A stretch of 56,044 bases of DNA from Candidatus Zhuqueibacterota bacterium. Lineage in GTDB: Bacteria; Zhuqueibacterota; Zhuqueibacteria; Oceanimicrobiales; Oceanimicrobiaceae. The stretch is taken from assembly GCA_029262005.1 (NCBI GenBank), contig JAJDAG010000052.1, forward strand, positions 1 through 56,044, read 5' to 3'. The notes beneath the pieces were generated by a model that saw nothing but the letters and a program-made list of their open reading frames with translations, ran no database searches and was not told the DNA's origin. Shown piece after piece: positions 1-56,044 of the stretch; the first letter of the stretch is position 1, and each line of letters opens with the position of its first letter. A program made the position numbers and the translations under genes.

Positions 1-125
1 AGTTCTGCTATAACAATCTTTTTAAGCCGCCCAAAATGATTTTCCAAATATAAAAAACTTAAAAAGGCAAAATAAAAAACACGCCACTTTAAGGTTGTTT
101 GAAAATTGCGTTTTCACACAGTCTG

Positions 126-272
126 GTCATTTCGAACCCGGTGCTTTTTGCCGGCGTGAGAAATCTGCCGAAGAATAACTATTGCGGTTCAATTCCGTGG
201 GTAATTGCTGCAACTTCGCCCCATGCTAAAGCAGGTTCCGCCAACGCTGAGAAACCCGCTGTTCGGAATGAC
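126..272. repeat. Inverted-repeat element, 147 bp
   Basis: The ends are near-perfect inverted repeats: GTCATTTCGAAC at 126-137 and GTTCGGAATGAC at 261-272, which match at 11 of 12 positions when one is reversed. GAGAAA motifs lie inside each end (159-164 and 249-254). The sequence between them has no credible gene. The 'GTCATTTCGAA...GAGAAA' end resembles short palindromic intergenic repeats found in many copies in some environmental bacterial genomes. I see only this copy in the window. It fills most of the gene-free left edge; bases 1-125 are AT-rich and hold nothing I can name. Confidence 0.5.
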
Positions 273-363
273 GCCAAAGGACTTTTTTGACAGGAGAGTC
301 TCTGTTAAGCAATGGTGTGGCTGGCCGGCATTGCCACACACGAGCGGTGGGAGCGAGAAAAAT

Positions 364-378
364 CTGTGGCCGCCACAG
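364..378 (-). terminator. Possible terminator after the STAND NTPase gene
   Basis: On the minus strand, about 40 bases past the stop codon of the NTPase gene, a 7-base inverted repeat (CTGTGGC / GCCACAG around one base) is followed by ATTTTTC. As a physical hairpin it would be a 5-6 bp stem with a small loop and a short U tract. It is weak but well placed. Confidence 0.35.
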
Positions 379-416
379 TCTGCGGGGACCTGCCTGCCCC
401 CCACCCACCCGAAGTT

Positions 417-2654
417 TTAATCTTGCTGCAGCATTGCTTGCGCCTCTGCCGGGGTAACCACCTGGTGACGGCCCCATTTGACGCCTTCTGTAAACATCTC
501 CTCTAAAACCACCTGACTAATGCGCTCAAACTCCGCAGCATCCATCTTTTGGTGGAAACTGCCGAGAACACTTCTGGCCTGCGCCACCGGTGGCGCAGCG
601 CCGAGCTTGGTAAAAAGCAGAAGTATCGCCAGATGAATACGAATGGCTTCTTCGCTCTCCTTTCTTTCAAAAGCAAGCAGACTCATATTGCCATAAGTTT
701 GCGCCATGCCGTGAACGTCCCCAACCTGCTCCTGACCTGACAGAGATTTGTGGTAATATTCCAGTGCCTTATCCCACTCGCCCTTGTCCTGATAAACCAA
801 GCCAATGGAGTTCAGGGCGCCGTGGTGTTCTGGTTTGGCATCGAGGCAGGCGTTTAAATCCATCAGCGCGTCCTGCCACTTTCCCATCCCACGTTTCAGG
901 TTACCACGGTCATAAAGGGCTTCGGCTCTTAAGTCAGAGTCTGCGATCTCCGGCATTTTAAGCTTTGCCAGTACATCGGCCAGTATCTGCCAGTATAATC
1001 CACGCACCATGCAATAGTGGGTCACGGGCTGCATTTGCTTCGCAGCCGCTTCAAACATGTTTGCTTTGGCAAAGTGGTGGCCGCTCTCTATAAAATCAAC
1101 AATTTCACGGCTCTGCTGGCTTTGCGTATGATAGAGTTCTGCAGTAAACTTGTGCACGGCAATGCGTTTTTCCGTGCAGTCATAGTAAAACTGCCGCAAC
1201 AGGTCGTGCAAATCGTAAAGGTCGCTGTCAGGCAAGCGGCTGAGCAGGCGTCTGCGGTTGTGCAAATCGTAAAATGTATCTGTAAAATTTTGGCCGCCCA
1301 AATTCCCGTGCAGTTGTTCAATAAAAGCCTTGCTCTGCGGCACCCGGTAAAAGGCCACGGCTTTCAGCAATTTGTTCAGGTCGCTGTCGGCGCCGCCAAG
1401 GGCTTCGTAAAGTTCCTGCATCAGGTAGTGGTGCAGCGTTTCGTCCGTATCAAATGCCTTTTTAAAATAAGCATCTAATTGGGCTGCGTCCGCTTCTTTT
1501 CCCTGCTGCCATTCATGAAAGTAAATCAGAAATTGCGGGTTGCCTTTAAACAGAGTTTTGGCGTTGGCCAGTTGCTTTGGCGTCAAATCCATTTTCCAGG
1601 TTTGGCAAAGCAACTGTTCGGTTTCAGTTTCACTCAATCCGGCTATGTTCAGCGCCTTTAAATTGGCCGGCAAAAAACCGGATTGTCCCCGGCTGGTGAG
1701 CAGCAACCGGCAGTTGGCGCTTTCAGCCACAATGGCGGCAATAGTTTTTAAAAGCTGCTGCAGTTTTTCGTCCGCAACATAATGCAAATCGTCAAACACC
1801 AGCAAGGCGCGGGATTGCTGCAAGAGCAGGGACAGACTGGTTTCGTCACTGTGCAATTCTGCCTGCAAGAAGGCGGTGAGCTTTTTTTGTACCGAGTTAT
1901 GGTCATCCAGCAGCGGCCGGAAGCGGTACCAGAAAACCAGCTGCTTTTGTTCCTGCGCTGCGCGCGCCAAAGTTGCCACGCTCACGGATTTGCCGGCGCC
2001 CGGCGGGCCGTACAACAAAACGACACGTTTGTTGCTTTGTTTCACCTGTGCCAGCGTGGTTTCCGGCCTGACAAAATCAATCGGCAGCGGTGCAATCTCA
2101 GTAGAGCCGATGCTGCCGGCAATATCGCTGCGCTTTTCCAGCAAGGCTTCCAACCGCCCAACAGTCGCTTTGATGGAAGCGACGTCTTCTCCAGTTTGCT
2201 GCAGCACGGCCATCTGCTTTTGCAGCAAGTCGAGGATAATCTCGGAATACAAAGAAGAAATTTCGTTTTGCAGGGGCTGCTCTTTGGCGATGAGTTTGCG
2301 CAATTGCGTAAATAAATCGCTGGCAAGTTGTTCGGCATGTTGTTTACCGACAATCGGCTCGAATAGTTCAACAAAGAACGCATCTTTAATGAGAATGCGG
2401 GATTCCTGGAACGCAAGCACCTGATCGTTGACTTTGCTCTGCCGAAACGCCTGGCGCAGGGCTTCGCGTTTTTCCGGTTTGAGCTCAATTGAGCACTGGT
2501 TTGCAGCTTTCTCAAAAAGCGCATCGAGCGTTGTTTGGGAAAGGCTGGAAAGTTTGGCTTTGAGTTTGCCGCTGAGTATGCTGGTAATCAGGCTTTTTGC
2601 TGCGCCACCCAGCGCTTCCAGAGTGAACAAAGATTCAAGCAAGGCAGTCCTCAT
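417..2654 (-). CDS. STAND-type NTPase with C-terminal TPR repeats
   Basis: A 745-residue protein. Residues 1-180 are helical with no domain I recognise. A P-loop NTPase core follows, with Walker A GPPGAGKS at 216-223, Walker B ALLVFDDLHY at 283-292 and a sensor-like LLLTSRG at 316-322. A winged-helix-like region runs to about 520, and TPR-type repeats to about 700 (two clear units near 595-660, with YDRGNLKRGMGKWQDAL and LNSIGLVYQDKGEWDKALEY). This order, effector-like N-terminus, NTPase switch and repeat sensor, is that of MalT/LuxR-like and NLR-like STAND proteins. There is no C-terminal LuxR helix-turn-helix, so a transcriptional role is not supported. A signalling or anti-phage role is possible but has no neighbour support. 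There is no signal peptide, so it should be cytosolic. Family call firm, function open. Confidence 0.85.
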   Translation of the reverse strand: MRTALLESLFTLEALGGAAKSLITSILSGKLKAKLSSLSQTTLDALFEKAANQCSIELKPEKREALRQAFRQSKVNDQVLAFQESRILIKDAFFVELFEPIVGKQHAEQLASDLFTQLRKLIAKEQPLQNEISSLYSEIILDLLQKQMAVLQQTGEDVASIKATVGRLEALLEKRSDIAGSIGSTEIAPLPIDFVRPETTLAQVKQSNKRVVLLYGPPGAGKSVSVATLARAAQEQKQLVFWYRFRPLLDDHNSVQKKLTAFLQAELHSDETSLSLLLQQSRALLVFDDLHYVADEKLQQLLKTIAAIVAESANCRLLLTSRGQSGFLPANLKALNIAGLSETETEQLLCQTWKMDLTPKQLANAKTLFKGNPQFLIYFHEWQQGKEADAAQLDAYFKKAFDTDETLHHYLMQELYEALGGADSDLNKLLKAVAFYRVPQSKAFIEQLHGNLGGQNFTDTFYDLHNRRRLLSRLPDSDLYDLHDLLRQFYYDCTEKRIAVHKFTAELYHTQSQQSREIVDFIESGHHFAKANMFEAAAKQMQPVTHYCMVRGLYWQILADVLAKLKMPEIADSDLRAEALYDRGNLKRGMGKWQDALMDLNACLDAKPEHHGALNSIGLVYQDKGEWDKALEYYHKSLSGQEQVGDVHGMAQTYGNMSLLAFERKESEEAIRIHLAILLLFTKLGAAPPVAQARSVLGSFHQKMDAAEFERISQVVLEEMFTEGVKWGRHQVVTPAEAQAMLQQD

Positions 2655-3009
2655 GACATTGGGGAGATGTTTATTTCAATTTAGAAATCTGCAGGAAAGA
2701 TGCAAATGGTTAGTGGTTCTCGCTTCGGCGGTCTCAGACTGGGTAAAAAGTCCAGTAGGCCGGATTCGTATTTTTGCGCCCAGCACTTCTCTGCATCAAT
2801 GCACACTAAGAAAGCCAGGCGTCTTCCCAGAGGCCGGGCTTTACTTTTTTTCAAATCCTTATTTAGCCAGGAAATCCTTCTTGTTCAAACGCAGAGCCGG
2901 CGTCAGAAAATGACAAGGAAATGGGAGAAAAAAGATAGATTAGGGAGGTTTTTAGTATTTCAATTATCTGATCCGACTTTCAGCCCAGCACAGAACCTGG
3001 AAAAAGATG
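2655..3009. other. Gene-free stretch between STAND gene and toxin remnant
   Basis: No convincing coding sequence on either strand. It holds an imperfect hairpin at 2812-2841, annotated separately, and should contain the promoter of the NTPase gene that starts at 2654 on the minus strand. I could not single out promoter hexamers. Confidence 0.4.
2812..2841 (-). terminator. Hairpin with T tracts on both sides
   Basis: Arms AAGCCAGGCGTC and GAGGCCGGGCTT pair at 10 of 12 positions around a 6-base loop. The plus-strand side is followed by TACTTTTTTTC and the minus-strand side by TCTT. It lies about 170 bases beyond the toxin remnant and could end minus-strand transcription of the addiction module. 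No plus-strand gene feeds into it. Confidence 0.4.
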
Positions 3010-3306
3010 TCAGAGTCGTGAGCGCCAATAGTTCGGGCGCCGTTTCTGGTGGGCAACAGCAACGACCCTAATCCTGCCACCAGGTTCAACGGCGTAGAGT
3101 AAGCTATATGGAAAACGCCTTAAGGTTTTCCGGCGTACTTCCTCGCTGACAAACGGATAAGCTTTCGGGTGGCGACAATCTGTTCAAGGGACGCTCGCAA
3201 TTCCATGAGAAATGAAAAACCAAGTCCGGCAGATTTGGTTTCATAATACTTGAGATGCTTCGGTAACTTCGGCATCCGCTTCCTGATGGAAAGTGGCTGT
3301 TGTCAT
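3010..3306 (-). pseudogene. ParE/RelE-type toxin, broken by two frameshifts
   Basis: Read from the ATG at 3304-3306 the frame gives MTTATFHQEADAEVTEA and soon stops. Moving the frame by one base near 3250 restores YYETKSAGLGFSFLMELRAS, and moving it again near 3167 restores AYPFVSEEVRRKTLRRFPYS and then LLYAVE, ending RRPNYWRSRL before TGA at 3010-3012. Joined, the three pieces make a full-length protein of about 98 residues with the layout of a ParE/RelE-superfamily toxin (N-terminal A-x-x-E helix, RRFPY..LY core, VxAVAHQKRxPxYW end). The ATG overlaps the antitoxin stop by 4 bases (ATGA), the usual coupling in these modules. Two indels argue for real decay rather than one sequencing error. 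Confidence 0.8.
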
Positions 3307-3527
3307 GAAATCGCTGCTCGGGCGCGTCTGAATACTTCATCAAATGGAACCTCTTCGGTTGTACCTTCGCGAAGTTCCTTTAACCGACGCTCTGCTTCAG
3401 TTATCCACAAATTCAAATTCTCAGCATCTGAGGGAGCGTCAACACTCAAAAGAAGTTTTTCAGCCAGGGCTGCTCGTTCTTCAATATTCAATTCCATTAC
3501 AGCGGTTTCAAGTTCTTCAAAGCTCAT
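3303..3527 (-). CDS. Addiction-module antitoxin, TIGR02574-like
   Basis: A 74-residue acidic, helical protein that starts MSFEELETAVMELNIEERAA and contains LAEKLLLSVD and ITEAERRLKEL. This is the pattern of the small 'putative addiction module component' family (TIGR02574), which pairs with ParE/RelE-type toxins. A good ribosome-binding site, GGAGAGGG, lies a few bases before the ATG. Its stop overlaps the start of the downstream toxin, and that toxin is frameshifted, so the antitoxin now appears to be an orphan. Such proteins normally bind and neutralise the toxin and often repress their own operon; I did not find a clear operator upstream. Confidence 0.8.
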   Translation of the reverse strand: MSFEELETAVMELNIEERAALAEKLLLSVDAPSDAENLNLWITEAERRLKELREGTTEEVPFDEVFRRARAAIS

Positions 3528-3891
3528 TTTCCCTCTCCTTTCATTCCAAGTGTTTCGTAATGCCCTAAATGGTAAAACATAAAATTTGGTGGTTGCCGAC
3601 TACCAGCTCCATGCGACATTTCTGACGTGATACGCCGCCAATTTACTCTAAATAAGATACGTATGAAAAGGGTTTAAAACAAATTTTTCTTGCCAAAACA
3701 TTTTCTGCCAATTTTCAGAAAAAAGTAATGAACTGACAGCGATATATCCTTATTAAAAAATACCATCTATCCCCCAAAATCTCCGACAAAAACCCGCCAT
3801 TCCGTGGTTGCATACTTCAAAATGTTGTCTTATATTAGCCTGTTCAATTTACACATAACCTTTTCAAATAAAATTCCGGAGGAGTCATTCT
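3528..3891. other. AT-rich intergenic stretch
   Basis: No gene seen. It separates two divergent genes, the antitoxin on the minus strand and the M49 peptidase on the plus strand, so both promoters should lie here. The plus-strand gene has a clear ribosome-binding site, CCGGAGGAG, at its right end. Confidence 0.4.
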
Positions 3892-5934
3892 ATGAAACTC
3901 AAATTAACGCTTGGGCTGCTGGCCATCATCCTGTCAATAACGGCGTGTGAAATGCCTGACAAGGCTCAGGATGATTTTAAGTATCAGGCCGATCGGTTCT
4001 CTGACCTGCGCATTTTGCGCTACCAGGTCCCCGGTTTTGAGGACTTGACACTGCAAGAAAAAAAGCTGCTGTATTATCTGCATGAAGCCGCACTTTCCGG
4101 CAAAGATATTATCTACGATCAAAACTACAAACACAACCTGAGCATTCGCCGCACTTTGGAAGCCATTGTCCGCTCCTACGGCGGTGACCGTGAAGCGGAT
4201 GACTTTAAGAAATTCATGGTTTACACAAAACGCGTCTGGTTCTCAAACGGCATCCACCACCACTATTCAACCAGCAAAATGATGCCCGACTTTTCCGAGG
4301 CCTATTTTGCGCAATTAGTAAATAATTCCAGTGACGGCAAGTTCCCGGTCAAAGATGGGGAGAGCCTTGCGGAACTGACAAAGCGCCTGACACCGCTTAT
4401 TTTCGATGAAACACTCGATGCAAAACGTGTCAATCTTGATCCGGATGCTGATTTGATCGCACGTTCAGCCAACAATTATTATGAGGGTGTCACGCAAAAA
4501 GAAGTTGAAGCATTCTATGCCCGCAAAATGGTTAAGGGTGAGCAACGGCCAATTTCCTACGGGCTTAATTCAAAGCTTCTACGTGAGAACGGCAAAATTA
4601 AGGAAAAAGTCTGGAAGGCCGGCGGCATGTACGGTGAAGCCATCGAGAAAATCGTTTTCTGGCTGGAAAAAGCTGTAGGCGTGGCTGAAAATGACAAACA
4701 GAAAGCCGCACTGGAAAAACTGGTGGCGTACTACAAATCCGGCGATTTACAGACTTTTGATGAATATAATATTGCCTGGGTCCAGGACACCGAATCATCT
4801 ATCGACGTCATCAACGGCTTCATTGAAGTTTATGGCGATGCCATGGGTTATCGCGGCGCATTTGAATCTGTCGTGTCATTTGTCGACCCGGTGGCAACCA
4901 AACGCATTGCTGCCATTGGCGATCAGGCGCAGTGGTTTGAGGACAACTCGCCTATCATGGACTCCCACAAAAAAGAAAACGTTACAGGCATATCCGCAAC
5001 CGTCATTACCGTGGCTACGGGTTCCGGAGATAGCCAGCCAACTTTCCCAATCGGCATCAATCTACCCAATGCAAACTGGATTCGTTCTGAACACGGCTCC
5101 AAATCAGTGAGTCTGGGTAACTTGATAGATGCCTACAATGAGGTTTCCAAAGGCAGTGGCACGCTCGATGAATTTGGTTATAACGAGGAGCAAAACGAAC
5201 TGCAACGGCAACACGGCACATTGGCCGGCAACCTGCATACGGATATGCATGAAGTCATCGGTCATGCATCCGGTAAGCTGAATGAGGGTGTGGGCACGCC
5301 AAAAGAGACACTTAAAAACTATGCCTCAACCCTGGAAGAAGGTCGCGCCGACCTGGTTGCACTTTATTATCTCATGGATCCGAAACTGATTGAAATAGGC
5401 GTTATGCCGAGCCTGGATGTTGGTAAGGCGGAGTACATCGGCTATATCCGCAACGGCTTGATGTCGCAGTTGCGCCGCCTCAAATTGGGAGATAACATTG
5501 AAGAATCGCATATGCGAAATCGACAATGGGTGTCAAAGTGGACCTACGAAAAGGGATTAGCCGACAGCGTCATTGTAAGAAAAACTAAAGATGGCAAAAC
5601 ATTTTTTGTTATCCGGGATTTTCTCAAACTGCGTGATTTATTTGGACAACTGCTGCGTGAAACCCAACGCATTAAAGCTGAAGGAGATTATGAAGCCGCC
5701 AAAAATCTGGTCGAAAATTATGGCGTCAAAGTCGATTATGATTTGCACAAAGAAGTACTCGAACGCTATGAAAAGCTCAATTTAGCGCCGTACTCCGGTT
5801 TCATGAACCCGAAAATGGTGCCGGTCATGCAAGGCGAAGAAATCGTCGATGTCACCATTGAGTACCCGGACAATTTCACAGAACAGATGCTGGAATACGC
5901 GGAAAAATATTCTTTCTTGCCGAACTATAACTAA
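3892..5934 (+). CDS. M49-family dipeptidyl peptidase III-like lipoprotein
   Basis: A 680-residue zinc exopeptidase that would release dipeptides from peptide N-termini. The family signature HExxGH is present as HEVIGH at 453-458, and the second zinc-binding block EExRA(E/D) as EEGRAD at 482-487, giving two His and one Glu ligand. The start has a strong GGAGGAG site and a lipoprotein signal peptide with lipobox SITAC, so the mature protein should be anchored to a membrane in the envelope. Length fits bacterial DPP III of the Bacteroides type. Many M49 enzymes are cytosolic, so the lipoprotein form suggests peptide scavenging. It stands alone, followed by a long hairpin. Confidence 0.9.
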   Translation: MKLKLTLGLLAIILSITACEMPDKAQDDFKYQADRFSDLRILRYQVPGFEDLTLQEKKLLYYLHEAALSGKDIIYDQNYKHNLSIRRTLEAIVRSYGGDREADDFKKFMVYTKRVWFSNGIHHHYSTSKMMPDFSEAYFAQLVNNSSDGKFPVKDGESLAELTKRLTPLIFDETLDAKRVNLDPDADLIARSANNYYEGVTQKEVEAFYARKMVKGEQRPISYGLNSKLLRENGKIKEKVWKAGGMYGEAIEKIVFWLEKAVGVAENDKQKAALEKLVAYYKSGDLQTFDEYNIAWVQDTESSIDVINGFIEVYGDAMGYRGAFESVVSFVDPVATKRIAAIGDQAQWFEDNSPIMDSHKKENVTGISATVITVATGSGDSQPTFPIGINLPNANWIRSEHGSKSVSLGNLIDAYNEVSKGSGTLDEFGYNEEQNELQRQHGTLAGNLHTDMHEVIGHASGKLNEGVGTPKETLKNYASTLEEGRADLVALYYLMDPKLIEIGVMPSLDVGKAEYIGYIRNGLMSQLRRLKLGDNIEESHMRNRQWVSKWTYEKGLADSVIVRKTKDGKTFFVIRDFLKLRDLFGQLLRETQRIKAEGDYEAAKNLVENYGVKVDYDLHKEVLERYEKLNLAPYSGFMNPKMVPVMQGEEIVDVTIEYPDNFTEQMLEYAEKYSFLPNYN

Positions 5935-5948
5935 ATGACAGTAAGGCT

Positions 5949-6004
5949 GCAAAAGCGGGTCATAAGGGTTGATTGACAAATTAGCTTGCTTGACCCGCTT
6001 TTGC
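5949..6004 (+). terminator. Long-stem hairpin after the M49 peptidase gene
   Basis: A perfect 14-bp inverted repeat, GCAAAAGCGGGTCA at 5949-5962 and TGACCCGCTTTTGC at 5991-6004, with a 28-base loop. It starts 15 bases past the stop codon. The following T content is modest, so it may end transcription or protect the transcript end. Confidence 0.55.
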
Positions 6005-6126
6005 CTTGTTTATAGCGTTGCTTAAAAGCAAATTCCAACACGCAAAACTGACTTTTTGAAGGTACTTCTTCATTTATTAAAGTCGCATCAATATTAATGA
6101 AAATCAGGACAGATTGATAATAACAA

Positions 6127-8529
6127 ATGACCGTAATAATGCAGTCCCTTTCGAAACTTATCACCCTTATTCTTTTTCACTGTTTATTGTTCAATGCCTC
6201 AGCCGCAATGGCAAGCGCCAACGGAGCGCGTATTACCGGCGTTATTGCCGACAAGAAAGATAGAGTGCCATTGGCGCATGCCCAGGTATTCATTTCAGCG
6301 TTAAATCGAGGCGATGTCACCAATGAGCGGGGGGAATTTCATATATCGAACTTGCCTGCGGGCCAACATAAATTAACGGTTCGGCTGCAAGGGTATCAAA
6401 CATACCACTTCTCCCCCATCGTCCTGGCCTCTAACGAGTCTCTCCAATTTGACGTCGCGCTTACGTCAACAATTGTAGAGCTGTCAGATGTGACGGTGAC
6501 TGCCACACGTTCAGAGGTAAGCACTTTTGCTGTACCGCAATTTGTTTCCATGATCAGTCCGCGTGAAATTCAACAACGCAACGCGCAGCAGACACCGGAA
6601 CTTCTACGCGAGGAAGCAGGCGTCGTCATTCAAAAAACCAATCAAGGCGGTGGCTCACCAATCATTCGGGGACTCAAAGCCAACAAGTTACTGTTGCTGG
6701 TTGATGGCATTCGCCTGAATAACGCCACCTACCGCGGCGGCAACACCCAATACCTCAACACAGTTGACGCCGGCGCCCTGGAAAGAATGGAAATCGTGCA
6801 AGGACCCGTTTCTGTGCTTTACGGCAGTGATGCCCTGGGCGGCGTGGTAAACATGATCACACAATCTCCGGATCTTTCATCCAACGCAAAACTGCAGTTC
6901 AACAGTTCGGTCGCGGGCAGCATTTCAACCGCTGATAACACGAAAACCAGCCATGCAAACATGTCGCTGGCCAATAACAGATTCGGGTTACAGATTAACG
7001 GTGCTGTGCGTTCATTCGGGGATGTTGAACGAGGTGGAAACGGCGGCCGGGAACTCATGCAGAGGCTGCAAAACGACTCAAGAACCAGCCGAGACTTAAA
7101 CAAAAAGCAGGCGCCAAACGGCTACAATGCCTATGATGTCAGCGCCCGGGCCCTATTCATCATGTCCGGCAACCAGCAGATATCCCTGGCATATCAACAA
7201 AACCATCAAAAGGATGTGCCGCGCTACGACGTTGTCGAGGTCAGAAAAGACTCTTTGCGTTTTTTCGCACCTCAGGAAAGAAATCTTGCCTACATAAAAT
7301 ACACTTACGATGCGCCGACTTTTCTGTTCGACAAGCTGAATATAACGCTTTCATCACACCGCCAATTCGAACGCCGACTGCGCCTGAAGTTTGGCAGCGT
7401 CAACTTAAGTCGCGACCAATTCAGCACCCGGACATTGGGCGCTCAGCTTCAACTAAACAGATACCTTAAAGGCCACAATCTTGTTTATGGATTCGAGCTC
7501 TACCACGATGATATAACGACAAAATCCACACGCCGCAATACTATCACGGAAGAAACATCAGACCAGGAGCCGCTGTTTCCCAATGGTTCGTCATTTCTCA
7601 GTCTTGGCGCTTTTGTGCAGGATCAGTTTCAGGTCTTAAACAATCTGTATCTTACCACCGGTCTGCGCTTCAGCAAATTCAAACTACGAGCGCCCTTTCT
7701 TTCCGACCCAAAAAGCAACGACTTTTTTGGCGATATAGAGCAGAACTCATCGGCGCTTACCGCCAGCCTGGGTACGCAATATTTCATTACCGACGAACTT
7801 GGGTTGGTTGCCAATATTGCGCAAGGGTTTCGTATGCCCAACCTGGACGATGCCAGCAAAATCGGGCCCGGTAAAGGGGCCAGTTTTTATGATGTGCCAA
7901 ATCCCAGGGTCAACCCGGAGAAATCACTCAGTTTTGATGCCGGCTTGAAATTGCATCTCGCTGGGGCGCGGGCAGAAGTCGTTGGGTTCTACAATCGCCT
8001 GACCGATCTGCTTGTGCGGCAACCGGCACTTTTCGAAGGCGCCGCCTTCATTTTAGACGAAGGTGACACACTCGCGGTATTCCACAAAGAAAACGCCGGT
8101 CGCGCCTTTGTCGCTGGTCTGGCTGTTTCAACAGAATTCAGACTATCAAACTCCTTTTCCGTACTCGCTAATTTGACTTTTTCCTCCGGCCAGGACCTGA
8201 GCAATAACGAGCCTCTTTCCGGCATTCCACCCTTGTCCGGGCTGCTTGGTTTGCGCTGGCAATATGGGAAATTATGGTCTGAAATAAACAGCCGTTTTGC
8301 GAGAAAACAGGCAAGGCTTTCGAGCGAAGACAAGTTGGATTTACGCATACCCGAGGGCGGTACACCTGGCTGGTACAGCCTGAATTTAAGGGTAGGTGGC
8401 GAGGTTACGCAGGCAATATCTCTAAATTTATCTGTAAGCAACATCCTGGACATGAACTACCGTGAGCACTTAAGCGGCATGAATGCCCTCGGACGAAATT
8501 TCTCGATTTCTGCGCGAGTCAGCCACTAA
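6127..8529 (+). CDS. TonB-dependent outer-membrane receptor
   Basis: An 800-residue receptor for TonB-energised uptake across the outer membrane. It has a signal peptide (first ~28 residues), a carboxypeptidase-regulatory-like beta domain at about 33-115 (ARITGVIADKK...GDVTNERGEFHISNLPAG), a plug domain at about 125-240 with IIRGLKANKLLLLVDGIRLN and VLYGSDALGGVVNMIT, and a beta-barrel to the C-terminus, which ends in an aromatic-poor SARVSH. The plug resembles haem/cobalamin-type receptors more than SusC. The substrate cannot be told from sequence. There is no SusD partner, TonB or transporter next to it. The start has no strong ribosome-binding site; an in-frame ATG at 6139 is an alternative. 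Confidence 0.9.
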   Translation: MTVIMQSLSKLITLILFHCLLFNASAAMASANGARITGVIADKKDRVPLAHAQVFISALNRGDVTNERGEFHISNLPAGQHKLTVRLQGYQTYHFSPIVLASNESLQFDVALTSTIVELSDVTVTATRSEVSTFAVPQFVSMISPREIQQRNAQQTPELLREEAGVVIQKTNQGGGSPIIRGLKANKLLLLVDGIRLNNATYRGGNTQYLNTVDAGALERMEIVQGPVSVLYGSDALGGVVNMITQSPDLSSNAKLQFNSSVAGSISTADNTKTSHANMSLANNRFGLQINGAVRSFGDVERGGNGGRELMQRLQNDSRTSRDLNKKQAPNGYNAYDVSARALFIMSGNQQISLAYQQNHQKDVPRYDVVEVRKDSLRFFAPQERNLAYIKYTYDAPTFLFDKLNITLSSHRQFERRLRLKFGSVNLSRDQFSTRTLGAQLQLNRYLKGHNLVYGFELYHDDITTKSTRRNTITEETSDQEPLFPNGSSFLSLGAFVQDQFQVLNNLYLTTGLRFSKFKLRAPFLSDPKSNDFFGDIEQNSSALTASLGTQYFITDELGLVANIAQGFRMPNLDDASKIGPGKGASFYDVPNPRVNPEKSLSFDAGLKLHLAGARAEVVGFYNRLTDLLVRQPALFEGAAFILDEGDTLAVFHKENAGRAFVAGLAVSTEFRLSNSFSVLANLTFSSGQDLSNNEPLSGIPPLSGLLGLRWQYGKLWSEINSRFARKQARLSSEDKLDLRIPEGGTPGWYSLNLRVGGEVTQAISLNLSVSNILDMNYREHLSGMNALGRNFSISARVSH

Positions 8530-8877
8530 GTTTTAGGCAAAGCGCCTTGCCACTTTTAAATTAAAAACCCAAAAATAACTTGCAAAAATCACACAAAAGT
8601 ATTTTCTTTTTGTAACCGGAATCTCGTTACGAAAATAAAAACTGACCGTCCCATATAGCCAATAGATTCTGTTTACCATTAGATACCAGCATGTGCCACA
8701 GTTAGCTTTTTGTTATCCGAAAAGATACCGGAGAGCAGGTAATATGCAGCTACAGCGCAATACGAAACCAGTGGTTCCTGTTTATCTCAAGTCACACGCA
8801 ATAAAGACTTAACTTTATAAGGCTTTATATCAAGAGTGAGTACAACACTCAATTTGTAATATCGGGAGGAACAAAAC
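8530..8877. other. Intergenic stretch without recognised genes
   Basis: AT-rich, no coding sequence or strong hairpin seen. The only clear signal is the ribosome-binding site CGGGAGGA just before the gene at 8878. Confidence 0.4.
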
Positions 8878-9213
8878 ATGACGTTGCTATTGAGATTGCT
8901 GTCACTAATTTGGCTGGTCCTTGGGCTGGCCAACCTGTTCATTGCACCAAAAGTTGAGCCGGCTGTGGCCGGGCCGATTATTTTTGCCCCAAAATTCAAT
9001 GCCCTTGTTTTCCTTGGTTCATTTGTAACCGTTTTTCTCGCAGCTACTTTTCTTGGTCGTAGCCTGAAAAAAGCCGGTAAAAAAACACCGGGAAAGATGA
9101 TAGATCCCAAAAACGAAGTCAGACTACGAGAATTGAGAGCACTCAGAGGCCGAGGCCTGGTCGGCATGCGGGAATACCGTCGAAAGCGTGAAGAGATCCT
9201 GAAAGGACTTTAA
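8878..9213 (+). CDS. Small membrane protein with SHOCT-like C-terminus
   Basis: A 111-residue protein of unknown function. Two hydrophobic segments at about 4-22 and 38-58 should span the inner membrane. A basic linker (SLKKAGKKTPGK) follows, then a short helical tail at about 80-111 with LRELRALRGRGLVGMREYRR and EEIL. The pattern leucine-rich helix, G-L-V/I, then E-Y-x-x-K/R-R-x-x-I-L matches SHOCT-type short C-terminal domains, which are often found on membrane proteins and thought to mediate oligomerisation. A strong GGGAGGA site supports the start. It appears monocistronic. Confidence 0.7.
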   Translation: MTLLLRLLSLIWLVLGLANLFIAPKVEPAVAGPIIFAPKFNALVFLGSFVTVFLAATFLGRSLKKAGKKTPGKMIDPKNEVRLRELRALRGRGLVGMREYRRKREEILKGL

Positions 9214-9605
9214 GCAGTGTTTTAAATCTCATCGCGCGTTGTCCTTGCGAGCACTACAAATCGCTCATTAAAGTGCTGCGTTTGCTGCACAGAAGAATTG
9301 TTCGCTACGATTATTTCCACAATCCTCTACTGCCTTCTATTTCCCACTGGCTGCCGCGTGCCACATTCCGGCTCAACGGCACCCGGGAAATATGGTGCCG
9401 TTGACAGAACATTCGGAAACACCGGTTTCAACAAGCTGGTGCAGCGCCACCCACATTCAGCTCTGATTTTCAAGAAAGACGTCCTGCTAAAAAGTAGAGC
9501 AAAACCAGAATCACATCAGAATCCCAAGAGATAACATCAAGCCATCCCAAACACCCAGCAATACAACCAACCGATTCTAAACAAGGTGTTTCCGATTCAA
9601 AGATA
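9214..9605. other. Intergenic stretch holding a strong hairpin
   Basis: No convincing gene. It lies between two convergent genes. A perfect 11-bp inverted repeat, TCAACGGCACC at 9373-9383 and GGTGCCGTTGA at 9394-9404, surrounds a 10-base loop. No T tract follows on either strand, so a simple intrinsic terminator is doubtful. It could be a small repeat or an RNA stem. Confidence 0.4.
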
Positions 9606-11624
9606 CTACTTATGCACAAACTCTGCTTTCACTCTGGGTCCATTCTTCATAAAATTATCAACTCCAACCCACATATCCTTGGTTTTCACACATTCCCCAA
9701 ACAGCCGGGACTCAAGTTCCAGCCCATCCTGCAAACTCATTTGAGCCCCGTCATAAATTGCCTGAATCAAAATTTCATCAATTCGCTTGCTCAGGTGACC
9801 AATGTTTATTGCAGGCGCTTGCTCGCCGGCGCCAAAAGGTGTTTTGCAAATAGGCGTCACTTTCACATTTCCTTGACTTATTTGCTGCACCAAAGTTACA
9901 GCCTCGGCAACCAGATCGCCATCAACTTCCTTTAAAACCAGGCCGCACTTAAGCGCTTCGGCAGAAGAAACCGGTCTGCCCGTTCGTAGAATTTCCTGGG
10001 CTTTTTCAAGACCAATCAGGCGAGGCAGTCTTTGCGTGCCGCCGGCACCGGGAATGAAACCAAGGTTTACTTCCGGCTGGCAAACCAGCACAGGGAGATT
10101 TTTTTTGCAGATTCGCGCGGTGCAGGCCATGGCAAGTTCATTGCCCCCACCAAAGGCAAAACCATTGAACGCGCACACAACCGGCTTCTGCAGGTTTTCG
10201 ATATAATTTAAAACTGCCTGGAAAGTCTGAGATGACTGGTAACCCTGCTCCGGCGTTTTATAAGTTGCCAGCTCATTGATGTCTGCACCGGAAACAAATG
10301 CTTTGGTGCCAAAACCCGTAATCACGCTGCCGGAGATTGCAGAGTCTTTTTCTGCAGCTTCTAAAAGCGCTTGCAGTTCGCTCATCACGGTTTTATGCAA
10401 TGCGTTCAACACTTTCGGCCGCCGAATTGTAAATACGGCCACGCCATCGACGACTTTGCTCACAATGCGGGAAAGCTTCCACTCTCCTTTTACCGCGGCC
10501 TGTTCAATACTCTGCGGCACAACAAATCCATCGTGATCAGCACAGAACTTTTTTACGAGAGAAAGCGATTGTTCCAGGCCCATTTCATTCATGGTACTAA
10601 ACGGTGGCTTGACTACAAGGGCGATCTCGCAAGCCATGTCCAGGGAGCTGGCATCGCAAATTCCCAAATCTATAATGTAGCCGGCTAAAGAAAAGTAAGC
10701 ACCCAAAAACTGTTCAGCTAAAACGGTCTTGCGAGCAGAAGGGACGTCTACATTCTCTCCCCTGCCGGCAGTCGGCCAGGCTTCTCCGGATCTGGTTGCT
10801 TCGCGCAAACTCTGCGGAGATTTGAACCAGGGCATCAACAAATCATGCATTTCATCCAGGCCATGATCCGTGATTGGGTTACCACCAGTCAAATTCAGTG
10901 CAGTGAATGGCCCAACACCCAGGCCAAGGACCTCGGTGGCGACCTTGTCGATTTCCTTTACAGAACCAAAGCCGCGCTCAAGACACAGAATCGCTGTCTG
11001 GCAAAGACCCTCAAAAATGGGATCAATGGCGTAACCGTAAGAACTCTTCACTTCAACCGGCACCTTGCCAATGGATTCATAAAAGCCGAGCAAAGTCTCG
11101 GTTATTTCCGTACTCGTTTCACTGGAGGGGATGATTTCGACCACAGGATTTCGCTCAGCCGGAAAAAAATAGTGTGTCACCAGGCAGCGGCTTTTATTAA
11201 CAATGCTCTTAAAAATAACCTCCGGTTGCATGTGCGATGAATTTGAAAGAAACAAACAATTGTCATCACAAATCGTTTCAACCTGCCTGAAAATACCGTC
11301 CTTGATATTACCATCTTCTGTTGCAGCTTCCAGAACGATTTCAGAACCAGCTATATCATCGTAACTAAGCGTGTAAGAAATGCCGGCCTTCATCTTCTCG
11401 GCCATTTCCGGCTTAAAGGCCCCGCTATCAACGCCTTTGTCAATCTTCTTTTCAATCTTTGTTTTCGCCCGGGCCAACGCCTCCTCAGCAATATCAACCA
11501 GAACCAACTTTACCCCATGCTTTACAAATACCTTGGAAAAATGCAATGTTATATCCGGCCCAATCTGGCCGGCGCCAATAACCGACAACTTCGACACGGT
11601 TAGATTTTGAAACTGATAGCTCAT
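9606..11624 (-). CDS. Fused 3-hydroxyacyl-CoA dehydrogenase / enoyl-CoA hydratase
   Basis: A 672-residue bifunctional enzyme for the hydration and NAD-linked oxidation steps of beta-oxidation or the reverse. The dehydrogenase comes first (about 10-370), with the Rossmann motif GAGQIG at 17-22 and catalytic-region THYFFPAE and VVEII. A crotonase domain follows (about 384-640), with GGGNELA and QPEVNLGFIPGAGGTQRL; the two catalytic glutamates are E496 and E518. This order is the reverse of FadB/MFP and like archaeal-type fused crotonyl-CoA hydratase/3-hydroxybutyryl-CoA dehydrogenases. The Asn usually found in the GF(I/F)VNR block is Asp201 here (GYAIDPIFEG), so dehydrogenase activity may be altered. 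An AGGTGA site precedes the ATG. It stands alone; no thiolase or acyl-CoA dehydrogenase is adjacent. Confidence 0.9.
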   Translation of the reverse strand: MSYQFQNLTVSKLSVIGAGQIGPDITLHFSKVFVKHGVKLVLVDIAEEALARAKTKIEKKIDKGVDSGAFKPEMAEKMKAGISYTLSYDDIAGSEIVLEAATEDGNIKDGIFRQVETICDDNCLFLSNSSHMQPEVIFKSIVNKSRCLVTHYFFPAERNPVVEIIPSSETSTEITETLLGFYESIGKVPVEVKSSYGYAIDPIFEGLCQTAILCLERGFGSVKEIDKVATEVLGLGVGPFTALNLTGGNPITDHGLDEMHDLLMPWFKSPQSLREATRSGEAWPTAGRGENVDVPSARKTVLAEQFLGAYFSLAGYIIDLGICDASSLDMACEIALVVKPPFSTMNEMGLEQSLSLVKKFCADHDGFVVPQSIEQAAVKGEWKLSRIVSKVVDGVAVFTIRRPKVLNALHKTVMSELQALLEAAEKDSAISGSVITGFGTKAFVSGADINELATYKTPEQGYQSSQTFQAVLNYIENLQKPVVCAFNGFAFGGGNELAMACTARICKKNLPVLVCQPEVNLGFIPGAGGTQRLPRLIGLEKAQEILRTGRPVSSAEALKCGLVLKEVDGDLVAEAVTLVQQISQGNVKVTPICKTPFGAGEQAPAINIGHLSKRIDEILIQAIYDGAQMSLQDGLELESRLFGECVKTKDMWVGVDNFMKNGPRVKAEFVHK

Positions 11625-11855
11625 GGTTCACCTGTTTTCTTTCTGAAAGTGATTGACAGTTCTTTATGTGTAAAAGTGAAATCTAAAAATAAGGCAATAA
11701 TCCTTGCAATTCAACAAAAACCGTAACAATTTGCAAGTCTGGATTTAATGATGTTTAGCCAACTGCTCTTTATTGTTTTCCGAAATGAGAGAATTTATTG
11801 CACCACTTTATCTCTTAAATGTAACAAGGAAATATTCAAAATCGGGAACACAGTC

Positions 11856-12803
11856 ATGTGGATGCAAAAAATCCGGCGAACTCATGTTGCGCTCATTTGG
11901 GTGGGATTTATTGTTTTTTTCAACCCCAGCGGAAACTCTCTTTATGGCCAGGCCGCAACGCTCACCGTCACAATGGTAGTGCGTCCATCACAATCGGCAA
12001 CCACCGTTTCTACGCTTATTGCTGGAATCGTTACGCCTGGTACATCCTGCGACACCGCAGCCGTAACATTAGGCTGTGATGACCTGCAGGAAACCACGAG
12101 AGTTGCTGTGCTGGGAGAAACCTGGAGCGCTGTTTTTATGCACGGAATTGAGCAGTGTCAGGATAGTTTTTTTGTGACGGCCAAGTGCTTTCAGAGTGAT
12201 ACGCGCGTTGCCCCCGACCCACTCGTTACACCAGCCATCCCAGTAGATCTCGAATTAAATTATATATCGGCCCAAAACAGCACTCAAGGGAAAGTTAACA
12301 TCAGTTGGCATCCCAATCCGGAAAACGACATCAGGGGTTATCGCATTCATTACGGGACTGCGCCAGGACAGTACACGTTTACTCAGTACACGGGCAATGT
12401 AACGAACTACTTTATTGACAACCTGGACATTAACTGGAAATGGTATTTTGCAGTGACAGCGTTAGACCTTGCCGGTAATGAAAGCAGCTTTAGTGATGAA
12501 GTTGCCACTTTGGTTGAGGCCAACGTCCTGCCTGAAGCAATCGATATTATTGATATCAGTTGGCGGCAACCAACAACTTTTGACTCGACGTTGTTCTGGG
12601 TAAAAGGACTGAATGTCGATTTCCCCTGGACATCCATTGCCAGCATCAAAGAGAGTTCCGAGTTTAAATACGTTTTCCCTTCACCAGGCACTTACAAATT
12701 TGTTCTGGCGACCTGGCACCAGGGCCGTGAAAACAACCAGTTTTCCAATGTCGAATTCCTGGTTAATAAACCGGAGACCAATTTTAAAATTACCTTGAAG
12801 TAA
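11856..12803 (+). CDS. Secreted protein with fibronectin type III domain
   Basis: A protein of 315 residues that begins MWMQKIRR and has a hydrophobic signal peptide ending near SLYGQA. I chose this start over an in-frame ATG at 11748 because the signal peptide follows it directly. Residues about 130-225 form a fibronectin type III-like domain (VNISWHPNPENDIRGYRIHY, then FAVTALDLAGNESSFSDEV). The rest is beta-rich with paired cysteines in the N-terminal part. There is no sorting domain at the C-terminus. It is probably an exported binding or structural protein. I cannot assign a ligand. Confidence 0.7.
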   Translation: MWMQKIRRTHVALIWVGFIVFFNPSGNSLYGQAATLTVTMVVRPSQSATTVSTLIAGIVTPGTSCDTAAVTLGCDDLQETTRVAVLGETWSAVFMHGIEQCQDSFFVTAKCFQSDTRVAPDPLVTPAIPVDLELNYISAQNSTQGKVNISWHPNPENDIRGYRIHYGTAPGQYTFTQYTGNVTNYFIDNLDINWKWYFAVTALDLAGNESSFSDEVATLVEANVLPEAIDIIDISWRQPTTFDSTLFWVKGLNVDFPWTSIASIKESSEFKYVFPSPGTYKFVLATWHQGRENNQFSNVEFLVNKPETNFKITLK

Positions 12804-12949
12804 GTCTCTGCAAAGAAAACAACAAACTGTTTTTTATTTTGTCCTTTGCCTGAAGCCCCGATCTTCCCCAATTATGATAAATTCACCCACAATTATTACC
12901 TTACTGCTGATTGAGTTTGCATAAAAGAAATTAAGTCAGTTTATTCTGC

Positions 12950-13447
12950 ATGTCAAACTGGAAACAAACTCTCAACAACCGGTTCATTCAACCAATAATT
13001 GAGTTGCTGAAACAGGGAGTCACCCCGGAGAAAATGACCCTCACCATTACCTTTGGCATTTTGCTGGGTACGTTTCCAATTCTGGGTTCCACGACGCTTT
13101 TGTGCACAATCGCTGTTTTTCTGCTCAGACTTAACCTGCCGGCAATTCAGCTTGTCAATTTCCTGGTCTATCCCTTACAAATAGCTTTGATGGTGGTTTT
13201 CTTTCAAGCCGGAAATATTCTTTGGGGTACCGGCGAGATGGCTTTTTCTATGGAAGCGGCTTTAACTTTAGTCAGAAATGACTTTTGGCAGGCGATTCAA
13301 ATGCTGTGGCGAGCCATGTTGGGAGCCGTTTTTGTCTGGGGTATGGTTGCACCAATTGCCGGTACGATTATCTATTTTACAATAAGACCAATTGTCGCAA
13401 AGCTGCTTTTTGGTAGCAAAGACGGTCCCAGTCCACCGCCAACATAA
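12950..13447 (+). CDS. DUF2062 membrane protein
   Basis: A 165-residue protein that matches DUF2062: an N-terminal helix with QPIIELLKQGVTPEKMTLTI, then FGILLGTFPILGSTTLLCTI, then two or three further membrane segments and LVNFLVYPLQIALMV. Members occur alone or fused to glycosyltransferases; the function is unknown. No clear ribosome-binding site precedes the ATG. It converges on the large secreted-protein gene across a shared terminator. Confidence 0.8.
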   Translation: MSNWKQTLNNRFIQPIIELLKQGVTPEKMTLTITFGILLGTFPILGSTTLLCTIAVFLLRLNLPAIQLVNFLVYPLQIALMVVFFQAGNILWGTGEMAFSMEAALTLVRNDFWQAIQMLWRAMLGAVFVWGMVAPIAGTIIYFTIRPIVAKLLFGSKDGPSPPPT

Positions 13448-13489
13448 CCTGCAATTGCCCTGCTTGGTTTACTTCATTTGTAAAAATAA

Positions 13490-13527
13490 AAAACCCCTGA
13501 CTGAGAGATGCCGCAGCCAGGGGTTTT
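13490..13527. terminator. Bidirectional terminator between convergent genes
   Basis: A perfect 10-bp stem, AAAACCCCTG at 13490-13499 and CAGGGGTTTT at 13518-13527, with an 18-base loop. The A-run on one side and T-run on the other make it an intrinsic terminator for both the DUF2062 gene and the minus-strand gene that ends at 13542. Confidence 0.85.
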
Positions 13528-13541
13528 CATAACAAGAAAGG

Positions 13542-16500
13542 TTATTTGAGTAGCATCAATTTTTTCGATAAGGTTTGTTCACGTCCATCGGCAAAAGTTA
13601 CACGCAATTGGTAAAAGTAAACGCCACTTGCAAGACTTTTGGGCTTCCATAGCACTGTATGCTCACCGGCTTCTCTCTTACCAGCCAATAACTGCTCAAT
13701 GCGTTGACCCAGAATGTTGAATATTTCCAGTTTCACCTCTGCACCAACCGGCAAACTGAAGCGAATGTTGGTTGAAGGATTAAACGGATTCGGATAATTC
13801 TGCGCCAACTGGATTTTGGTAGGAACCAGCGACTTGGTATCAGAAACAGATACTGGGCCAGACGCAGATGATTCCACTGAATAAAACCCGGAAGACGACC
13901 CCATGGTAAGCTCATCATAAAGCAAAGTGTGCGTCAACTCGCCAGGGTACCCCCGAAACAACGTTGTTGCAGAATTTGAAACCGCATCGTAAACCAGGAT
14001 GTCCCGGCGGATGGCAAAATAAATGCTATCCGGATGATGCTTGTTAATGGCAACCGCTTCAAAAGCGCCTTCGCGCGGGCCGACTGCCATCATACTAATA
14101 GACTCAAGCGTGTGACCGCCATCGAATGTACGCACAATGGCATTACTTAAGTTTTCACCGCAAGCCATGTAAAGTGTATCAAGACTTCCGGGCTTGGCCA
14201 TCATTTCATTAACCGGCAGAGGGAATGGCGCTGGATTAAATGTACCATTCGGTGTCACTGCTACGCGTGACCAACTGGCACCCCAATCTAAGGATTTGTA
14301 CACGCCACCGGTATCAATGGCTGAGGCGTGAGTGACAGGATCGGTAGCAACTGCGCCGCCGCCAGCAAACAGCACCAACGAGTCTCTGGCAGTGTTCCAC
14401 GCCGTGACCACAGTTTGAAAATTATGATTTCCCGCTTGCGGCATCGTGGCCCAGGTTTGGCCGCCATCTGTGCTCAAAATAAGGGCGCCATAAAGAACAT
14501 GTTGCGTGTTCAAAGCAGCAATCACACTGTCGCTGGTTATAAACGTTATCTGGCTAACTTCACCACCCTGACCTTTAAAGGTCGGTTCGTCCAATCCACT
14601 GACGTCTCCATAAGCCACAGAATGCCAGTCTGAGTTGGTAAACCCGCCTGTTTCAGTCATGAAAATACCATTGCCATTGGCTGCCACAACATGGCTGGTA
14701 TTATGTGGATCGATTTCTATTGCAGAAAACCCCATATTACCCCCACCACTCGGGTTAATTGGATAATTCCCGTAGGGTGTACCCCATTTGGCTGTTCCTG
14801 CAATGGTTGTGTCAGTAAATACAGATGTGTAAGCAATGCCAACACTTGTGGCAAGGTAAACTTTGTCCATATCATTTGGAACCTGGGCAATATCCCAAAT
14901 GGTGACGCCTTCAATGCCTGTTGGCACGAACAAAAACTCACCATTCAGCCCGGTTGTCGAGCGCGCCGGGGCGCCATCGCCTTGACTGAAATAAATATAG
15001 GTATTCGGAATATGTCCGATGCCCGCATTCGCATTGGAAACGCGATCTACATACGGATCATTTTGTGGCGTGTAATCATCCCAGGTGTCACCAAGATCAT
15101 CTGAATATTTTTGTTCTCCTACCAGAAATAGTCGTATATTATCTGGTCCGGTATAATTTGAATCCTGGTAAATCTTAACTTTGGGCGCCATAAAAGGATT
15201 GGCTGAAATATAAATCTGAGTCCAGGTCAAGCCGGCGTCATAAGAGCGCCAGGTGCCATTCATGGCAGAATTTGCTTGCGATAGAACTGCTGCCCACAAA
15301 GTGTCACTGGCCAGAGGATGCGAAGAAAAGCCAAGAACTGTATCGGCAGTATCTGAGCCTGAAGCTACATAAATTGGTGTGAAAGTGCTGCCATCTACGG
15401 TGCGGTAAAATGCATCACCCGGTCGGTCAAAACTACCTCCCAAGGTTGCGTAAAATCCCTGACCACTTGGGTCATCTCCGTGAACAGCAAGGGCCGTTAC
15501 AACATCACTGGACGAGGAAATCGCCGAGGCGTCTGGTAACACGCTTATATCCCAGGTCACACCGGCGTCTGCTGTTCGGAAAACAAAATTTTGAATACCG
15601 ACCAACGCAACCGGTCCATGACCAGATAAAGCGAAAGTAGCAAACGGGCCTGGTGCGGCTGCGCTGCCAAATTCTGCTTTAAGTAATTTAGAAGCCAAAT
15701 AACCGTCCATAAGTGTACGCCAATTTACGCCGTCCGTCGAAACCTGAGTACCGGTCAACAGGCCGGCTTCCTGGCTGTTGCGCGCGTAGCAATACCCACC
15801 AGATGACAGAACCTGCATACCGCGGCCACCAAACCCACGCACAGTGCCGTCCGTAATAAATTCCAGTGAATCCGTTGAAAATGCCGGGGTCCAGGTCAAA
15901 CCACTGTCCGCAGACATAAATACAGATTGTGGTGTGGCAATGGCTGCCAACATAATTCCATTCACTTCATCAAACGCCATGTCCAGGGCGGTGCCGCCAT
16001 ATAAACCAAGGTTGGTGCGGCCATCAGTTGTTGCCAGTTGCGGCACCGGAGGAGGTGGTGGCGGGTCGCCACCGCCGCCACTTTTCTTAAGAAACAATAA
16101 ACCCGGTCGCACGATTATTGGATCGGCAGTTTCTTCAACGCCGTGTTTTGTGAGATAAAGTCCTGTGGGCCGTATTTCTATCACAGATTCAGGTGGCGCC
16201 GCGGCTTGCACTTTGCCAGTCAATCCAACAAGCGGGAGTGGCCCCATGTCAGTATGCACAAGATTGCTGTCTGTTGGTGCCTTGAGATCTATCATAAATG
16301 AATCCCCGGCCGCGACAGAGGAAATCGTCCAACCGTTTAAGTCAGGCGACAGCAAATGTCCGGTAGAATTCCACTCAATAAACGAAGGCGCAGCACGGAG
16401 CACCAGACGTATTCTGCTCAATTCAGAATCAGCAGGAAATGGTTTCGCCAGTACAAAATCCAATACAAAATTGGAATCGGGCATGGAAAAAGCATCAAAA

Positions 16501-17558
16501 AAGGCAAAAATCTCTGTGCCGCCTCCAGGAGGTGGACCCGTGCCACCACCTTTGTCCATAATTACCAATCCAGGCTGAACAATGTTTGGATCTTCAACAT
16601 TTTCCACACCGTGCCGAGTGAGAGCGACTGCAATTGGAATAACATCAACGACACTATCCGGAGGCGCAGATGCCTGCACTTTTCCTGTCAAACCAACAAG
16701 TACAAGTGGATTGACATCCGTATGAACAAGAAAGGAACCGGAGGGCGCTTCCAAGTCGATTGTCAGCGAGTCGCCCGCGGCAACTGTGGTTAAGGTCCAG
16801 CCACTGATTTCAGGAGCAAGAAAATGTCCTGTTGTATTCCAATCAAGAACGGGTGGGTTTGCCTTGACAACCAGATGAACTTTACTTAACTCAGAATCAG
16901 CCGGGACTGAATTGATCAATCCGAAATCAAGCACAAAGTTGGAGTCAGGCTTCGACATAGTTTCAAAAATAGCAAAAAGTTCTGCTCCTCCCGCAGGAGG
17001 TGGAGCCGGTTGGCCGATAAATATTTTTACAGGCACAAATTCAGAATCCGGAAACGCAACGACATTACCTTGACTAACAAGAGAAACATCACCCAGTTTA
17101 AGCTCCAGGCTATCACCATCAGCAAGTCCAGCCGAGAGAAGACCTGTGACCCAAAATAACAATTCCGGTGGGCCGTCAGGCTTAACATAAAACGTACCGC
17201 TCGGAGCCGTTGCCTCTACACGGATGGAATCAGCACTGGTTGTAACAGCAAAAATCCACCCAGCGAGCGTTGTCTTCGCCGTGTCCACCGGTAAAAAAGT
17301 CAGATCACTTGACTGTTTGCGGATGGTCATTGCAAAACCAGTAACTTGTGAATCAGCAGGCACTTCCGGGTAGATTTCAACCGGGAGTACAACACTGTCG
17401 CCAGCAGCGAAAAATGAAAATGGAGGCATGCCGAGCAACCCCATCGGTGGTGGCGGGGGAGGGGCCTGAGCGCGGAGCAGTGAAGAAGTGTGAAACGAAA
17501 AACACACCGTCGCTGTTATCAGCAATAGTGCAGCAAGAACCTTTCGCGACTTACTCAT
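13542..17558 (-). CDS. Large secreted Asp-box protein with C-terminal sorting domain
   Basis: A 1,338-residue exported protein. A signal peptide (ends near LLRAQA) and a PPPPPP linker lead into a cohesin-like beta unit at about 45-185. Two tandem copies of a related unit of about 140 residues follow (about 192-335 and 345-490), each with the pattern SxPDSNFVLDF...PADSELS...STGH/TTGH...GWT...VAAGDS and separated by Gly/Pro-rich linkers. Residues ~510-1240 carry Asp-box (BNR) repeats such as SADSGLTW, TADAGVTW, SYDAGLTW and STDGGQTW, a beta-propeller of the sialidase/Vps10 type. The last ~90 residues are a type IX-like sorting domain (LAQNYPNPFNPSTNIRFSLP, ending LSKKLMLLK). It should be surface-anchored or released. 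No catalytic residues identified. Confidence 0.85.
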   Translation of the reverse strand: MSKSRKVLAALLLITATVCFSFHTSSLLRAQAPPPPPPMGLLGMPPFSFFAAGDSVVLPVEIYPEVPADSQVTGFAMTIRKQSSDLTFLPVDTAKTTLAGWIFAVTTSADSIRVEATAPSGTFYVKPDGPPELLFWVTGLLSAGLADGDSLELKLGDVSLVSQGNVVAFPDSEFVPVKIFIGQPAPPPAGGAELFAIFETMSKPDSNFVLDFGLINSVPADSELSKVHLVVKANPPVLDWNTTGHFLAPEISGWTLTTVAAGDSLTIDLEAPSGSFLVHTDVNPLVLVGLTGKVQASAPPDSVVDVIPIAVALTRHGVENVEDPNIVQPGLVIMDKGGGTGPPPGGGTEIFAFFDAFSMPDSNFVLDFVLAKPFPADSELSRIRLVLRAAPSFIEWNSTGHLLSPDLNGWTISSVAAGDSFMIDLKAPTDSNLVHTDMGPLPLVGLTGKVQAAAPPESVIEIRPTGLYLTKHGVEETADPIIVRPGLLFLKKSGGGGDPPPPPPVPQLATTDGRTNLGLYGGTALDMAFDEVNGIMLAAIATPQSVFMSADSGLTWTPAFSTDSLEFITDGTVRGFGGRGMQVLSSGGYCYARNSQEAGLLTGTQVSTDGVNWRTLMDGYLASKLLKAEFGSAAAPGPFATFALSGHGPVALVGIQNFVFRTADAGVTWDISVLPDASAISSSSDVVTALAVHGDDPSGQGFYATLGGSFDRPGDAFYRTVDGSTFTPIYVASGSDTADTVLGFSSHPLASDTLWAAVLSQANSAMNGTWRSYDAGLTWTQIYISANPFMAPKVKIYQDSNYTGPDNIRLFLVGEQKYSDDLGDTWDDYTPQNDPYVDRVSNANAGIGHIPNTYIYFSQGDGAPARSTTGLNGEFLFVPTGIEGVTIWDIAQVPNDMDKVYLATSVGIAYTSVFTDTTIAGTAKWGTPYGNYPINPSGGGNMGFSAIEIDPHNTSHVVAANGNGIFMTETGGFTNSDWHSVAYGDVSGLDEPTFKGQGGEVSQITFITSDSVIAALNTQHVLYGALILSTDGGQTWATMPQAGNHNFQTVVTAWNTARDSLVLFAGGGAVATDPVTHASAIDTGGVYKSLDWGASWSRVAVTPNGTFNPAPFPLPVNEMMAKPGSLDTLYMACGENLSNAIVRTFDGGHTLESISMMAVGPREGAFEAVAINKHHPDSIYFAIRRDILVYDAVSNSATTLFRGYPGELTHTLLYDELTMGSSSGFYSVESSASGPVSVSDTKSLVPTKIQLAQNYPNPFNPSTNIRFSLPVGAEVKLEIFNILGQRIEQLLAGKREAGEHTVLWKPKSLASGVYFYQLRVTFADGREQTLSKKLMLLK

Positions 17559-17934
17559 AATTCCTATTTCTCCTCATAGGTTAACTAAATCTAAAACAAT
17601 GCAGATCTGTTGAATATGCTCAATAAAATATTGTGATTCCCATATGACCGTATCGACACATTTTAAAAATAAATTAGCAATAAGTATTCTATGGAGACAA
17701 AAACCAATTAAAATTCACCGGCAAAGACCAATTCAGCTCAGAATATCAGAATTTTCGCTTCGTCCAAAAATATTTTGTAAGAATGATGACTGTTCGCTGC
17801 GAGTACATACAAAGTCAAGGCAATCTCCTCTGTTTTTCTATGCGAGAATATTTATGCCTTATTTTTAGTTGTTTTTTTAAAATGTGATGGCTATTCTTTT
17901 TGAGGTTAAATTTGAACGATACAAAGGGGAAACA
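17559..17934. other. Divergent promoter region before the fusion enzyme
   Basis: An AT-rich gap between the divergent secreted-protein gene and the molybdoenzyme fusion. No gene or strong palindrome seen. The frame of the fusion is open from 17884, but the preferred start is 17935, behind AAAGGGGAAACA. Confidence 0.4.
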
Positions 17935-20900
17935 ATGTCTGATACCAATAAAAAGCAAAATGATAGCGATTGGCATAAAGGAATATGTGGTATTTGTCCG
18001 GCAGGTTGCTGGGTGGAAGTCAAGAAAGAGTCTGGTAAAATCACAGACATTCGTCCTGACAAATCGCATACACTCGGCATGATCTGCCGTCGCGGCGAAC
18101 ATGCTCCGGAAATAATCTACTCCGAGCACCGACTGAAATACCCGATGAAACGTATCGGGCCAAAAGGCACACATAAATTTGAGCGTATTTCATGGGATGA
18201 GGCCTACGAAACAATAGTCGAAAACCTCAATAGAATCAAAAAAGAATCCGGCCCTGAAGCAGTATCTGTTTACACCGGCCGTGGCGCTTTTGAGCTTTCG
18301 CTGTGCGATTTGTATCAACCCAAAGACGTTGCTGTATCTTCAGCTTCAAACATTCTCTTCCCATTTGGTTCGCCCAACACAATGGGGGTTGGTGCTCTCT
18401 GCTATGTTTCTTTCGCCATGATCGCCCCGCACGTCACCATGGGGCGCATGCTGGTGAACATGTTTAACGACATGGAAAATGCCGAACTTCTTTTTATCTG
18501 GGGTGCAAACCCGGCAACCGATTCGCCGCCTTTGGACATGCAACGATTAGAAGCCGCGGCAAAACGTGGCGCTGAAATCGTGGTCATCGATCCGCGGCGC
18601 ACCGATACGGTCAAACGCACCGGTGCGCAGTGGGTGCCAATCAGGCCAGGCACGGATGGCGCGCTGGCCCTGAGCATGATTGAAGTAATGCTGCAGGAGG
18701 ATCTTTACGACGAGGATTTTGCCGAGAACTGGTGTCACGGATTTGATGAGCTTCGCAACTACACTCAGCACTTCAGTCCTGCGGTGGCAGAAAATATTAC
18801 AGGTATTCCCGCAGAAACAATTCGAAGTCTGGCCCGTCGCATTTGTCAAGCCACCGGCGCTTGCCCGGTGATGTACACTGGGCTCGAATATTCAAACAGC
18901 GGCATTCAGGCAATTCGCGCCGTACTCGCCCTGTTCTCGCTGGCCGGGCATCTCGATATGCCCGGCGGCATTGGTCTGGGCATGCTGGACACCCATTTTC
19001 CAATCAACCGCAGTTGTAACCAAAAAAACCCAAATATCGACCTTGCCGTGGCCCGGGACAAAGTACCGATTTACAGCGACTATCGCGGCGAATCACACGC
19101 CAGCGGACTTGTGGATTCAGTTTTGCACGGTGACCCTTACCGCATCCGCGCTTTGATCATTCATGGCGCTTCCTTACTGACTTCCTGGCCACAAACGCCG
19201 ATTTGGCGGAAAACACTGTCCAAACTCGATTTCCAGGTTTGCATCGATCGCCAGCTCACAGCAGATGCTGCCTACGCAGACATTGTACTACCAGCCACCA
19301 CCATGTTTGAAATCGATTCATACATGGTTTACGGGCCTATTTTCAGGCTGCGTGAAAAGTTGATTGAACCGGTTGGTGAAGCGCGCAACGATTACCTGAT
19401 CATGGCAGAGTTGGCTAAACGCCTGGGCTATGGCCACCTTTATCCGCAATCTGAAGAAGAACTCCTGCGGTTCGTGCTCCAGGGTTCTGGTTTTTCACTC
19501 GAAGAAATCAAAGATGCCAATGGCTGGGTCAAAATTCCAACTCCCATGATGGAATACAAAAAATGGCAAAAGGGCAGCCTGCGACCGGACGGCAAGCCCG
19601 GTTTCGATACACCAACAGGAAAATTTGAACTTTGGTCAACCATTTTGGAAGACTATGGCTACCAGCCGCTGCCAAAATATACTGAACCCAAAGAAGGACC
19701 GCTTGCCAGTCCTGAAACGGCAAAAGACTACCCACTCGTGTTTAATTCAGGAGCGCGGCCGCACACGGATTTTCGCTCGCAGCATCACGGCGTCCGCGGT
19801 TTGTGCAAAGACAACCCTGAGCCTGCCGTTGAGTTGAATTTCAAAGACGCTGCAGAGCGTGACATCACTACGGGGGATCTGGTGCATGTCCAAACCACTC
19901 GCGGTTCAGTCGCCTTCCGAGCGCGTGTAACAGACGATATTGCCAGTGGCAGCATTGAGTGCAACATGGGTGGCGGCGGACCAGTCGGGCCAAAAGCATG
20001 GCAGGAATGTAACGTTAATGAGTTGACAGACATCAACAATTACGACGAGATATCCGGCTTTCCGGTTTACAAAGCGCTTCTGGCGGATGTAATCAAAGTT
20101 GAAAAAGGTTCGGCAAAAGTGAAGCGTCAAATGAATCGTACTGTCGATGCCTGCGGCCCGATTTTAATTAACAACAATGCCGCAAAAAACAAGACAGAGA
20201 AACGAATTTGTTTAGACAACAACGCCACAACCGAGTTGCATCCGCTCGCAAAAAATGAAATGCTGCCGTACCTGGATACAGCGTACGGCAACCCATCCAG
20301 CATTCACAGTGTTGGTCGCGACGCGAAAGAGGCTGTCGAAAAGGCCCGGCGCCAGGTGGCCAAACTCATCAATGCGCGACCGCGCAGCATTATTTTTACC
20401 GGAGGCGGCTCCGAGGCTGATAATCTCGCACTTAAAGGCGTTGCCTTTGCCATGGCTGAAAAAGGCAAGCACATCATCACCACGCAAATCGAGCATCCGG
20501 CGGTTCTCAGCACCTGCCGCTTTCTTGAAAAAATAGGCTACGATATCACCTACCTCGCACCCGATAAAAACGGCTGGATAGCGCCTGATAAATTACTTCG
20601 CGCGTTTCGAGACGAAACAATTCTTGTTTCAATTATGATGGCAAATAACGAAGTTGGAACGATTCTTCCAATAAAAGAAATGTGTGCCATCACGCACGAA
20701 CGTGGCGCACTATTTCATACGGACGCTGTCCAGGCAGCAGGAAAAATCAAAGTAGATGCGCAGGAATTGAATGTGGATTTGCTCAGTCTCTCCGGGCACA
20801 AATTTCACGGGCCAAAAGGCATCGGCGTTCTTTACATAAAAAAGGGGGTGAAAATCGAGCCACTGGTGCACGGCGGCATGCAAGAACACGGCCAGCGAGC

Positions 20901-21357
20901 GGGAACGGAAAACGTAGCGGCTATCGCCGGCATGGGCAAAGCTGCCGAATTGGCCTTGCGCTCCCTGCACCAAACAAAGGAGATGTTGATTCTACGCGAC
21001 AAACTCGAAGAAGGGATTCGCAAACGGTTGTCCGGTGCCATTCTGAACGGACATGTTGAAAACCGGCTGCCCAACACTTTGAATATGACGCTGCCCAAGC
21101 TGCGCGGTGAGTCTCTGGTTGTGGCCCTGGACCAGCATGGCATTTCACTTTCCTCCGGCTCGGCATGTAAATCAGGCTCGCCGGAGCCAACGCATGTGCT
21201 CATGGCAATGGGCAAAAGTGAAGAAGATGCCCATTGCGCCATTCGCGCTTCTCTCTCCCATCAAACAACAAAAGAGGAAGTAAAGCAAACTTTGTCAGCG
21301 CTCGATCAGGTATTGGAGGAAATGGAGACGACTGTGCGGTTTCTGCCGTGCAAGTAA
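17935..21357 (+). CDS. Molybdopterin oxidoreductase fused to cysteine desulfurase
   Basis: One 1,140-residue frame holds two complete enzymes. Residues 1-~730 are a bis-MGD molybdoenzyme of the DMSO reductase superfamily: a [4Fe-4S] motif (C18, C21, C25, C51), the molybdopterin core with FGSPN and a candidate Mo/W ligand C156 (GALCYVSF), as in polysulfide/thiosulfate reductase-like and Cys-type enzymes, and the C-terminal cofactor-binding domain with SGARPHTDFRSQHHG. A linker of ~25-40 residues leads to a cysteine desulfurase (756-1140) with His854 (IEHPAVL), PLP-binding Lys956 (SGHKFHGPKG) and active-site Cys1078 (SSGSACKSG), the NifS/IscS type. The start at 17935 has an AAAGGGG site; GTG 17884 and ATG 17887 are in-frame alternatives. 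No signal peptide, so cytosolic. No FdhD or electron-transfer subunit is adjacent. The substrate is unknown. Desulfurases give sulfur to FdhD for bis-MGD enzymes, so self-sulfuration is my inference. Confidence 0.92.
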   Translation: MSDTNKKQNDSDWHKGICGICPAGCWVEVKKESGKITDIRPDKSHTLGMICRRGEHAPEIIYSEHRLKYPMKRIGPKGTHKFERISWDEAYETIVENLNRIKKESGPEAVSVYTGRGAFELSLCDLYQPKDVAVSSASNILFPFGSPNTMGVGALCYVSFAMIAPHVTMGRMLVNMFNDMENAELLFIWGANPATDSPPLDMQRLEAAAKRGAEIVVIDPRRTDTVKRTGAQWVPIRPGTDGALALSMIEVMLQEDLYDEDFAENWCHGFDELRNYTQHFSPAVAENITGIPAETIRSLARRICQATGACPVMYTGLEYSNSGIQAIRAVLALFSLAGHLDMPGGIGLGMLDTHFPINRSCNQKNPNIDLAVARDKVPIYSDYRGESHASGLVDSVLHGDPYRIRALIIHGASLLTSWPQTPIWRKTLSKLDFQVCIDRQLTADAAYADIVLPATTMFEIDSYMVYGPIFRLREKLIEPVGEARNDYLIMAELAKRLGYGHLYPQSEEELLRFVLQGSGFSLEEIKDANGWVKIPTPMMEYKKWQKGSLRPDGKPGFDTPTGKFELWSTILEDYGYQPLPKYTEPKEGPLASPETAKDYPLVFNSGARPHTDFRSQHHGVRGLCKDNPEPAVELNFKDAAERDITTGDLVHVQTTRGSVAFRARVTDDIASGSIECNMGGGGPVGPKAWQECNVNELTDINNYDEISGFPVYKALLADVIKVEKGSAKVKRQMNRTVDACGPILINNNAAKNKTEKRICLDNNATTELHPLAKNEMLPYLDTAYGNPSSIHSVGRDAKEAVEKARRQVAKLINARPRSIIFTGGGSEADNLALKGVAFAMAEKGKHIITTQIEHPAVLSTCRFLEKIGYDITYLAPDKNGWIAPDKLLRAFRDETILVSIMMANNEVGTILPIKEMCAITHERGALFHTDAVQAAGKIKVDAQELNVDLLSLSGHKFHGPKGIGVLYIKKGVKIEPLVHGGMQEHGQRAGTENVAAIAGMGKAAELALRSLHQTKEMLILRDKLEEGIRKRLSGAILNGHVENRLPNTLNMTLPKLRGESLVVALDQHGISLSSGSACKSGSPEPTHVLMAMGKSEEDAHCAIRASLSHQTTKEEVKQTLSALDQVLEEMETTVRFLPCK

Positions 21358-21515
21358 AGCCTAACCCCGGCTGTGTGCAAAACAAGATGTGTCAAGGGGT
21401 ATTTTGAAAACACAAAACTTGGCTTTACGGCCCGCATCCGGCGTGCTACTCAGTTTTCAAACATACCAACAAAAACAGTTTAGGACTCAATGCATTTTAT
21501 GCAGAACATCGAACT

Positions 21516-23060
21516 ATGAAAACACAAGAAAAATACAAACTTTCGCCGCAAAAAATTGATGAAAGTATTGCGCTGCTCAAACATCTCGCCGAACACAGCG
21601 AGCAGCTCGTTGACCTGTCGGAAAAACAGAGAGTGGCCTTACTCACTGCCGCGGGAAAACTCTCTCGCCCTGATCGGCATGAAATCAGGAAGCGCAGGCG
21701 TGATGTACGGAAAGCCCGGCACCAGCTCATCACAGAGAAAGACCGGCGCGCCCGGGCTGCAACCGGTATCCGCAGCGCACGTACAGCAGAAGTATTCAAA
21801 GCGCCGGCCCAAGTATCCGGGGCAATTGCAGAGATAAACCCTGATGAACAAGAGTTAAGTTCTCCGCGCAATTGCTATGTTTGCAAAGCTGAGTTTACGC
21901 GGCTGCATTTTTTCTATGACTCCATGTGCAAAAGTTGCGGTGACTTCAATTATAAAAAACGGTTCCAGACCGCTCCGCTTCACGGTCAGATTGCCCTGAT
22001 TACCGGGGCTCGCTTGAAGATCGGCTATCAGGCGACACTGATGATGTTACGGGCGGGCGCCAGAGTCATTGCCACCACAAGATTTCCTGTGGACGCGGCC
22101 CTGCGTTATTCTTCCGAAGAGGGGTTTTCTGAATGGGGCGAGCGGTTGCAAATCTATGGTCTGGATCTAAGACACACGCCCAGCATTGAAATTTTTTCGC
22201 AATACATCGAACAAGAGCACCAACGCCTGGACATACTCATCAACAACGCCGCGCAAACTGTGCGACGGCCAGCCGGATTTTACGCCCATCTCATGGCCAA
22301 CGAGAATATCGAATCTCAGGAATTGCCGGAAAACGTTCAGGCCCTTCTGGGAAAACACCAGGCTTGCAAGGCACAACTCAATTTGCTTTGCAGCGACAAC
22401 TCCAGTTCAGCCAATCTGCCCGTGGCCTGGAATGGGCAAGGGCCGGGAATCGGGCTACGGGCCTCCGCACAACTTTCTCAAATTCCCTACAGCTATGATA
22501 ACTCATTAGATGTAAAAGAAGTTTTCCCAGAAGGACGGTTGGATGTTGACTTGCAGCAGGTGGACTTGCGCAAGACAAACAGTTGGCGGCAGCGTTTGGG
22601 TGAAATCCCAACACCTGAAATGCTGGAGGTACAATTGATAAACGCGGTGGCGCCGTTTGTTCTCTGCAATCGGTTGGCTGACCTGATGCGACGAGACCAT
22701 ACCGGCCAAAAACATATTGTTAATGTCACTGCAATGGAGGGCAAATTTCATCGCTTCAAAAAAGCCGACCGGCATCCGCATACAAATATGGCAAAAGCTG
22801 CCCTCAACATGTTGACCCACACCTCGGCCGGAGATCTTGGCAAAGACGGCATTTTCATGAACGCGGTTGATACCGGCTGGGTCACTGATGAGGACCCGGT
22901 AGATCTTGCTGAATTCAAACAAACCTCGCATGACTTTCAACCGCAGCTAGATATTGTTGACGGCGCGGCCCGACTTTGTGATCCTTTTTTTGACGGTATC
23001 TTGACCGGCAAACACTGGTGTGGCAAATTTCTAAAAGACTATAAACCAATTGATTGGTGA
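21516..23060 (+). CDS. SDR-family protein with zinc-ribbon-like segment, no catalytic Tyr
   Basis: A 514-residue protein. Residues 1-~105 are helical and very basic. A four-cysteine segment at about 116-143 (CYVC...CKSC) looks like a small zinc ribbon. A short-chain dehydrogenase fold follows, with [12 protein letters not shown] for nucleotide binding and [18 protein letters not shown]. At the catalytic site the usual YxxxK reads TNMAK ([11 protein letters not shown]) and the usual Ser block reads NVTAMEG, so the Tyr is replaced by Thr. The fold and Lys are kept. It may bind NAD(P) without standard reductase activity, or use another residue. It lies 158 bases after the molybdoenzyme fusion on the same strand and may be co-transcribed. 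The ATG has only a weak ribosome-binding site. Confidence 0.8.
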
Positions 23061-23668
23061 TGCTGTGTGGTCAAGTCTTATTGGTTGCGGCGCGGGTATG
23101 CGATAGTTTGCCAAAGCGACAAATGCCAGGCACCGTGCCACATCATCAGGAGCTATCCGGTTTCTTGATATTAACCCTTTTAGGGATGTTATGCCATTAA
23201 GTTAACACCAATGCCGCGAATTTTTTGTTGCAAGTCAATAACAAGATTGTAATCTTGTGGGAAATATGAAGGAACTGTAGAATTCTTCGATGGGGTAGCA
23301 ACTAAAAATATTACAGGGGGGCAAATAAGAACAACACAGAAAATCCTTTATACTCTCCATGGGTTATTGACGTTGAGCATGAAAAAGAACCGTGGAATAA
23401 GGAAGCACCTACCGGTAAGTAAAAAAATATCAAAAAGAAACAATAGTGAATTAGTCCGTCTAACAATCGCTTGCAGGACCCTGGTTCTCTGGGTTGGTTT
23501 TGTGTATTTTTCAAGGTATTGTCTTTTCAGTACCTTAAGTGCTCTGAAATCCCGCCGTGCGTGAAGTGGAACAATGGGACAGTCGTTTCGCTCCTGTCCC
23601 ATCATGGTGTAATTTATAAAAGACACAATACCACTTGATATTTCAATAAATATGAGCTAACTTTATAT
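23061..23668. other. Long AT-rich gap with small palindromes
   Basis: No credible gene in 608 bases. Two clear structures: an 18-base palindrome, ACAAGATT at 23241-23248 and AATCTTGT at 23251-23258 around two bases, and a hairpin ATGGGACAG / CTGTCCCAT at 23574-23582 and 23594-23602. Neither has a T tract. Composition changes from the housekeeping genes to its left, as expected of accessory DNA. Confidence 0.4.
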
Positions 23669-24073
23669 ATGGATGTGAAGAAGACAACAAATTCTATGAG
23701 CCTTTTCGCAAGGTTCTTCTACATTCTTATCACGCTGATATTTCTTGTTAAGGCTGAAAGCACGATATATGCGCCTACAGAGTGCTCCTATTATTCCCAT
23801 CCGACTGAAACTGAACTTGTTGTTACCACAGCGACAGACTATGATTTAAGTTTATTCAAAATAGACGCCCCTCCAAAACCGGGTTCTGACTTTGCTGTTG
23901 CTCATATTGATTTTATATCTCTCTGTAAGCTCACACTGTTAAATTATGACAACTATGTACGACATCAATTAAAGTCTCATAAGAGCGCTTTTTTACCAAA
24001 TCAGACACTCCTCGCAATTCTGCAAAAACACAATGTTTGGCATCAATCCTCTGGTGAAGATCCTGTTCTGTAG
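23669..24073 (+). CDS. Hypothetical exported small protein
   Basis: A possible 134-residue protein that I do not recognise. A hydrophobic segment at about 12-28 (FARFFYILITLIFLVKAES) may be a signal peptide, followed by a polar region with two cysteines. Met10 is an alternative start. No convincing ribosome-binding site precedes either. It sits in a sparse, AT-rich region upstream of an alpha/beta hydrolase on the same strand. It could be a chance open frame. Confidence 0.4.
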   Translation: MDVKKTTNSMSLFARFFYILITLIFLVKAESTIYAPTECSYYSHPTETELVVTTATDYDLSLFKIDAPPKPGSDFAVAHIDFISLCKLTLLNYDNYVRHQLKSHKSAFLPNQTLLAILQKHNVWHQSSGEDPVL

Positions 24074-24154
24074 TTAAATCTGCTGCATTAGTATCTCAGT
24101 TTTCTGCGAACGGCTAAATTTAAGACACCATAATCTTAATTGAAGGATAATGCC

Positions 24155-25186
24155 ATGTTACATACAAACAAAACTAAATCAAAGAAAAGACCAATAGTAA
24201 AATTCTTTCTCATGGGATGTGGAACGATTGTGACTCTGGTACTCGCACTTTTCATGTGGGTATACTTTGCGTTGTTCTCCGGGCCAGACGTAATGGAAAT
24301 GTCAGGATATCACCCTTTTCGATCGCTGGAAGCTAAAGAACGGTATCTGGAGTGGTATGATGAGCGCGTCAAGCACTGGCCAGTCATTTCGGAAACGAAA
24401 ATGGTAGAGACGTCTTTTGGTCAAACATTTGTCCGCATTAGCGGGCCGGATGATGCTCCGCCGTTGGTGCTGCTGCCAGGTGGCGGCGCTACATCGCTGA
24501 TGTGGCTGCCGAATATCGAAGCCTTGTCCGAAAATCATAGAACGTACGCGGTGGACCATATTTATGACGTAGGGCGAAGTGTTTACACGCGAGCCATCGA
24601 GACCCCGGATGACCTTGTGAACTGGTTTGATGAGTTGTTAAATGCTCTTGAACTCGGCGACAACGTCAATCTTGTGGGGCTCTCTCATGGAGGTTGGCTG
24701 ACCAGCCAATATGCACTCCGTTTTCCCAGCCGCCTGGACAAAATTGTGTTAATGGCGCCCGCAGCTACCGTCTTACCTTTTAGTTCGGAGTTCCTGAAAC
24801 GAGGGGTCCTCACTATGTTGCCGCACCCCTACTTTCTAAAAGGGCTGATGAATTGGCTGTTGAAGGATTTAGTACAAAAAGACGAAACCAGCAGGATGCT
24901 GGTTGAAACTGCGCTGGATGATGCTCTATTAGCTCGGCAATCTTTTAAGTTTAAGATGCCTATTCAGCCGACAGTCTTACAAGACAAAGAGTTACAAAGC
25001 ATCAAAGTTCCCACGCTCTTTTTGGTCGGTGAGAACGAGAAAATATATTCCGCCAGGGAAGCTGTGCAGCGCCTCAACGATGTTGCACCCCAGATCAAAA
25101 CAGAGATTCTCCCCAATTGCGGGCATGGCCTGACAATTACGCAGCGGGAGATGGTAAATAAGAGAATTCAACAGTTTTTGAAATGA
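24155..25186 (+). CDS. Membrane-anchored alpha/beta hydrolase
   Basis: A 343-residue alpha/beta hydrolase with one N-terminal membrane anchor at about 15-42. The nucleophile elbow is GLSHGG with Ser177, the oxyanion-side loop is LLPGGGATS, and the catalytic His is in NCGHGL near the C-terminus. The usual acid position reads VGENEKIY, so Glu probably replaces Asp. The ATG at 24155 is preceded at good spacing by GAAGGA; an in-frame TTG at 24140 lies upstream of that site and is not the start. Substrate unknown; esterase or peptidase-like activity at the membrane is plausible. Confidence 0.85.
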   Translation: MLHTNKTKSKKRPIVKFFLMGCGTIVTLVLALFMWVYFALFSGPDVMEMSGYHPFRSLEAKERYLEWYDERVKHWPVISETKMVETSFGQTFVRISGPDDAPPLVLLPGGGATSLMWLPNIEALSENHRTYAVDHIYDVGRSVYTRAIETPDDLVNWFDELLNALELGDNVNLVGLSHGGWLTSQYALRFPSRLDKIVLMAPAATVLPFSSEFLKRGVLTMLPHPYFLKGLMNWLLKDLVQKDETSRMLVETALDDALLARQSFKFKMPIQPTVLQDKELQSIKVPTLFLVGENEKIYSAREAVQRLNDVAPQIKTEILPNCGHGLTITQREMVNKRIQQFLK

Positions 25187-25603
25187 CAATGAATAAAGTA
25201 AAGTGGCAGTAGGTTTGCCTAACGAGCGGCTGGTGTTGGACGCGCGTTAGCACCGTGGTTTTTCAACGCTTGGTGCATCGTGTAAAGATTGGTGGTATTG
25301 TGCGAAAATCTGTACTCGAAAGTCGTGCGCCACACAGCCGCAACATTAGCTGGCTTGTGAACAATGAACATCCGGGTCGGCACCGAACAAGCCTGTCGAA
25401 ATCTTTCTGCTGATGCCGATTTTCGTTGCCTATGCGAGGAGAAAGGAGGTGAACTGCACGGACAGCAAGGTGGTCTATCACCCCAAGAAGATACCCGCTC
25501 TTTCACCGTCGAGAACACAGAGTGCGCTGATGTTTCGTGGATTTCTCGGCGTTCTCAGTGGACACGGCAGTGCGAGGTGGGAATCTCAAATCGAAGGAGA
25601 TAA
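25187..25603. other. GC-richer intergenic stretch
   Basis: Overlapping open frames here (25364-25607) have no recognisable protein character and no good start signal. A short GCCTAAC...GCGTTAG pair at 25218-25252 recalls recombination-site cores, but it is too short for an integron attC site. The stretch ends in a strong AAGGAGA ribosome-binding site for the next gene. Confidence 0.35.
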
Positions 25604-26269
25604 ATGATGAAGAATTTACAGAAGATGGGCGGCATTGCCGCACTGATCCATGCAGCGACATACGTAGTGGGCTTTGTGTTGTTTTCTACCTTACTAGCCG
25701 GCTTTGCCGAGGACGTCGAACCTATCCAGAAGGTGGCTTTCCTCGCGGACAACCAGGCCATCACGTACATATGGACCCTATTCATCTATGTAGTGGCCGG
25801 CGTCTTTCTGGTTATCCTGGCGCTAGCGCTCTACGAGCGGTTGAAGGCCGGCTCGCCTGCAATGGTGCAGACGGCGACCGCCTTCGGGCTCATCTGGGCC
25901 GGCGTGGTCATTGCTGCTGGCATGGTCTTTAACATCGGCTTGAGCACAGTCGTCGATCTCTATGGCAAAGACCCGGCTCAAGCTGCTACGGTCTGGTTGG
26001 CGATTAAATCTGTGTTTGATGGATTAGAAGGCGGGAATGTGATTTTTGGCAGCCTTTGGACTCTACTGATAAGTTGGGCAGCCTTGCGAGCAGGATGGCT
26101 TCCTAAAGCACTGAACTACCTTGGCGTAGTGATCGGTGTGGCGGGCCTCCTCGCAGTTGTACCGGCTCTCGAGGTGCTAATGTTCGTTTTTGGGCTGGGT
26201 GGGATCGTGTGGTTCGTATGGCTGGGGGTCGTCATGTTGCGCGGTAGTCAAAGTAAGGTGGGTTCGTAA
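25604..26269 (+). CDS. DUF4386-like integral membrane protein
   Basis: A 221-residue polytopic protein with about six membrane segments, starting MMKNLQKMGGIAALIHAATY. The glycine- and alanine-rich helices and the ALYERLKAGSPAMVQTATAF loop resemble the DUF4386 family, which has no known function. The CGAAGGAGATAAATGATG start is strong; either of the two ATGs could be used. The gene is visibly GC-richer than the AT-rich DNA around it and is flanked by gene-free stretches on both sides, which hints at recent acquisition. Confidence 0.7.
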   Translation: MMKNLQKMGGIAALIHAATYVVGFVLFSTLLAGFAEDVEPIQKVAFLADNQAITYIWTLFIYVVAGVFLVILALALYERLKAGSPAMVQTATAFGLIWAGVVIAAGMVFNIGLSTVVDLYGKDPAQAATVWLAIKSVFDGLEGGNVIFGSLWTLLISWAALRAGWLPKALNYLGVVIGVAGLLAVVPALEVLMFVFGLGGIVWFVWLGVVMLRGSQSKVGS

Positions 26270-26725
26270 CCCACCACCAAAAAATAGCTAATCGGGTAAG
26301 CGGGGGGGGGGCTCTCCCCCGCTTACCACAACACCCATGAACCTCGGGCTTTGTTGTCACGTGCCAACTTACCCGCAGACTCGGCCTTATATGATGTTTC
26401 TGTTCATCGGCTCACTGCTTTGATATTTATCCCGTGGGATTTTGTTTTATCCAACGGGACAGGCTTCCTTCCCACAGGGCCTCGCGGCACTGCAGTTGCC
26501 TTTCATTAGTAATTGCTGTACGTTTAAACATACAGAGGTTCATTTAAAGGGGACTTACACTCCATTAGTTCATCCCCATGCCGGGCGTACACACAAAACT
26601 CCCGCCGGCTCACCTGCATTATAATCAATTTCTTTATTGAGATTGTCGTTTAAATGTCTTATCATTTCGTTTTGCCAGTCACGCATTGAAAGCATCAAAT
26701 ACAGTTTCAAGGGAATTGCAATAAT
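26270..26725. other. Intergenic stretch before glnS
   Basis: No gene seen. It holds a very strong G/C hairpin at 26295-26327, annotated separately, and an imperfect hairpin at about 26431-26459 (CCCGTGGGAT paired with ATCCAACGGG, one mismatch). The glnS promoter should lie near the right end, where an AGGGA site precedes the ATG. Confidence 0.4.
26295..26327. terminator. Perfect 12-bp G/C hairpin after the DUF4386 gene
   Basis: Arms GGTAAGCGGGGG (26295-26306) and CCCCCGCTTACC (26316-26327) pair perfectly around 9 bases. A run of ten G begins at 26302. It lies 25 bases past the stop codon. No U tract follows, so termination would have to rest on the stem alone. Confidence 0.45.
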
Positions 26726-28429
26726 ATGTCCAGCACCGAAAACAAACCAACAGCAAACTTCATCCGAAATATCATCGAGAACGACCTGAAAGAGGGAAAA
26801 AATGAAGGCAAAGTCGTCACCCGGTTCCCACCGGAGCCAAACGGTTTTTTGCACATCGGCCATGCCAAATCCATCTGCCTGAATTTTGGCCTTGCCACAG
26901 AGAACAGCGGCAAATGCAACCTGCGTTTTGATGACACCAACCCAATAAAAGAAGAGCAAATGTACATCGACGCAATTAAAGAAGATGTGACATGGCTTGG
27001 ATTTGATTGGGGCGAACGAGAGTTTTATGCCTCAGACTACTTCGAACAATTGTTTGAATTTGCTGTGAATTTGATAAAAGCTGGTAAAGCCTACGTTGAC
27101 GATTTGGCCGCTGAGGAAATAAGGGCGCACCGCGGCACCCTGACTGAGCCGGGAATGGAAAGCCCACACCGAAGCCGGTCAGTTGAAGAAAATCTGATCC
27201 TTTTTTACAAAATGAAGGCCGGAGAATTTAAAGATGGTGAAAAAGTGCTGCGTGCGAAAATAGACATGGCCGCAGCAAATCTCAACTTTCGTGATCCGGT
27301 GATGTACCGCATTCTGCATGCCGCACATCACAGAACTGGTGACGCCTGGTGCATCTACCCGATGTACGATTGGGCGCACGGTCAGTCTGACTCAATTGAG
27401 AGCATCACGCATTCCATCTGCACCCTGGAATTTGAAGACCATCGCCCGCTTTACGACTGGTTTCTCGACAATCTCGACATTCATCACCCGCAACAAATCG
27501 AGTTTGCCAGACTTAATTTGAGTTACACTGTAATGAGCAAGCGTAAACTTTTACAGCTTGTCGAAGACGGTCATGTCAGTGGTTGGGACGATCCGCGTAT
27601 GCCAACCCTGGCCGGATTGCGGCGGCGTGGATTCACCCCGGAATCACTGCGAAATTTCTGCGACATCATCGGTCTGGCCAAACGCGACAGCATGGTTGAT
27701 GTGGTCATGCTTGAGCACTGCGTGCGTGAACATCTCAATAAATGCGCCAACCGTGTTATGGCGGTTTTGCGGCCGCTAAAGGTCGTTATCGAAAATTACC
27801 CGGACGGCCAGGTGGAAGAACTGGAGGCCATCAACAATCCTGAAGATGAAAGCGCCGGCACACGCAAAGTGCCGTTTGCAAAAGTGCTCTACATTGAGCA
27901 AGATGATTTTCTGGAGGATCCTCCCAGAAAGTTTTTTAGACTCGGGCCGGGCCGTGAAGTCCGCCTGCGCTATGCCTATTTTATCACCTGTCAAAGCGTT
28001 GTAAAAGACGATGCCGGCAATGTCACTGAACTGCGCTGCACTTATGATCCGGAAAGCCGTGGTGGCTCTGCTCCGGATGGGCGCAAGGTAAAAGGCACAC
28101 TACACTGGGTTTCTGCGGCACATGCCTTAGAGGCTGAAGTGCGTCTTTACGACCGATTGTTTCAAACACGAAACCCTGCGGCAGAAGAGGACTTCAGAAC
28201 ATGCTTAAACCCAAAGTCGCTGGAAACCTTGACCGGGTGTAAAGTAGAGCCAAGTCTGAAAACTACGAAACCCGGCTCAAGGCTGCAATTCGAACGCCTG
28301 GGCTATTTTTGCCTTGATACAAAGGACGCAACATCAGAAGCGCTTGTGTTCAACAGAACCGTTCCTTTGCGGGATTCCTGGGCAAGAATGGAAAAACAGC
28401 AAAAAAATATGGCTGGAAAGTCGAGCTGA
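26726..28429 (+). CDS. glnS: Glutamine--tRNA ligase
   Basis: A 567-residue class I aminoacyl-tRNA synthetase that charges tRNA-Gln with glutamine. The N-terminal [20 protein letters not shown] carries the HIGH motif, the KMSKS loop is VMSKRKLL, and the GlnRS-type LRFDDTNP block and the two-barrel anticodon-binding C-terminus (from about residue 350) are present. It has no yqeY-like extension. An AGGGA site precedes the ATG. With GlnRS present the organism need not rely only on the GatCAB route for Gln-tRNA. Confidence 0.97.
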
Positions 28430-28504
28430 CTAAAAGTAGACGCTATCTTTACCAGCACTTGCTTTTAGCAACAAACCAATATCAACGTTTTAACGGAGGA
28501 AAAA

Positions 28505-28861
28505 ATGTCATTCGCAACTTATAAAATCTTACACTTATCCGGTGTATTAATGATCTTTCTCGCCGTCGGTGGTATGCTGGTGGCTGCCAGAGCAAAAGAA
28601 GCAGCAGCGGCATTTAAGGCTGGACTTGGCATACTTCACGGCCTGGGACTGGCACTTGTAATGATCGCGGGGTTTGGCTTATTAGCCAAATCAGGAGCCG
28701 GTTTCCCCGGCTGGGTGCTGGTAAAAATCATCATTTGGCTTATTTTTGGCGGACTCATTGCAATCCTGAAACGCAAACCTGAACTTGGGCAAACTTTACT
28801 TTGGACCAGCACTGCGCTCGGTATTATTGCAGTCATCATGGCGGTTGCTAAACCGTTCTAA
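28505..28861 (+). CDS. Small four-helix membrane protein, SirB-like
   Basis: A 118-residue inner-membrane protein with four hydrophobic segments. The opening YKILHLSGVLMIFLAVGG and the overall size resemble the SirB-type membrane family, but similarity is loose. A very good site, ACGGAGGAAAAA, precedes the ATG. It lies 75 bases after glnS and 16 bases before an exported Asp-box protein, so the three may share a transcript. Function unknown. Confidence 0.75.
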   Translation: MSFATYKILHLSGVLMIFLAVGGMLVAARAKEAAAAFKAGLGILHGLGLALVMIAGFGLLAKSGAGFPGWVLVKIIIWLIFGGLIAILKRKPELGQTLLWTSTALGIIAVIMAVAKPF

Positions 28862-28877
28862 TCAAGACGGCAATTAA

Positions 28878-29945
28878 ATGAAAAAAATTTGCCTCGTCTT
28901 TCTTATTTTAACGCTCGCGGGCAGCGTAAAGGCACAAACGTCGTGCCCCATTCAGCTCCAATTCAAACCGCAGGAAACGTATATCAAAGCGTCACTGCGT
29001 GGGCTTAGTTCAGTAAATACGGAAATCGCCTGGGCTAGCGGCAGCGGCGGCCAATTCTTGCGCACAACTAACGGTGGCGCCACCTGGAACACAGCCATTG
29101 TGCCGGACGCTGATTCGCTCGACTTTCGAGATGTGGAAGCGTTTAGTGCAGATGTCGCTTTTCTAATGAGCGCCGGGCCCGGCGGGAAATCACGTATTTA
29201 CAAAACCACCAATGCCGGGCACTCGTGGTCCGTTCAACTAACCAATCAATATCCCACTGCTTTCTTTGATGGCATGGCGTTCTGGGATAAAAACAACGGT
29301 ATGGTTTATAGCGATCCCGTGGACGGCAAGCACCTTCTCTATAAAACCAGGGATGGTGGCCAAAACTGGCTGCGGATTCCACCCGAAAAGTTACATAAAT
29401 TATTTAAAGATGAATATGGCTTTGCAGCAAGCGGCACCGGTATTCGTGTTTTTGGAACAGACGATGTGTGGATTGCGACGGGTGGCGCCCGGGCCCGTAT
29501 TTTCTATTCTTCAAATCAGGGTGAAAGCTGGAGCGCGTTTGACACGCCCGTTTTGCACGGCAGTCAGTCAAGAGGCATTTTCAGCATAGCTTTTCGCGAC
29601 AGGCAAAATGGTGTTGCCGTCGGTGGCGACTTCACCAAGCCGGCTTTTGCAGAAAATGGTATCGCCCGCACCACGAATGGCGGCAAGAACTGGCAACTGC
29701 CCGTAACTTCAAAAAAATCAGGTTACCGCTCGTGCGTTGCCTATGTGCCCGAAACATCGCCGCCGCTCTTACTCGCCGTGGGTTCGGACGGCGTCAGCTA
29801 TTCCACTGACGATGGCGTAACCTGGGCCGACAGCGATTCCACTGGTTATCATACCATTAGTTTCAGCAATTCCCGTGATTCAGGCTGGGTAGCCGGAGCA
29901 GAGGGACGGGTAGCGAAAATTATTGTGAGCCAACAGAGTAAATGA
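28878..29945 (+). CDS. Exported Asp-box beta-propeller protein (YCF48-like)
   Basis: A 355-residue protein with a signal peptide that ends at VKAQ. Six Asp-box repeats (TTNGGATW, TTNAGHSW, TRDGGQNW, SSNQGESW, TTNGGKNW, STDDGVTW) are spaced as in a beta-propeller of the YCF48/BNR type, sometimes annotated as 'oxidoreductase' in this lineage. There is no sorting domain, so it should be periplasmic. YCF48 relatives serve as assembly factors, but the role here is not known. Confidence 0.8.
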   Translation: MKKICLVFLILTLAGSVKAQTSCPIQLQFKPQETYIKASLRGLSSVNTEIAWASGSGGQFLRTTNGGATWNTAIVPDADSLDFRDVEAFSADVAFLMSAGPGGKSRIYKTTNAGHSWSVQLTNQYPTAFFDGMAFWDKNNGMVYSDPVDGKHLLYKTRDGGQNWLRIPPEKLHKLFKDEYGFAASGTGIRVFGTDDVWIATGGARARIFYSSNQGESWSAFDTPVLHGSQSRGIFSIAFRDRQNGVAVGGDFTKPAFAENGIARTTNGGKNWQLPVTSKKSGYRSCVAYVPETSPPLLLAVGSDGVSYSTDDGVTWADSDSTGYHTISFSNSRDSGWVAGAEGRVAKIIVSQQSK

Positions 29946-30081
29946 CGCTCCCCGCAACGCTTCTGAACAGGTTCATTTACCGCCTGGACTCCGCTGAGAC
30001 CATACGATAGCCTGCGGTGATTTTTTTGTTTTCTTGCTCTGAATTACCATTATTTTCAAACGATAAACCTCTTTAAAACAC

Positions 30082-30531
30082 ATGAAACTCATTTCGATCC
30101 ATTTTATAATGCTCGTGCTTTTAACTGCCTGCTCCCAGCCGATTTTTGATGAAGCGGCTGCAAAAAAAGAAGTTCTCGCTGTTCTCAAGAGCCAGGAACA
30201 AGGGTGGAACAGCGGCAGCATTGAAGAGTATATGCAGGGTTACGTAAAGTCCGATTCACTGCGCTTTGCCAGTGGCGGCGACATTACCTACGGCTGGCAG
30301 ACGACTTTCCAGCGCTACTCGGGCCGCTACCCTGATAAAGCAACCATGGGCCGGGTTATTTTTAGTGACCTCGATGTGACGCTTCTGGCCACGGATGCAG
30401 CCATTGTATTTGGTCGCTGGCGGCTCCAGCGCGAGCAAGACCAACCTAACGGACTGTTTACTTTGCTTCTCAGGAAAACAAAAAATGGTTGGCGGGTCGT
30501 ACACGACCACACTTCTTCGGCGGCCAAATAA
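30082..30531 (+). CDS. DUF4440 / SnoaL-like lipoprotein
   Basis: A 149-residue protein with a lipoprotein signal peptide (lipobox LLTAC). The mature part has the NTF2-like fold signature of DUF4440: EVLAVLKSQEQGWNSGSIEE, then a central TYGWQTTFQRY and the ending LLLRKTKNGWRVVHDHTS. Such small alpha+beta barrels bind diverse ligands and a few are enzymes; no catalytic role can be read here. It precedes a HAD phosphatase gene by 45 bases on the same strand. Confidence 0.85.
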   Translation: MKLISIHFIMLVLLTACSQPIFDEAAAKKEVLAVLKSQEQGWNSGSIEEYMQGYVKSDSLRFASGGDITYGWQTTFQRYSGRYPDKATMGRVIFSDLDVTLLATDAAIVFGRWRLQREQDQPNGLFTLLLRKTKNGWRVVHDHTSSAAK

Positions 30532-30576
30532 CATTGGCCTGCAAGCCTGATTTTTTTCATCTTATTCCGGATCTTC

Positions 30577-31224
30577 ATGAAATACAAACACATTATTTGG
30601 GATTGGAACGGAACGATTCTCGACGACCGTTGGCTGTGTGTGGCGGTCATCAACGAAATGCTCAACGCCCGCAACATGCCGCTCATGGACGAGAAACGCT
30701 ACCTGTCTACCTTTGGTTTTCCCATAAAGGAATACTATCAGCGCGTTGGCTTTGACTTTCTCAAAGAGTCTTTTGAAGTAATCACGGTCGAGTTTATGAA
30801 TTTATACCGCAAGCGTCAGTTTGAATGCCATCTGCACGCCGGCTCAACGACTGTTTTGCAAACAATCCGGAAACACGGACTCAAACAGTCTGTGCTCTCA
30901 GCCATGGAAAATAATCTGCTCAACAGCATGATTTCGCGCTACGGAGTGACGGATTTTTTTCAAGATCTAATTGGTCTGGACAACGACTTTGCTCACAGTA
31001 AAATAGAAAACGGCAAGCGTCACCTGCAACAACTGGAACTTAATGCCGACGAGGTACTGTTTGTTGGCGACACACTGCATGACTTCGAAGTAGCACAAGA
31101 TATTGGCACAGATGTGCTGCTGGTTGAAAATGGCCATCACCCGCGTGAGCGGTTGGTTGCAACAGGCGCCGTCATTGTCAGTTCCATTCAGGAAGTGCAG
31201 GACTATATTATCAATTCACAGTAA
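30577..31224 (+). CDS. HAD-family phosphatase, phosphoglycolate phosphatase-like
   Basis: A 215-residue HAD hydrolase. Motif I is DWNGTILDD with nucleophile Asp9; the +2 position, normally the Asp acid/base, is Asn11, a variant I know from one HAD subfamily. An alpha-helical cap follows at about 17-85, and the C-terminal part carries VLFVGDTLHDFEVAQDIG with the Mg-binding Asp. It should be cytosolic and act on a small phosphate ester. Its stop lies 4 bases before the next start, so it forms an operon with the nucleoside phosphorylase and may work in nucleotide or pentose-phosphate salvage. Confidence 0.88.
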   Translation: MKYKHIIWDWNGTILDDRWLCVAVINEMLNARNMPLMDEKRYLSTFGFPIKEYYQRVGFDFLKESFEVITVEFMNLYRKRQFECHLHAGSTTVLQTIRKHGLKQSVLSAMENNLLNSMISRYGVTDFFQDLIGLDNDFAHSKIENGKRHLQQLELNADEVLFVGDTLHDFEVAQDIGTDVLLVENGHHPRERLVATGAVIVSSIQEVQDYIINSQ

Positions 31225-31228
31225 ACAA

Positions 31229-31996
31229 ATGCAAAAAGACTACCCGATTCTCGAATTTGACCCTGAACGCGAAGCCATTCTTGAGCCGAAGCGCCTCATC
31301 AAGCCAATTTCTGTTCCTGAACACTGCGTTATCTCTTTCTTTAATGATGAAATACAAAAGCTGCAACAAAATGGCCGGATCGAAAAAATCAGGAAGATCA
31401 ACAGCGCCATGAGCGCACACTTTCTTTATTCCATGAATGTACAGGGCCGGGAAGTTGCGCTGTTTCATCCCGGAATCGGCGCACCGCTGGCTGCTGGTTT
31501 GTTCGAACAGGTCGTTGCTTACGGCTGCACCAAGTTCATTGTTTGTGGTGGCGCCGGCGTACTGGACAGCAATGTGCCGATGGGCAAACTGCTCGTTCCC
31601 ACAGCGGCAATTCGAGATGAAGGGACCTCTTATCATTATCTCCCACCTGGCCGCGAAGTGGAACCAACTCGAGCTGCCATTCAAGCGATAGAAGCAACCT
31701 TGCAAAAACACAAATTCGATTTTATCCTGACAAAAACCTGGACAACAGACGCTATCTATCGTGAAACAAAGGGGAAAGTGGCCCGGCGCAAAGCAGATGG
31801 CTGCCTGACTGTGGAGATGGAAGCAGCCGCACTTTTTGCCATTGCCAGGTTTCGCGGTGTACAAATTGGCCAGATTCTTTATGCCGGAGATGACCTGGGT
31901 GGACCTAAATGGGATGGTCGCGGCTGGGCAAAACAGTCAACTTTGCGTGCAAAATTAATCCAGATTGCTGCAGAAGCGTGCCTGGCCATGGACTGA
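31229..31996 (+). CDS. Nucleoside phosphorylase (PNP/UDP family)
   Basis: A protein of 255 residues beginning MQKDYPILEFDPE. The PNP_UDP_1 family is shown by ALFHPGIGAPLAAGLFEQ, KFIVCGGAGVLDSNVPMGKL and the nucleoside-binding VEMEAAALFAIARF. It would cleave a nucleoside with phosphate to give a base and ribose-1-phosphate; purine versus uridine preference is not decided by what I can see. An open frame reaches back to 31103 inside the HAD gene, but the ATG at 31229 directly follows that gene's stop and matches the family N-terminus. Confidence 0.88.
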   Translation: MQKDYPILEFDPEREAILEPKRLIKPISVPEHCVISFFNDEIQKLQQNGRIEKIRKINSAMSAHFLYSMNVQGREVALFHPGIGAPLAAGLFEQVVAYGCTKFIVCGGAGVLDSNVPMGKLLVPTAAIRDEGTSYHYLPPGREVEPTRAAIQAIEATLQKHKFDFILTKTWTTDAIYRETKGKVARRKADGCLTVEMEAAALFAIARFRGVQIGQILYAGDDLGGPKWDGRGWAKQSTLRAKLIQIAAEACLAMD

Positions 31997-32364
31997 AATA
32001 GTCGCTGTTAATTGAAACTGCTTTCTGCTTTTTTACAGCACTCAAGCAGAACTTCCTCAGCCCTGATAACGGCTTGCACGAGACAGTCTTGCATAATATT
32101 CACATCATGATTTTTGGGCAGTCTAAGCAAATTGTGATTTTACAGACATCTGTCTCACCAAGTCCATTTTGCGTCGGCGGCGGACACAGCGTTGAACAAC
32201 AATGTTCGACCAGCCTTTCATTTTCAAAAGAATTATTTCTCAATATTTTCAATACTTTACAATAAAGTCTTATCCCGTTTTATGACCCTCTTTATTCTGG
32301 CATGTCATTTGTTTAAGCAGAGACACAAATAGCAAAAACAGAAACATCAATCGGAGCATTTCAG
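31997..32364. other. Intergenic stretch without recognised genes
   Basis: AT-rich; no gene, strong hairpin or repeat that I could support. Confidence 0.4.
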
Positions 32365-32913
32365 ATGAAAGAACTTTTCTATTTTTCAAAATCGGACTTG
32401 ATGGTGCAGGTGCAATACAACAAGGACACACACGCTCTCCGTTACGCTTCACATAGAAAAATCAACGATGGAGAAAAAGGCCTGGTAGAAAAGTATATCA
32501 CTGAAAACGTGGCAAATGAAACCAAAAATCCAGAATATAGTACGGCAGCCATTGATTACACCGGTGTTGACTTCAAACTCATCAACCACCTCAACCAGTT
32601 TCATGCAGTCAAATCACTGAAGAAGCCGGGCAAAGCCAAAGGCAGCGAAGCCGGCGAACCCTTAAAGAGCTTGATTAGAAAAGATATTGATAGCGCAGTC
32701 AAAGATTTGATCAAGACTTCGATGAAAAACTACTATTTCGAGAAGATTGGATCAACCCTGGTTGAAGCACGCAAAAAATCAGAGAACGGGGCCCGGACGG
32801 AGGAGCTGAAAGAGTACAATTCTATGCTTGAAGAACTCGTGAATGCTTACAATTCATATTCACGGAAAAAGGTATCTTTCAAAGATGTCTTGCCGGCAGA
32901 ACTCTGTGCTTAA
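32365..32913 (+). CDS. Hypothetical cytosolic protein
   Basis: A 182-residue protein I do not recognise. It has no signal peptide. The N-terminal third is mixed alpha/beta (MKELFYFSKSDLMVQVQYN), a Lys-rich linker follows near residue 85, and the C-terminal half is helical and charged, with LIRKDIDSAVKDLIKTSMKN and a likely coiled segment EELKEYNSMLEELVNAYNSY. The gene is followed by a strong intrinsic terminator, which supports real expression. It stands between two unrelated genes. Confidence 0.7.
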   Translation: MKELFYFSKSDLMVQVQYNKDTHALRYASHRKINDGEKGLVEKYITENVANETKNPEYSTAAIDYTGVDFKLINHLNQFHAVKSLKKPGKAKGSEAGEPLKSLIRKDIDSAVKDLIKTSMKNYYFEKIGSTLVEARKKSENGARTEELKEYNSMLEELVNAYNSYSRKKVSFKDVLPAELCA

Positions 32914-32941
32914 GTTCAAAGAAACTGTACTCTTTCCAGAA

Positions 32942-32980
32942 AGAGCCTGTAGCCGCCAGGCTACGGGCTCTCTTTGTTTT
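32942..32980 (+). terminator. Intrinsic terminator
   Basis: A 13-bp stem with one G-T pair, AGAGCCTGTAGCC (32942-32954) and GGCTACGGGCTCT (32959-32971), with a 4-base loop, followed by TTGTTTT. It lies 28 bases after the hypothetical gene. Confidence 0.9.
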
Positions 32981-33009
32981 AACCTGCAATTGTCGCAAGA
33001 AGGTCTTCA

Positions 33010-33846
33010 ATGAAAACAAATTTTGTTAATGCTACCATAGGCTTAATCTTAATAATTGTTTTACAAACACACCCAGCGCTTGCTGCAGACATGTTGAGTC
33101 AGGCAGGTTATTCAAAACCAGCAACCACGCAGCAGCAGGAAAATACCCTCCTGATTCACATGAGCAAGCTTTACACTGCGGTGGGTGATAATCAGTCAGC
33201 AGCAATGTGTTTGAAACAAAATATTCGCCTGAACCCGAATGATGCAGAAAGCCACTGGCTACTGGGGAAATACTACTTCCAGGCGGGTTACCGCACACCC
33301 GCTATCATGGCTTTTTGTCGTTTCTTGACACTTGAGCCCATTTCCCACAGGGCACACATCGCCAGCCAAATACTGAGTGGTCTTCTCAATATTCAGGACA
33401 GTTTTGAATTCGGCAATAAACCACCGGATTGGGCAATGATAGCAGAAATCAAAGAAACCACAATGAGCGATGGCGACTTCAGTCTGGTGAAAATCGGTGT
33501 TTACTTCAAGAAGGCCCTGCTGCCACCAGAGCAGTACGAAAGCCAGAGACAGGCTATTGCCATTGAATTAGAATTATTATTCCAGGTGCTCGCAGAGATG
33601 CCTGCACCGGTCAAATCGGAAGGATTTGCCTGGCAATATTACGCGCCCTATTTTACCGCTGCTTTTGAGGATAATCAACTCGGAACATTGGTGCACCACA
33701 TTTTAAGCAGCATGTCGCCACCTGAAGAATTGACTTGGTCGGATATACATGAAGTGGAATTAAGCGCGTTTAAGCAGTGGTCGGAAAATTACTTGTGGTC
33801 CATGTCTTGGGAACAACAGGCCCAAAGTCAGGGTGCCGGAAGGTGA
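33010..33846 (+). CDS. Exported TPR-containing protein
   Basis: A 278-residue protein with a signal peptide (cleavage near PALAA). Residues ~42-120 form two or three TPR helices pairs, including LHMSKLY-like and SHWLLGKYYFQAGYRTPAIM. The rest is helical with no known domain. An AGAAGG site precedes the ATG. It should be periplasmic and may hold together other proteins. Nothing nearby shows a partner. Confidence 0.75.
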   Translation: MKTNFVNATIGLILIIVLQTHPALAADMLSQAGYSKPATTQQQENTLLIHMSKLYTAVGDNQSAAMCLKQNIRLNPNDAESHWLLGKYYFQAGYRTPAIMAFCRFLTLEPISHRAHIASQILSGLLNIQDSFEFGNKPPDWAMIAEIKETTMSDGDFSLVKIGVYFKKALLPPEQYESQRQAIAIELELLFQVLAEMPAPVKSEGFAWQYYAPYFTAAFEDNQLGTLVHHILSSMSPPEELTWSDIHEVELSAFKQWSENYLWSMSWEQQAQSQGAGR

Positions 33847-33952
33847 ATGATATTTTGATGTTTTTCTAGCGCCAATGCATCCGGCTGAGATAGACCCCAA
33901 TTAACCCAAGTTTCCCCAACAGACACAAACAATAAAACGACAAGCCTAATTG

Positions 33953-34618
33953 TCAATCACAGAGGCGCTTCATCTCCCGCACTGTTTCGGCAGGGTCTTT
34001 ACTGCCAAAAATTTCAGAACCTGAAACCAGAATTTGGGCGCCAGCGTTGACTATTTCTTGTGCGTTTTGCAGTTTTACACCACCATCCACTTCAACCTCA
34101 ATGTGCGTTGCACTGCGCTCCTTTAATAATTTTCGGGTCCGGCTTAGTTTGTCAAGCGCCTGGGGGATAAATTTTTGCCCGCCAAACCCCGGATTTACCG
34201 ACATGATAAGAATCAAGTCCAGGTCAGGCAGAACTTCTTCAATAGAACTGAGTAGCGAATGTGGATTTAAGGCAACACCAGCTTTCATGCCTCGCGCCCG
34301 GATGGCTTGCAGCACACGGTGTAAATGCACGCACGCCTCAACTTGCACGGTCAGATAATCTGCACCTGCGTCGGCAAATGCATCGACGTAGCGCTCCGGG
34401 TTTTCAATCATTAAATGTACATCCAGGGGAAGCCTGGTGCGCGGCCTTAGCGCCTGCACAACCACAGGGCCAATGGTGATATTGGGCACAAAATGTCCGT
34501 CCATCACGTCGATGTGCAACAAATCCGCACCCCCGTTCTCAACCTTTATTACATCCTCTGCAAGGCGTGAAAAATCAGCAGAGAGAATAGAAGGGGCTAT
34601 TTTTATTTTACTACTCAT
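33953..34618 (-). CDS. rpe: Ribulose-phosphate 3-epimerase
   Basis: A 221-residue TIM-barrel epimerase of the pentose phosphate pathway, interconverting D-ribulose 5-phosphate and D-xylulose 5-phosphate. Motifs are all present: PSILSADFSRL at the N-terminus, HIDVMDGHFVPNITIG with metal-binding His and Asp, MSVNPGFGGQKF, and EVDGGV. The start overlaps the end of the upstream CBS gene by 8 bases, with GGGGGA before the ATG, so translation of the two is probably coupled. Confidence 0.96.
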   Translation of the reverse strand: MSSKIKIAPSILSADFSRLAEDVIKVENGGADLLHIDVMDGHFVPNITIGPVVVQALRPRTRLPLDVHLMIENPERYVDAFADAGADYLTVQVEACVHLHRVLQAIRARGMKAGVALNPHSLLSSIEEVLPDLDLILIMSVNPGFGGQKFIPQALDKLSRTRKLLKERSATHIEVEVDGGVKLQNAQEIVNAGAQILVSGSEIFGSKDPAETVREMKRLCD

Positions 34619-35042
34619 GATTGGTGATATCCCCCTCGAGGATAGTTACAAAGCTATCCGAAACAAATGCACGCAAAATATCGCTCCGGGACAAAATGCC
34701 AACCAACTTGCCCTCGCTCACAACAGGGAGGCGAACAAAATGATGCTGCATCATCATATCGATGGCCGCTTCGATTGTGGCATCTTCTTCGATGTAAATA
34801 GGATTTTTGGACATGACTTCTTCGGTGGTTGCGTTACAGATGCCGGCTTCACCCTGCCCTTGCATCGCTTTGATCAAATCAAACTCGCTAACAATGCCCA
34901 CAATGCGTTGTTCCTCATCAACGACCGGCATGCCGCTAAAATAGCCGGACAGCATTTTTTTGGCAATTTCCTGACAACTTGCTTTGGGTGTTGCTGCTAC
35001 CACGCGCCGCGTCATCACTTCGCAAACTTTCATCTCAGGCAC
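34611..35042 (-). CDS. CBS-domain pair protein
   Basis: A 143-residue protein made of two CBS domains (about 5-60 and 75-135), with GMPVVDEEQRIVGIVSEFDL and RLPVVSEGKLVGILSRSDIL. Such pairs bind adenosyl ligands such as AMP, ATP or SAM and act as energy sensors. AGGAG precedes the ATG by about 8 bases. The overlap with rpe suggests a link between adenylate state and pentose phosphate flux, but the partner is not known. Confidence 0.9.
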   Translation of the reverse strand: MPEMKVCEVMTRRVVAATPKASCQEIAKKMLSGYFSGMPVVDEEQRIVGIVSEFDLIKAMQGQGEAGICNATTEEVMSKNPIYIEEDATIEAAIDMMMQHHFVRLPVVSEGKLVGILSRSDILRAFVSDSFVTILEGDITNHE

Positions 35043-35351
35043 TCCTGCTAAAGAATGTTCATAGTATGTACAGACAATGTATCAAATTCTTTTCAAAAAA
35101 TGAAAGTGTAATCTGATTTATTCCAGGCGACTTAACTCGATTAGTAAGAATTGGCTAAAGGTTAAATTCCTTTGAGTTCAATTATTACAATTTTCCGCTT
35201 TGTTGCCGCCATATTTTTGTACAAATACAGAAGCGAGTTGACCGGGGAAAGCCGGGACTCCCCGCACCATTTGCTGCAAGCGGACGTAAAAAACGTGGGC
35301 GTTGCAGCTCTTAGATCGTTTCAATAACTTTACTAATCCGAAACTCCCGGT
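35043..35351. other. Intergenic stretch upstream of the CBS-rpe operon
   Basis: No gene seen. The promoter for CBS-rpe should lie at its left side. At the right edge a 5-bp stem (CCCGG/CCGGG, 35346-35359) overlaps the stop of the RidA gene and may be a weak terminator for it. Confidence 0.35.
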
Positions 35352-35816
35352 TTACCGGGCAGCGTTTTTAATAACTGCAATACACTCTATTTCCACTCTG
35401 GCGCTCAGGGCAAGTCCACTTCCTGCGACTGCACTGCGTGCCGGATAATGCGATTTAAAATAGGTTTTGTAGACTTCGTTCATTCTGGGCCACTCTGCAA
35501 TATCTGCTAAAAATATCGTACACTTGACGACACCATCCATGTCAGAGCCGTACCGTTGGAGCGTCGACTTGATATTTTCAAGAGTCTGCCTTGTCTCTGC
35601 TTCTATGCCACCTTCAACTAGTTTCTTTTGCCCGGGAACATTTCCAATCTGACCGGATAAGTAGAGCATGTCGTTAACTCTGACAGCCTCGGAAAAAGGA
35701 AAATTCAATTTTTCCAAAGCGGGTGAATTGAGATATTGTACTGTGGTTTTGTTACCACAGCCGAGTAATGCAGCAAAAAATGGAATTAACAAAAAATAGA
35801 TTACTGAACGTGTCAT
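35352..35816 (-). CDS. RidA-family protein as a lipoprotein
   Basis: A 154-residue protein of the RidA/YjgF family, which hydrolyses reactive enamine/imine intermediates or binds small ligands. The core is SEAVRVNDMLYLSGQIG, ETRQTLENIKSTLQRYG and the C-terminal VEIECIAVI; the substrate-binding Arg region is PARSAVAGSG. Unusually it starts with a lipoprotein signal peptide with lipobox ALLGC, so it should be outside the cytosol. The ATG at 35816 has a strong GAGGAGGG site; an upstream in-frame Met at 35843 is less likely. Confidence 0.9.
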   Translation of the reverse strand: MTRSVIYFLLIPFFAALLGCGNKTTVQYLNSPALEKLNFPFSEAVRVNDMLYLSGQIGNVPGQKKLVEGGIEAETRQTLENIKSTLQRYGSDMDGVVKCTIFLADIAEWPRMNEVYKTYFKSHYPARSAVAGSGLALSARVEIECIAVIKNAAR

Positions 35817-36070
35817 GATGAGTTCCCTCCTCGTTGGGGGCATTAGTTAAAATTAATATCAAATATAATCACATCAATCGAAATCTTGATATGCGGCTAA
35901 CGGGACTACGAAAAGTGGGCGGATTGAAAGCCACGGTTCAGGGACATGAAGATGATGTTTGCGCGGCAGGCCCGCTCGATGGGACGGCTGCAGCCTGGCG
36001 AAAGTCGCACTGTTTCTTGAAGCCCGAGTTGATGGCCTTGTTAGCGATCTTAAAACAACCATGCAAGAAA

Positions 36071-37369
36071 CTATTCTCCACTTGTAATGTTTTCAGTTAG
36101 TTGATACAAAAGCTTAACCCCCTTGGGCAAGATATCTTCATCAAAATCAAATTGTTCGTTATGGTGCCCGCCAAAGGTTGGAGAACCAATGCCAATGTAT
36201 GTTGAAAGTCCGCCATTTCTTATTACTGCGTTCATTATGAAAGTAGCGTCTTCACTTCCCGGCACAAGATAATTATCTATAATGGCATCACTTTCTATAC
36301 CAATATCAAGACATGCTTTTCTAACTTCTGAAATCAATTCGATTGAATTATTTGCTGTTTCAGCTTCTGCCAGGAAGGTCATTTCAGATTCAACATTGTG
36401 CATAATTGCTGCGCCATTGATTATATTTTGAGCTTGAAATTTTAGATATTCACAAATTTCATTTGTTTCTCCCCTTAAATCTAACTCAAACCGTGCTTTA
36501 TCAGATATTATGTTTGAAGCATTGTTTGCTATAAATTCCCCAACATTAATCCGTGAAGTTCCGCCACTATGCCTTGAAATACCATATAAATTTGTGGCAG
36601 CACTACAAGCTGCTAATAAAGCATTTTTGCCTTCTTCAGGATATGCTCCAGCATGAGAACGGCTTCCCTTGAATAGTACGTTGTATCTTTTATCTGCCAG
36701 GAAAGATAAACCACATATTACTTTTTTTATGCCTATTAAACCGATATGGATCGGGAAAAAGTAATCTAAACCCTGTATAAATTTTAATTTGGAAAATATT
36801 TTCCCTCCTAAAATAAGTTCTTCAGCCGGTTGAAATAATAGATAATACTTTCCTTTTAATTGTTCCGTGTTATTAGCTAATATTTTTGCCAAACCAAGTC
36901 CTACGGTAATGTGGCCATCATGGCCGCATGCATGCATATTTTCATTAGTAGCATTAAACCCTCCTGCACATGGAGCGTGTGATTTTTCACTTGATTCTTT
37001 AATTGGCAGACCATCTATATCAAATCTAAAACCAATCTCCGGCCCTGGCTGCTTTCCTTCTATAATAGCTACAAGTCCTGTCCGGCCGCCAAGTTTACTT
37101 ATCCACTCATCATTGTTATAGCGATCTTTGGCGGCTTTATAGGCTTTGTCGCTCCATTCTGTGAGTAATTCCGGTTCGGAAAAATTGTTATACAAACCAT
37201 CGCCATACAATAATGTGCAATTTAGTTCTTCAAGATACTCACAAATCCTTGCTGTTGTCCAAAATTCATTAAATCCTAGCTCAGGATTTTTGTGGAACAT
37301 TCGCCTTAACTTTTTCAATTCAGTTAACAGATCATTTTCATTTATATTTGGAAGATAAGATATATTCAA
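36071..37369 (-). CDS. M20-family amidohydrolase, AbgA-like
   Basis: A 432-residue metal-dependent amidohydrolase of the aminobenzoyl-glutamate hydrolase type. Metal and catalytic motifs are MHACGHDGHITVG, FQPAEELILGG, SRSHAGAYPEEGKNAL in the dimerisation domain and GGHHNEQFDFDED at the end. I place the start at TTG 37369, after AGAGAGG, because the frame upstream to 37501 overlaps the coding remnant of another protein in a different frame. The gene is much richer in A and T than its neighbours, which suggests horizontal transfer. No signal peptide. Substrate (N-acyl amino acid or p-aminobenzoyl-glutamate) not decided. Confidence 0.88.
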   Translation of the reverse strand: MNISYLPNINENDLLTELKKLRRMFHKNPELGFNEFWTTARICEYLEELNCTLLYGDGLYNNFSEPELLTEWSDKAYKAAKDRYNNDEWISKLGGRTGLVAIIEGKQPGPEIGFRFDIDGLPIKESSEKSHAPCAGGFNATNENMHACGHDGHITVGLGLAKILANNTEQLKGKYYLLFQPAEELILGGKIFSKLKFIQGLDYFFPIHIGLIGIKKVICGLSFLADKRYNVLFKGSRSHAGAYPEEGKNALLAACSAATNLYGISRHSGGTSRINVGEFIANNASNIISDKARFELDLRGETNEICEYLKFQAQNIINGAAIMHNVESEMTFLAEAETANNSIELISEVRKACLDIGIESDAIIDNYLVPGSEDATFIMNAVIRNGGLSTYIGIGSPTFGGHHNEQFDFDEDILPKGVKLLYQLTENITSGE

Positions 37370-37427
37370 TTCATTCCTCTCTTTTTTACAGTCTGCAATG
37401 CAACCCATGCTCGCTAACATTGGCAAC

Positions 37428-37670
37428 TCAGGAGCGCGCTTCCAGTTGGATTTCAAACAATATATAGCCTGTGGCGGCCACTGCAAATACCTCATGGCCA
37501 ACTGTCATCAAGAGTGTTGCCCAAAAGGCTATGATGAAACCTGGCATAATCGAATGGCGAAGGTACTTATAAAGAGCAGAGTCTTGAACTCTATAAGGTG
37601 TATTATCTTTGCCGCGCACACTCAGATAAACTTGCGTTAGTCGAAAAAAATCGAAGTCCTCGCTGTCCGG
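37428..37670 (-). pseudogene. C-terminal remnant of a membrane methyltransferase
   Basis: A frame with no start codon of its own gives about 80 residues: DFFRLTQVYLSVRGKDNTPY, then LYKYLRHSIMPGFIIAFWAT, then MTVGHEVFAVAATGYILFEI and QLEARS before the stop at 37428. This is the C-terminal end of NnrU/isoprenylcysteine methyltransferase-like membrane proteins, closest in my memory to methanethiol S-methyltransferase (MddA), with the YxRHP-like and QLE(E/A)R blocks. The conserved HP is changed to HS. The N-terminal two thirds are missing; a stop lies just upstream and kdgK ends at 37757. It is most likely debris from an insertion or deletion. Confidence 0.65.
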
Positions 37671-37756
37671 TTAAAAAGTTGAACTCAGAAAAGAAGCGCG
37701 ACAGGTCGCACGATTTATTGTATATTGGCTTACCATAAACAATAACAAATTCAATC

Positions 37757-38791
37757 TCACCGATCAACCCTGCCGGAACCACTTCCCTGCGCCAGCGCTT
37801 CGACCTCTGCCACGCTCACCAGGTTAAAGTCTCCCGATATGGTTTGCTTGAGACAAGAGGCTGCAACCGCAAATTCAAGGGCATCTTTGGTGTTCGTTTT
37901 GCTTAGCAGACCATAAATGAGTCCGCTTGCAAAAGAATCGCCTCCTCCCACACGATCGATAATTTGAATATCATATCGTCTCGAGCGATAAGGCTCAGAG
38001 CAATCTTTTTCATCAATAAGAAGCGCACTCCAGCCATTTCGAGAAGCGGAAAAACTCTCGCGCAACGTGATTGCGACAGCTTTAAAGTCATAAAGCTGCT
38101 TTAGCTTTTCAGCAACTTTAAAATAAGATGTCTCATGCAATTCGCCTGAATCTACATCGGAATTCGCGGCCTTCAAGCCAAGGCTTTTCTCCGCATCCTC
38201 CTCGTTAGCGATGCAAACATCCACATATTCCATTAATGGCTGCATACATTGTTGCGCTTCGTTTTCGGTCCACAATTTCTTGCGAAAGTTAAGATCACAG
38301 CTAATAGTGACGTTTGCTTTCCTCGCCGCCTTACAAGCAGCAGCGACACATTCAAGTGAACGTTTACCAAGTGCAGGCGTGATCCCTGTCCAGTGAAACC
38401 AGGCGGCATCTTCAAATACTTGCTCCCAGTTCACTTCATCACTGTTCATCTGGCTGACGGCCGAGTTGGCACGATCATAAACGACTTTCGAGGCTCTTTG
38501 ACTGGCACCGGTTTCGAGAAAATAAATACCAATCCGGTCGCCGCCACGCACAATACAGTCACATTGCACGCCAAAACGCCGCAGATGGTTTACGGCGGAT
38601 TGACCCATTTCATGTTCCGGCAGTTTCGTCACAAAATAGCTTTCAAATCCGTAGTTTGCAAGGGAGACAGCTACGTTTGCCTCGCCCCCACCGTAAGTCG
38701 CATCAAAGCTTTGAGTTTGTACAAACCGGTTGAAGCCGGGTGTCGAAAGACGAAGCATAATTTCACCGAACGTAACAATTTTTTTACTCAT
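37757..38791 (-). CDS. kdgK: 2-keto-3-deoxygluconate kinase (PfkB family)
   Basis: A 344-residue sugar kinase. PfkB signatures are YGGGEANVAVSLANYG near the N-terminus and DRVGGGDSFASGLIYGL with the catalytic Asp in the C-terminal part. Sequence layout matches 2-dehydro-3-deoxygluconokinases, which make KDPG from KDG and ATP. The start codon is one base after the stop of the KDPG aldolase gene, with AGGAG inside that gene's end, so they are one operon. Together they degrade KDG from uronates or gluconate to pyruvate and glyceraldehyde 3-phosphate. Confidence 0.9.
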   Translation of the reverse strand: MSKKIVTFGEIMLRLSTPGFNRFVQTQSFDATYGGGEANVAVSLANYGFESYFVTKLPEHEMGQSAVNHLRRFGVQCDCIVRGGDRIGIYFLETGASQRASKVVYDRANSAVSQMNSDEVNWEQVFEDAAWFHWTGITPALGKRSLECVAAACKAARKANVTISCDLNFRKKLWTENEAQQCMQPLMEYVDVCIANEEDAEKSLGLKAANSDVDSGELHETSYFKVAEKLKQLYDFKAVAITLRESFSASRNGWSALLIDEKDCSEPYRSRRYDIQIIDRVGGGDSFASGLIYGLLSKTNTKDALEFAVAASCLKQTISGDFNLVSVAEVEALAQGSGSGRVDR

Positions 38792-38792
38792 G

Positions 38793-39452
38793 TCACTCTC
38801 CTTGGACGGCTTGCTTACCAGCCTTGATACTTTCGCACAGTATTCTGGCGTTTTCTGTCAGAACATCAAATCTGTCGTTCGCGATTGCCTGTTTATCCAG
38901 GAGTGCACTTCCGACACCAACGGCGCAGGCGCCCGCTTTAATCCAATCACCCCCATTGGTAAGGGACACACCACCTGTAGGCATCAAGTTCAAATGCGGC
39001 ATCGGCGCTATGACCGCTTTAAAGAAAGCCATACCAACCACATCTGCAGGAAAGACTTTCACAATGTCAGCGCCTTGCTCATGTGCTGTCAAAATTTCGG
39101 TTGGTGTAAAGGCACCCGGCATCACAGGGACATCATATCGATGTGCGGTTTGAATGATCTCACGCTTTGAAATCGGACTCACGACATATTTTGCACCTGC
39201 AATAATAGCCAGCCTTGCTGTTTCGCTGTCAAGAACAGAACCAACACCGATCAGCATGTCATTTCCAATTTGCTTACAGCATTCTTCAATAACACGAAGG
39301 GCATTAGGCGTGGTCATTGTAATTTCAAGCGCCGAAATACCACCCTTTAGCACCGCCTCGGCGACTTTGAGCAATTTAGTCGAATCATTCATTCGGATAA
39401 CGCAAACAGCACCTTCACCGATGATTCTGTTAACAATTTCAGGCTTTCTCAC
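38793..39452 (-). CDS. eda: KDPG/KHG aldolase
   Basis: A 219-residue class I aldolase that splits 2-keto-3-deoxy-6-phosphogluconate into pyruvate and glyceraldehyde 3-phosphate. The Schiff-base Lys is K132 in IVKVFPAD, the catalytic Glu is E43 in ALEITMTT, and the phosphate-binding loop is MPTGGV. The start is GTG, with GAGGAG about 11 bases upstream. It is the first gene of the eda-kdgK operon; a perfect 14-bp palindrome lies about 64 bases upstream and is a probable operator. Confidence 0.95.
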   Translation of the reverse strand: MRKPEIVNRIIGEGAVCVIRMNDSTKLLKVAEAVLKGGISALEITMTTPNALRVIEECCKQIGNDMLIGVGSVLDSETARLAIIAGAKYVVSPISKREIIQTAHRYDVPVMPGAFTPTEILTAHEQGADIVKVFPADVVGMAFFKAVIAPMPHLNLMPTGGVSLTNGGDWIKAGACAVGVGSALLDKQAIANDRFDVLTENARILCESIKAGKQAVQGE

Positions 39453-40425
39453 TTTTTTTTAACTCCTCTATCAATTATTGTTTTAATCGCTGCCTGATAG
39501 CAAGCTTGTAAAAAAATACGTTAACGTATGTACAAAAAATAAAGGAGATACTTTTCATAATCAAGCAATAAGTTACAAATTTGTTTGCTTGGTCCTTGTT
39601 TCTATAGGAACCAAAAACAACATGGGCCCGCCACCATAAAATGGCAGATGTTCATTTCACAGAAAAAGTTTTGAAAATCCGGCATGCTCAAGCCGGTCCC
39701 GGAGGTACTTTGGTTGTTTATCTCGCTGGTCAGCAGTTTCTATATGTGCAAAATTATATCGCAGAAGTTGCAAAGATAATTGTTGCTATATTGTTAAATT
39801 TTTTTTCAAGCCTTCATTATATAAGTTTTAGTAAACACTCTATTTGTCTGAACTTAATTCTTACGTTTTTAGAAAGATTTCAGCGCGAAGACTCCGAACA
39901 ATTTATGCCCCTGAGTTTAGATGCAGCAATGGCGCCCCGCGTGGCCGGATTTTCGAGTTTTCCTCTGAGCACACAGTACAAACGCCGTATCGCATCCATA
40001 AGAGAAGCAATCCCAGAGGTAGTTGTTTTCATGCTTTTTAATGTAATAGCAGTTTAAATCCATTTCAACTTATCCTTAAGCATCGGTGCATATATGCAAC
40101 ATCTTAGGGTGTCACCTTACAACATTATTCGCCAGAGAAAAACTACATTAGAATCTCATCAGCAGGTTCAAGTTTCTGCAAAGCCGGAGCCCGTTACTGC
40201 ATTTGATTTATTCCCCAACAACCGGTCACAAAGGCTTCAATCACCTGGAACTCGTATTCCAGGCGTTTCAACATATATTCATTCACTTGGACAAAACCTA
40301 AATTGTCATTATGATACCGAAGGAGGTGCGAGATGTAATGAGATACGTTTTAGTGTCAATGTTTCATATCCATTCATAATTAACGCGGTTCAGAACTCCT
40401 AACAAAGTTAAACGGAGGATGCAAA
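39453..40425. other. Long regulatory gap between eda-kdgK and the TonB operon
   Basis: A 970-base gap between divergent operons. Open frames at 39641-40057 and 40094-40402 on the plus strand show no recognisable protein features or good starts, and I do not call them genes. Structures seen: the palindrome at 39516-39529, a 12-base palindrome TGCATATATGCA at 40087-40098, and a hairpin CCTGGAA...TTCCAGG near 40242-40262. Promoters for both operons must lie here. Confidence 0.45.
39507..39535. promoter_or_regulatory. Palindromic operator candidate upstream of eda-kdgK
   Basis: ATACGTTAACGTAT at 39516-39529 is a perfect 14-base palindrome, flanked by a second inverted pair TTGTA (39507-39511) and TACAA (39531-39535). 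It lies about 64 bases before the GTG of eda, a good place for a repressor of the LacI or GntR type controlled by a KDG-pathway intermediate. The regulator is not in the window. Confidence 0.6.
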
Positions 40426-43400
40426 ATGTGGATAATTCCCTCCTTGCTTAAAAAAGCGTTATATAGCTTCCTATTTATAACCCTTATTGCGGCTTTTAGC
40501 TCAACAGCTTTTTCACAAACAGCCGGCAAGATAGCAGGTGTAGTTACAGAGCAAGCAAATGGTGAAGGCCTCCCGGGCGTAAATATTGTACTTGTAGGTA
40601 CGACCATGGGTGCCAGCACCGATTCACAAGGACGTTTTTATATTTTAAATGTACCTCCCGGTACCTTTACAGTAAAAGCCAGCTTCATTGGGTTTAAGGC
40701 AATTAGCAGAACGAGCGTTCAGGTCGCTGTTGGCTTGACAACCGAACAAAACTTTGCTCTTGAAACCGCAGTGGTTGAAGGTGCAGAAGTTGTCGTGACT
40801 GCTGAGATGCCGCTGGTGGAAAAATCTCAAACCGCCACAGCCTCAAGATACAGTTCAAACGAACTCAACAATGCGCTGCCGGTTGCAAATGTACGTCAGC
40901 TTATAGAGTCCACTCCGAGCGTGTATCGTGGATTTATTCGCGGCGGCAACAAGTATGAAACCAAGACGCTTGTCGATGGCGTTGATGTGACGGACAGCTA
41001 TTTCTCCAGGGGGCAAGGCTCCTATGGTCGTGAGGCAGGACATTTCCATGCTAACATGACTCCCACCGATGAGAATGACAATAGCGGCGTTACGGTTTCA
41101 GCAAATGCCTTGCAGGAGCTGCAGGTTTTTGCCGGCACATTTGGTGCCGAGTACCCTGCCGCGACGGCTGGTATCGTCAACATTGTCACCAAGGAAGGCG
41201 GTCGAAACTACTCATTTAATCTCTTCAATAGAACCTTGATCACCTCGGGCAAAGACCATCCAGGTTCAAATGTATACCAGGACCGAGCTGCCTATCGTGA
41301 GGAAGGGGATAAATTCGTAGCGGGAAACAGCCCGCGCGGGGACCTTTATACATGGACAGAACAAAAGGCCCTTGATAATTACAATTACGATCCTGTTGCC
41401 GGCGAGAGCCAGAGCCGCTCGCATGAGACCAGCCTGACAATCGCTGGCCCGCTTGGTGAAAAGGGTGGTTTTTTTCTGGACGGAGGATTTAGCCAGACCG
41501 ACGGAGCCTTTCCCTTTGATCGCACCAAGAGAATCAGCGGAAGTCTTAAGCTGCATTACAACCTGACAGCCACTAAAAAAATTAGCGGCATGTTTCAATT
41601 GAGCGACGGCGGAGAGCTATTTAATTTCGTCAATTGGAAATTCAATCCCAGATATAAATACTATATGGAGGGTGCTCCCCGCTATAAGGATCTTGCAACA
41701 GTCGGTTATCTCAAGTATACTCATGCAGTTAATTCCAGTACATTTTTCGAAGTTCGCGGCTCGAGAACAACCAATATTACCCGAGTCGGTTACCCCGATG
41801 ACAACGGCAATGGTATTCCGGAGTTAGGGGAAAGTGGTGACTTTATCGACTTCAGCGATGTAGATGAATACATCAAATATGTCGGCGGAAACGGTGAAGT
41901 TGGCTCGGAAAACGGTTTTGTTTTTGGTGGTACCACCCCTGTGTTTTTCAGTTCTACGCTGAACCCCGCAGGCTGGCAAAAATTAAATCAAGCAGAATTT
42001 CCAGTCAACGGTATCGGTGTAAACGGTCAGTACTTGACAGCTTATCCGCTTGCTGTTTACCAGGAATTCGGCAGAGATAAAATTAACCTTAAGGCCGACT
42101 TGACCAGCCAGGTAAATTACAACCACCAAATCAAGGCCGGCGCAAGTTATACCAGACACGATGTAAACGTGAACACATTTGTGCCTGAATTATACGGTCG
42201 CGGCGAAGAATACCCCACATCCAAGGCGCATGTTCAATTCCTCGATTTCAATCCCCAGGAATTTGCTGCGTATATTCAGGATCGCATCGAATTCGAGGGC
42301 TTAATCGTGAATGTTGGCGCTCGTCTTGACGGTTTTGACAATGACACCGAGCTGTTTGGCAATGAATGGGATCCTGTCGACCAGGTCAAAAATGACGTCG
42401 GCGATTTTCTGCGCTATGATGTCAAGCGTGGCGACGCTGTCGGTTTTGAATGGTTCTTCAGCCCGAGAGTTGGCGTATCGCATCCGGTAACAGAGAACCT
42501 GGCGATGCATTATTCGTTTGGACGCTACTTTCAATATCCAAATTATGCGTCGATTTACCAGGACTATAACTTTACCAATTACGCAGCTTCACCCTCACCG
42601 CAATCCGTACGTCCGGATCAAGACCCGGTGCGTTCAACCAACTATGAAATTGGCGCTCAGTGGTCGTTCCGTGATGATTATCTCATCACTGCGACCGGCT
42701 ATTATCGTGATGTCCAGAATACGGGTCGCCAATCATATACGCTCACGACTTCTGAAAATCTCCCCATAGTATTCAATACGACGTGGGGCTACTCGGATGC
42801 GCGCGGCATAGAACTTGAACTGAGCAAGAGGCCCGGAAAATGGTGGGGTGGCCGCCTTTCTTACGCTTTCACTTACATAAAGCAAGCCGGCAACGTAGGT
42901 TCTTTTCAAGATGCTTACAGTGCAGGTCGGGACAGCACAGAGTTCGGTGGCCTTCCCTGGGAAGAACTTGACCGTCGTCCTTCCCGCGAACGCAATATTA
43001 TTGTCACGCAGGGTGGGTCAAATCAACTTTCAGGCGGCTTTGATCGTCCGCATCGCTTGAACGGAACATTGCAGCTCTTCTTCCCCGCCAAAATAAATGC
43101 CACCTTCATCGGTGAGTGGACCAGCGGATTCTATTTCCAGCAGTTCTTTGAGGAGCCGGACAATCCTGATCCATTCTTTGATCGCAACCTTAACCTTGGA
43201 ATTGGCCCGAGCACGTATTTCATAAATGCCCGAGTCTCCAAACTCTTTAATTTCTCAAATTTTGGTCTGGAAGCTTTTTTCGAAGCTCGCAACCTGTTTA
43301 ATCGCACCAATATTCGTGCTATCGCAAACGAGCCTGCGCGAGAACAAGATGGTCGAGAAATTTGGGAACTGGGACGTCCTAATCCTGGAGGCGGCGACAG

Positions 43401-43521
43401 ACTGACTGAAGCAAATGCCGATCCGGAAGGTACGCTGATGATGCCAACGGACAGTTTCGGCCGATCCTTCTATCTCAATGCGAGAGAATTCTATTTTGGG
43501 CTCAATATCAACTTAAAGTAA
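40426..43521 (+). CDS. TonB-dependent receptor with carboxypeptidase-like N-terminus
   Basis: A 1,031-residue outer-membrane receptor. A signal peptide (to about residue 30) is followed by a CarboxypepD_reg-like domain at ~34-115 (GKIAGVVTEQANGEGLPGVN, DSQGRFYILNVPPG), a plug at ~120-255 (LVDGVDVTDSYF, FGAEYPAATAGIVNIVT) and a large barrel that ends YFGLNINLK. It is SusC/OAR-like, but no SusD follows. A strong ACGGAGGA site precedes the ATG. It heads an operon with a sorting-domain protein (49 bases on) and a PorV-like protein. The divergent eda-kdgK operon suggests, but does not prove, a link to uronate-type sugars. Confidence 0.9.
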   Translation: MWIIPSLLKKALYSFLFITLIAAFSSTAFSQTAGKIAGVVTEQANGEGLPGVNIVLVGTTMGASTDSQGRFYILNVPPGTFTVKASFIGFKAISRTSVQVAVGLTTEQNFALETAVVEGAEVVVTAEMPLVEKSQTATASRYSSNELNNALPVANVRQLIESTPSVYRGFIRGGNKYETKTLVDGVDVTDSYFSRGQGSYGREAGHFHANMTPTDENDNSGVTVSANALQELQVFAGTFGAEYPAATAGIVNIVTKEGGRNYSFNLFNRTLITSGKDHPGSNVYQDRAAYREEGDKFVAGNSPRGDLYTWTEQKALDNYNYDPVAGESQSRSHETSLTIAGPLGEKGGFFLDGGFSQTDGAFPFDRTKRISGSLKLHYNLTATKKISGMFQLSDGGELFNFVNWKFNPRYKYYMEGAPRYKDLATVGYLKYTHAVNSSTFFEVRGSRTTNITRVGYPDDNGNGIPELGESGDFIDFSDVDEYIKYVGGNGEVGSENGFVFGGTTPVFFSSTLNPAGWQKLNQAEFPVNGIGVNGQYLTAYPLAVYQEFGRDKINLKADLTSQVNYNHQIKAGASYTRHDVNVNTFVPELYGRGEEYPTSKAHVQFLDFNPQEFAAYIQDRIEFEGLIVNVGARLDGFDNDTELFGNEWDPVDQVKNDVGDFLRYDVKRGDAVGFEWFFSPRVGVSHPVTENLAMHYSFGRYFQYPNYASIYQDYNFTNYAASPSPQSVRPDQDPVRSTNYEIGAQWSFRDDYLITATGYYRDVQNTGRQSYTLTTSENLPIVFNTTWGYSDARGIELELSKRPGKWWGGRLSYAFTYIKQAGNVGSFQDAYSAGRDSTEFGGLPWEELDRRPSRERNIIVTQGGSNQLSGGFDRPHRLNGTLQLFFPAKINATFIGEWTSGFYFQQFFEEPDNPDPFFDRNLNLGIGPSTYFINARVSKLFNFSNFGLEAFFEARNLFNRTNIRAIANEPAREQDGREIWELGRPNPGGGDRLTEANADPEGTLMMPTDSFGRSFYLNAREFYFGLNINLK

Positions 43522-43569
43522 TTTCCTTTGGATTGATAGGATTTACATCTGATAACTAGAGGAGCAACA

Positions 43570-46161
43570 ATGAATATCAAAGAAAAAATTCTAATGCTCG
43601 GCATCATTTTCGCTGTCGGGCTGACCATTGTGTTTACAACCACAGCGAATGAGCCCCGGGGCAACGGGGTCATCGTGGCTGGAAACTTTTGGGCATCCTA
43701 CAGGCCGCCGCACATTCCCGGGGCCTGGCCGGGAAGAAATGCCTACGTTGATGATTTTCAAGCGCGTGGGGACAACGAGTCATCAAACGGAAACTGGCTT
43801 TTCTGGCAATCTCGCTATGTGAGTAGCGGCCGGTTTGGCAACACTGTCGCGGCCTGGCCGTTTGGAAAAAACATTGCAGGAGGTTGGGGCGAGCCGCTAG
43901 GCGCATCAGTATACGACCCCAGCGCTGCGTTCGCCAGTGCCAATGGCAAGGCCTTTGCGCAAACCCCGTTGGAGCCAAAGGACCTGCAGTATTCCTACTT
44001 GAAATATGGCAGCAAGATCCCTGGCGCCGGAGACCCGACACGGGATTATGTGCGGCCCGGCGGCAAAAGTGAAGGCGGCGCCTTTTTCAAAGATGGCCGT
44101 AAAGGCGTGGTTTACTACGAGGCCGGCTGGCCTACCAATGTCGGCATCGATGTGAGAATGCGGGCAATTTCCATGACCACAACCTGGGGCAATCTTGACG
44201 ACCAGCAGGTTGTTGAGCTTGAGTTTTACAATACAGGTGAAGCGGATATTGATGGCGATGGCGTCGTCGATATGTCGAACCATCGCATCGAATCGCTGGC
44301 CATGCAGTATCATGGCGAGCCGTGGTACATGACAATGACGCCCGCCGGGACCCGTTGGTACAATACGGGTGGCTACCGTCCCGGCTTTCATGATGCCACG
44401 CCTGATGATAATGGCGCTCCCTGGGCAATCAGTGGCTATGGCTTTGGCGCTGTCAACCGGGATCTCGAAAATGACCCCGGCCTGTCCGCCAACCAGGGCA
44501 CTAACAAGGGGTGGTATCATGATATCATTTATGGTTGGACCTATCTTGGCGCCAAGAAAATCGAGAATGGCATGGTCGTTGGCGAGAAAATGCTATCATT
44601 CAAGAACTCTGCCGGTGAAGAAGTTGTGCACCCGGTCGGTGAAGGCAACAGAAGAGGCTGGTTTATGGCGAATACCACGACGGAAAGTTGGCAAGGTGGA
44701 GTGGGCACATCCGCTCGTGGCCACCATCTCACCGCCACTGCCCAGTTTTTTGTTGCCGGCAGCAAGAACCGGTCGAGTACAGATGTTGATTTTAACCCGA
44801 ATCCTGCCATGTTTGTCTCCGGCAACGAAGATGATCTGAGTTCATTTATTGTAAAGGACGACCCGAATACCTGGGGATATCCGGATGGCGCGTTTGAGAT
44901 GGTGCCGCCGGTAACCAGTCACCAGGGCATCACTTTGCCAGGGCCCAACCCGATTCCGACTTTCGGCGGCTCCCAGAATCGTCCCTTCCAGGCTGATCTG
45001 CTGCATGAGGGTTGGGTCTCTGAGAACGCGTTTAACGAAAACCCGACGGGTGGCTTCGGTCCCTTTGCACTCGATGTTGGTGAGACCATTCGGGTCTATT
45101 TCGTGCGCGCCATGGGCCATCGTTTGACCGGACTGCGCCGCGCCATCAAGGGCGCCCGGGCAATGTATGACGGCATTCAGCCCGATGGTTCATTCCTCGA
45201 TCCGGATGCTCCCGGTGTGCCGGACATCAAAGTAACAGGTTCGACCAATGTTAAACCTTTGATCATGTTCAACACGGCGGCGGATGCCGATGGCTACAAG
45301 ATCTACCGATCCAAGGCCTGGCCTCCTTACGATCCGACCAAAGACGGCCTGATCTTTGAAGATGTGTACTGGAAAACCAATACACCCGGGGAAGACAATC
45401 GTCCGGCTCCGGAGCCTCTTAATCCAATGTTGACGGATACTACACGCGTTGAAACACGACCTGGTGAGCATTGGGGGCCGTATGTGCTTCTGAGTGTTAT
45501 TTCAAACGCTGAACTGGACAATTTCAGGAACCCCCGTCCGGGCGATGCCGGCGACTACCCGTACGCCTTTGAAGACGCTCAGGATGCTTTTACACTGCCG
45601 GGTCAGACATTCTATTACTATGTCTCGGCGTATAGGAATACGCGCCCAACTGCTCCGTATGATCAGTTGGAAGGTAGTTCAGTAAGCTGGATCGAGAGCG
45701 GTAAGGTCAACGTTAACGGCCGCGACGGCCTTTGGCAAAATACCTGGCCTTTCACGCCCAGGGACTCATTTTTCCCGAAAGCGACAGAGGTTGACGCATT
45801 GAAAGAGCTTGGCGCGGACTTTGTGCTTGTTTCTCCACCTGTCACTGCGGCAGACCTGGAACTTGACAGAGCGAGCATCGTTGTTCGACCCAATCCTTAT
45901 AAGCGTCTGGCATTCCATGATGTGGATGCGGAACACAAGATCCTTTTTGCAAATCTGCCGTCCCGTGCAACCATCACGATTATGGACCTTTCAGGACAGA
46001 TCATCGACCGTATCGTTTACGAATCACCAACCGAAGAGAATGGCACCTATTTCTGGGAAATGTTCTCAAAGAGCGGCGTTGAAGTCGCCAGCGGCGTATA
46101 CATTTGGATCGTAGAGCACGATCGCGGTCTTGAAAAGGGCATATTATCAATCTTAAGATAA
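43570..46161 (+). CDS. Secreted protein with FlgD-like C-terminal sorting domain
   Basis: An 863-residue exported protein. A signal peptide lies at the start (MNIKEKILMLGIIFAVGLTI). The body, to about residue 760, is Gly/Trp/Pro-rich with no enzyme motif I recognise; residues ~555-680 look like a fibronectin-type fold (KPLIMFNTAADADGYKIYRS). The last ~90 residues (IVVRPNPYKRL...ITIMDLSGQIIDRIVYE...GVEVASGVYIWIVEH) are the FlgD-Ig-like/type IX-like sorting domain. It lies between the TonB receptor and the PorV-like gene and is probably carried out by the same system. Confidence 0.85.
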   Translation: MNIKEKILMLGIIFAVGLTIVFTTTANEPRGNGVIVAGNFWASYRPPHIPGAWPGRNAYVDDFQARGDNESSNGNWLFWQSRYVSSGRFGNTVAAWPFGKNIAGGWGEPLGASVYDPSAAFASANGKAFAQTPLEPKDLQYSYLKYGSKIPGAGDPTRDYVRPGGKSEGGAFFKDGRKGVVYYEAGWPTNVGIDVRMRAISMTTTWGNLDDQQVVELEFYNTGEADIDGDGVVDMSNHRIESLAMQYHGEPWYMTMTPAGTRWYNTGGYRPGFHDATPDDNGAPWAISGYGFGAVNRDLENDPGLSANQGTNKGWYHDIIYGWTYLGAKKIENGMVVGEKMLSFKNSAGEEVVHPVGEGNRRGWFMANTTTESWQGGVGTSARGHHLTATAQFFVAGSKNRSSTDVDFNPNPAMFVSGNEDDLSSFIVKDDPNTWGYPDGAFEMVPPVTSHQGITLPGPNPIPTFGGSQNRPFQADLLHEGWVSENAFNENPTGGFGPFALDVGETIRVYFVRAMGHRLTGLRRAIKGARAMYDGIQPDGSFLDPDAPGVPDIKVTGSTNVKPLIMFNTAADADGYKIYRSKAWPPYDPTKDGLIFEDVYWKTNTPGEDNRPAPEPLNPMLTDTTRVETRPGEHWGPYVLLSVISNAELDNFRNPRPGDAGDYPYAFEDAQDAFTLPGQTFYYYVSAYRNTRPTAPYDQLEGSSVSWIESGKVNVNGRDGLWQNTWPFTPRDSFFPKATEVDALKELGADFVLVSPPVTAADLELDRASIVVRPNPYKRLAFHDVDAEHKILFANLPSRATITIMDLSGQIIDRIVYESPTEENGTYFWEMFSKSGVEVASGVYIWIVEHDRGLEKGILSILR

Positions 46162-46215
46162 TTCGCCAGTTAACCCTTGAATTTAGGCATGTTGCAATTT
46201 TTAGGAGAACCCTAC

Positions 46216-47214
46216 ATGCAAAAAATAAAATATTTAGCAGCATTCGTTACGGTCATTCTGTTGATATCCTCGGTGACAGCCTTCGCCCAGGATACAAAGA
46301 CTGGTCTGACCGGTGCGTCGTTTCTCAAGATTGGAGTAGGTGCCCGTCAGGTCGCACTTGGCTCCGCGGTAACCACCCTCCAGAATGACCCATCCATGAT
46401 GTTCTGGAATCCGGCAGGTATCTCTTCCGAGAAAACGCGTATTTCTTTCAGCCACAACGAGTGGCTTTTGGCCTTAACCCATGACGCAGTCGCTGCCACT
46501 TTTCATATAGACGGCATCGGCACCATCGGTGCCGGCCTTATCTATATCGGCGAGGGTGATATCATCGCCAACCGCGATGTGGCACCTACCGCTGACCTTT
46601 CAGATCTTCAGGCGGATCAGGCAACAGGAGCCAACTATAGCTTCTACGACCTCGCCGCAAATATCTCTATTGCCAGGCAGTTCACGGATAAGCTCGTGCT
46701 TGGCGCGAGCATCAAACTGATTCGTGAAAAAATCGATGACCTCAGTGCCACTGCAATCGCTGGAGACTTTGGCGTTATCTATAATACAGGTTGGAAAAAC
46801 CTGACGTTTGGTGCGCGTCTCACAAACCTGGGTGGCGATCTGGAATATTTTCAGTTCGGCGCACCCATTCCGTTGACCTTCGCCATCGGCGCTTCTTTTG
46901 ATATCGCAAGTGAAGAAGGCAACAAGCTTACCACATTTCTGGATGCAACCAAACCACAAGACAGCCCACAGCTCTATTTTGGAGGTATGGAGTGGGAAGT
47001 TCTGGAGAAGATTTCCGTGCGAGCCGGTTACAAATTCGGGTTTTCCGGTTCCAGGGACTCCTTTGGAACCAAACATACCGACGAAGGCGCTTCCTTCGGT
47101 GCGGGTCTGGTGTTTCCGTGGAGCAGCAATGTTAATCCACGTATAGACTACACCTATACAGACTTCGACGTTCTGGACAGCACGCACCGACTCTCTTTTA
47201 CGGTGTCATTCTGA
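46216..47214 (+). CDS. PorV/PorQ-family outer-membrane protein
   Basis: A 332-residue beta-barrel protein of the PorV/PorQ (UPF0164-like) family. After a signal peptide ending at AFAQ come FLKIGVGARQVALGSAVTTL and DPSMMFWNPAGIS, the family hallmark, then barrel strands ending in an aromatic residue (TVSF). PorV proteins shuttle type IX cargo to the surface. The ATG at 46216 has TAGGAGA upstream; an in-frame TTG at 46177 does not. It directly follows a gene for a sorting-domain protein, so this may be a dedicated partner. A strong terminator follows. Confidence 0.88.
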   Translation: MQKIKYLAAFVTVILLISSVTAFAQDTKTGLTGASFLKIGVGARQVALGSAVTTLQNDPSMMFWNPAGISSEKTRISFSHNEWLLALTHDAVAATFHIDGIGTIGAGLIYIGEGDIIANRDVAPTADLSDLQADQATGANYSFYDLAANISIARQFTDKLVLGASIKLIREKIDDLSATAIAGDFGVIYNTGWKNLTFGARLTNLGGDLEYFQFGAPIPLTFAIGASFDIASEEGNKLTTFLDATKPQDSPQLYFGGMEWEVLEKISVRAGYKFGFSGSRDSFGTKHTDEGASFGAGLVFPWSSNVNPRIDYTYTDFDVLDSTHRLSFTVSF

Positions 47215-47238
47215 TCTGAGACCAAATTGTAATCAAAC

Positions 47239-47281
47239 CCTGGCGGCGACCTTCCTGGTTGTCCGCCAGGATTTGTTTTTT
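47239..47281 (+). terminator. Intrinsic terminator of the TonB-PorV operon
   Basis: Perfect 8-bp stem, CCTGGCGG (47239-47246) and CCGCCAGG (47263-47270), 16-base loop, followed by ATTTGTTTTTT. It sits 24 bases past the PorV-like stop codon. Confidence 0.88.
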
Positions 47282-47353
47282 GTTTGTATCTTGGTAGTTG
47301 TATTTGTCAATATTTAGAAATAAATTGGACTCTCGCGGGCGAAAAGACTGATT

Positions 47354-47444
47354 CTGAGCGTAGTCGAAAACGGGACAGCAAATAATTAACCGCAATTTTT
47401 CACAGGCCATAGCGACGCACCCTGAGCCAAGCCGTAGAATGACG
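47354..47444. repeat. Short dispersed repeat, copy 1
   Basis: CTGAGCGTAGTCGAA at 47354-47368 matches the stretch at 49980-49994 in 13 of 15 bases. A second CCTGAGCC motif lies 67 bases downstream, as in the other copy (54 bases). This resembles short GC-rich repeats scattered between genes in many environmental bacteria. It fills the gene-free gap 47282-47509, where I see no gene. Confidence 0.5.
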
Positions 47445-47509
47445 ATGTCAGCAAAAAAATCCGCCTCCCCCCTCCTAATCCGCTCATACATTTCGAGGCA
47501 AAAACAATC

Positions 47510-49342
47510 ATGACTCTATATTGCCAGATCTCCCTGCAACTGTTTTTCTGTCTCCTGTTATCCATGCCAGGGTTCGGGCAGCCATTTCAACTGCAAACCC
47601 AGCAAGCTGGTATTAAGAACGCCTACTATGGCAATGGTGTTGCTGCTGCAGATTATAACAACGACGGCTTTATTGACATATACATGGTTTCCAGCGATCC
47701 TACCCACCCTTCCAGTCCGGGTTCCGCAAATTCATTGTTTAAGAATAATGGAGACGGCACATTCACGAATGTCGCCAAAGAAGCCAATGTAGAGGGCACT
47801 ATTGACACAACGACGATTCCTCAGAACAATCTGGTTGAGAATTTTGGCGCATCGTGGGGAGATTTTAACAATGATGGCAATGTCGATCTCTACCTGACTA
47901 ACAAAGGGGTCGATGAACTCTACGAGAATTTAGGTGATGGGACGTTCAGAGACATCACCCACAGCGCTGGTCTTGATTTGTTAATTCGTGACAGCTCAAC
48001 CGCTGTCTGGTTTGATTTGGATAATGATGGCGATCTGGATCTTTATGTTGGCAGCTATGGAGAGCATGGCCTCCCAACCAGTTCCGACAATGTCATGTAT
48101 CGCAACAACGGTGACGGCACGTTTACCAACATAACAGCCATGACGGGTCTCGGGGAATCCGGCTTCACTTTCGTCACGATGGTATTGGACGTGAACAGGG
48201 ACGGTGCGCCGGACCTCTATTGCGTGAACGATTTTGGTAACAACTTTTTTTATCTGAACAAAGGCGATGGCACATTTCGCGAAGCCACCCGGGAGTTTGG
48301 GTTGGAAAACAGTGGCCATGGCATGGGGGTAACGCTAGGCGACTACGACAACGATGGCCTCTTTGATATTTACCTTACAAACATTGCCGATGACCTGCAG
48401 CAGGAATGGAGCCCCTTGTTCCGACAAACGGGATCTGGATATTTTCAAGATGTTTCATCGCAAACGGGCACCGGCATCACATACTGGGCCTGGGGCTGTG
48501 AATTTTTTGATTTTGACCTGGACGGGGATCTGGATCTTTATGTCGTAAATGGAACGTTCGGAAACGCTTTCCATAATCTTCTTTTCCGGAACAATAACAA
48601 CGGCACCTTTGAAGACTTCAGCCAGCAGAGCGGCGCTGACGGACAGGCAGAAGCCCGGGGACTATGCATTGCAGATTTTGATAATGATGGCCGGCTTGAC
48701 ATGTTTGTTGCAAATATCCGAGCCACAGCACATTTGTATTTGAACTCAATGCAAGATGGGAATTATCTGCAAATAAATTTGATTGGCACTCAAAGCAATC
48801 GCGATGCCCGGGGAGCCGTGGTTAGAGTGACCGCAAATAACAAAACTTACCATCGCCCCAACGATGGCATTGAGTTCTACGGACAATCAAAAGTGCCCCT
48901 TCATTTTGGTTTGGGCAGTGCCCGGGTTGTGCAAAATATAAAGGTTGAATGGCCGTCAGGGATACGGCAGGAATTTCAGAACATCCCGGTAAACCAGACG
49001 ATTACGGTAAACGAGAATTCCGGCATGGTCACCCATGTAAGAACTGAGAACGGTTCCCTCCCCAACCAGTTTGTTTTGCTAAACAATTACCCTAATCCGC
49101 TTCAGAGCCACACTCTTATTCATTTTAAGGCGGGCGCTTCAGCCAATGTAAAAATTGAAATATACGATATACTAGGCCGGCTCATAGCCGCACCAGTGCA
49201 GGCACAGTTTGCTGCAGGTACGCATAGCATCGCATGGGACGGAACAGACAAAAACGGCCGTTCTCTGCCTGCGGGACTCTATGTACAGAAACTGACAAGC
49301 GGACGTTTTAAATCTTATCGCAAGTTAGCCATACTAAGATAA
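47510..49342 (+). CDS. CRTAC1-like FG-GAP/UnbV secreted protein
   Basis: A 610-residue exported protein. A signal peptide ends near GFGQ. Residues ~30-425 hold many FG-GAP/VCBS repeats with calcium-binding-like DxNxDGxxD motifs (DYNNDGFIDIYM, DFNNDGNVDLYL, DLDNDGDLDLYV, DYDNDGLFDIYL, DFDNDGRLDMFV), forming an integrin-like beta-propeller. An UnbV/ASPIC domain follows at ~425-500 (LGSARVVQNIKVEWPSG). The C-terminus is a sorting domain (LLNNYPNPLQSHTLIHF, ending KSYRKLAILR). It should be on the cell surface. Its stop shares a base with the next start (TAATG), so it is in an operon with the thioredoxin-like gene. Confidence 0.92.
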   Translation: MTLYCQISLQLFFCLLLSMPGFGQPFQLQTQQAGIKNAYYGNGVAAADYNNDGFIDIYMVSSDPTHPSSPGSANSLFKNNGDGTFTNVAKEANVEGTIDTTTIPQNNLVENFGASWGDFNNDGNVDLYLTNKGVDELYENLGDGTFRDITHSAGLDLLIRDSSTAVWFDLDNDGDLDLYVGSYGEHGLPTSSDNVMYRNNGDGTFTNITAMTGLGESGFTFVTMVLDVNRDGAPDLYCVNDFGNNFFYLNKGDGTFREATREFGLENSGHGMGVTLGDYDNDGLFDIYLTNIADDLQQEWSPLFRQTGSGYFQDVSSQTGTGITYWAWGCEFFDFDLDGDLDLYVVNGTFGNAFHNLLFRNNNNGTFEDFSQQSGADGQAEARGLCIADFDNDGRLDMFVANIRATAHLYLNSMQDGNYLQINLIGTQSNRDARGAVVRVTANNKTYHRPNDGIEFYGQSKVPLHFGLGSARVVQNIKVEWPSGIRQEFQNIPVNQTITVNENSGMVTHVRTENGSLPNQFVLLNNYPNPLQSHTLIHFKAGASANVKIEIYDILGRLIAAPVQAQFAAGTHSIAWDGTDKNGRSLPAGLYVQKLTSGRFKSYRKLAILR

Positions 49343-49953
49343 TGAAGACCTTGATTAATGAATATAGTCGAAATTTGTCAAACAAAGTTCTGACCCCCCA
49401 AAACACTGATGCCGTTAGATTTTGTATCGAGCGGCTTATCTGCAAACTGCTTCCTGCGGCCTGGTTGATTATTGCAATTCTCTTTCCTCCCAGTAACTCA
49501 TTTGCCAAACCTAGCGAAGATAAACCGCTGGCCAATATATCGGTGGTCAGCATTGATGGCGATACGCTGTCATTACAGGAAATCTGCAAAGACAAGCCTT
49601 CATTCATCTATTTCTGGGCCACCTGGTGCAAAACCTGCTCGAAAGAAATGACGGATGTGTTCAAGCTGCAAAACGAATTCGATCAGGACGTGCATACATT
49701 CGGAATTGCATGGAAAGATAATGCAGAGACAATCAAAGCTTATTTTAATAAAAGAGATGCTGTTTTAAAAAGCTACATCGACTGCGACGGCAGTGTTTTT
49801 GCATCTCTTGGAATCAGCAAAACACCCACGATGATGATCATCGATGAAAAGGGCAATATCGTATTTTCAGGTTTTGCTTCATTTCGAAAACTAAAACGAA
49901 TATTGAATAAACAGATAAAGCAATTACATGACGAGTCGGGGCGTCCTCTATAG
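49342..49953 (+). CDS. TlpA-like thioredoxin-fold protein
   Basis: A 203-residue envelope thioredoxin. A hydrophobic segment at about 36-50 is a signal anchor or signal peptide. The redox motif is WCKTC (C96, C99) in FIYFWATWCKTC, and the cis-Pro loop is ISKTPTMMIID. This resembles TlpA/ResA proteins that reduce disulfides or thioethers outside the cytoplasm. The start overlaps the stop of the UnbV gene. The downstream genes on the same strand encode a barrel-like protein and a propeller lipoprotein, so it may serve one of them. Confidence 0.9.
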   Translation: MKTLINEYSRNLSNKVLTPQNTDAVRFCIERLICKLLPAAWLIIAILFPPSNSFAKPSEDKPLANISVVSIDGDTLSLQEICKDKPSFIYFWATWCKTCSKEMTDVFKLQNEFDQDVHTFGIAWKDNAETIKAYFNKRDAVLKSYIDCDGSVFASLGISKTPTMMIIDEKGNIVFSGFASFRKLKRILNKQIKQLHDESGRPL

Positions 49954-49979
49954 GAAATCATGCTTCAACGGAGCCTGTC

Positions 49980-50046
49980 ATGAGCGCAGTCGAACGGCTC
50001 AGCATGCAGAGGCTAAACCGGATGTTTGTTCATCCTGAGCCTAGTC
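49980..50046. repeat. Short dispersed repeat, copy 2
   Basis: ATGAGCGCAGTCGAA at 49980-49994, followed by CGGCTCAGCATG and then CCTGAGCCTAGTC at 50034-50046. It matches the copy at 47354 in 13 of 15 bases and has the same second motif. It separates the thioredoxin gene from the barrel-like gene; an open frame across it is not a gene. Confidence 0.5.
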
Positions 50047-50170
50047 ATAATATAAGTGAACTCAGACAAGACCCTGACCACTCGAAGAAGTATTTCGCCG
50101 GACGGATACTTCTGGAATCATTCAGAAAAAATGATGCAGACGAAATATACATCTCGATAAGGAGTTAACG

Positions 50171-51136
50171 ATGAAATGCTCATACCTCATTTTCATTACG
50201 ATGATTTTTGTGTCGTTTTCAACAAACAAGTTCGTCCTTGCACAGGGCGGCGTTAGCTGAAGACGTCCGGCACTCCCGGGTGGGAGTTTATTGCAATACA
50301 ACAAGATCGTCCAAGGACAGCTAATTGTAGGCGCCAACTACGAATATGAATTTTTGACGGATCCAATTTATGGGACAAGAAGCATACCGAATATTAACCG
50401 TGAGCGCACCAACAACACAGCAACCTCTGTGTTTTTAAATTATGGGATGACCGAGAAATTCAGCCTCACTTTGCTTGTCCCTTTTCGCTCCGTCACCAAC
50501 GAAAAAATTCTATTTCGTGGGCAAAATGACGACCAGTACAATGGGGGTAAATATACACGGCACGCTTCAGGGCTGGGCGACATCGTCGTCATGTTTAACT
50601 ATGCTCTGCCACACTTATCGCCATTGCCGTCAGTGCTGGTTAGTGCGGGCGTCAAACTCGCGAACGCTTCAATCGATGCCACGGACAAATATGGTAAACG
50701 CTTTTCGGATAATTTACAAATTGGTTCCGGCAGCGTCGATCCGGTTTTAGCGCTCTCCATGTCCCAGCATTTCCATAAACTATTATTCTCCGCTGAGGCC
50801 TTCACCCGAATTTCGCTGCGCGAGAATATCTACGGTTATAAATATGGCAATGAACTTCATGGCATCCTGTCTGCAGATTATCCTGGAGATATGTTCTACG
50901 GCGGCCTTCGCTTTAACTATTTACTGGTTACAAGAGATCACTATCAGTACGGAAAAATAACGCGTGAGCGTGGCGGGACCTGGTTTTATGTCGCTCCCAA
51001 ATTGGGTATCAAAGTGCTTGATGATTTAGATTTTGACATCAGCATTCCTATGGCGATTTACCAGAATGTCAACGAAAGCCAGCTCACCTCCTCCTATCAA
51101 ATTCAGATTAACACGGTTTACCACTTAACATTTTGA
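50171..51136 (+). pseudogene. Outer-membrane barrel-like protein with in-frame TGA
   Basis: The ATG at 50171 has a strong AAGGAG site and encodes a signal peptide ending FVLAQGGVS. Codon 30 is TGA (50258-50260). The same frame then goes on with RRPALPGGSLLQYNKIVQGQ and 281 further residues to a normal stop, giving 321 positions in all. The body looks like a beta-barrel 'transporter' (SVFLNYGMTEKFSLTLLVPF, GLGDIVVMFNYALPHL, ending INTVYHLTF). With the TGA read as stop, only a 29-residue signal peptide is made, unless translation restarts at TTG 50291, which would leave no signal peptide. Point nonsense mutation, sequencing error or readthrough are all possible. Other genes here use TGA as stop. 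Confidence 0.75.
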
Positions 51137-51199
51137 CGGTGATGGCCTCGTTTGAATACGGACAATGTACTTAAATCAGCATCAATCAGGTAATCTGAA

Positions 51200-52294
51200 A
51201 TGAAAAGAAAAATGACTGAAACGACGAAAATTTTCTACAAATTACTGCAAGTGATGATGATGCTTGCAATCGTTGCCGGCTCGACACGTTGCAATCTATA
51301 TGTAAACAGTGAAGCGCCGACAAATTACTACGAATTCACGGATTTTGACATTCTCACACTTGGCAAAAATATTTCCGACATGTTAATGGATCCCGTACAA
51401 CCCTATCTCTATCTGGCTGACTATGGAAATAATGCCGTGTTGCGTATTGACATCAGCGGTGAAATGAAAGTGGATCGCAAGCTGGTTTTGGGCTCACACC
51501 CTATCGCCCTAGATATTACACCAAGTCAGAACAAATTAATTGTCGCACTTAATGGTGAGTCGAACCTGAAAGTCATTGATCTGGCCACTTACACCGTGGT
51601 GGACGAAATCCCGGTTTCCCTGGTCGGTCTAAACGATCTGGTTTGTGCCACTGATGCACATTTGTTCGTTTCTGCTTACACTGAAGCCAATGTGGTTTCT
51701 CTGAGCCTCCCCGGAAAACAAGAACAGAATGAAATTATTCGCTCGGGTGAACTTCTGGCCAGCGTCGATGGCAATAAAATCTTCGTGGCCTCAAAAAATA
51801 TTGTGCAAAAATACGATCTAAGTTCCGGCAACACGACCCAGGAGGCCTGGTCCGCCCCCTTTGGATTTCAAGCTAAGATCAACGACTTTGTCCTCAGCCC
51901 GAATGGCGAACAACTTTTCCTGTGTCTTGCTGACGTAGATGACCATAAAAATGTACGCGATGTGCTCGCCTTTAGTGCTGCAGATCTAACTTTCACTGGA
52001 AAATATGAAGTTAAATCCGCTGGCATGGGGGTCGCAGTCAGCAAAGATGGGAGCCGTGTTTTTGTTGCACCGACTGAAGCTGATGGAGCCGGTGTGTTCG
52101 TAGTAGAATTTGACGGAGCAACCAAACTTGAAAAAGATTATTATTTGGTTGCAGGTAACTTAAAAGCGAAAGGAATTGCGATAGATCAAAATGATGAATA
52201 TCTCTACGTTGCTATCGATTCTCCGGGAGATGATGACTCATTTGAGCCATACAATAATAATTCATTTGATTTGCAAAGAATTAAATTACATTAG
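51200..52294 (+). CDS. YVTN beta-propeller lipoprotein (YncE-like)
   Basis: A 364-residue protein. The N-terminal hydrophobic stretch with Cys31 (AGSTRC) looks like a lipoprotein signal, though its lipobox is not ideal. The body holds repeats of the YncE/lactonase propeller type: LYLADYGNNAVLRIDISGEM, NKLIVALNGESNLKVIDLAT, VAVSKDGSRVFVAP and AIDQNDEYLYVAIDS. It is the last gene of the cluster with the UnbV protein, thioredoxin and barrel-like protein. Its role is probably binding in the envelope. The ribosome-binding site is weak. Confidence 0.8.
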   Translation: MKRKMTETTKIFYKLLQVMMMLAIVAGSTRCNLYVNSEAPTNYYEFTDFDILTLGKNISDMLMDPVQPYLYLADYGNNAVLRIDISGEMKVDRKLVLGSHPIALDITPSQNKLIVALNGESNLKVIDLATYTVVDEIPVSLVGLNDLVCATDAHLFVSAYTEANVVSLSLPGKQEQNEIIRSGELLASVDGNKIFVASKNIVQKYDLSSGNTTQEAWSAPFGFQAKINDFVLSPNGEQLFLCLADVDDHKNVRDVLAFSAADLTFTGKYEVKSAGMGVAVSKDGSRVFVAPTEADGAGVFVVEFDGATKLEKDYYLVAGNLKAKGIAIDQNDEYLYVAIDSPGDDDSFEPYNNNSFDLQRIKLH

Positions 52295-52508
52295 TCGTGA
52301 TTTAGTAAAACTCAATATCAACCACTGTGCTTTATTTTCGGCCGAAAAAGCGTGAGCCGCTTTAAAGGTTTGCCTGATAAGGTCTGGTGGGGACTACCGT
52401 GAATAGCACTTATTTCAATTTCAGTTATCTTTTCAGACCGTAGTTTATTATTATTCCATTTGATTTTGATTATTTTCTTTGACAAGTAAGAGGAGCTCTG
52501 TATCATCG

Positions 52509-53300
52509 ATGAAAGAAAAACTAAAATATGCCATCTGGGCAATGGCTGTTGTAGCGGGAATCGTCACAGCTTTAACATTGGTTTTTAGAGTGGTCAAACA
52601 GGACTCTTTGGTTGCATCGCTGGAAGTCACGAAGCAGGAAGTCCGGTTGCAGGCAGTAGATGGTGTCGAACTTTCAGCCGATTTATACCAGCCGAAACTC
52701 GGCGACAACGAGGAAAAAAGCAAGTATCCTGGGGTCCTTCTTCTCAGTCCTTTTGCTGAATCCAGGGAAATGTATTCAGATTTTGCCACCGAACTCTGCA
52801 GAACGGGAATTGTTGTATTATCGGTTGATGTACGAAACTCCGGCGCATCAAAAACAGAACAGGAATCAGCCGCAGAAAGCGTTGCGAAGTTAGGATTTGA
52901 TGCCGATGCAGCAGTGAGCTATCTACAAGGCCTGGCAAATACGGCACCAGATCGAATCGCGATTCTTGGCACAGGCATAACAGCACGAAGCGCTTTGATG
53001 GTTTCAGATTTGGGAAGCAAGTTGCGGGGAGCAGTGCTGGTCTCAGCGCTGATGGACTCAACGGGATTTGACGTTATCCGCAATTCACCAGACTGCCCTG
53101 TCCTTGTGATAGTCAGCATTCAAGATGCCGCAGCAGCAATGCAGGCTCGAGACATCTATGAAGCCAGCCCTAATCCATTGAGTAAAATTGAATCGTATGT
53201 CAATTCCGGCACCGGCAGTGACCTGTGGGTTGCGCCAATAAAGTTTGAGATGATGTCTTTAATTACAGAATGGTTGACCAAAATACTTTCGAAATCTTAA
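52509..53300 (+). CDS. Membrane-anchored alpha/beta hydrolase-fold protein, no nucleophile
   Basis: A protein of 263 residues with an N-terminal membrane anchor (about 8-27) and an alpha/beta hydrolase domain of the dienelactone hydrolase/dipeptidyl-peptidase S9-like type: VDGVELSADLYQP, PGVLLLSPFAESREMYSDFA, VLSVDVRNSGAS. At the nucleophile elbow, where GxSxG is expected, it reads GTGIT (144-148), so Gly146 replaces Ser. The usual C-terminal His region reads NSGTGSDLW, also without His. It is likely a non-catalytic member. The start at 52509 is preceded by GAGGAG 13 bases upstream; TTG 52479 is in frame but less likely. Confidence 0.75.
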   Translation: MKEKLKYAIWAMAVVAGIVTALTLVFRVVKQDSLVASLEVTKQEVRLQAVDGVELSADLYQPKLGDNEEKSKYPGVLLLSPFAESREMYSDFATELCRTGIVVLSVDVRNSGASKTEQESAAESVAKLGFDADAAVSYLQGLANTAPDRIAILGTGITARSALMVSDLGSKLRGAVLVSALMDSTGFDVIRNSPDCPVLVIVSIQDAAAAMQARDIYEASPNPLSKIESYVNSGTGSDLWVAPIKFEMMSLITEWLTKILSKS

Positions 53301-53314
53301 ATAGGACCCCCATA

Positions 53315-54208
53315 ATGACAGTTCATCCATTTGTAGAATCTCAAAACTTGCATGGTCAACCTGCGGCATTAAAAGAGCGCTTAGAGGAAGATGGCTACCT
53401 CTTTTTTCGGAATCTCATCGATCCCAAACCTTTGCAAAATCTTCTTACTGCGATACTTGAAATTTGCAAAAAGCATGACTGGCTTATTCAAGGTTCAGCT
53501 TTAATGCAGCGTAGAGGAAAAAACGACGCATACAGCGGATACTTCGAATCTACTGCTGTCTATCGTGAAATCCAAAAATTGGAAAATTTTCACCTGCTCT
53601 CTCATCACCCAAGTATTGTTTCCACTCTCTCCGGTATTCTGGGGCAGCAGGTATTCCCACATCCACGCAATATTGCGCGCATTACTTTGCCTGATTCAGC
53701 AAAAATGACGACACCTCCTCACCAGGATTATGTTTTTATCCAGGGCAGTCAGGAGTCTTACACCGCTTGGTTCCCATTGTCCGATTGTCCCAAGGAGTTG
53801 GGCGGGTTGATTATGGCAAAAGGCACGCATAAGGATGGCATTTTACCAACCCATGAAGCCGAGGGTACCGGTGGTTTGTGCACGACTATTGACAATGAAG
53901 CACAAAAGTGGTTTGCCAGTGATTTTAAATTGGGTGATGTCATCCTTTTTCATTCCCTGACGGTGCACAAAGCCTATCCTAATATCACCCAAAATCTGCT
54001 GCGTGTTTCCTGTGATTTTCGCTACCAGCCAGTTGCAGAACAGGTTGTTGTGTGGGACACACTCCGCCCGCACATGCAACTTCATAGCTGGGAAGACATT
54101 TACTCAAACTGGGCTAAGGACAATCACAAATATTACTGGCATCAATATGAGTTACATGTCGTTCCAGGCTTAGATCCCTGGGACGTTAAACCAACTGTAA
54201 ATAGCTAG
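53315..54208 (+). CDS. Phytanoyl-CoA dioxygenase-family protein
   Basis: A 297-residue Fe(II)/2-oxoglutarate-dependent oxygenase of the PhyH type. The iron-binding triad is His136 and Asp138 (PPHQDY) with His218 (LTVHKAYPN), and the 2-oxoglutarate-binding Arg is R230 (LLRVSCDFRY). The N-terminal LEEDGYLFFRNLIDP is typical. The ATG at 53315 lies 15 bases after the stop of the hydrolase-like gene, so they are probably co-transcribed; a frame open to 53270 overlaps that gene and is not the start. Cytosolic. Substrate unknown; these enzymes hydroxylate lipids, amino acids or natural products. Confidence 0.9.
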   Translation: MTVHPFVESQNLHGQPAALKERLEEDGYLFFRNLIDPKPLQNLLTAILEICKKHDWLIQGSALMQRRGKNDAYSGYFESTAVYREIQKLENFHLLSHHPSIVSTLSGILGQQVFPHPRNIARITLPDSAKMTTPPHQDYVFIQGSQESYTAWFPLSDCPKELGGLIMAKGTHKDGILPTHEAEGTGGLCTTIDNEAQKWFASDFKLGDVILFHSLTVHKAYPNITQNLLRVSCDFRYQPVAEQVVVWDTLRPHMQLHSWEDIYSNWAKDNHKYYWHQYELHVVPGLDPWDVKPTVNS

Positions 54209-54241
54209 TTTCTGAATGAATTTATTAGAGGTTATTTCAAA

Positions 54242-55693
54242 TTGAAGACAAAATCCTTCATTTTTTCAAGAAAACAAAAATCCACTGTACTTGGGCGCAC
54301 CCTGCAATTTGGGGCGGCTCTCTCCTGTTCCTTACTATGCACCTATTTGATGTCACCGGGTTGGGGCCCGGGACTAGCGGCACAAACTCAAAACCCGCTG
54401 AGATTGAGTGTGGATATTGCCAGGTTTCGGGGGGACTCAACCCACGCTAAATTGGAGATATGTCAGGGGATTAGTCGACAGGGATTAACCTATCAGCGCA
54501 ACAAAGCAGGCTTGCTCGTTGCACGTTTTCAAATAGAAACTCAGATCCTCGAGGAAGACTCAGTTGTTTTTCGACAAAAAATCGCCGAGACGGATACAAT
54601 TTATGGTGCTGAGAAAATTGAACCGGGTCAACAGTTCATTTATTTACACCCCTTCTTTTTGAAACCAGGCTTCTATAAAGTGCTGACAATCCTGGAGGAT
54701 AATAATAATGATCGCCGCTCCTCCAATCGTGTCCCGTTAGAAATTTCACCTGTCATCAAGAACACCCTGGCGCTAAGTGACATACAGTTCGCGAGGCATA
54801 TCAAAAAAGCATCCAATCTAAATAGCCCCTTCCTGAAGAACAATCTGGACATTATGCCAAATCCACAATCGCTATATGGTGACGGGCTTGAAGATATTTC
54901 TTTCTATGCTGAATTATATAATCTTGGTAGTGGTGATGGATTGGATGGCACCTACAGCGTCGACTACATTATTAAAGATAGTGAAGGCAAGATTCTTAGT
55001 CGAATACACGGCCGACAACGGCCCAAACAAAGCGAAAGCACAGCAATCTACGCCTCTTTTGATATCTCCAGTCTTAAAAGTAACCGCTACACTCTCCAGC
55101 TTGACGTAACGAACAATACGACCGATAAACATGCAGGCGTTTCCAAAAATTTCTCAGTATTTAGAAAGGCAGATGCCCTCGCATTTCAGTCGAATCAGGA
55201 ACGCAAAATGTATGAGTCGTTTGGCGACTCCACCATACAAAATTATTTTGCTCAGATTTCTCCCATCGCCACGGAAGAGGAAAAATATGTATTTAAACAG
55301 TTGGAATTGCAAGGCGCGAGAGAATTTTTAGTCCAGTTTTGGCAGGGCCGAGACCCATCGCCCGGCACGCCGGAAAATGAGTTCAAAGAAGACTATATTC
55401 AGCGACTGCTGAAAGTCAAAATCCACTTTTCTTCGGATGATGTCGAAGGCTGGCAAACCGACCGGGGCAGAATCCTGCTAAAATATGGCACACCCGATTT
55501 CATTGACCGCGAACCGGCACTGCCTGACAGAAATGCACATGAAATCTGGAGCTATGAAACGCTTCAAGGTGTTCAAGGTCAGTCTCTTTTCGTGTTTATT
55601 GACTTGAATGAAAATGGTAAATTCCGCCTTATTCACTCTGACCATCGGGATGAAATGACGAACAACGACTGGGAGTCATATCTATACAAATAA
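54242..55693 (+). CDS. GWxTD domain-containing protein
   Basis: A 483-residue exported protein. It starts with TTG at 54242 (no ATG is near the expected N-terminus), with AGAGG about ten bases upstream, and has a long signal region ending GPGLAAQ. The middle is beta-rich. The C-terminal ~140 residues carry the GWxTD domain, with the hallmark GWQTDRGRILLKYGTPDFID and then EIWSYETLQGVQGQSLFVFI. This domain is common in Calditrichota, Acidobacteriota and relatives; its function is not known. It lies 33 bases after the dioxygenase gene. Confidence 0.9.
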   Translation: MKTKSFIFSRKQKSTVLGRTLQFGAALSCSLLCTYLMSPGWGPGLAAQTQNPLRLSVDIARFRGDSTHAKLEICQGISRQGLTYQRNKAGLLVARFQIETQILEEDSVVFRQKIAETDTIYGAEKIEPGQQFIYLHPFFLKPGFYKVLTILEDNNNDRRSSNRVPLEISPVIKNTLALSDIQFARHIKKASNLNSPFLKNNLDIMPNPQSLYGDGLEDISFYAELYNLGSGDGLDGTYSVDYIIKDSEGKILSRIHGRQRPKQSESTAIYASFDISSLKSNRYTLQLDVTNNTTDKHAGVSKNFSVFRKADALAFQSNQERKMYESFGDSTIQNYFAQISPIATEEEKYVFKQLELQGAREFLVQFWQGRDPSPGTPENEFKEDYIQRLLKVKIHFSSDDVEGWQTDRGRILLKYGTPDFIDREPALPDRNAHEIWSYETLQGVQGQSLFVFIDLNENGKFRLIHSDHRDEMTNNDWESYLYK

Positions 55694-55714
55694 TGCGAAC
55701 ATCTTTTTTTAATC

Positions 55715-56044
55715 TCAGGAGCGACCGTTCCCCACAAACAAATCACGTCCTTTAACCAGGGCAGATATTTTTTCATCAGCCACTGAGCGTGGCAGCATCC
55801 ACATTCCGCAATCCGGGTGGACATAATGAATACGTTCCTGACCGCAGATTTTTGCTGCCGATTCAATTCTTTGTGCAATGGTGTCAGGAGATTCTACCTG
55901 ATTATCTTTTATATCGATAACACCGAGCCCGACTCCTATTTCCGGTTTAATCTCGCGCAGGATCTTTTCGTCTGATTCAGGCCGTCTTGCCATCTCAAGA
56001 ACCACATGATCACAGTTTAGCCTATTGATGAAGCCTATCAGGCG
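55715..56044 (-). CDS. MetE-like methyltransferase, C-terminal part (cut by window edge)
   Basis: The 3' end of a minus-strand gene that continues past the right edge; 109 residues are visible. They read FINRLNCDHVVLEMARRPES, GVGLGVIDIKDNQVESPDTI, then IHYVHPDCGMWMLPRSVADE, the C-terminal catalytic part of the cobalamin-independent methionine synthase family, with the zinc-ligand Cys in PDCG. The usual NPDCG is HPDCG here, and the ending is that of the shorter MetE-like proteins, which may transfer methyl groups between other donors and acceptors. It converges on the GWxTD gene with a 21-base gap. Confidence 0.85.
   Translation of the reverse strand, partial: RLIGFINRLNCDHVVLEMARRPESDEKILREIKPEIGVGLGVIDIKDNQVESPDTIAQRIESAAKICGQERIHYVHPDCGMWMLPRSVADEKISALVKGRDLFVGNGRS

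Follow-up and report, generated by a model that had tools for sequence, protein, structure and literature searches.

A molybdopterin enzyme fused to a cysteine desulfurase in a Candidatus Zhuqueibacterota bacterium is a probable metallopterin-dependent ergothioneine synthase

What might a polypeptide do that joins a bis-MGD oxidoreductase to a cysteine desulfurase? A gene for such a fusion lies on a contig of a Candidatus Zhuqueibacterota bacterium, analysed here over 56,044 nt (the window). The original prediction for this gene, correct as an observation and in part as an interpretation, held that fusions of this type were not known to have been examined biochemically. This claim of novelty was wrong: Beliaeva & Seebeck (2022; PMC9516567) described the metallopterin-dependent ergothioneine synthase (MES), with the members CaMES (from Caldithrix abyssi), AbMES, EaMES and hvMES. 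Sequence comparison indicates that the window gene encodes an MES, an assignment to which we give a probability of roughly 0.94.

Two enzyme modules in one reading frame

Translation of positions 17935-21357 (forward strand) yielded 1140 amino acids without a single internal stop, and a likely ribosome-binding site, AAAGGGG (17923-17929, forward strand), can be read 5 nt upstream of the ATG at 17935. Promoter and terminator scans returned results no better than shuffled sequence. Pfam placed Molybdop_Fe4S4 at residues 13-63, Molybdopterin at 66-496 (3e-43), Molydop_binding at 608-714 and Aminotran_5 at 759-1118 (7e-81) of the protein, confirming the predicted uninterrupted frame for a bis-MGD oxidoreductase and a NifS/IscS-type desulfurase. 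Pfam together with PDB and fold matches delimits a bis-MGD module of the DMSO reductase family (residues 13-714; 17971-20076, +), and Pfam, NCBIfam and PDB matches a cysteine desulfurase module of the NifS/IscS type (residues 758-1131; 20206-21327, +). The linker between them (residues 727-757; 20113-20205, +) varies among homologues, with model confidence being low at residues 737-754.

An AlphaFold2 model of the protein consists of two modules (mean pLDDT 87.4, pTM 0.82), whose folds match acetylene hydratase and IscS/Nfs1, respectively; pLDDT falls below 50 in the linker, a loop at residues 1078-1081 and the tail at 1134-1140. For the N-terminal module, the closest solved relative is acetylene hydratase (PDB 2E7Z; E 4e-71, Foldseek rank 1)—a relationship also reported by the MES authors (PMC9516567)—rather than the polysulfide and thiosulfate reductases to which it had been likened. 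Both share an Fe4S4 cluster and a Cys-ligated bis-MGD, but acetylene hydratase is devoid of a desulfurase module and hydrates its substrate instead of forming a C-S bond. The C-terminal module is closest in fold to NifS/IscS desulfurases (PDB 5WT2, 1P3W), with which it has the PLP lysine, the histidine and the persulfide cysteine in common; unlike these, it is fused and bears an extra cysteine at the penultimate residue, which is essential in CaMES. No MES chain was present among the PDB sequence matches of either module.

Narrower assignments were rejected on their NCBIfam scores. This applies to formate dehydrogenase (Fdh-alpha, 294 against a cut-off of 666) and polysulfide/thiosulfate reductase (PhsA, 264 against 694), as well as to an equivalog of NifS (503 against 531) or IscS (391 against 643).

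The immediate neighbours within the window are a T9SS-sorted protein on the opposite strand and a short-chain dehydrogenase. The former, divergent from the MES gene, comprises 1338 amino acids (13542-17558, minus strand) and combines a T9SS C-terminal sorting domain with weak Sortilin-like repeats; another large protein with such a sorting domain is encoded at 47510-49342 (+). The 514-aa dehydrogenase (21516-23060, +) is the first gene after MES, across a gap of 158 bp, and its SDR matches are split into two stretches (158-252 and 354-470).

Functional residues and a putative sulfur relay

Four MES homologues made ergothioneine in E. coli, the C-terminal module was demonstrated to have desulfurase activity, and mutation of Lys952, Cys1074, Cys1135 or Cys153 abolished the activity of CaMES (PMC9516567). 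All nine residues of that study were found in the window protein, with a numbering offset of 3-4. Cysteines C18, C21, C25 and C51 of the [4Fe-4S] site (17986-18087; this and all following codons on the forward strand), equivalent to CaMES Cys14/17/21/48, do not vary in any of the 80 ungapped homologues, and the Mo/W ligand C156 (18400-18402), corresponding to the essential Cys153, is invariant in 81 of 81. In the desulfurase module, the PLP lysine K956 (20800-20802; CaMES Lys952, essential) lies in an SGHKFHG motif and is a lysine in all 76 homologues with a called residue, while the persulfide cysteine C1078 (21166-21168; CaMES Cys1074, essential) is likewise conserved. The only exception for either residue among 81 aligned sequences is a single locus with a disturbed frame at that point (L043). 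The active-site histidine H854 (20494-20496) is invariant wherever homologues reach this position. All eight residues that had been called beforehand thus sit where they were predicted, although two cysteines had been left out: C1101 (21235-21237), equivalent to the non-essential Cys1097 of CaMES, and the penultimate residue C1139 (21349-21351), the counterpart of the essential relay cysteine Cys1135, which is invariant in all 75 homologues reaching the C terminus. Over 80 loci, the functional cysteines show practically no variation, and the Cys-Lys/Arg ending of the C terminus is retained.

A Calditrichota homologue of 1136 aa (L147) carries the nine residues at the exact CaMES positions and shares 61.3% identity with the window protein across 1129 aa; judging from its length and these positions, it is probably CaMES or a very near relative. 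CaMES and the window protein agree in domain order, length (1136 versus 1140), Fe4S4 cysteines, Cys metal ligand, PLP lysine, persulfide cysteine, C-terminal relay cysteine and the family-wide association with EgtD. They differ in that the window protein shares ~61% identity with L147, is not encoded next to EgtD, stems from a host with aa3-type oxidases, and falls into the other of the two main MES subclades of our tree, ending in CK instead of CR. With a bis-MGD module and a desulfurase in one chain, the nine residues, full-length homology and an EgtD co-encoded in the genome, the window protein joins a known family as a new, well-supported member and does not represent a new kind of enzyme.

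By analogy, the PLP-dependent C-terminal module would mobilize sulfur from L-cysteine onto C1078, from where it would pass via C1139 in the C-terminal tail to the Mo/W centre that C156 ligates in the bis-MGD module. The resulting metal sulfido group would then pass to the imidazole C2 of N-alpha-trimethylhistidine, so that ergothioneine forms in a single O2-independent step; the trimethylhistidine would be supplied by EgtD, whose gene lies on a different contig of the host genome. We infer both ergothioneine production and the order of this relay. For MES, sulfur transfer occurs within one polypeptide, and a sulfido-metal intermediate attacked by trimethylhistidine has been proposed (PMC9516567). 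In the model, the low confidence of the loop and tail that bear both relay cysteines fits mobile sulfur carriers, without proving movement. One of the two readings offered by the original prediction—cysteine-derived persulfide serving the Mo/W site as a co-substrate—essentially agrees with the published mechanism; the sulfur route to the metal was anticipated, and the acceptor, trimethylhistidine, was missed.

Two other enzymes invite comparison. EanB, a rhodanese-type ergothioneine synthase, likewise sulfurates trimethylhistidine independently of O2 (PMC9516567), but has an unrelated fold, uses polysulfide as the donor and is metal-free. The sulfoxide synthase EgtB (TIGR03440) occupies the same position after EgtD as MES does, but depends on iron and O2 and occurs in the host phylum only where MES is absent.

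Pathway context and competing functions

Of 81 MES loci, 38 encode a neighbouring protein of a ~333-aa family, often within 110 bp. All 36 scanned members hit PF10017, the family of histidine-specific methyltransferases to which EgtD belongs, and this points to ergothioneine. Among 34 MES genomes without EgtD in the fetched locus (a set that overlaps the phylum search below by a few genomes), 26 encode an EgtD over the cut-off elsewhere. The host genome carries a single EgtD (G000:C53:3345-4259) on a contig other than that of MES, which matches PF10017 at E 3.5e-110 and exceeds the TIGR03438 cut-off; a full-length EgtB is absent from this genome. EgtD is not universal among MES genomes, since none over the family cut-off was found in three MES genomes of one genus within the phylum and in several outside it, some of these assemblies being incomplete.

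Across the 82 genomes of the host phylum, strong EgtD matches were obtained in 16: six with MES, six with EgtB, four with neither and none with both. Co-occurrence of MES and EgtD (6/9 genomes, compared to 10/73 of the remainder) exceeds expectation by Fisher's test (p 0.0013), a value inflated by relatedness. Full-length EgtB (E < 1e-90) was restricted to the six EgtD-positive, MES-negative genomes. In four EgtD-encoding genomes (G006, G011, G044, G057), searches for MES and EgtB detected no MES and no full-length EgtB. Should the assignment be right, the window gene and its host lineage gain a function, namely ergothioneine synthesis without EgtB, in place of what had been put forward as an unknown.

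Could the protein apply this chemistry to a different imidazole or heterocycle, with ergothioneine as a mere side activity? The MES authors suggested that further heterocycle sulfurases may exist (PMC9516567), and one genus of the phylum combines MES with a lack of EgtD and with changes at conserved positions. The window protein, however, has retained the residues that the majority, linked to EgtD, conserves, and an EgtD is present in its own genome, so that we regard this reading as very improbable.

We grant slightly less to a purely maturational role, in which the desulfurase would install a one-time sulfido ligand in place of FdhD and the N-terminal module would catalyse some unspecified redox reaction. 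IscS provides the precedent, donating sulfur to FdhD for sulfuration of the Mo centre. In keeping with the suggestion of FdhD-free cofactor sulfuration, searches for FdhD found none in the host genome or in 12 of the 15 MES genomes tested; therefore, MES probably does not need FdhD. Yet EgtD linkage is recurrent, and the K952A variant of CaMES separates turnover from activation: it kept sulfur exchange between ergothioneine and TMH, with de novo product being almost nil (PMC9516567). Sulfur would hence reach the metal without FdhD, as had been proposed, but as a step of turnover rather than of maturation.

Breakdown of ergothioneine for sulfur recovery, the reverse reaction, can draw on the reversibility of sulfur transfer by CaMES (PMC9516567), but is at odds with the linkage to the biosynthetic EgtD and with a fused module that donates sulfur; we deem it highly unlikely and return to MES as an ergothioneine synthase.

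Distribution, oxygen and an EgtD-less genus

Apart from the fragmentation of the host assembly (205 contigs), nothing was found in favour of an assembly or sequencing artefact merging two adjacent genes, and this practically negligible explanation is refuted because the same fusion recurs in homologues of numerous phyla and assemblies. In a scan of 84,980 species for the Mo module, the best 80 loci were kept; all 80 contain this module and 79 carry both modules in one frame, the exception (L079) ending inside the Mo module. With 79 homologous fusions, a junction artefact is ruled out, and the outcome named beforehand as refuting the prediction, absence of the fusion from every other genome, did not occur. 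Within the host phylum, nine of 82 genomes have it, with full or near full-length matches at 56-80% identity to the window protein; in eight genomes of the same class other than the host, the junction is spanned in one frame in separate assemblies. By record name, the fusion loci include Gemmatimonadota, Calditrichota, Latescibacterota, Chloroflexota, Actinomycetota, Bdellovibrionota, Myxococcota, Acidobacteriota, Nitrospirota, Planctomycetota (anammox genera among them), Pseudomonadota and a methanosarcinal archaeon.

Two genomes deviate in detail. In one fragmented assembly, MES is split over two frames with a break near residues 520-527, away from the junction (G004:C39:22878-26242). In another (G021; L011, L032), a single in-frame TAG stands at the position of the conserved W87, the rest of the MES being intact; in L032, this separates the beginning of the Mo module from the remainder. 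The TAG may reflect an error in sequencing, recoding or recent pseudogenization.

MES was stated to be encoded exclusively in anaerobes (PMC9516567), which we take as a correlate of the organisms sampled first and not as a trait that defines the enzyme. In the phylum, each of the nine genomes with MES gave a strong COX1 match, and the host encodes two CtaD-type oxidase subunit I genes (G000:C142:12463-13791 and G000:C42:20024-21424), one of them above the curated cut-off. Among 50 MES genomes, 25 have a CtaD at E <= 1e-60, with 15 of these exceeding the cut-off. Such hosts with an aa3-type oxidase speak against exclusive anaerobiosis, although gene content is no proof of aerobic growth and the hosts may be facultative. 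The census, with at least 79 fusions from many phyla and oxidase-bearing genomes among them, would thereby correct the view that MES is a curiosity confined to strictly anaerobic organisms.

The EgtD-less genus (G012, G024, G050) carries MES, yet no EgtD reaches the cut-off in any of its three genomes, two of which are 97-98% complete. Its MES sequences form a long branch and share changes at conserved sites (C124N, S136T, A154S, S462T, L493I, T822Q), with A154S adjoining the metal ligand; two more conserved positions are changed in the two sequences extending that far. Possibly, MES acts on a different substrate here, the alternatives being trimethylhistidine uptake or missed genes. In two of these genomes, an ATP-grasp gene of the cyanophycin-synthetase/GshAB type lies directly downstream of MES (G012, L136:7609-12323; G024, L137:8494-13013). 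A broader family, in which oxygen-respiring lineages make ergothioneine with MES and, in addition, this genus sulfurates another substrate via the same cysteine-to-Mo-to-imidazole chemistry, is a tentative notion that we consider rather doubtful as a whole. Even if it held, the window protein would remain an ordinary MES; the EgtD-less clade offers a concrete starting point in the search for another substrate of C-S bond formation by Mo enzymes.

Four clusters place a fused OpuAC-permease and an ABC ATPase beside EgtD/MES (L045:13411-16726, L103:560-7230, L061:6539-13429, L097:8795-15796). The pair resembles betaine-type uptake systems and is possibly a transporter of trimethylhistidine or ergothioneine; EgtU ergothioneine transporters have a fused form of this kind. 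In Chloroflexota, a 175-aa gene adjoins MES and EgtD (L046:14612-15136, L053:7908-8432, L055:272-796) and is DinB_2/mycothiol-S-transferase-like, as assigned by Pfam on the L046 member.
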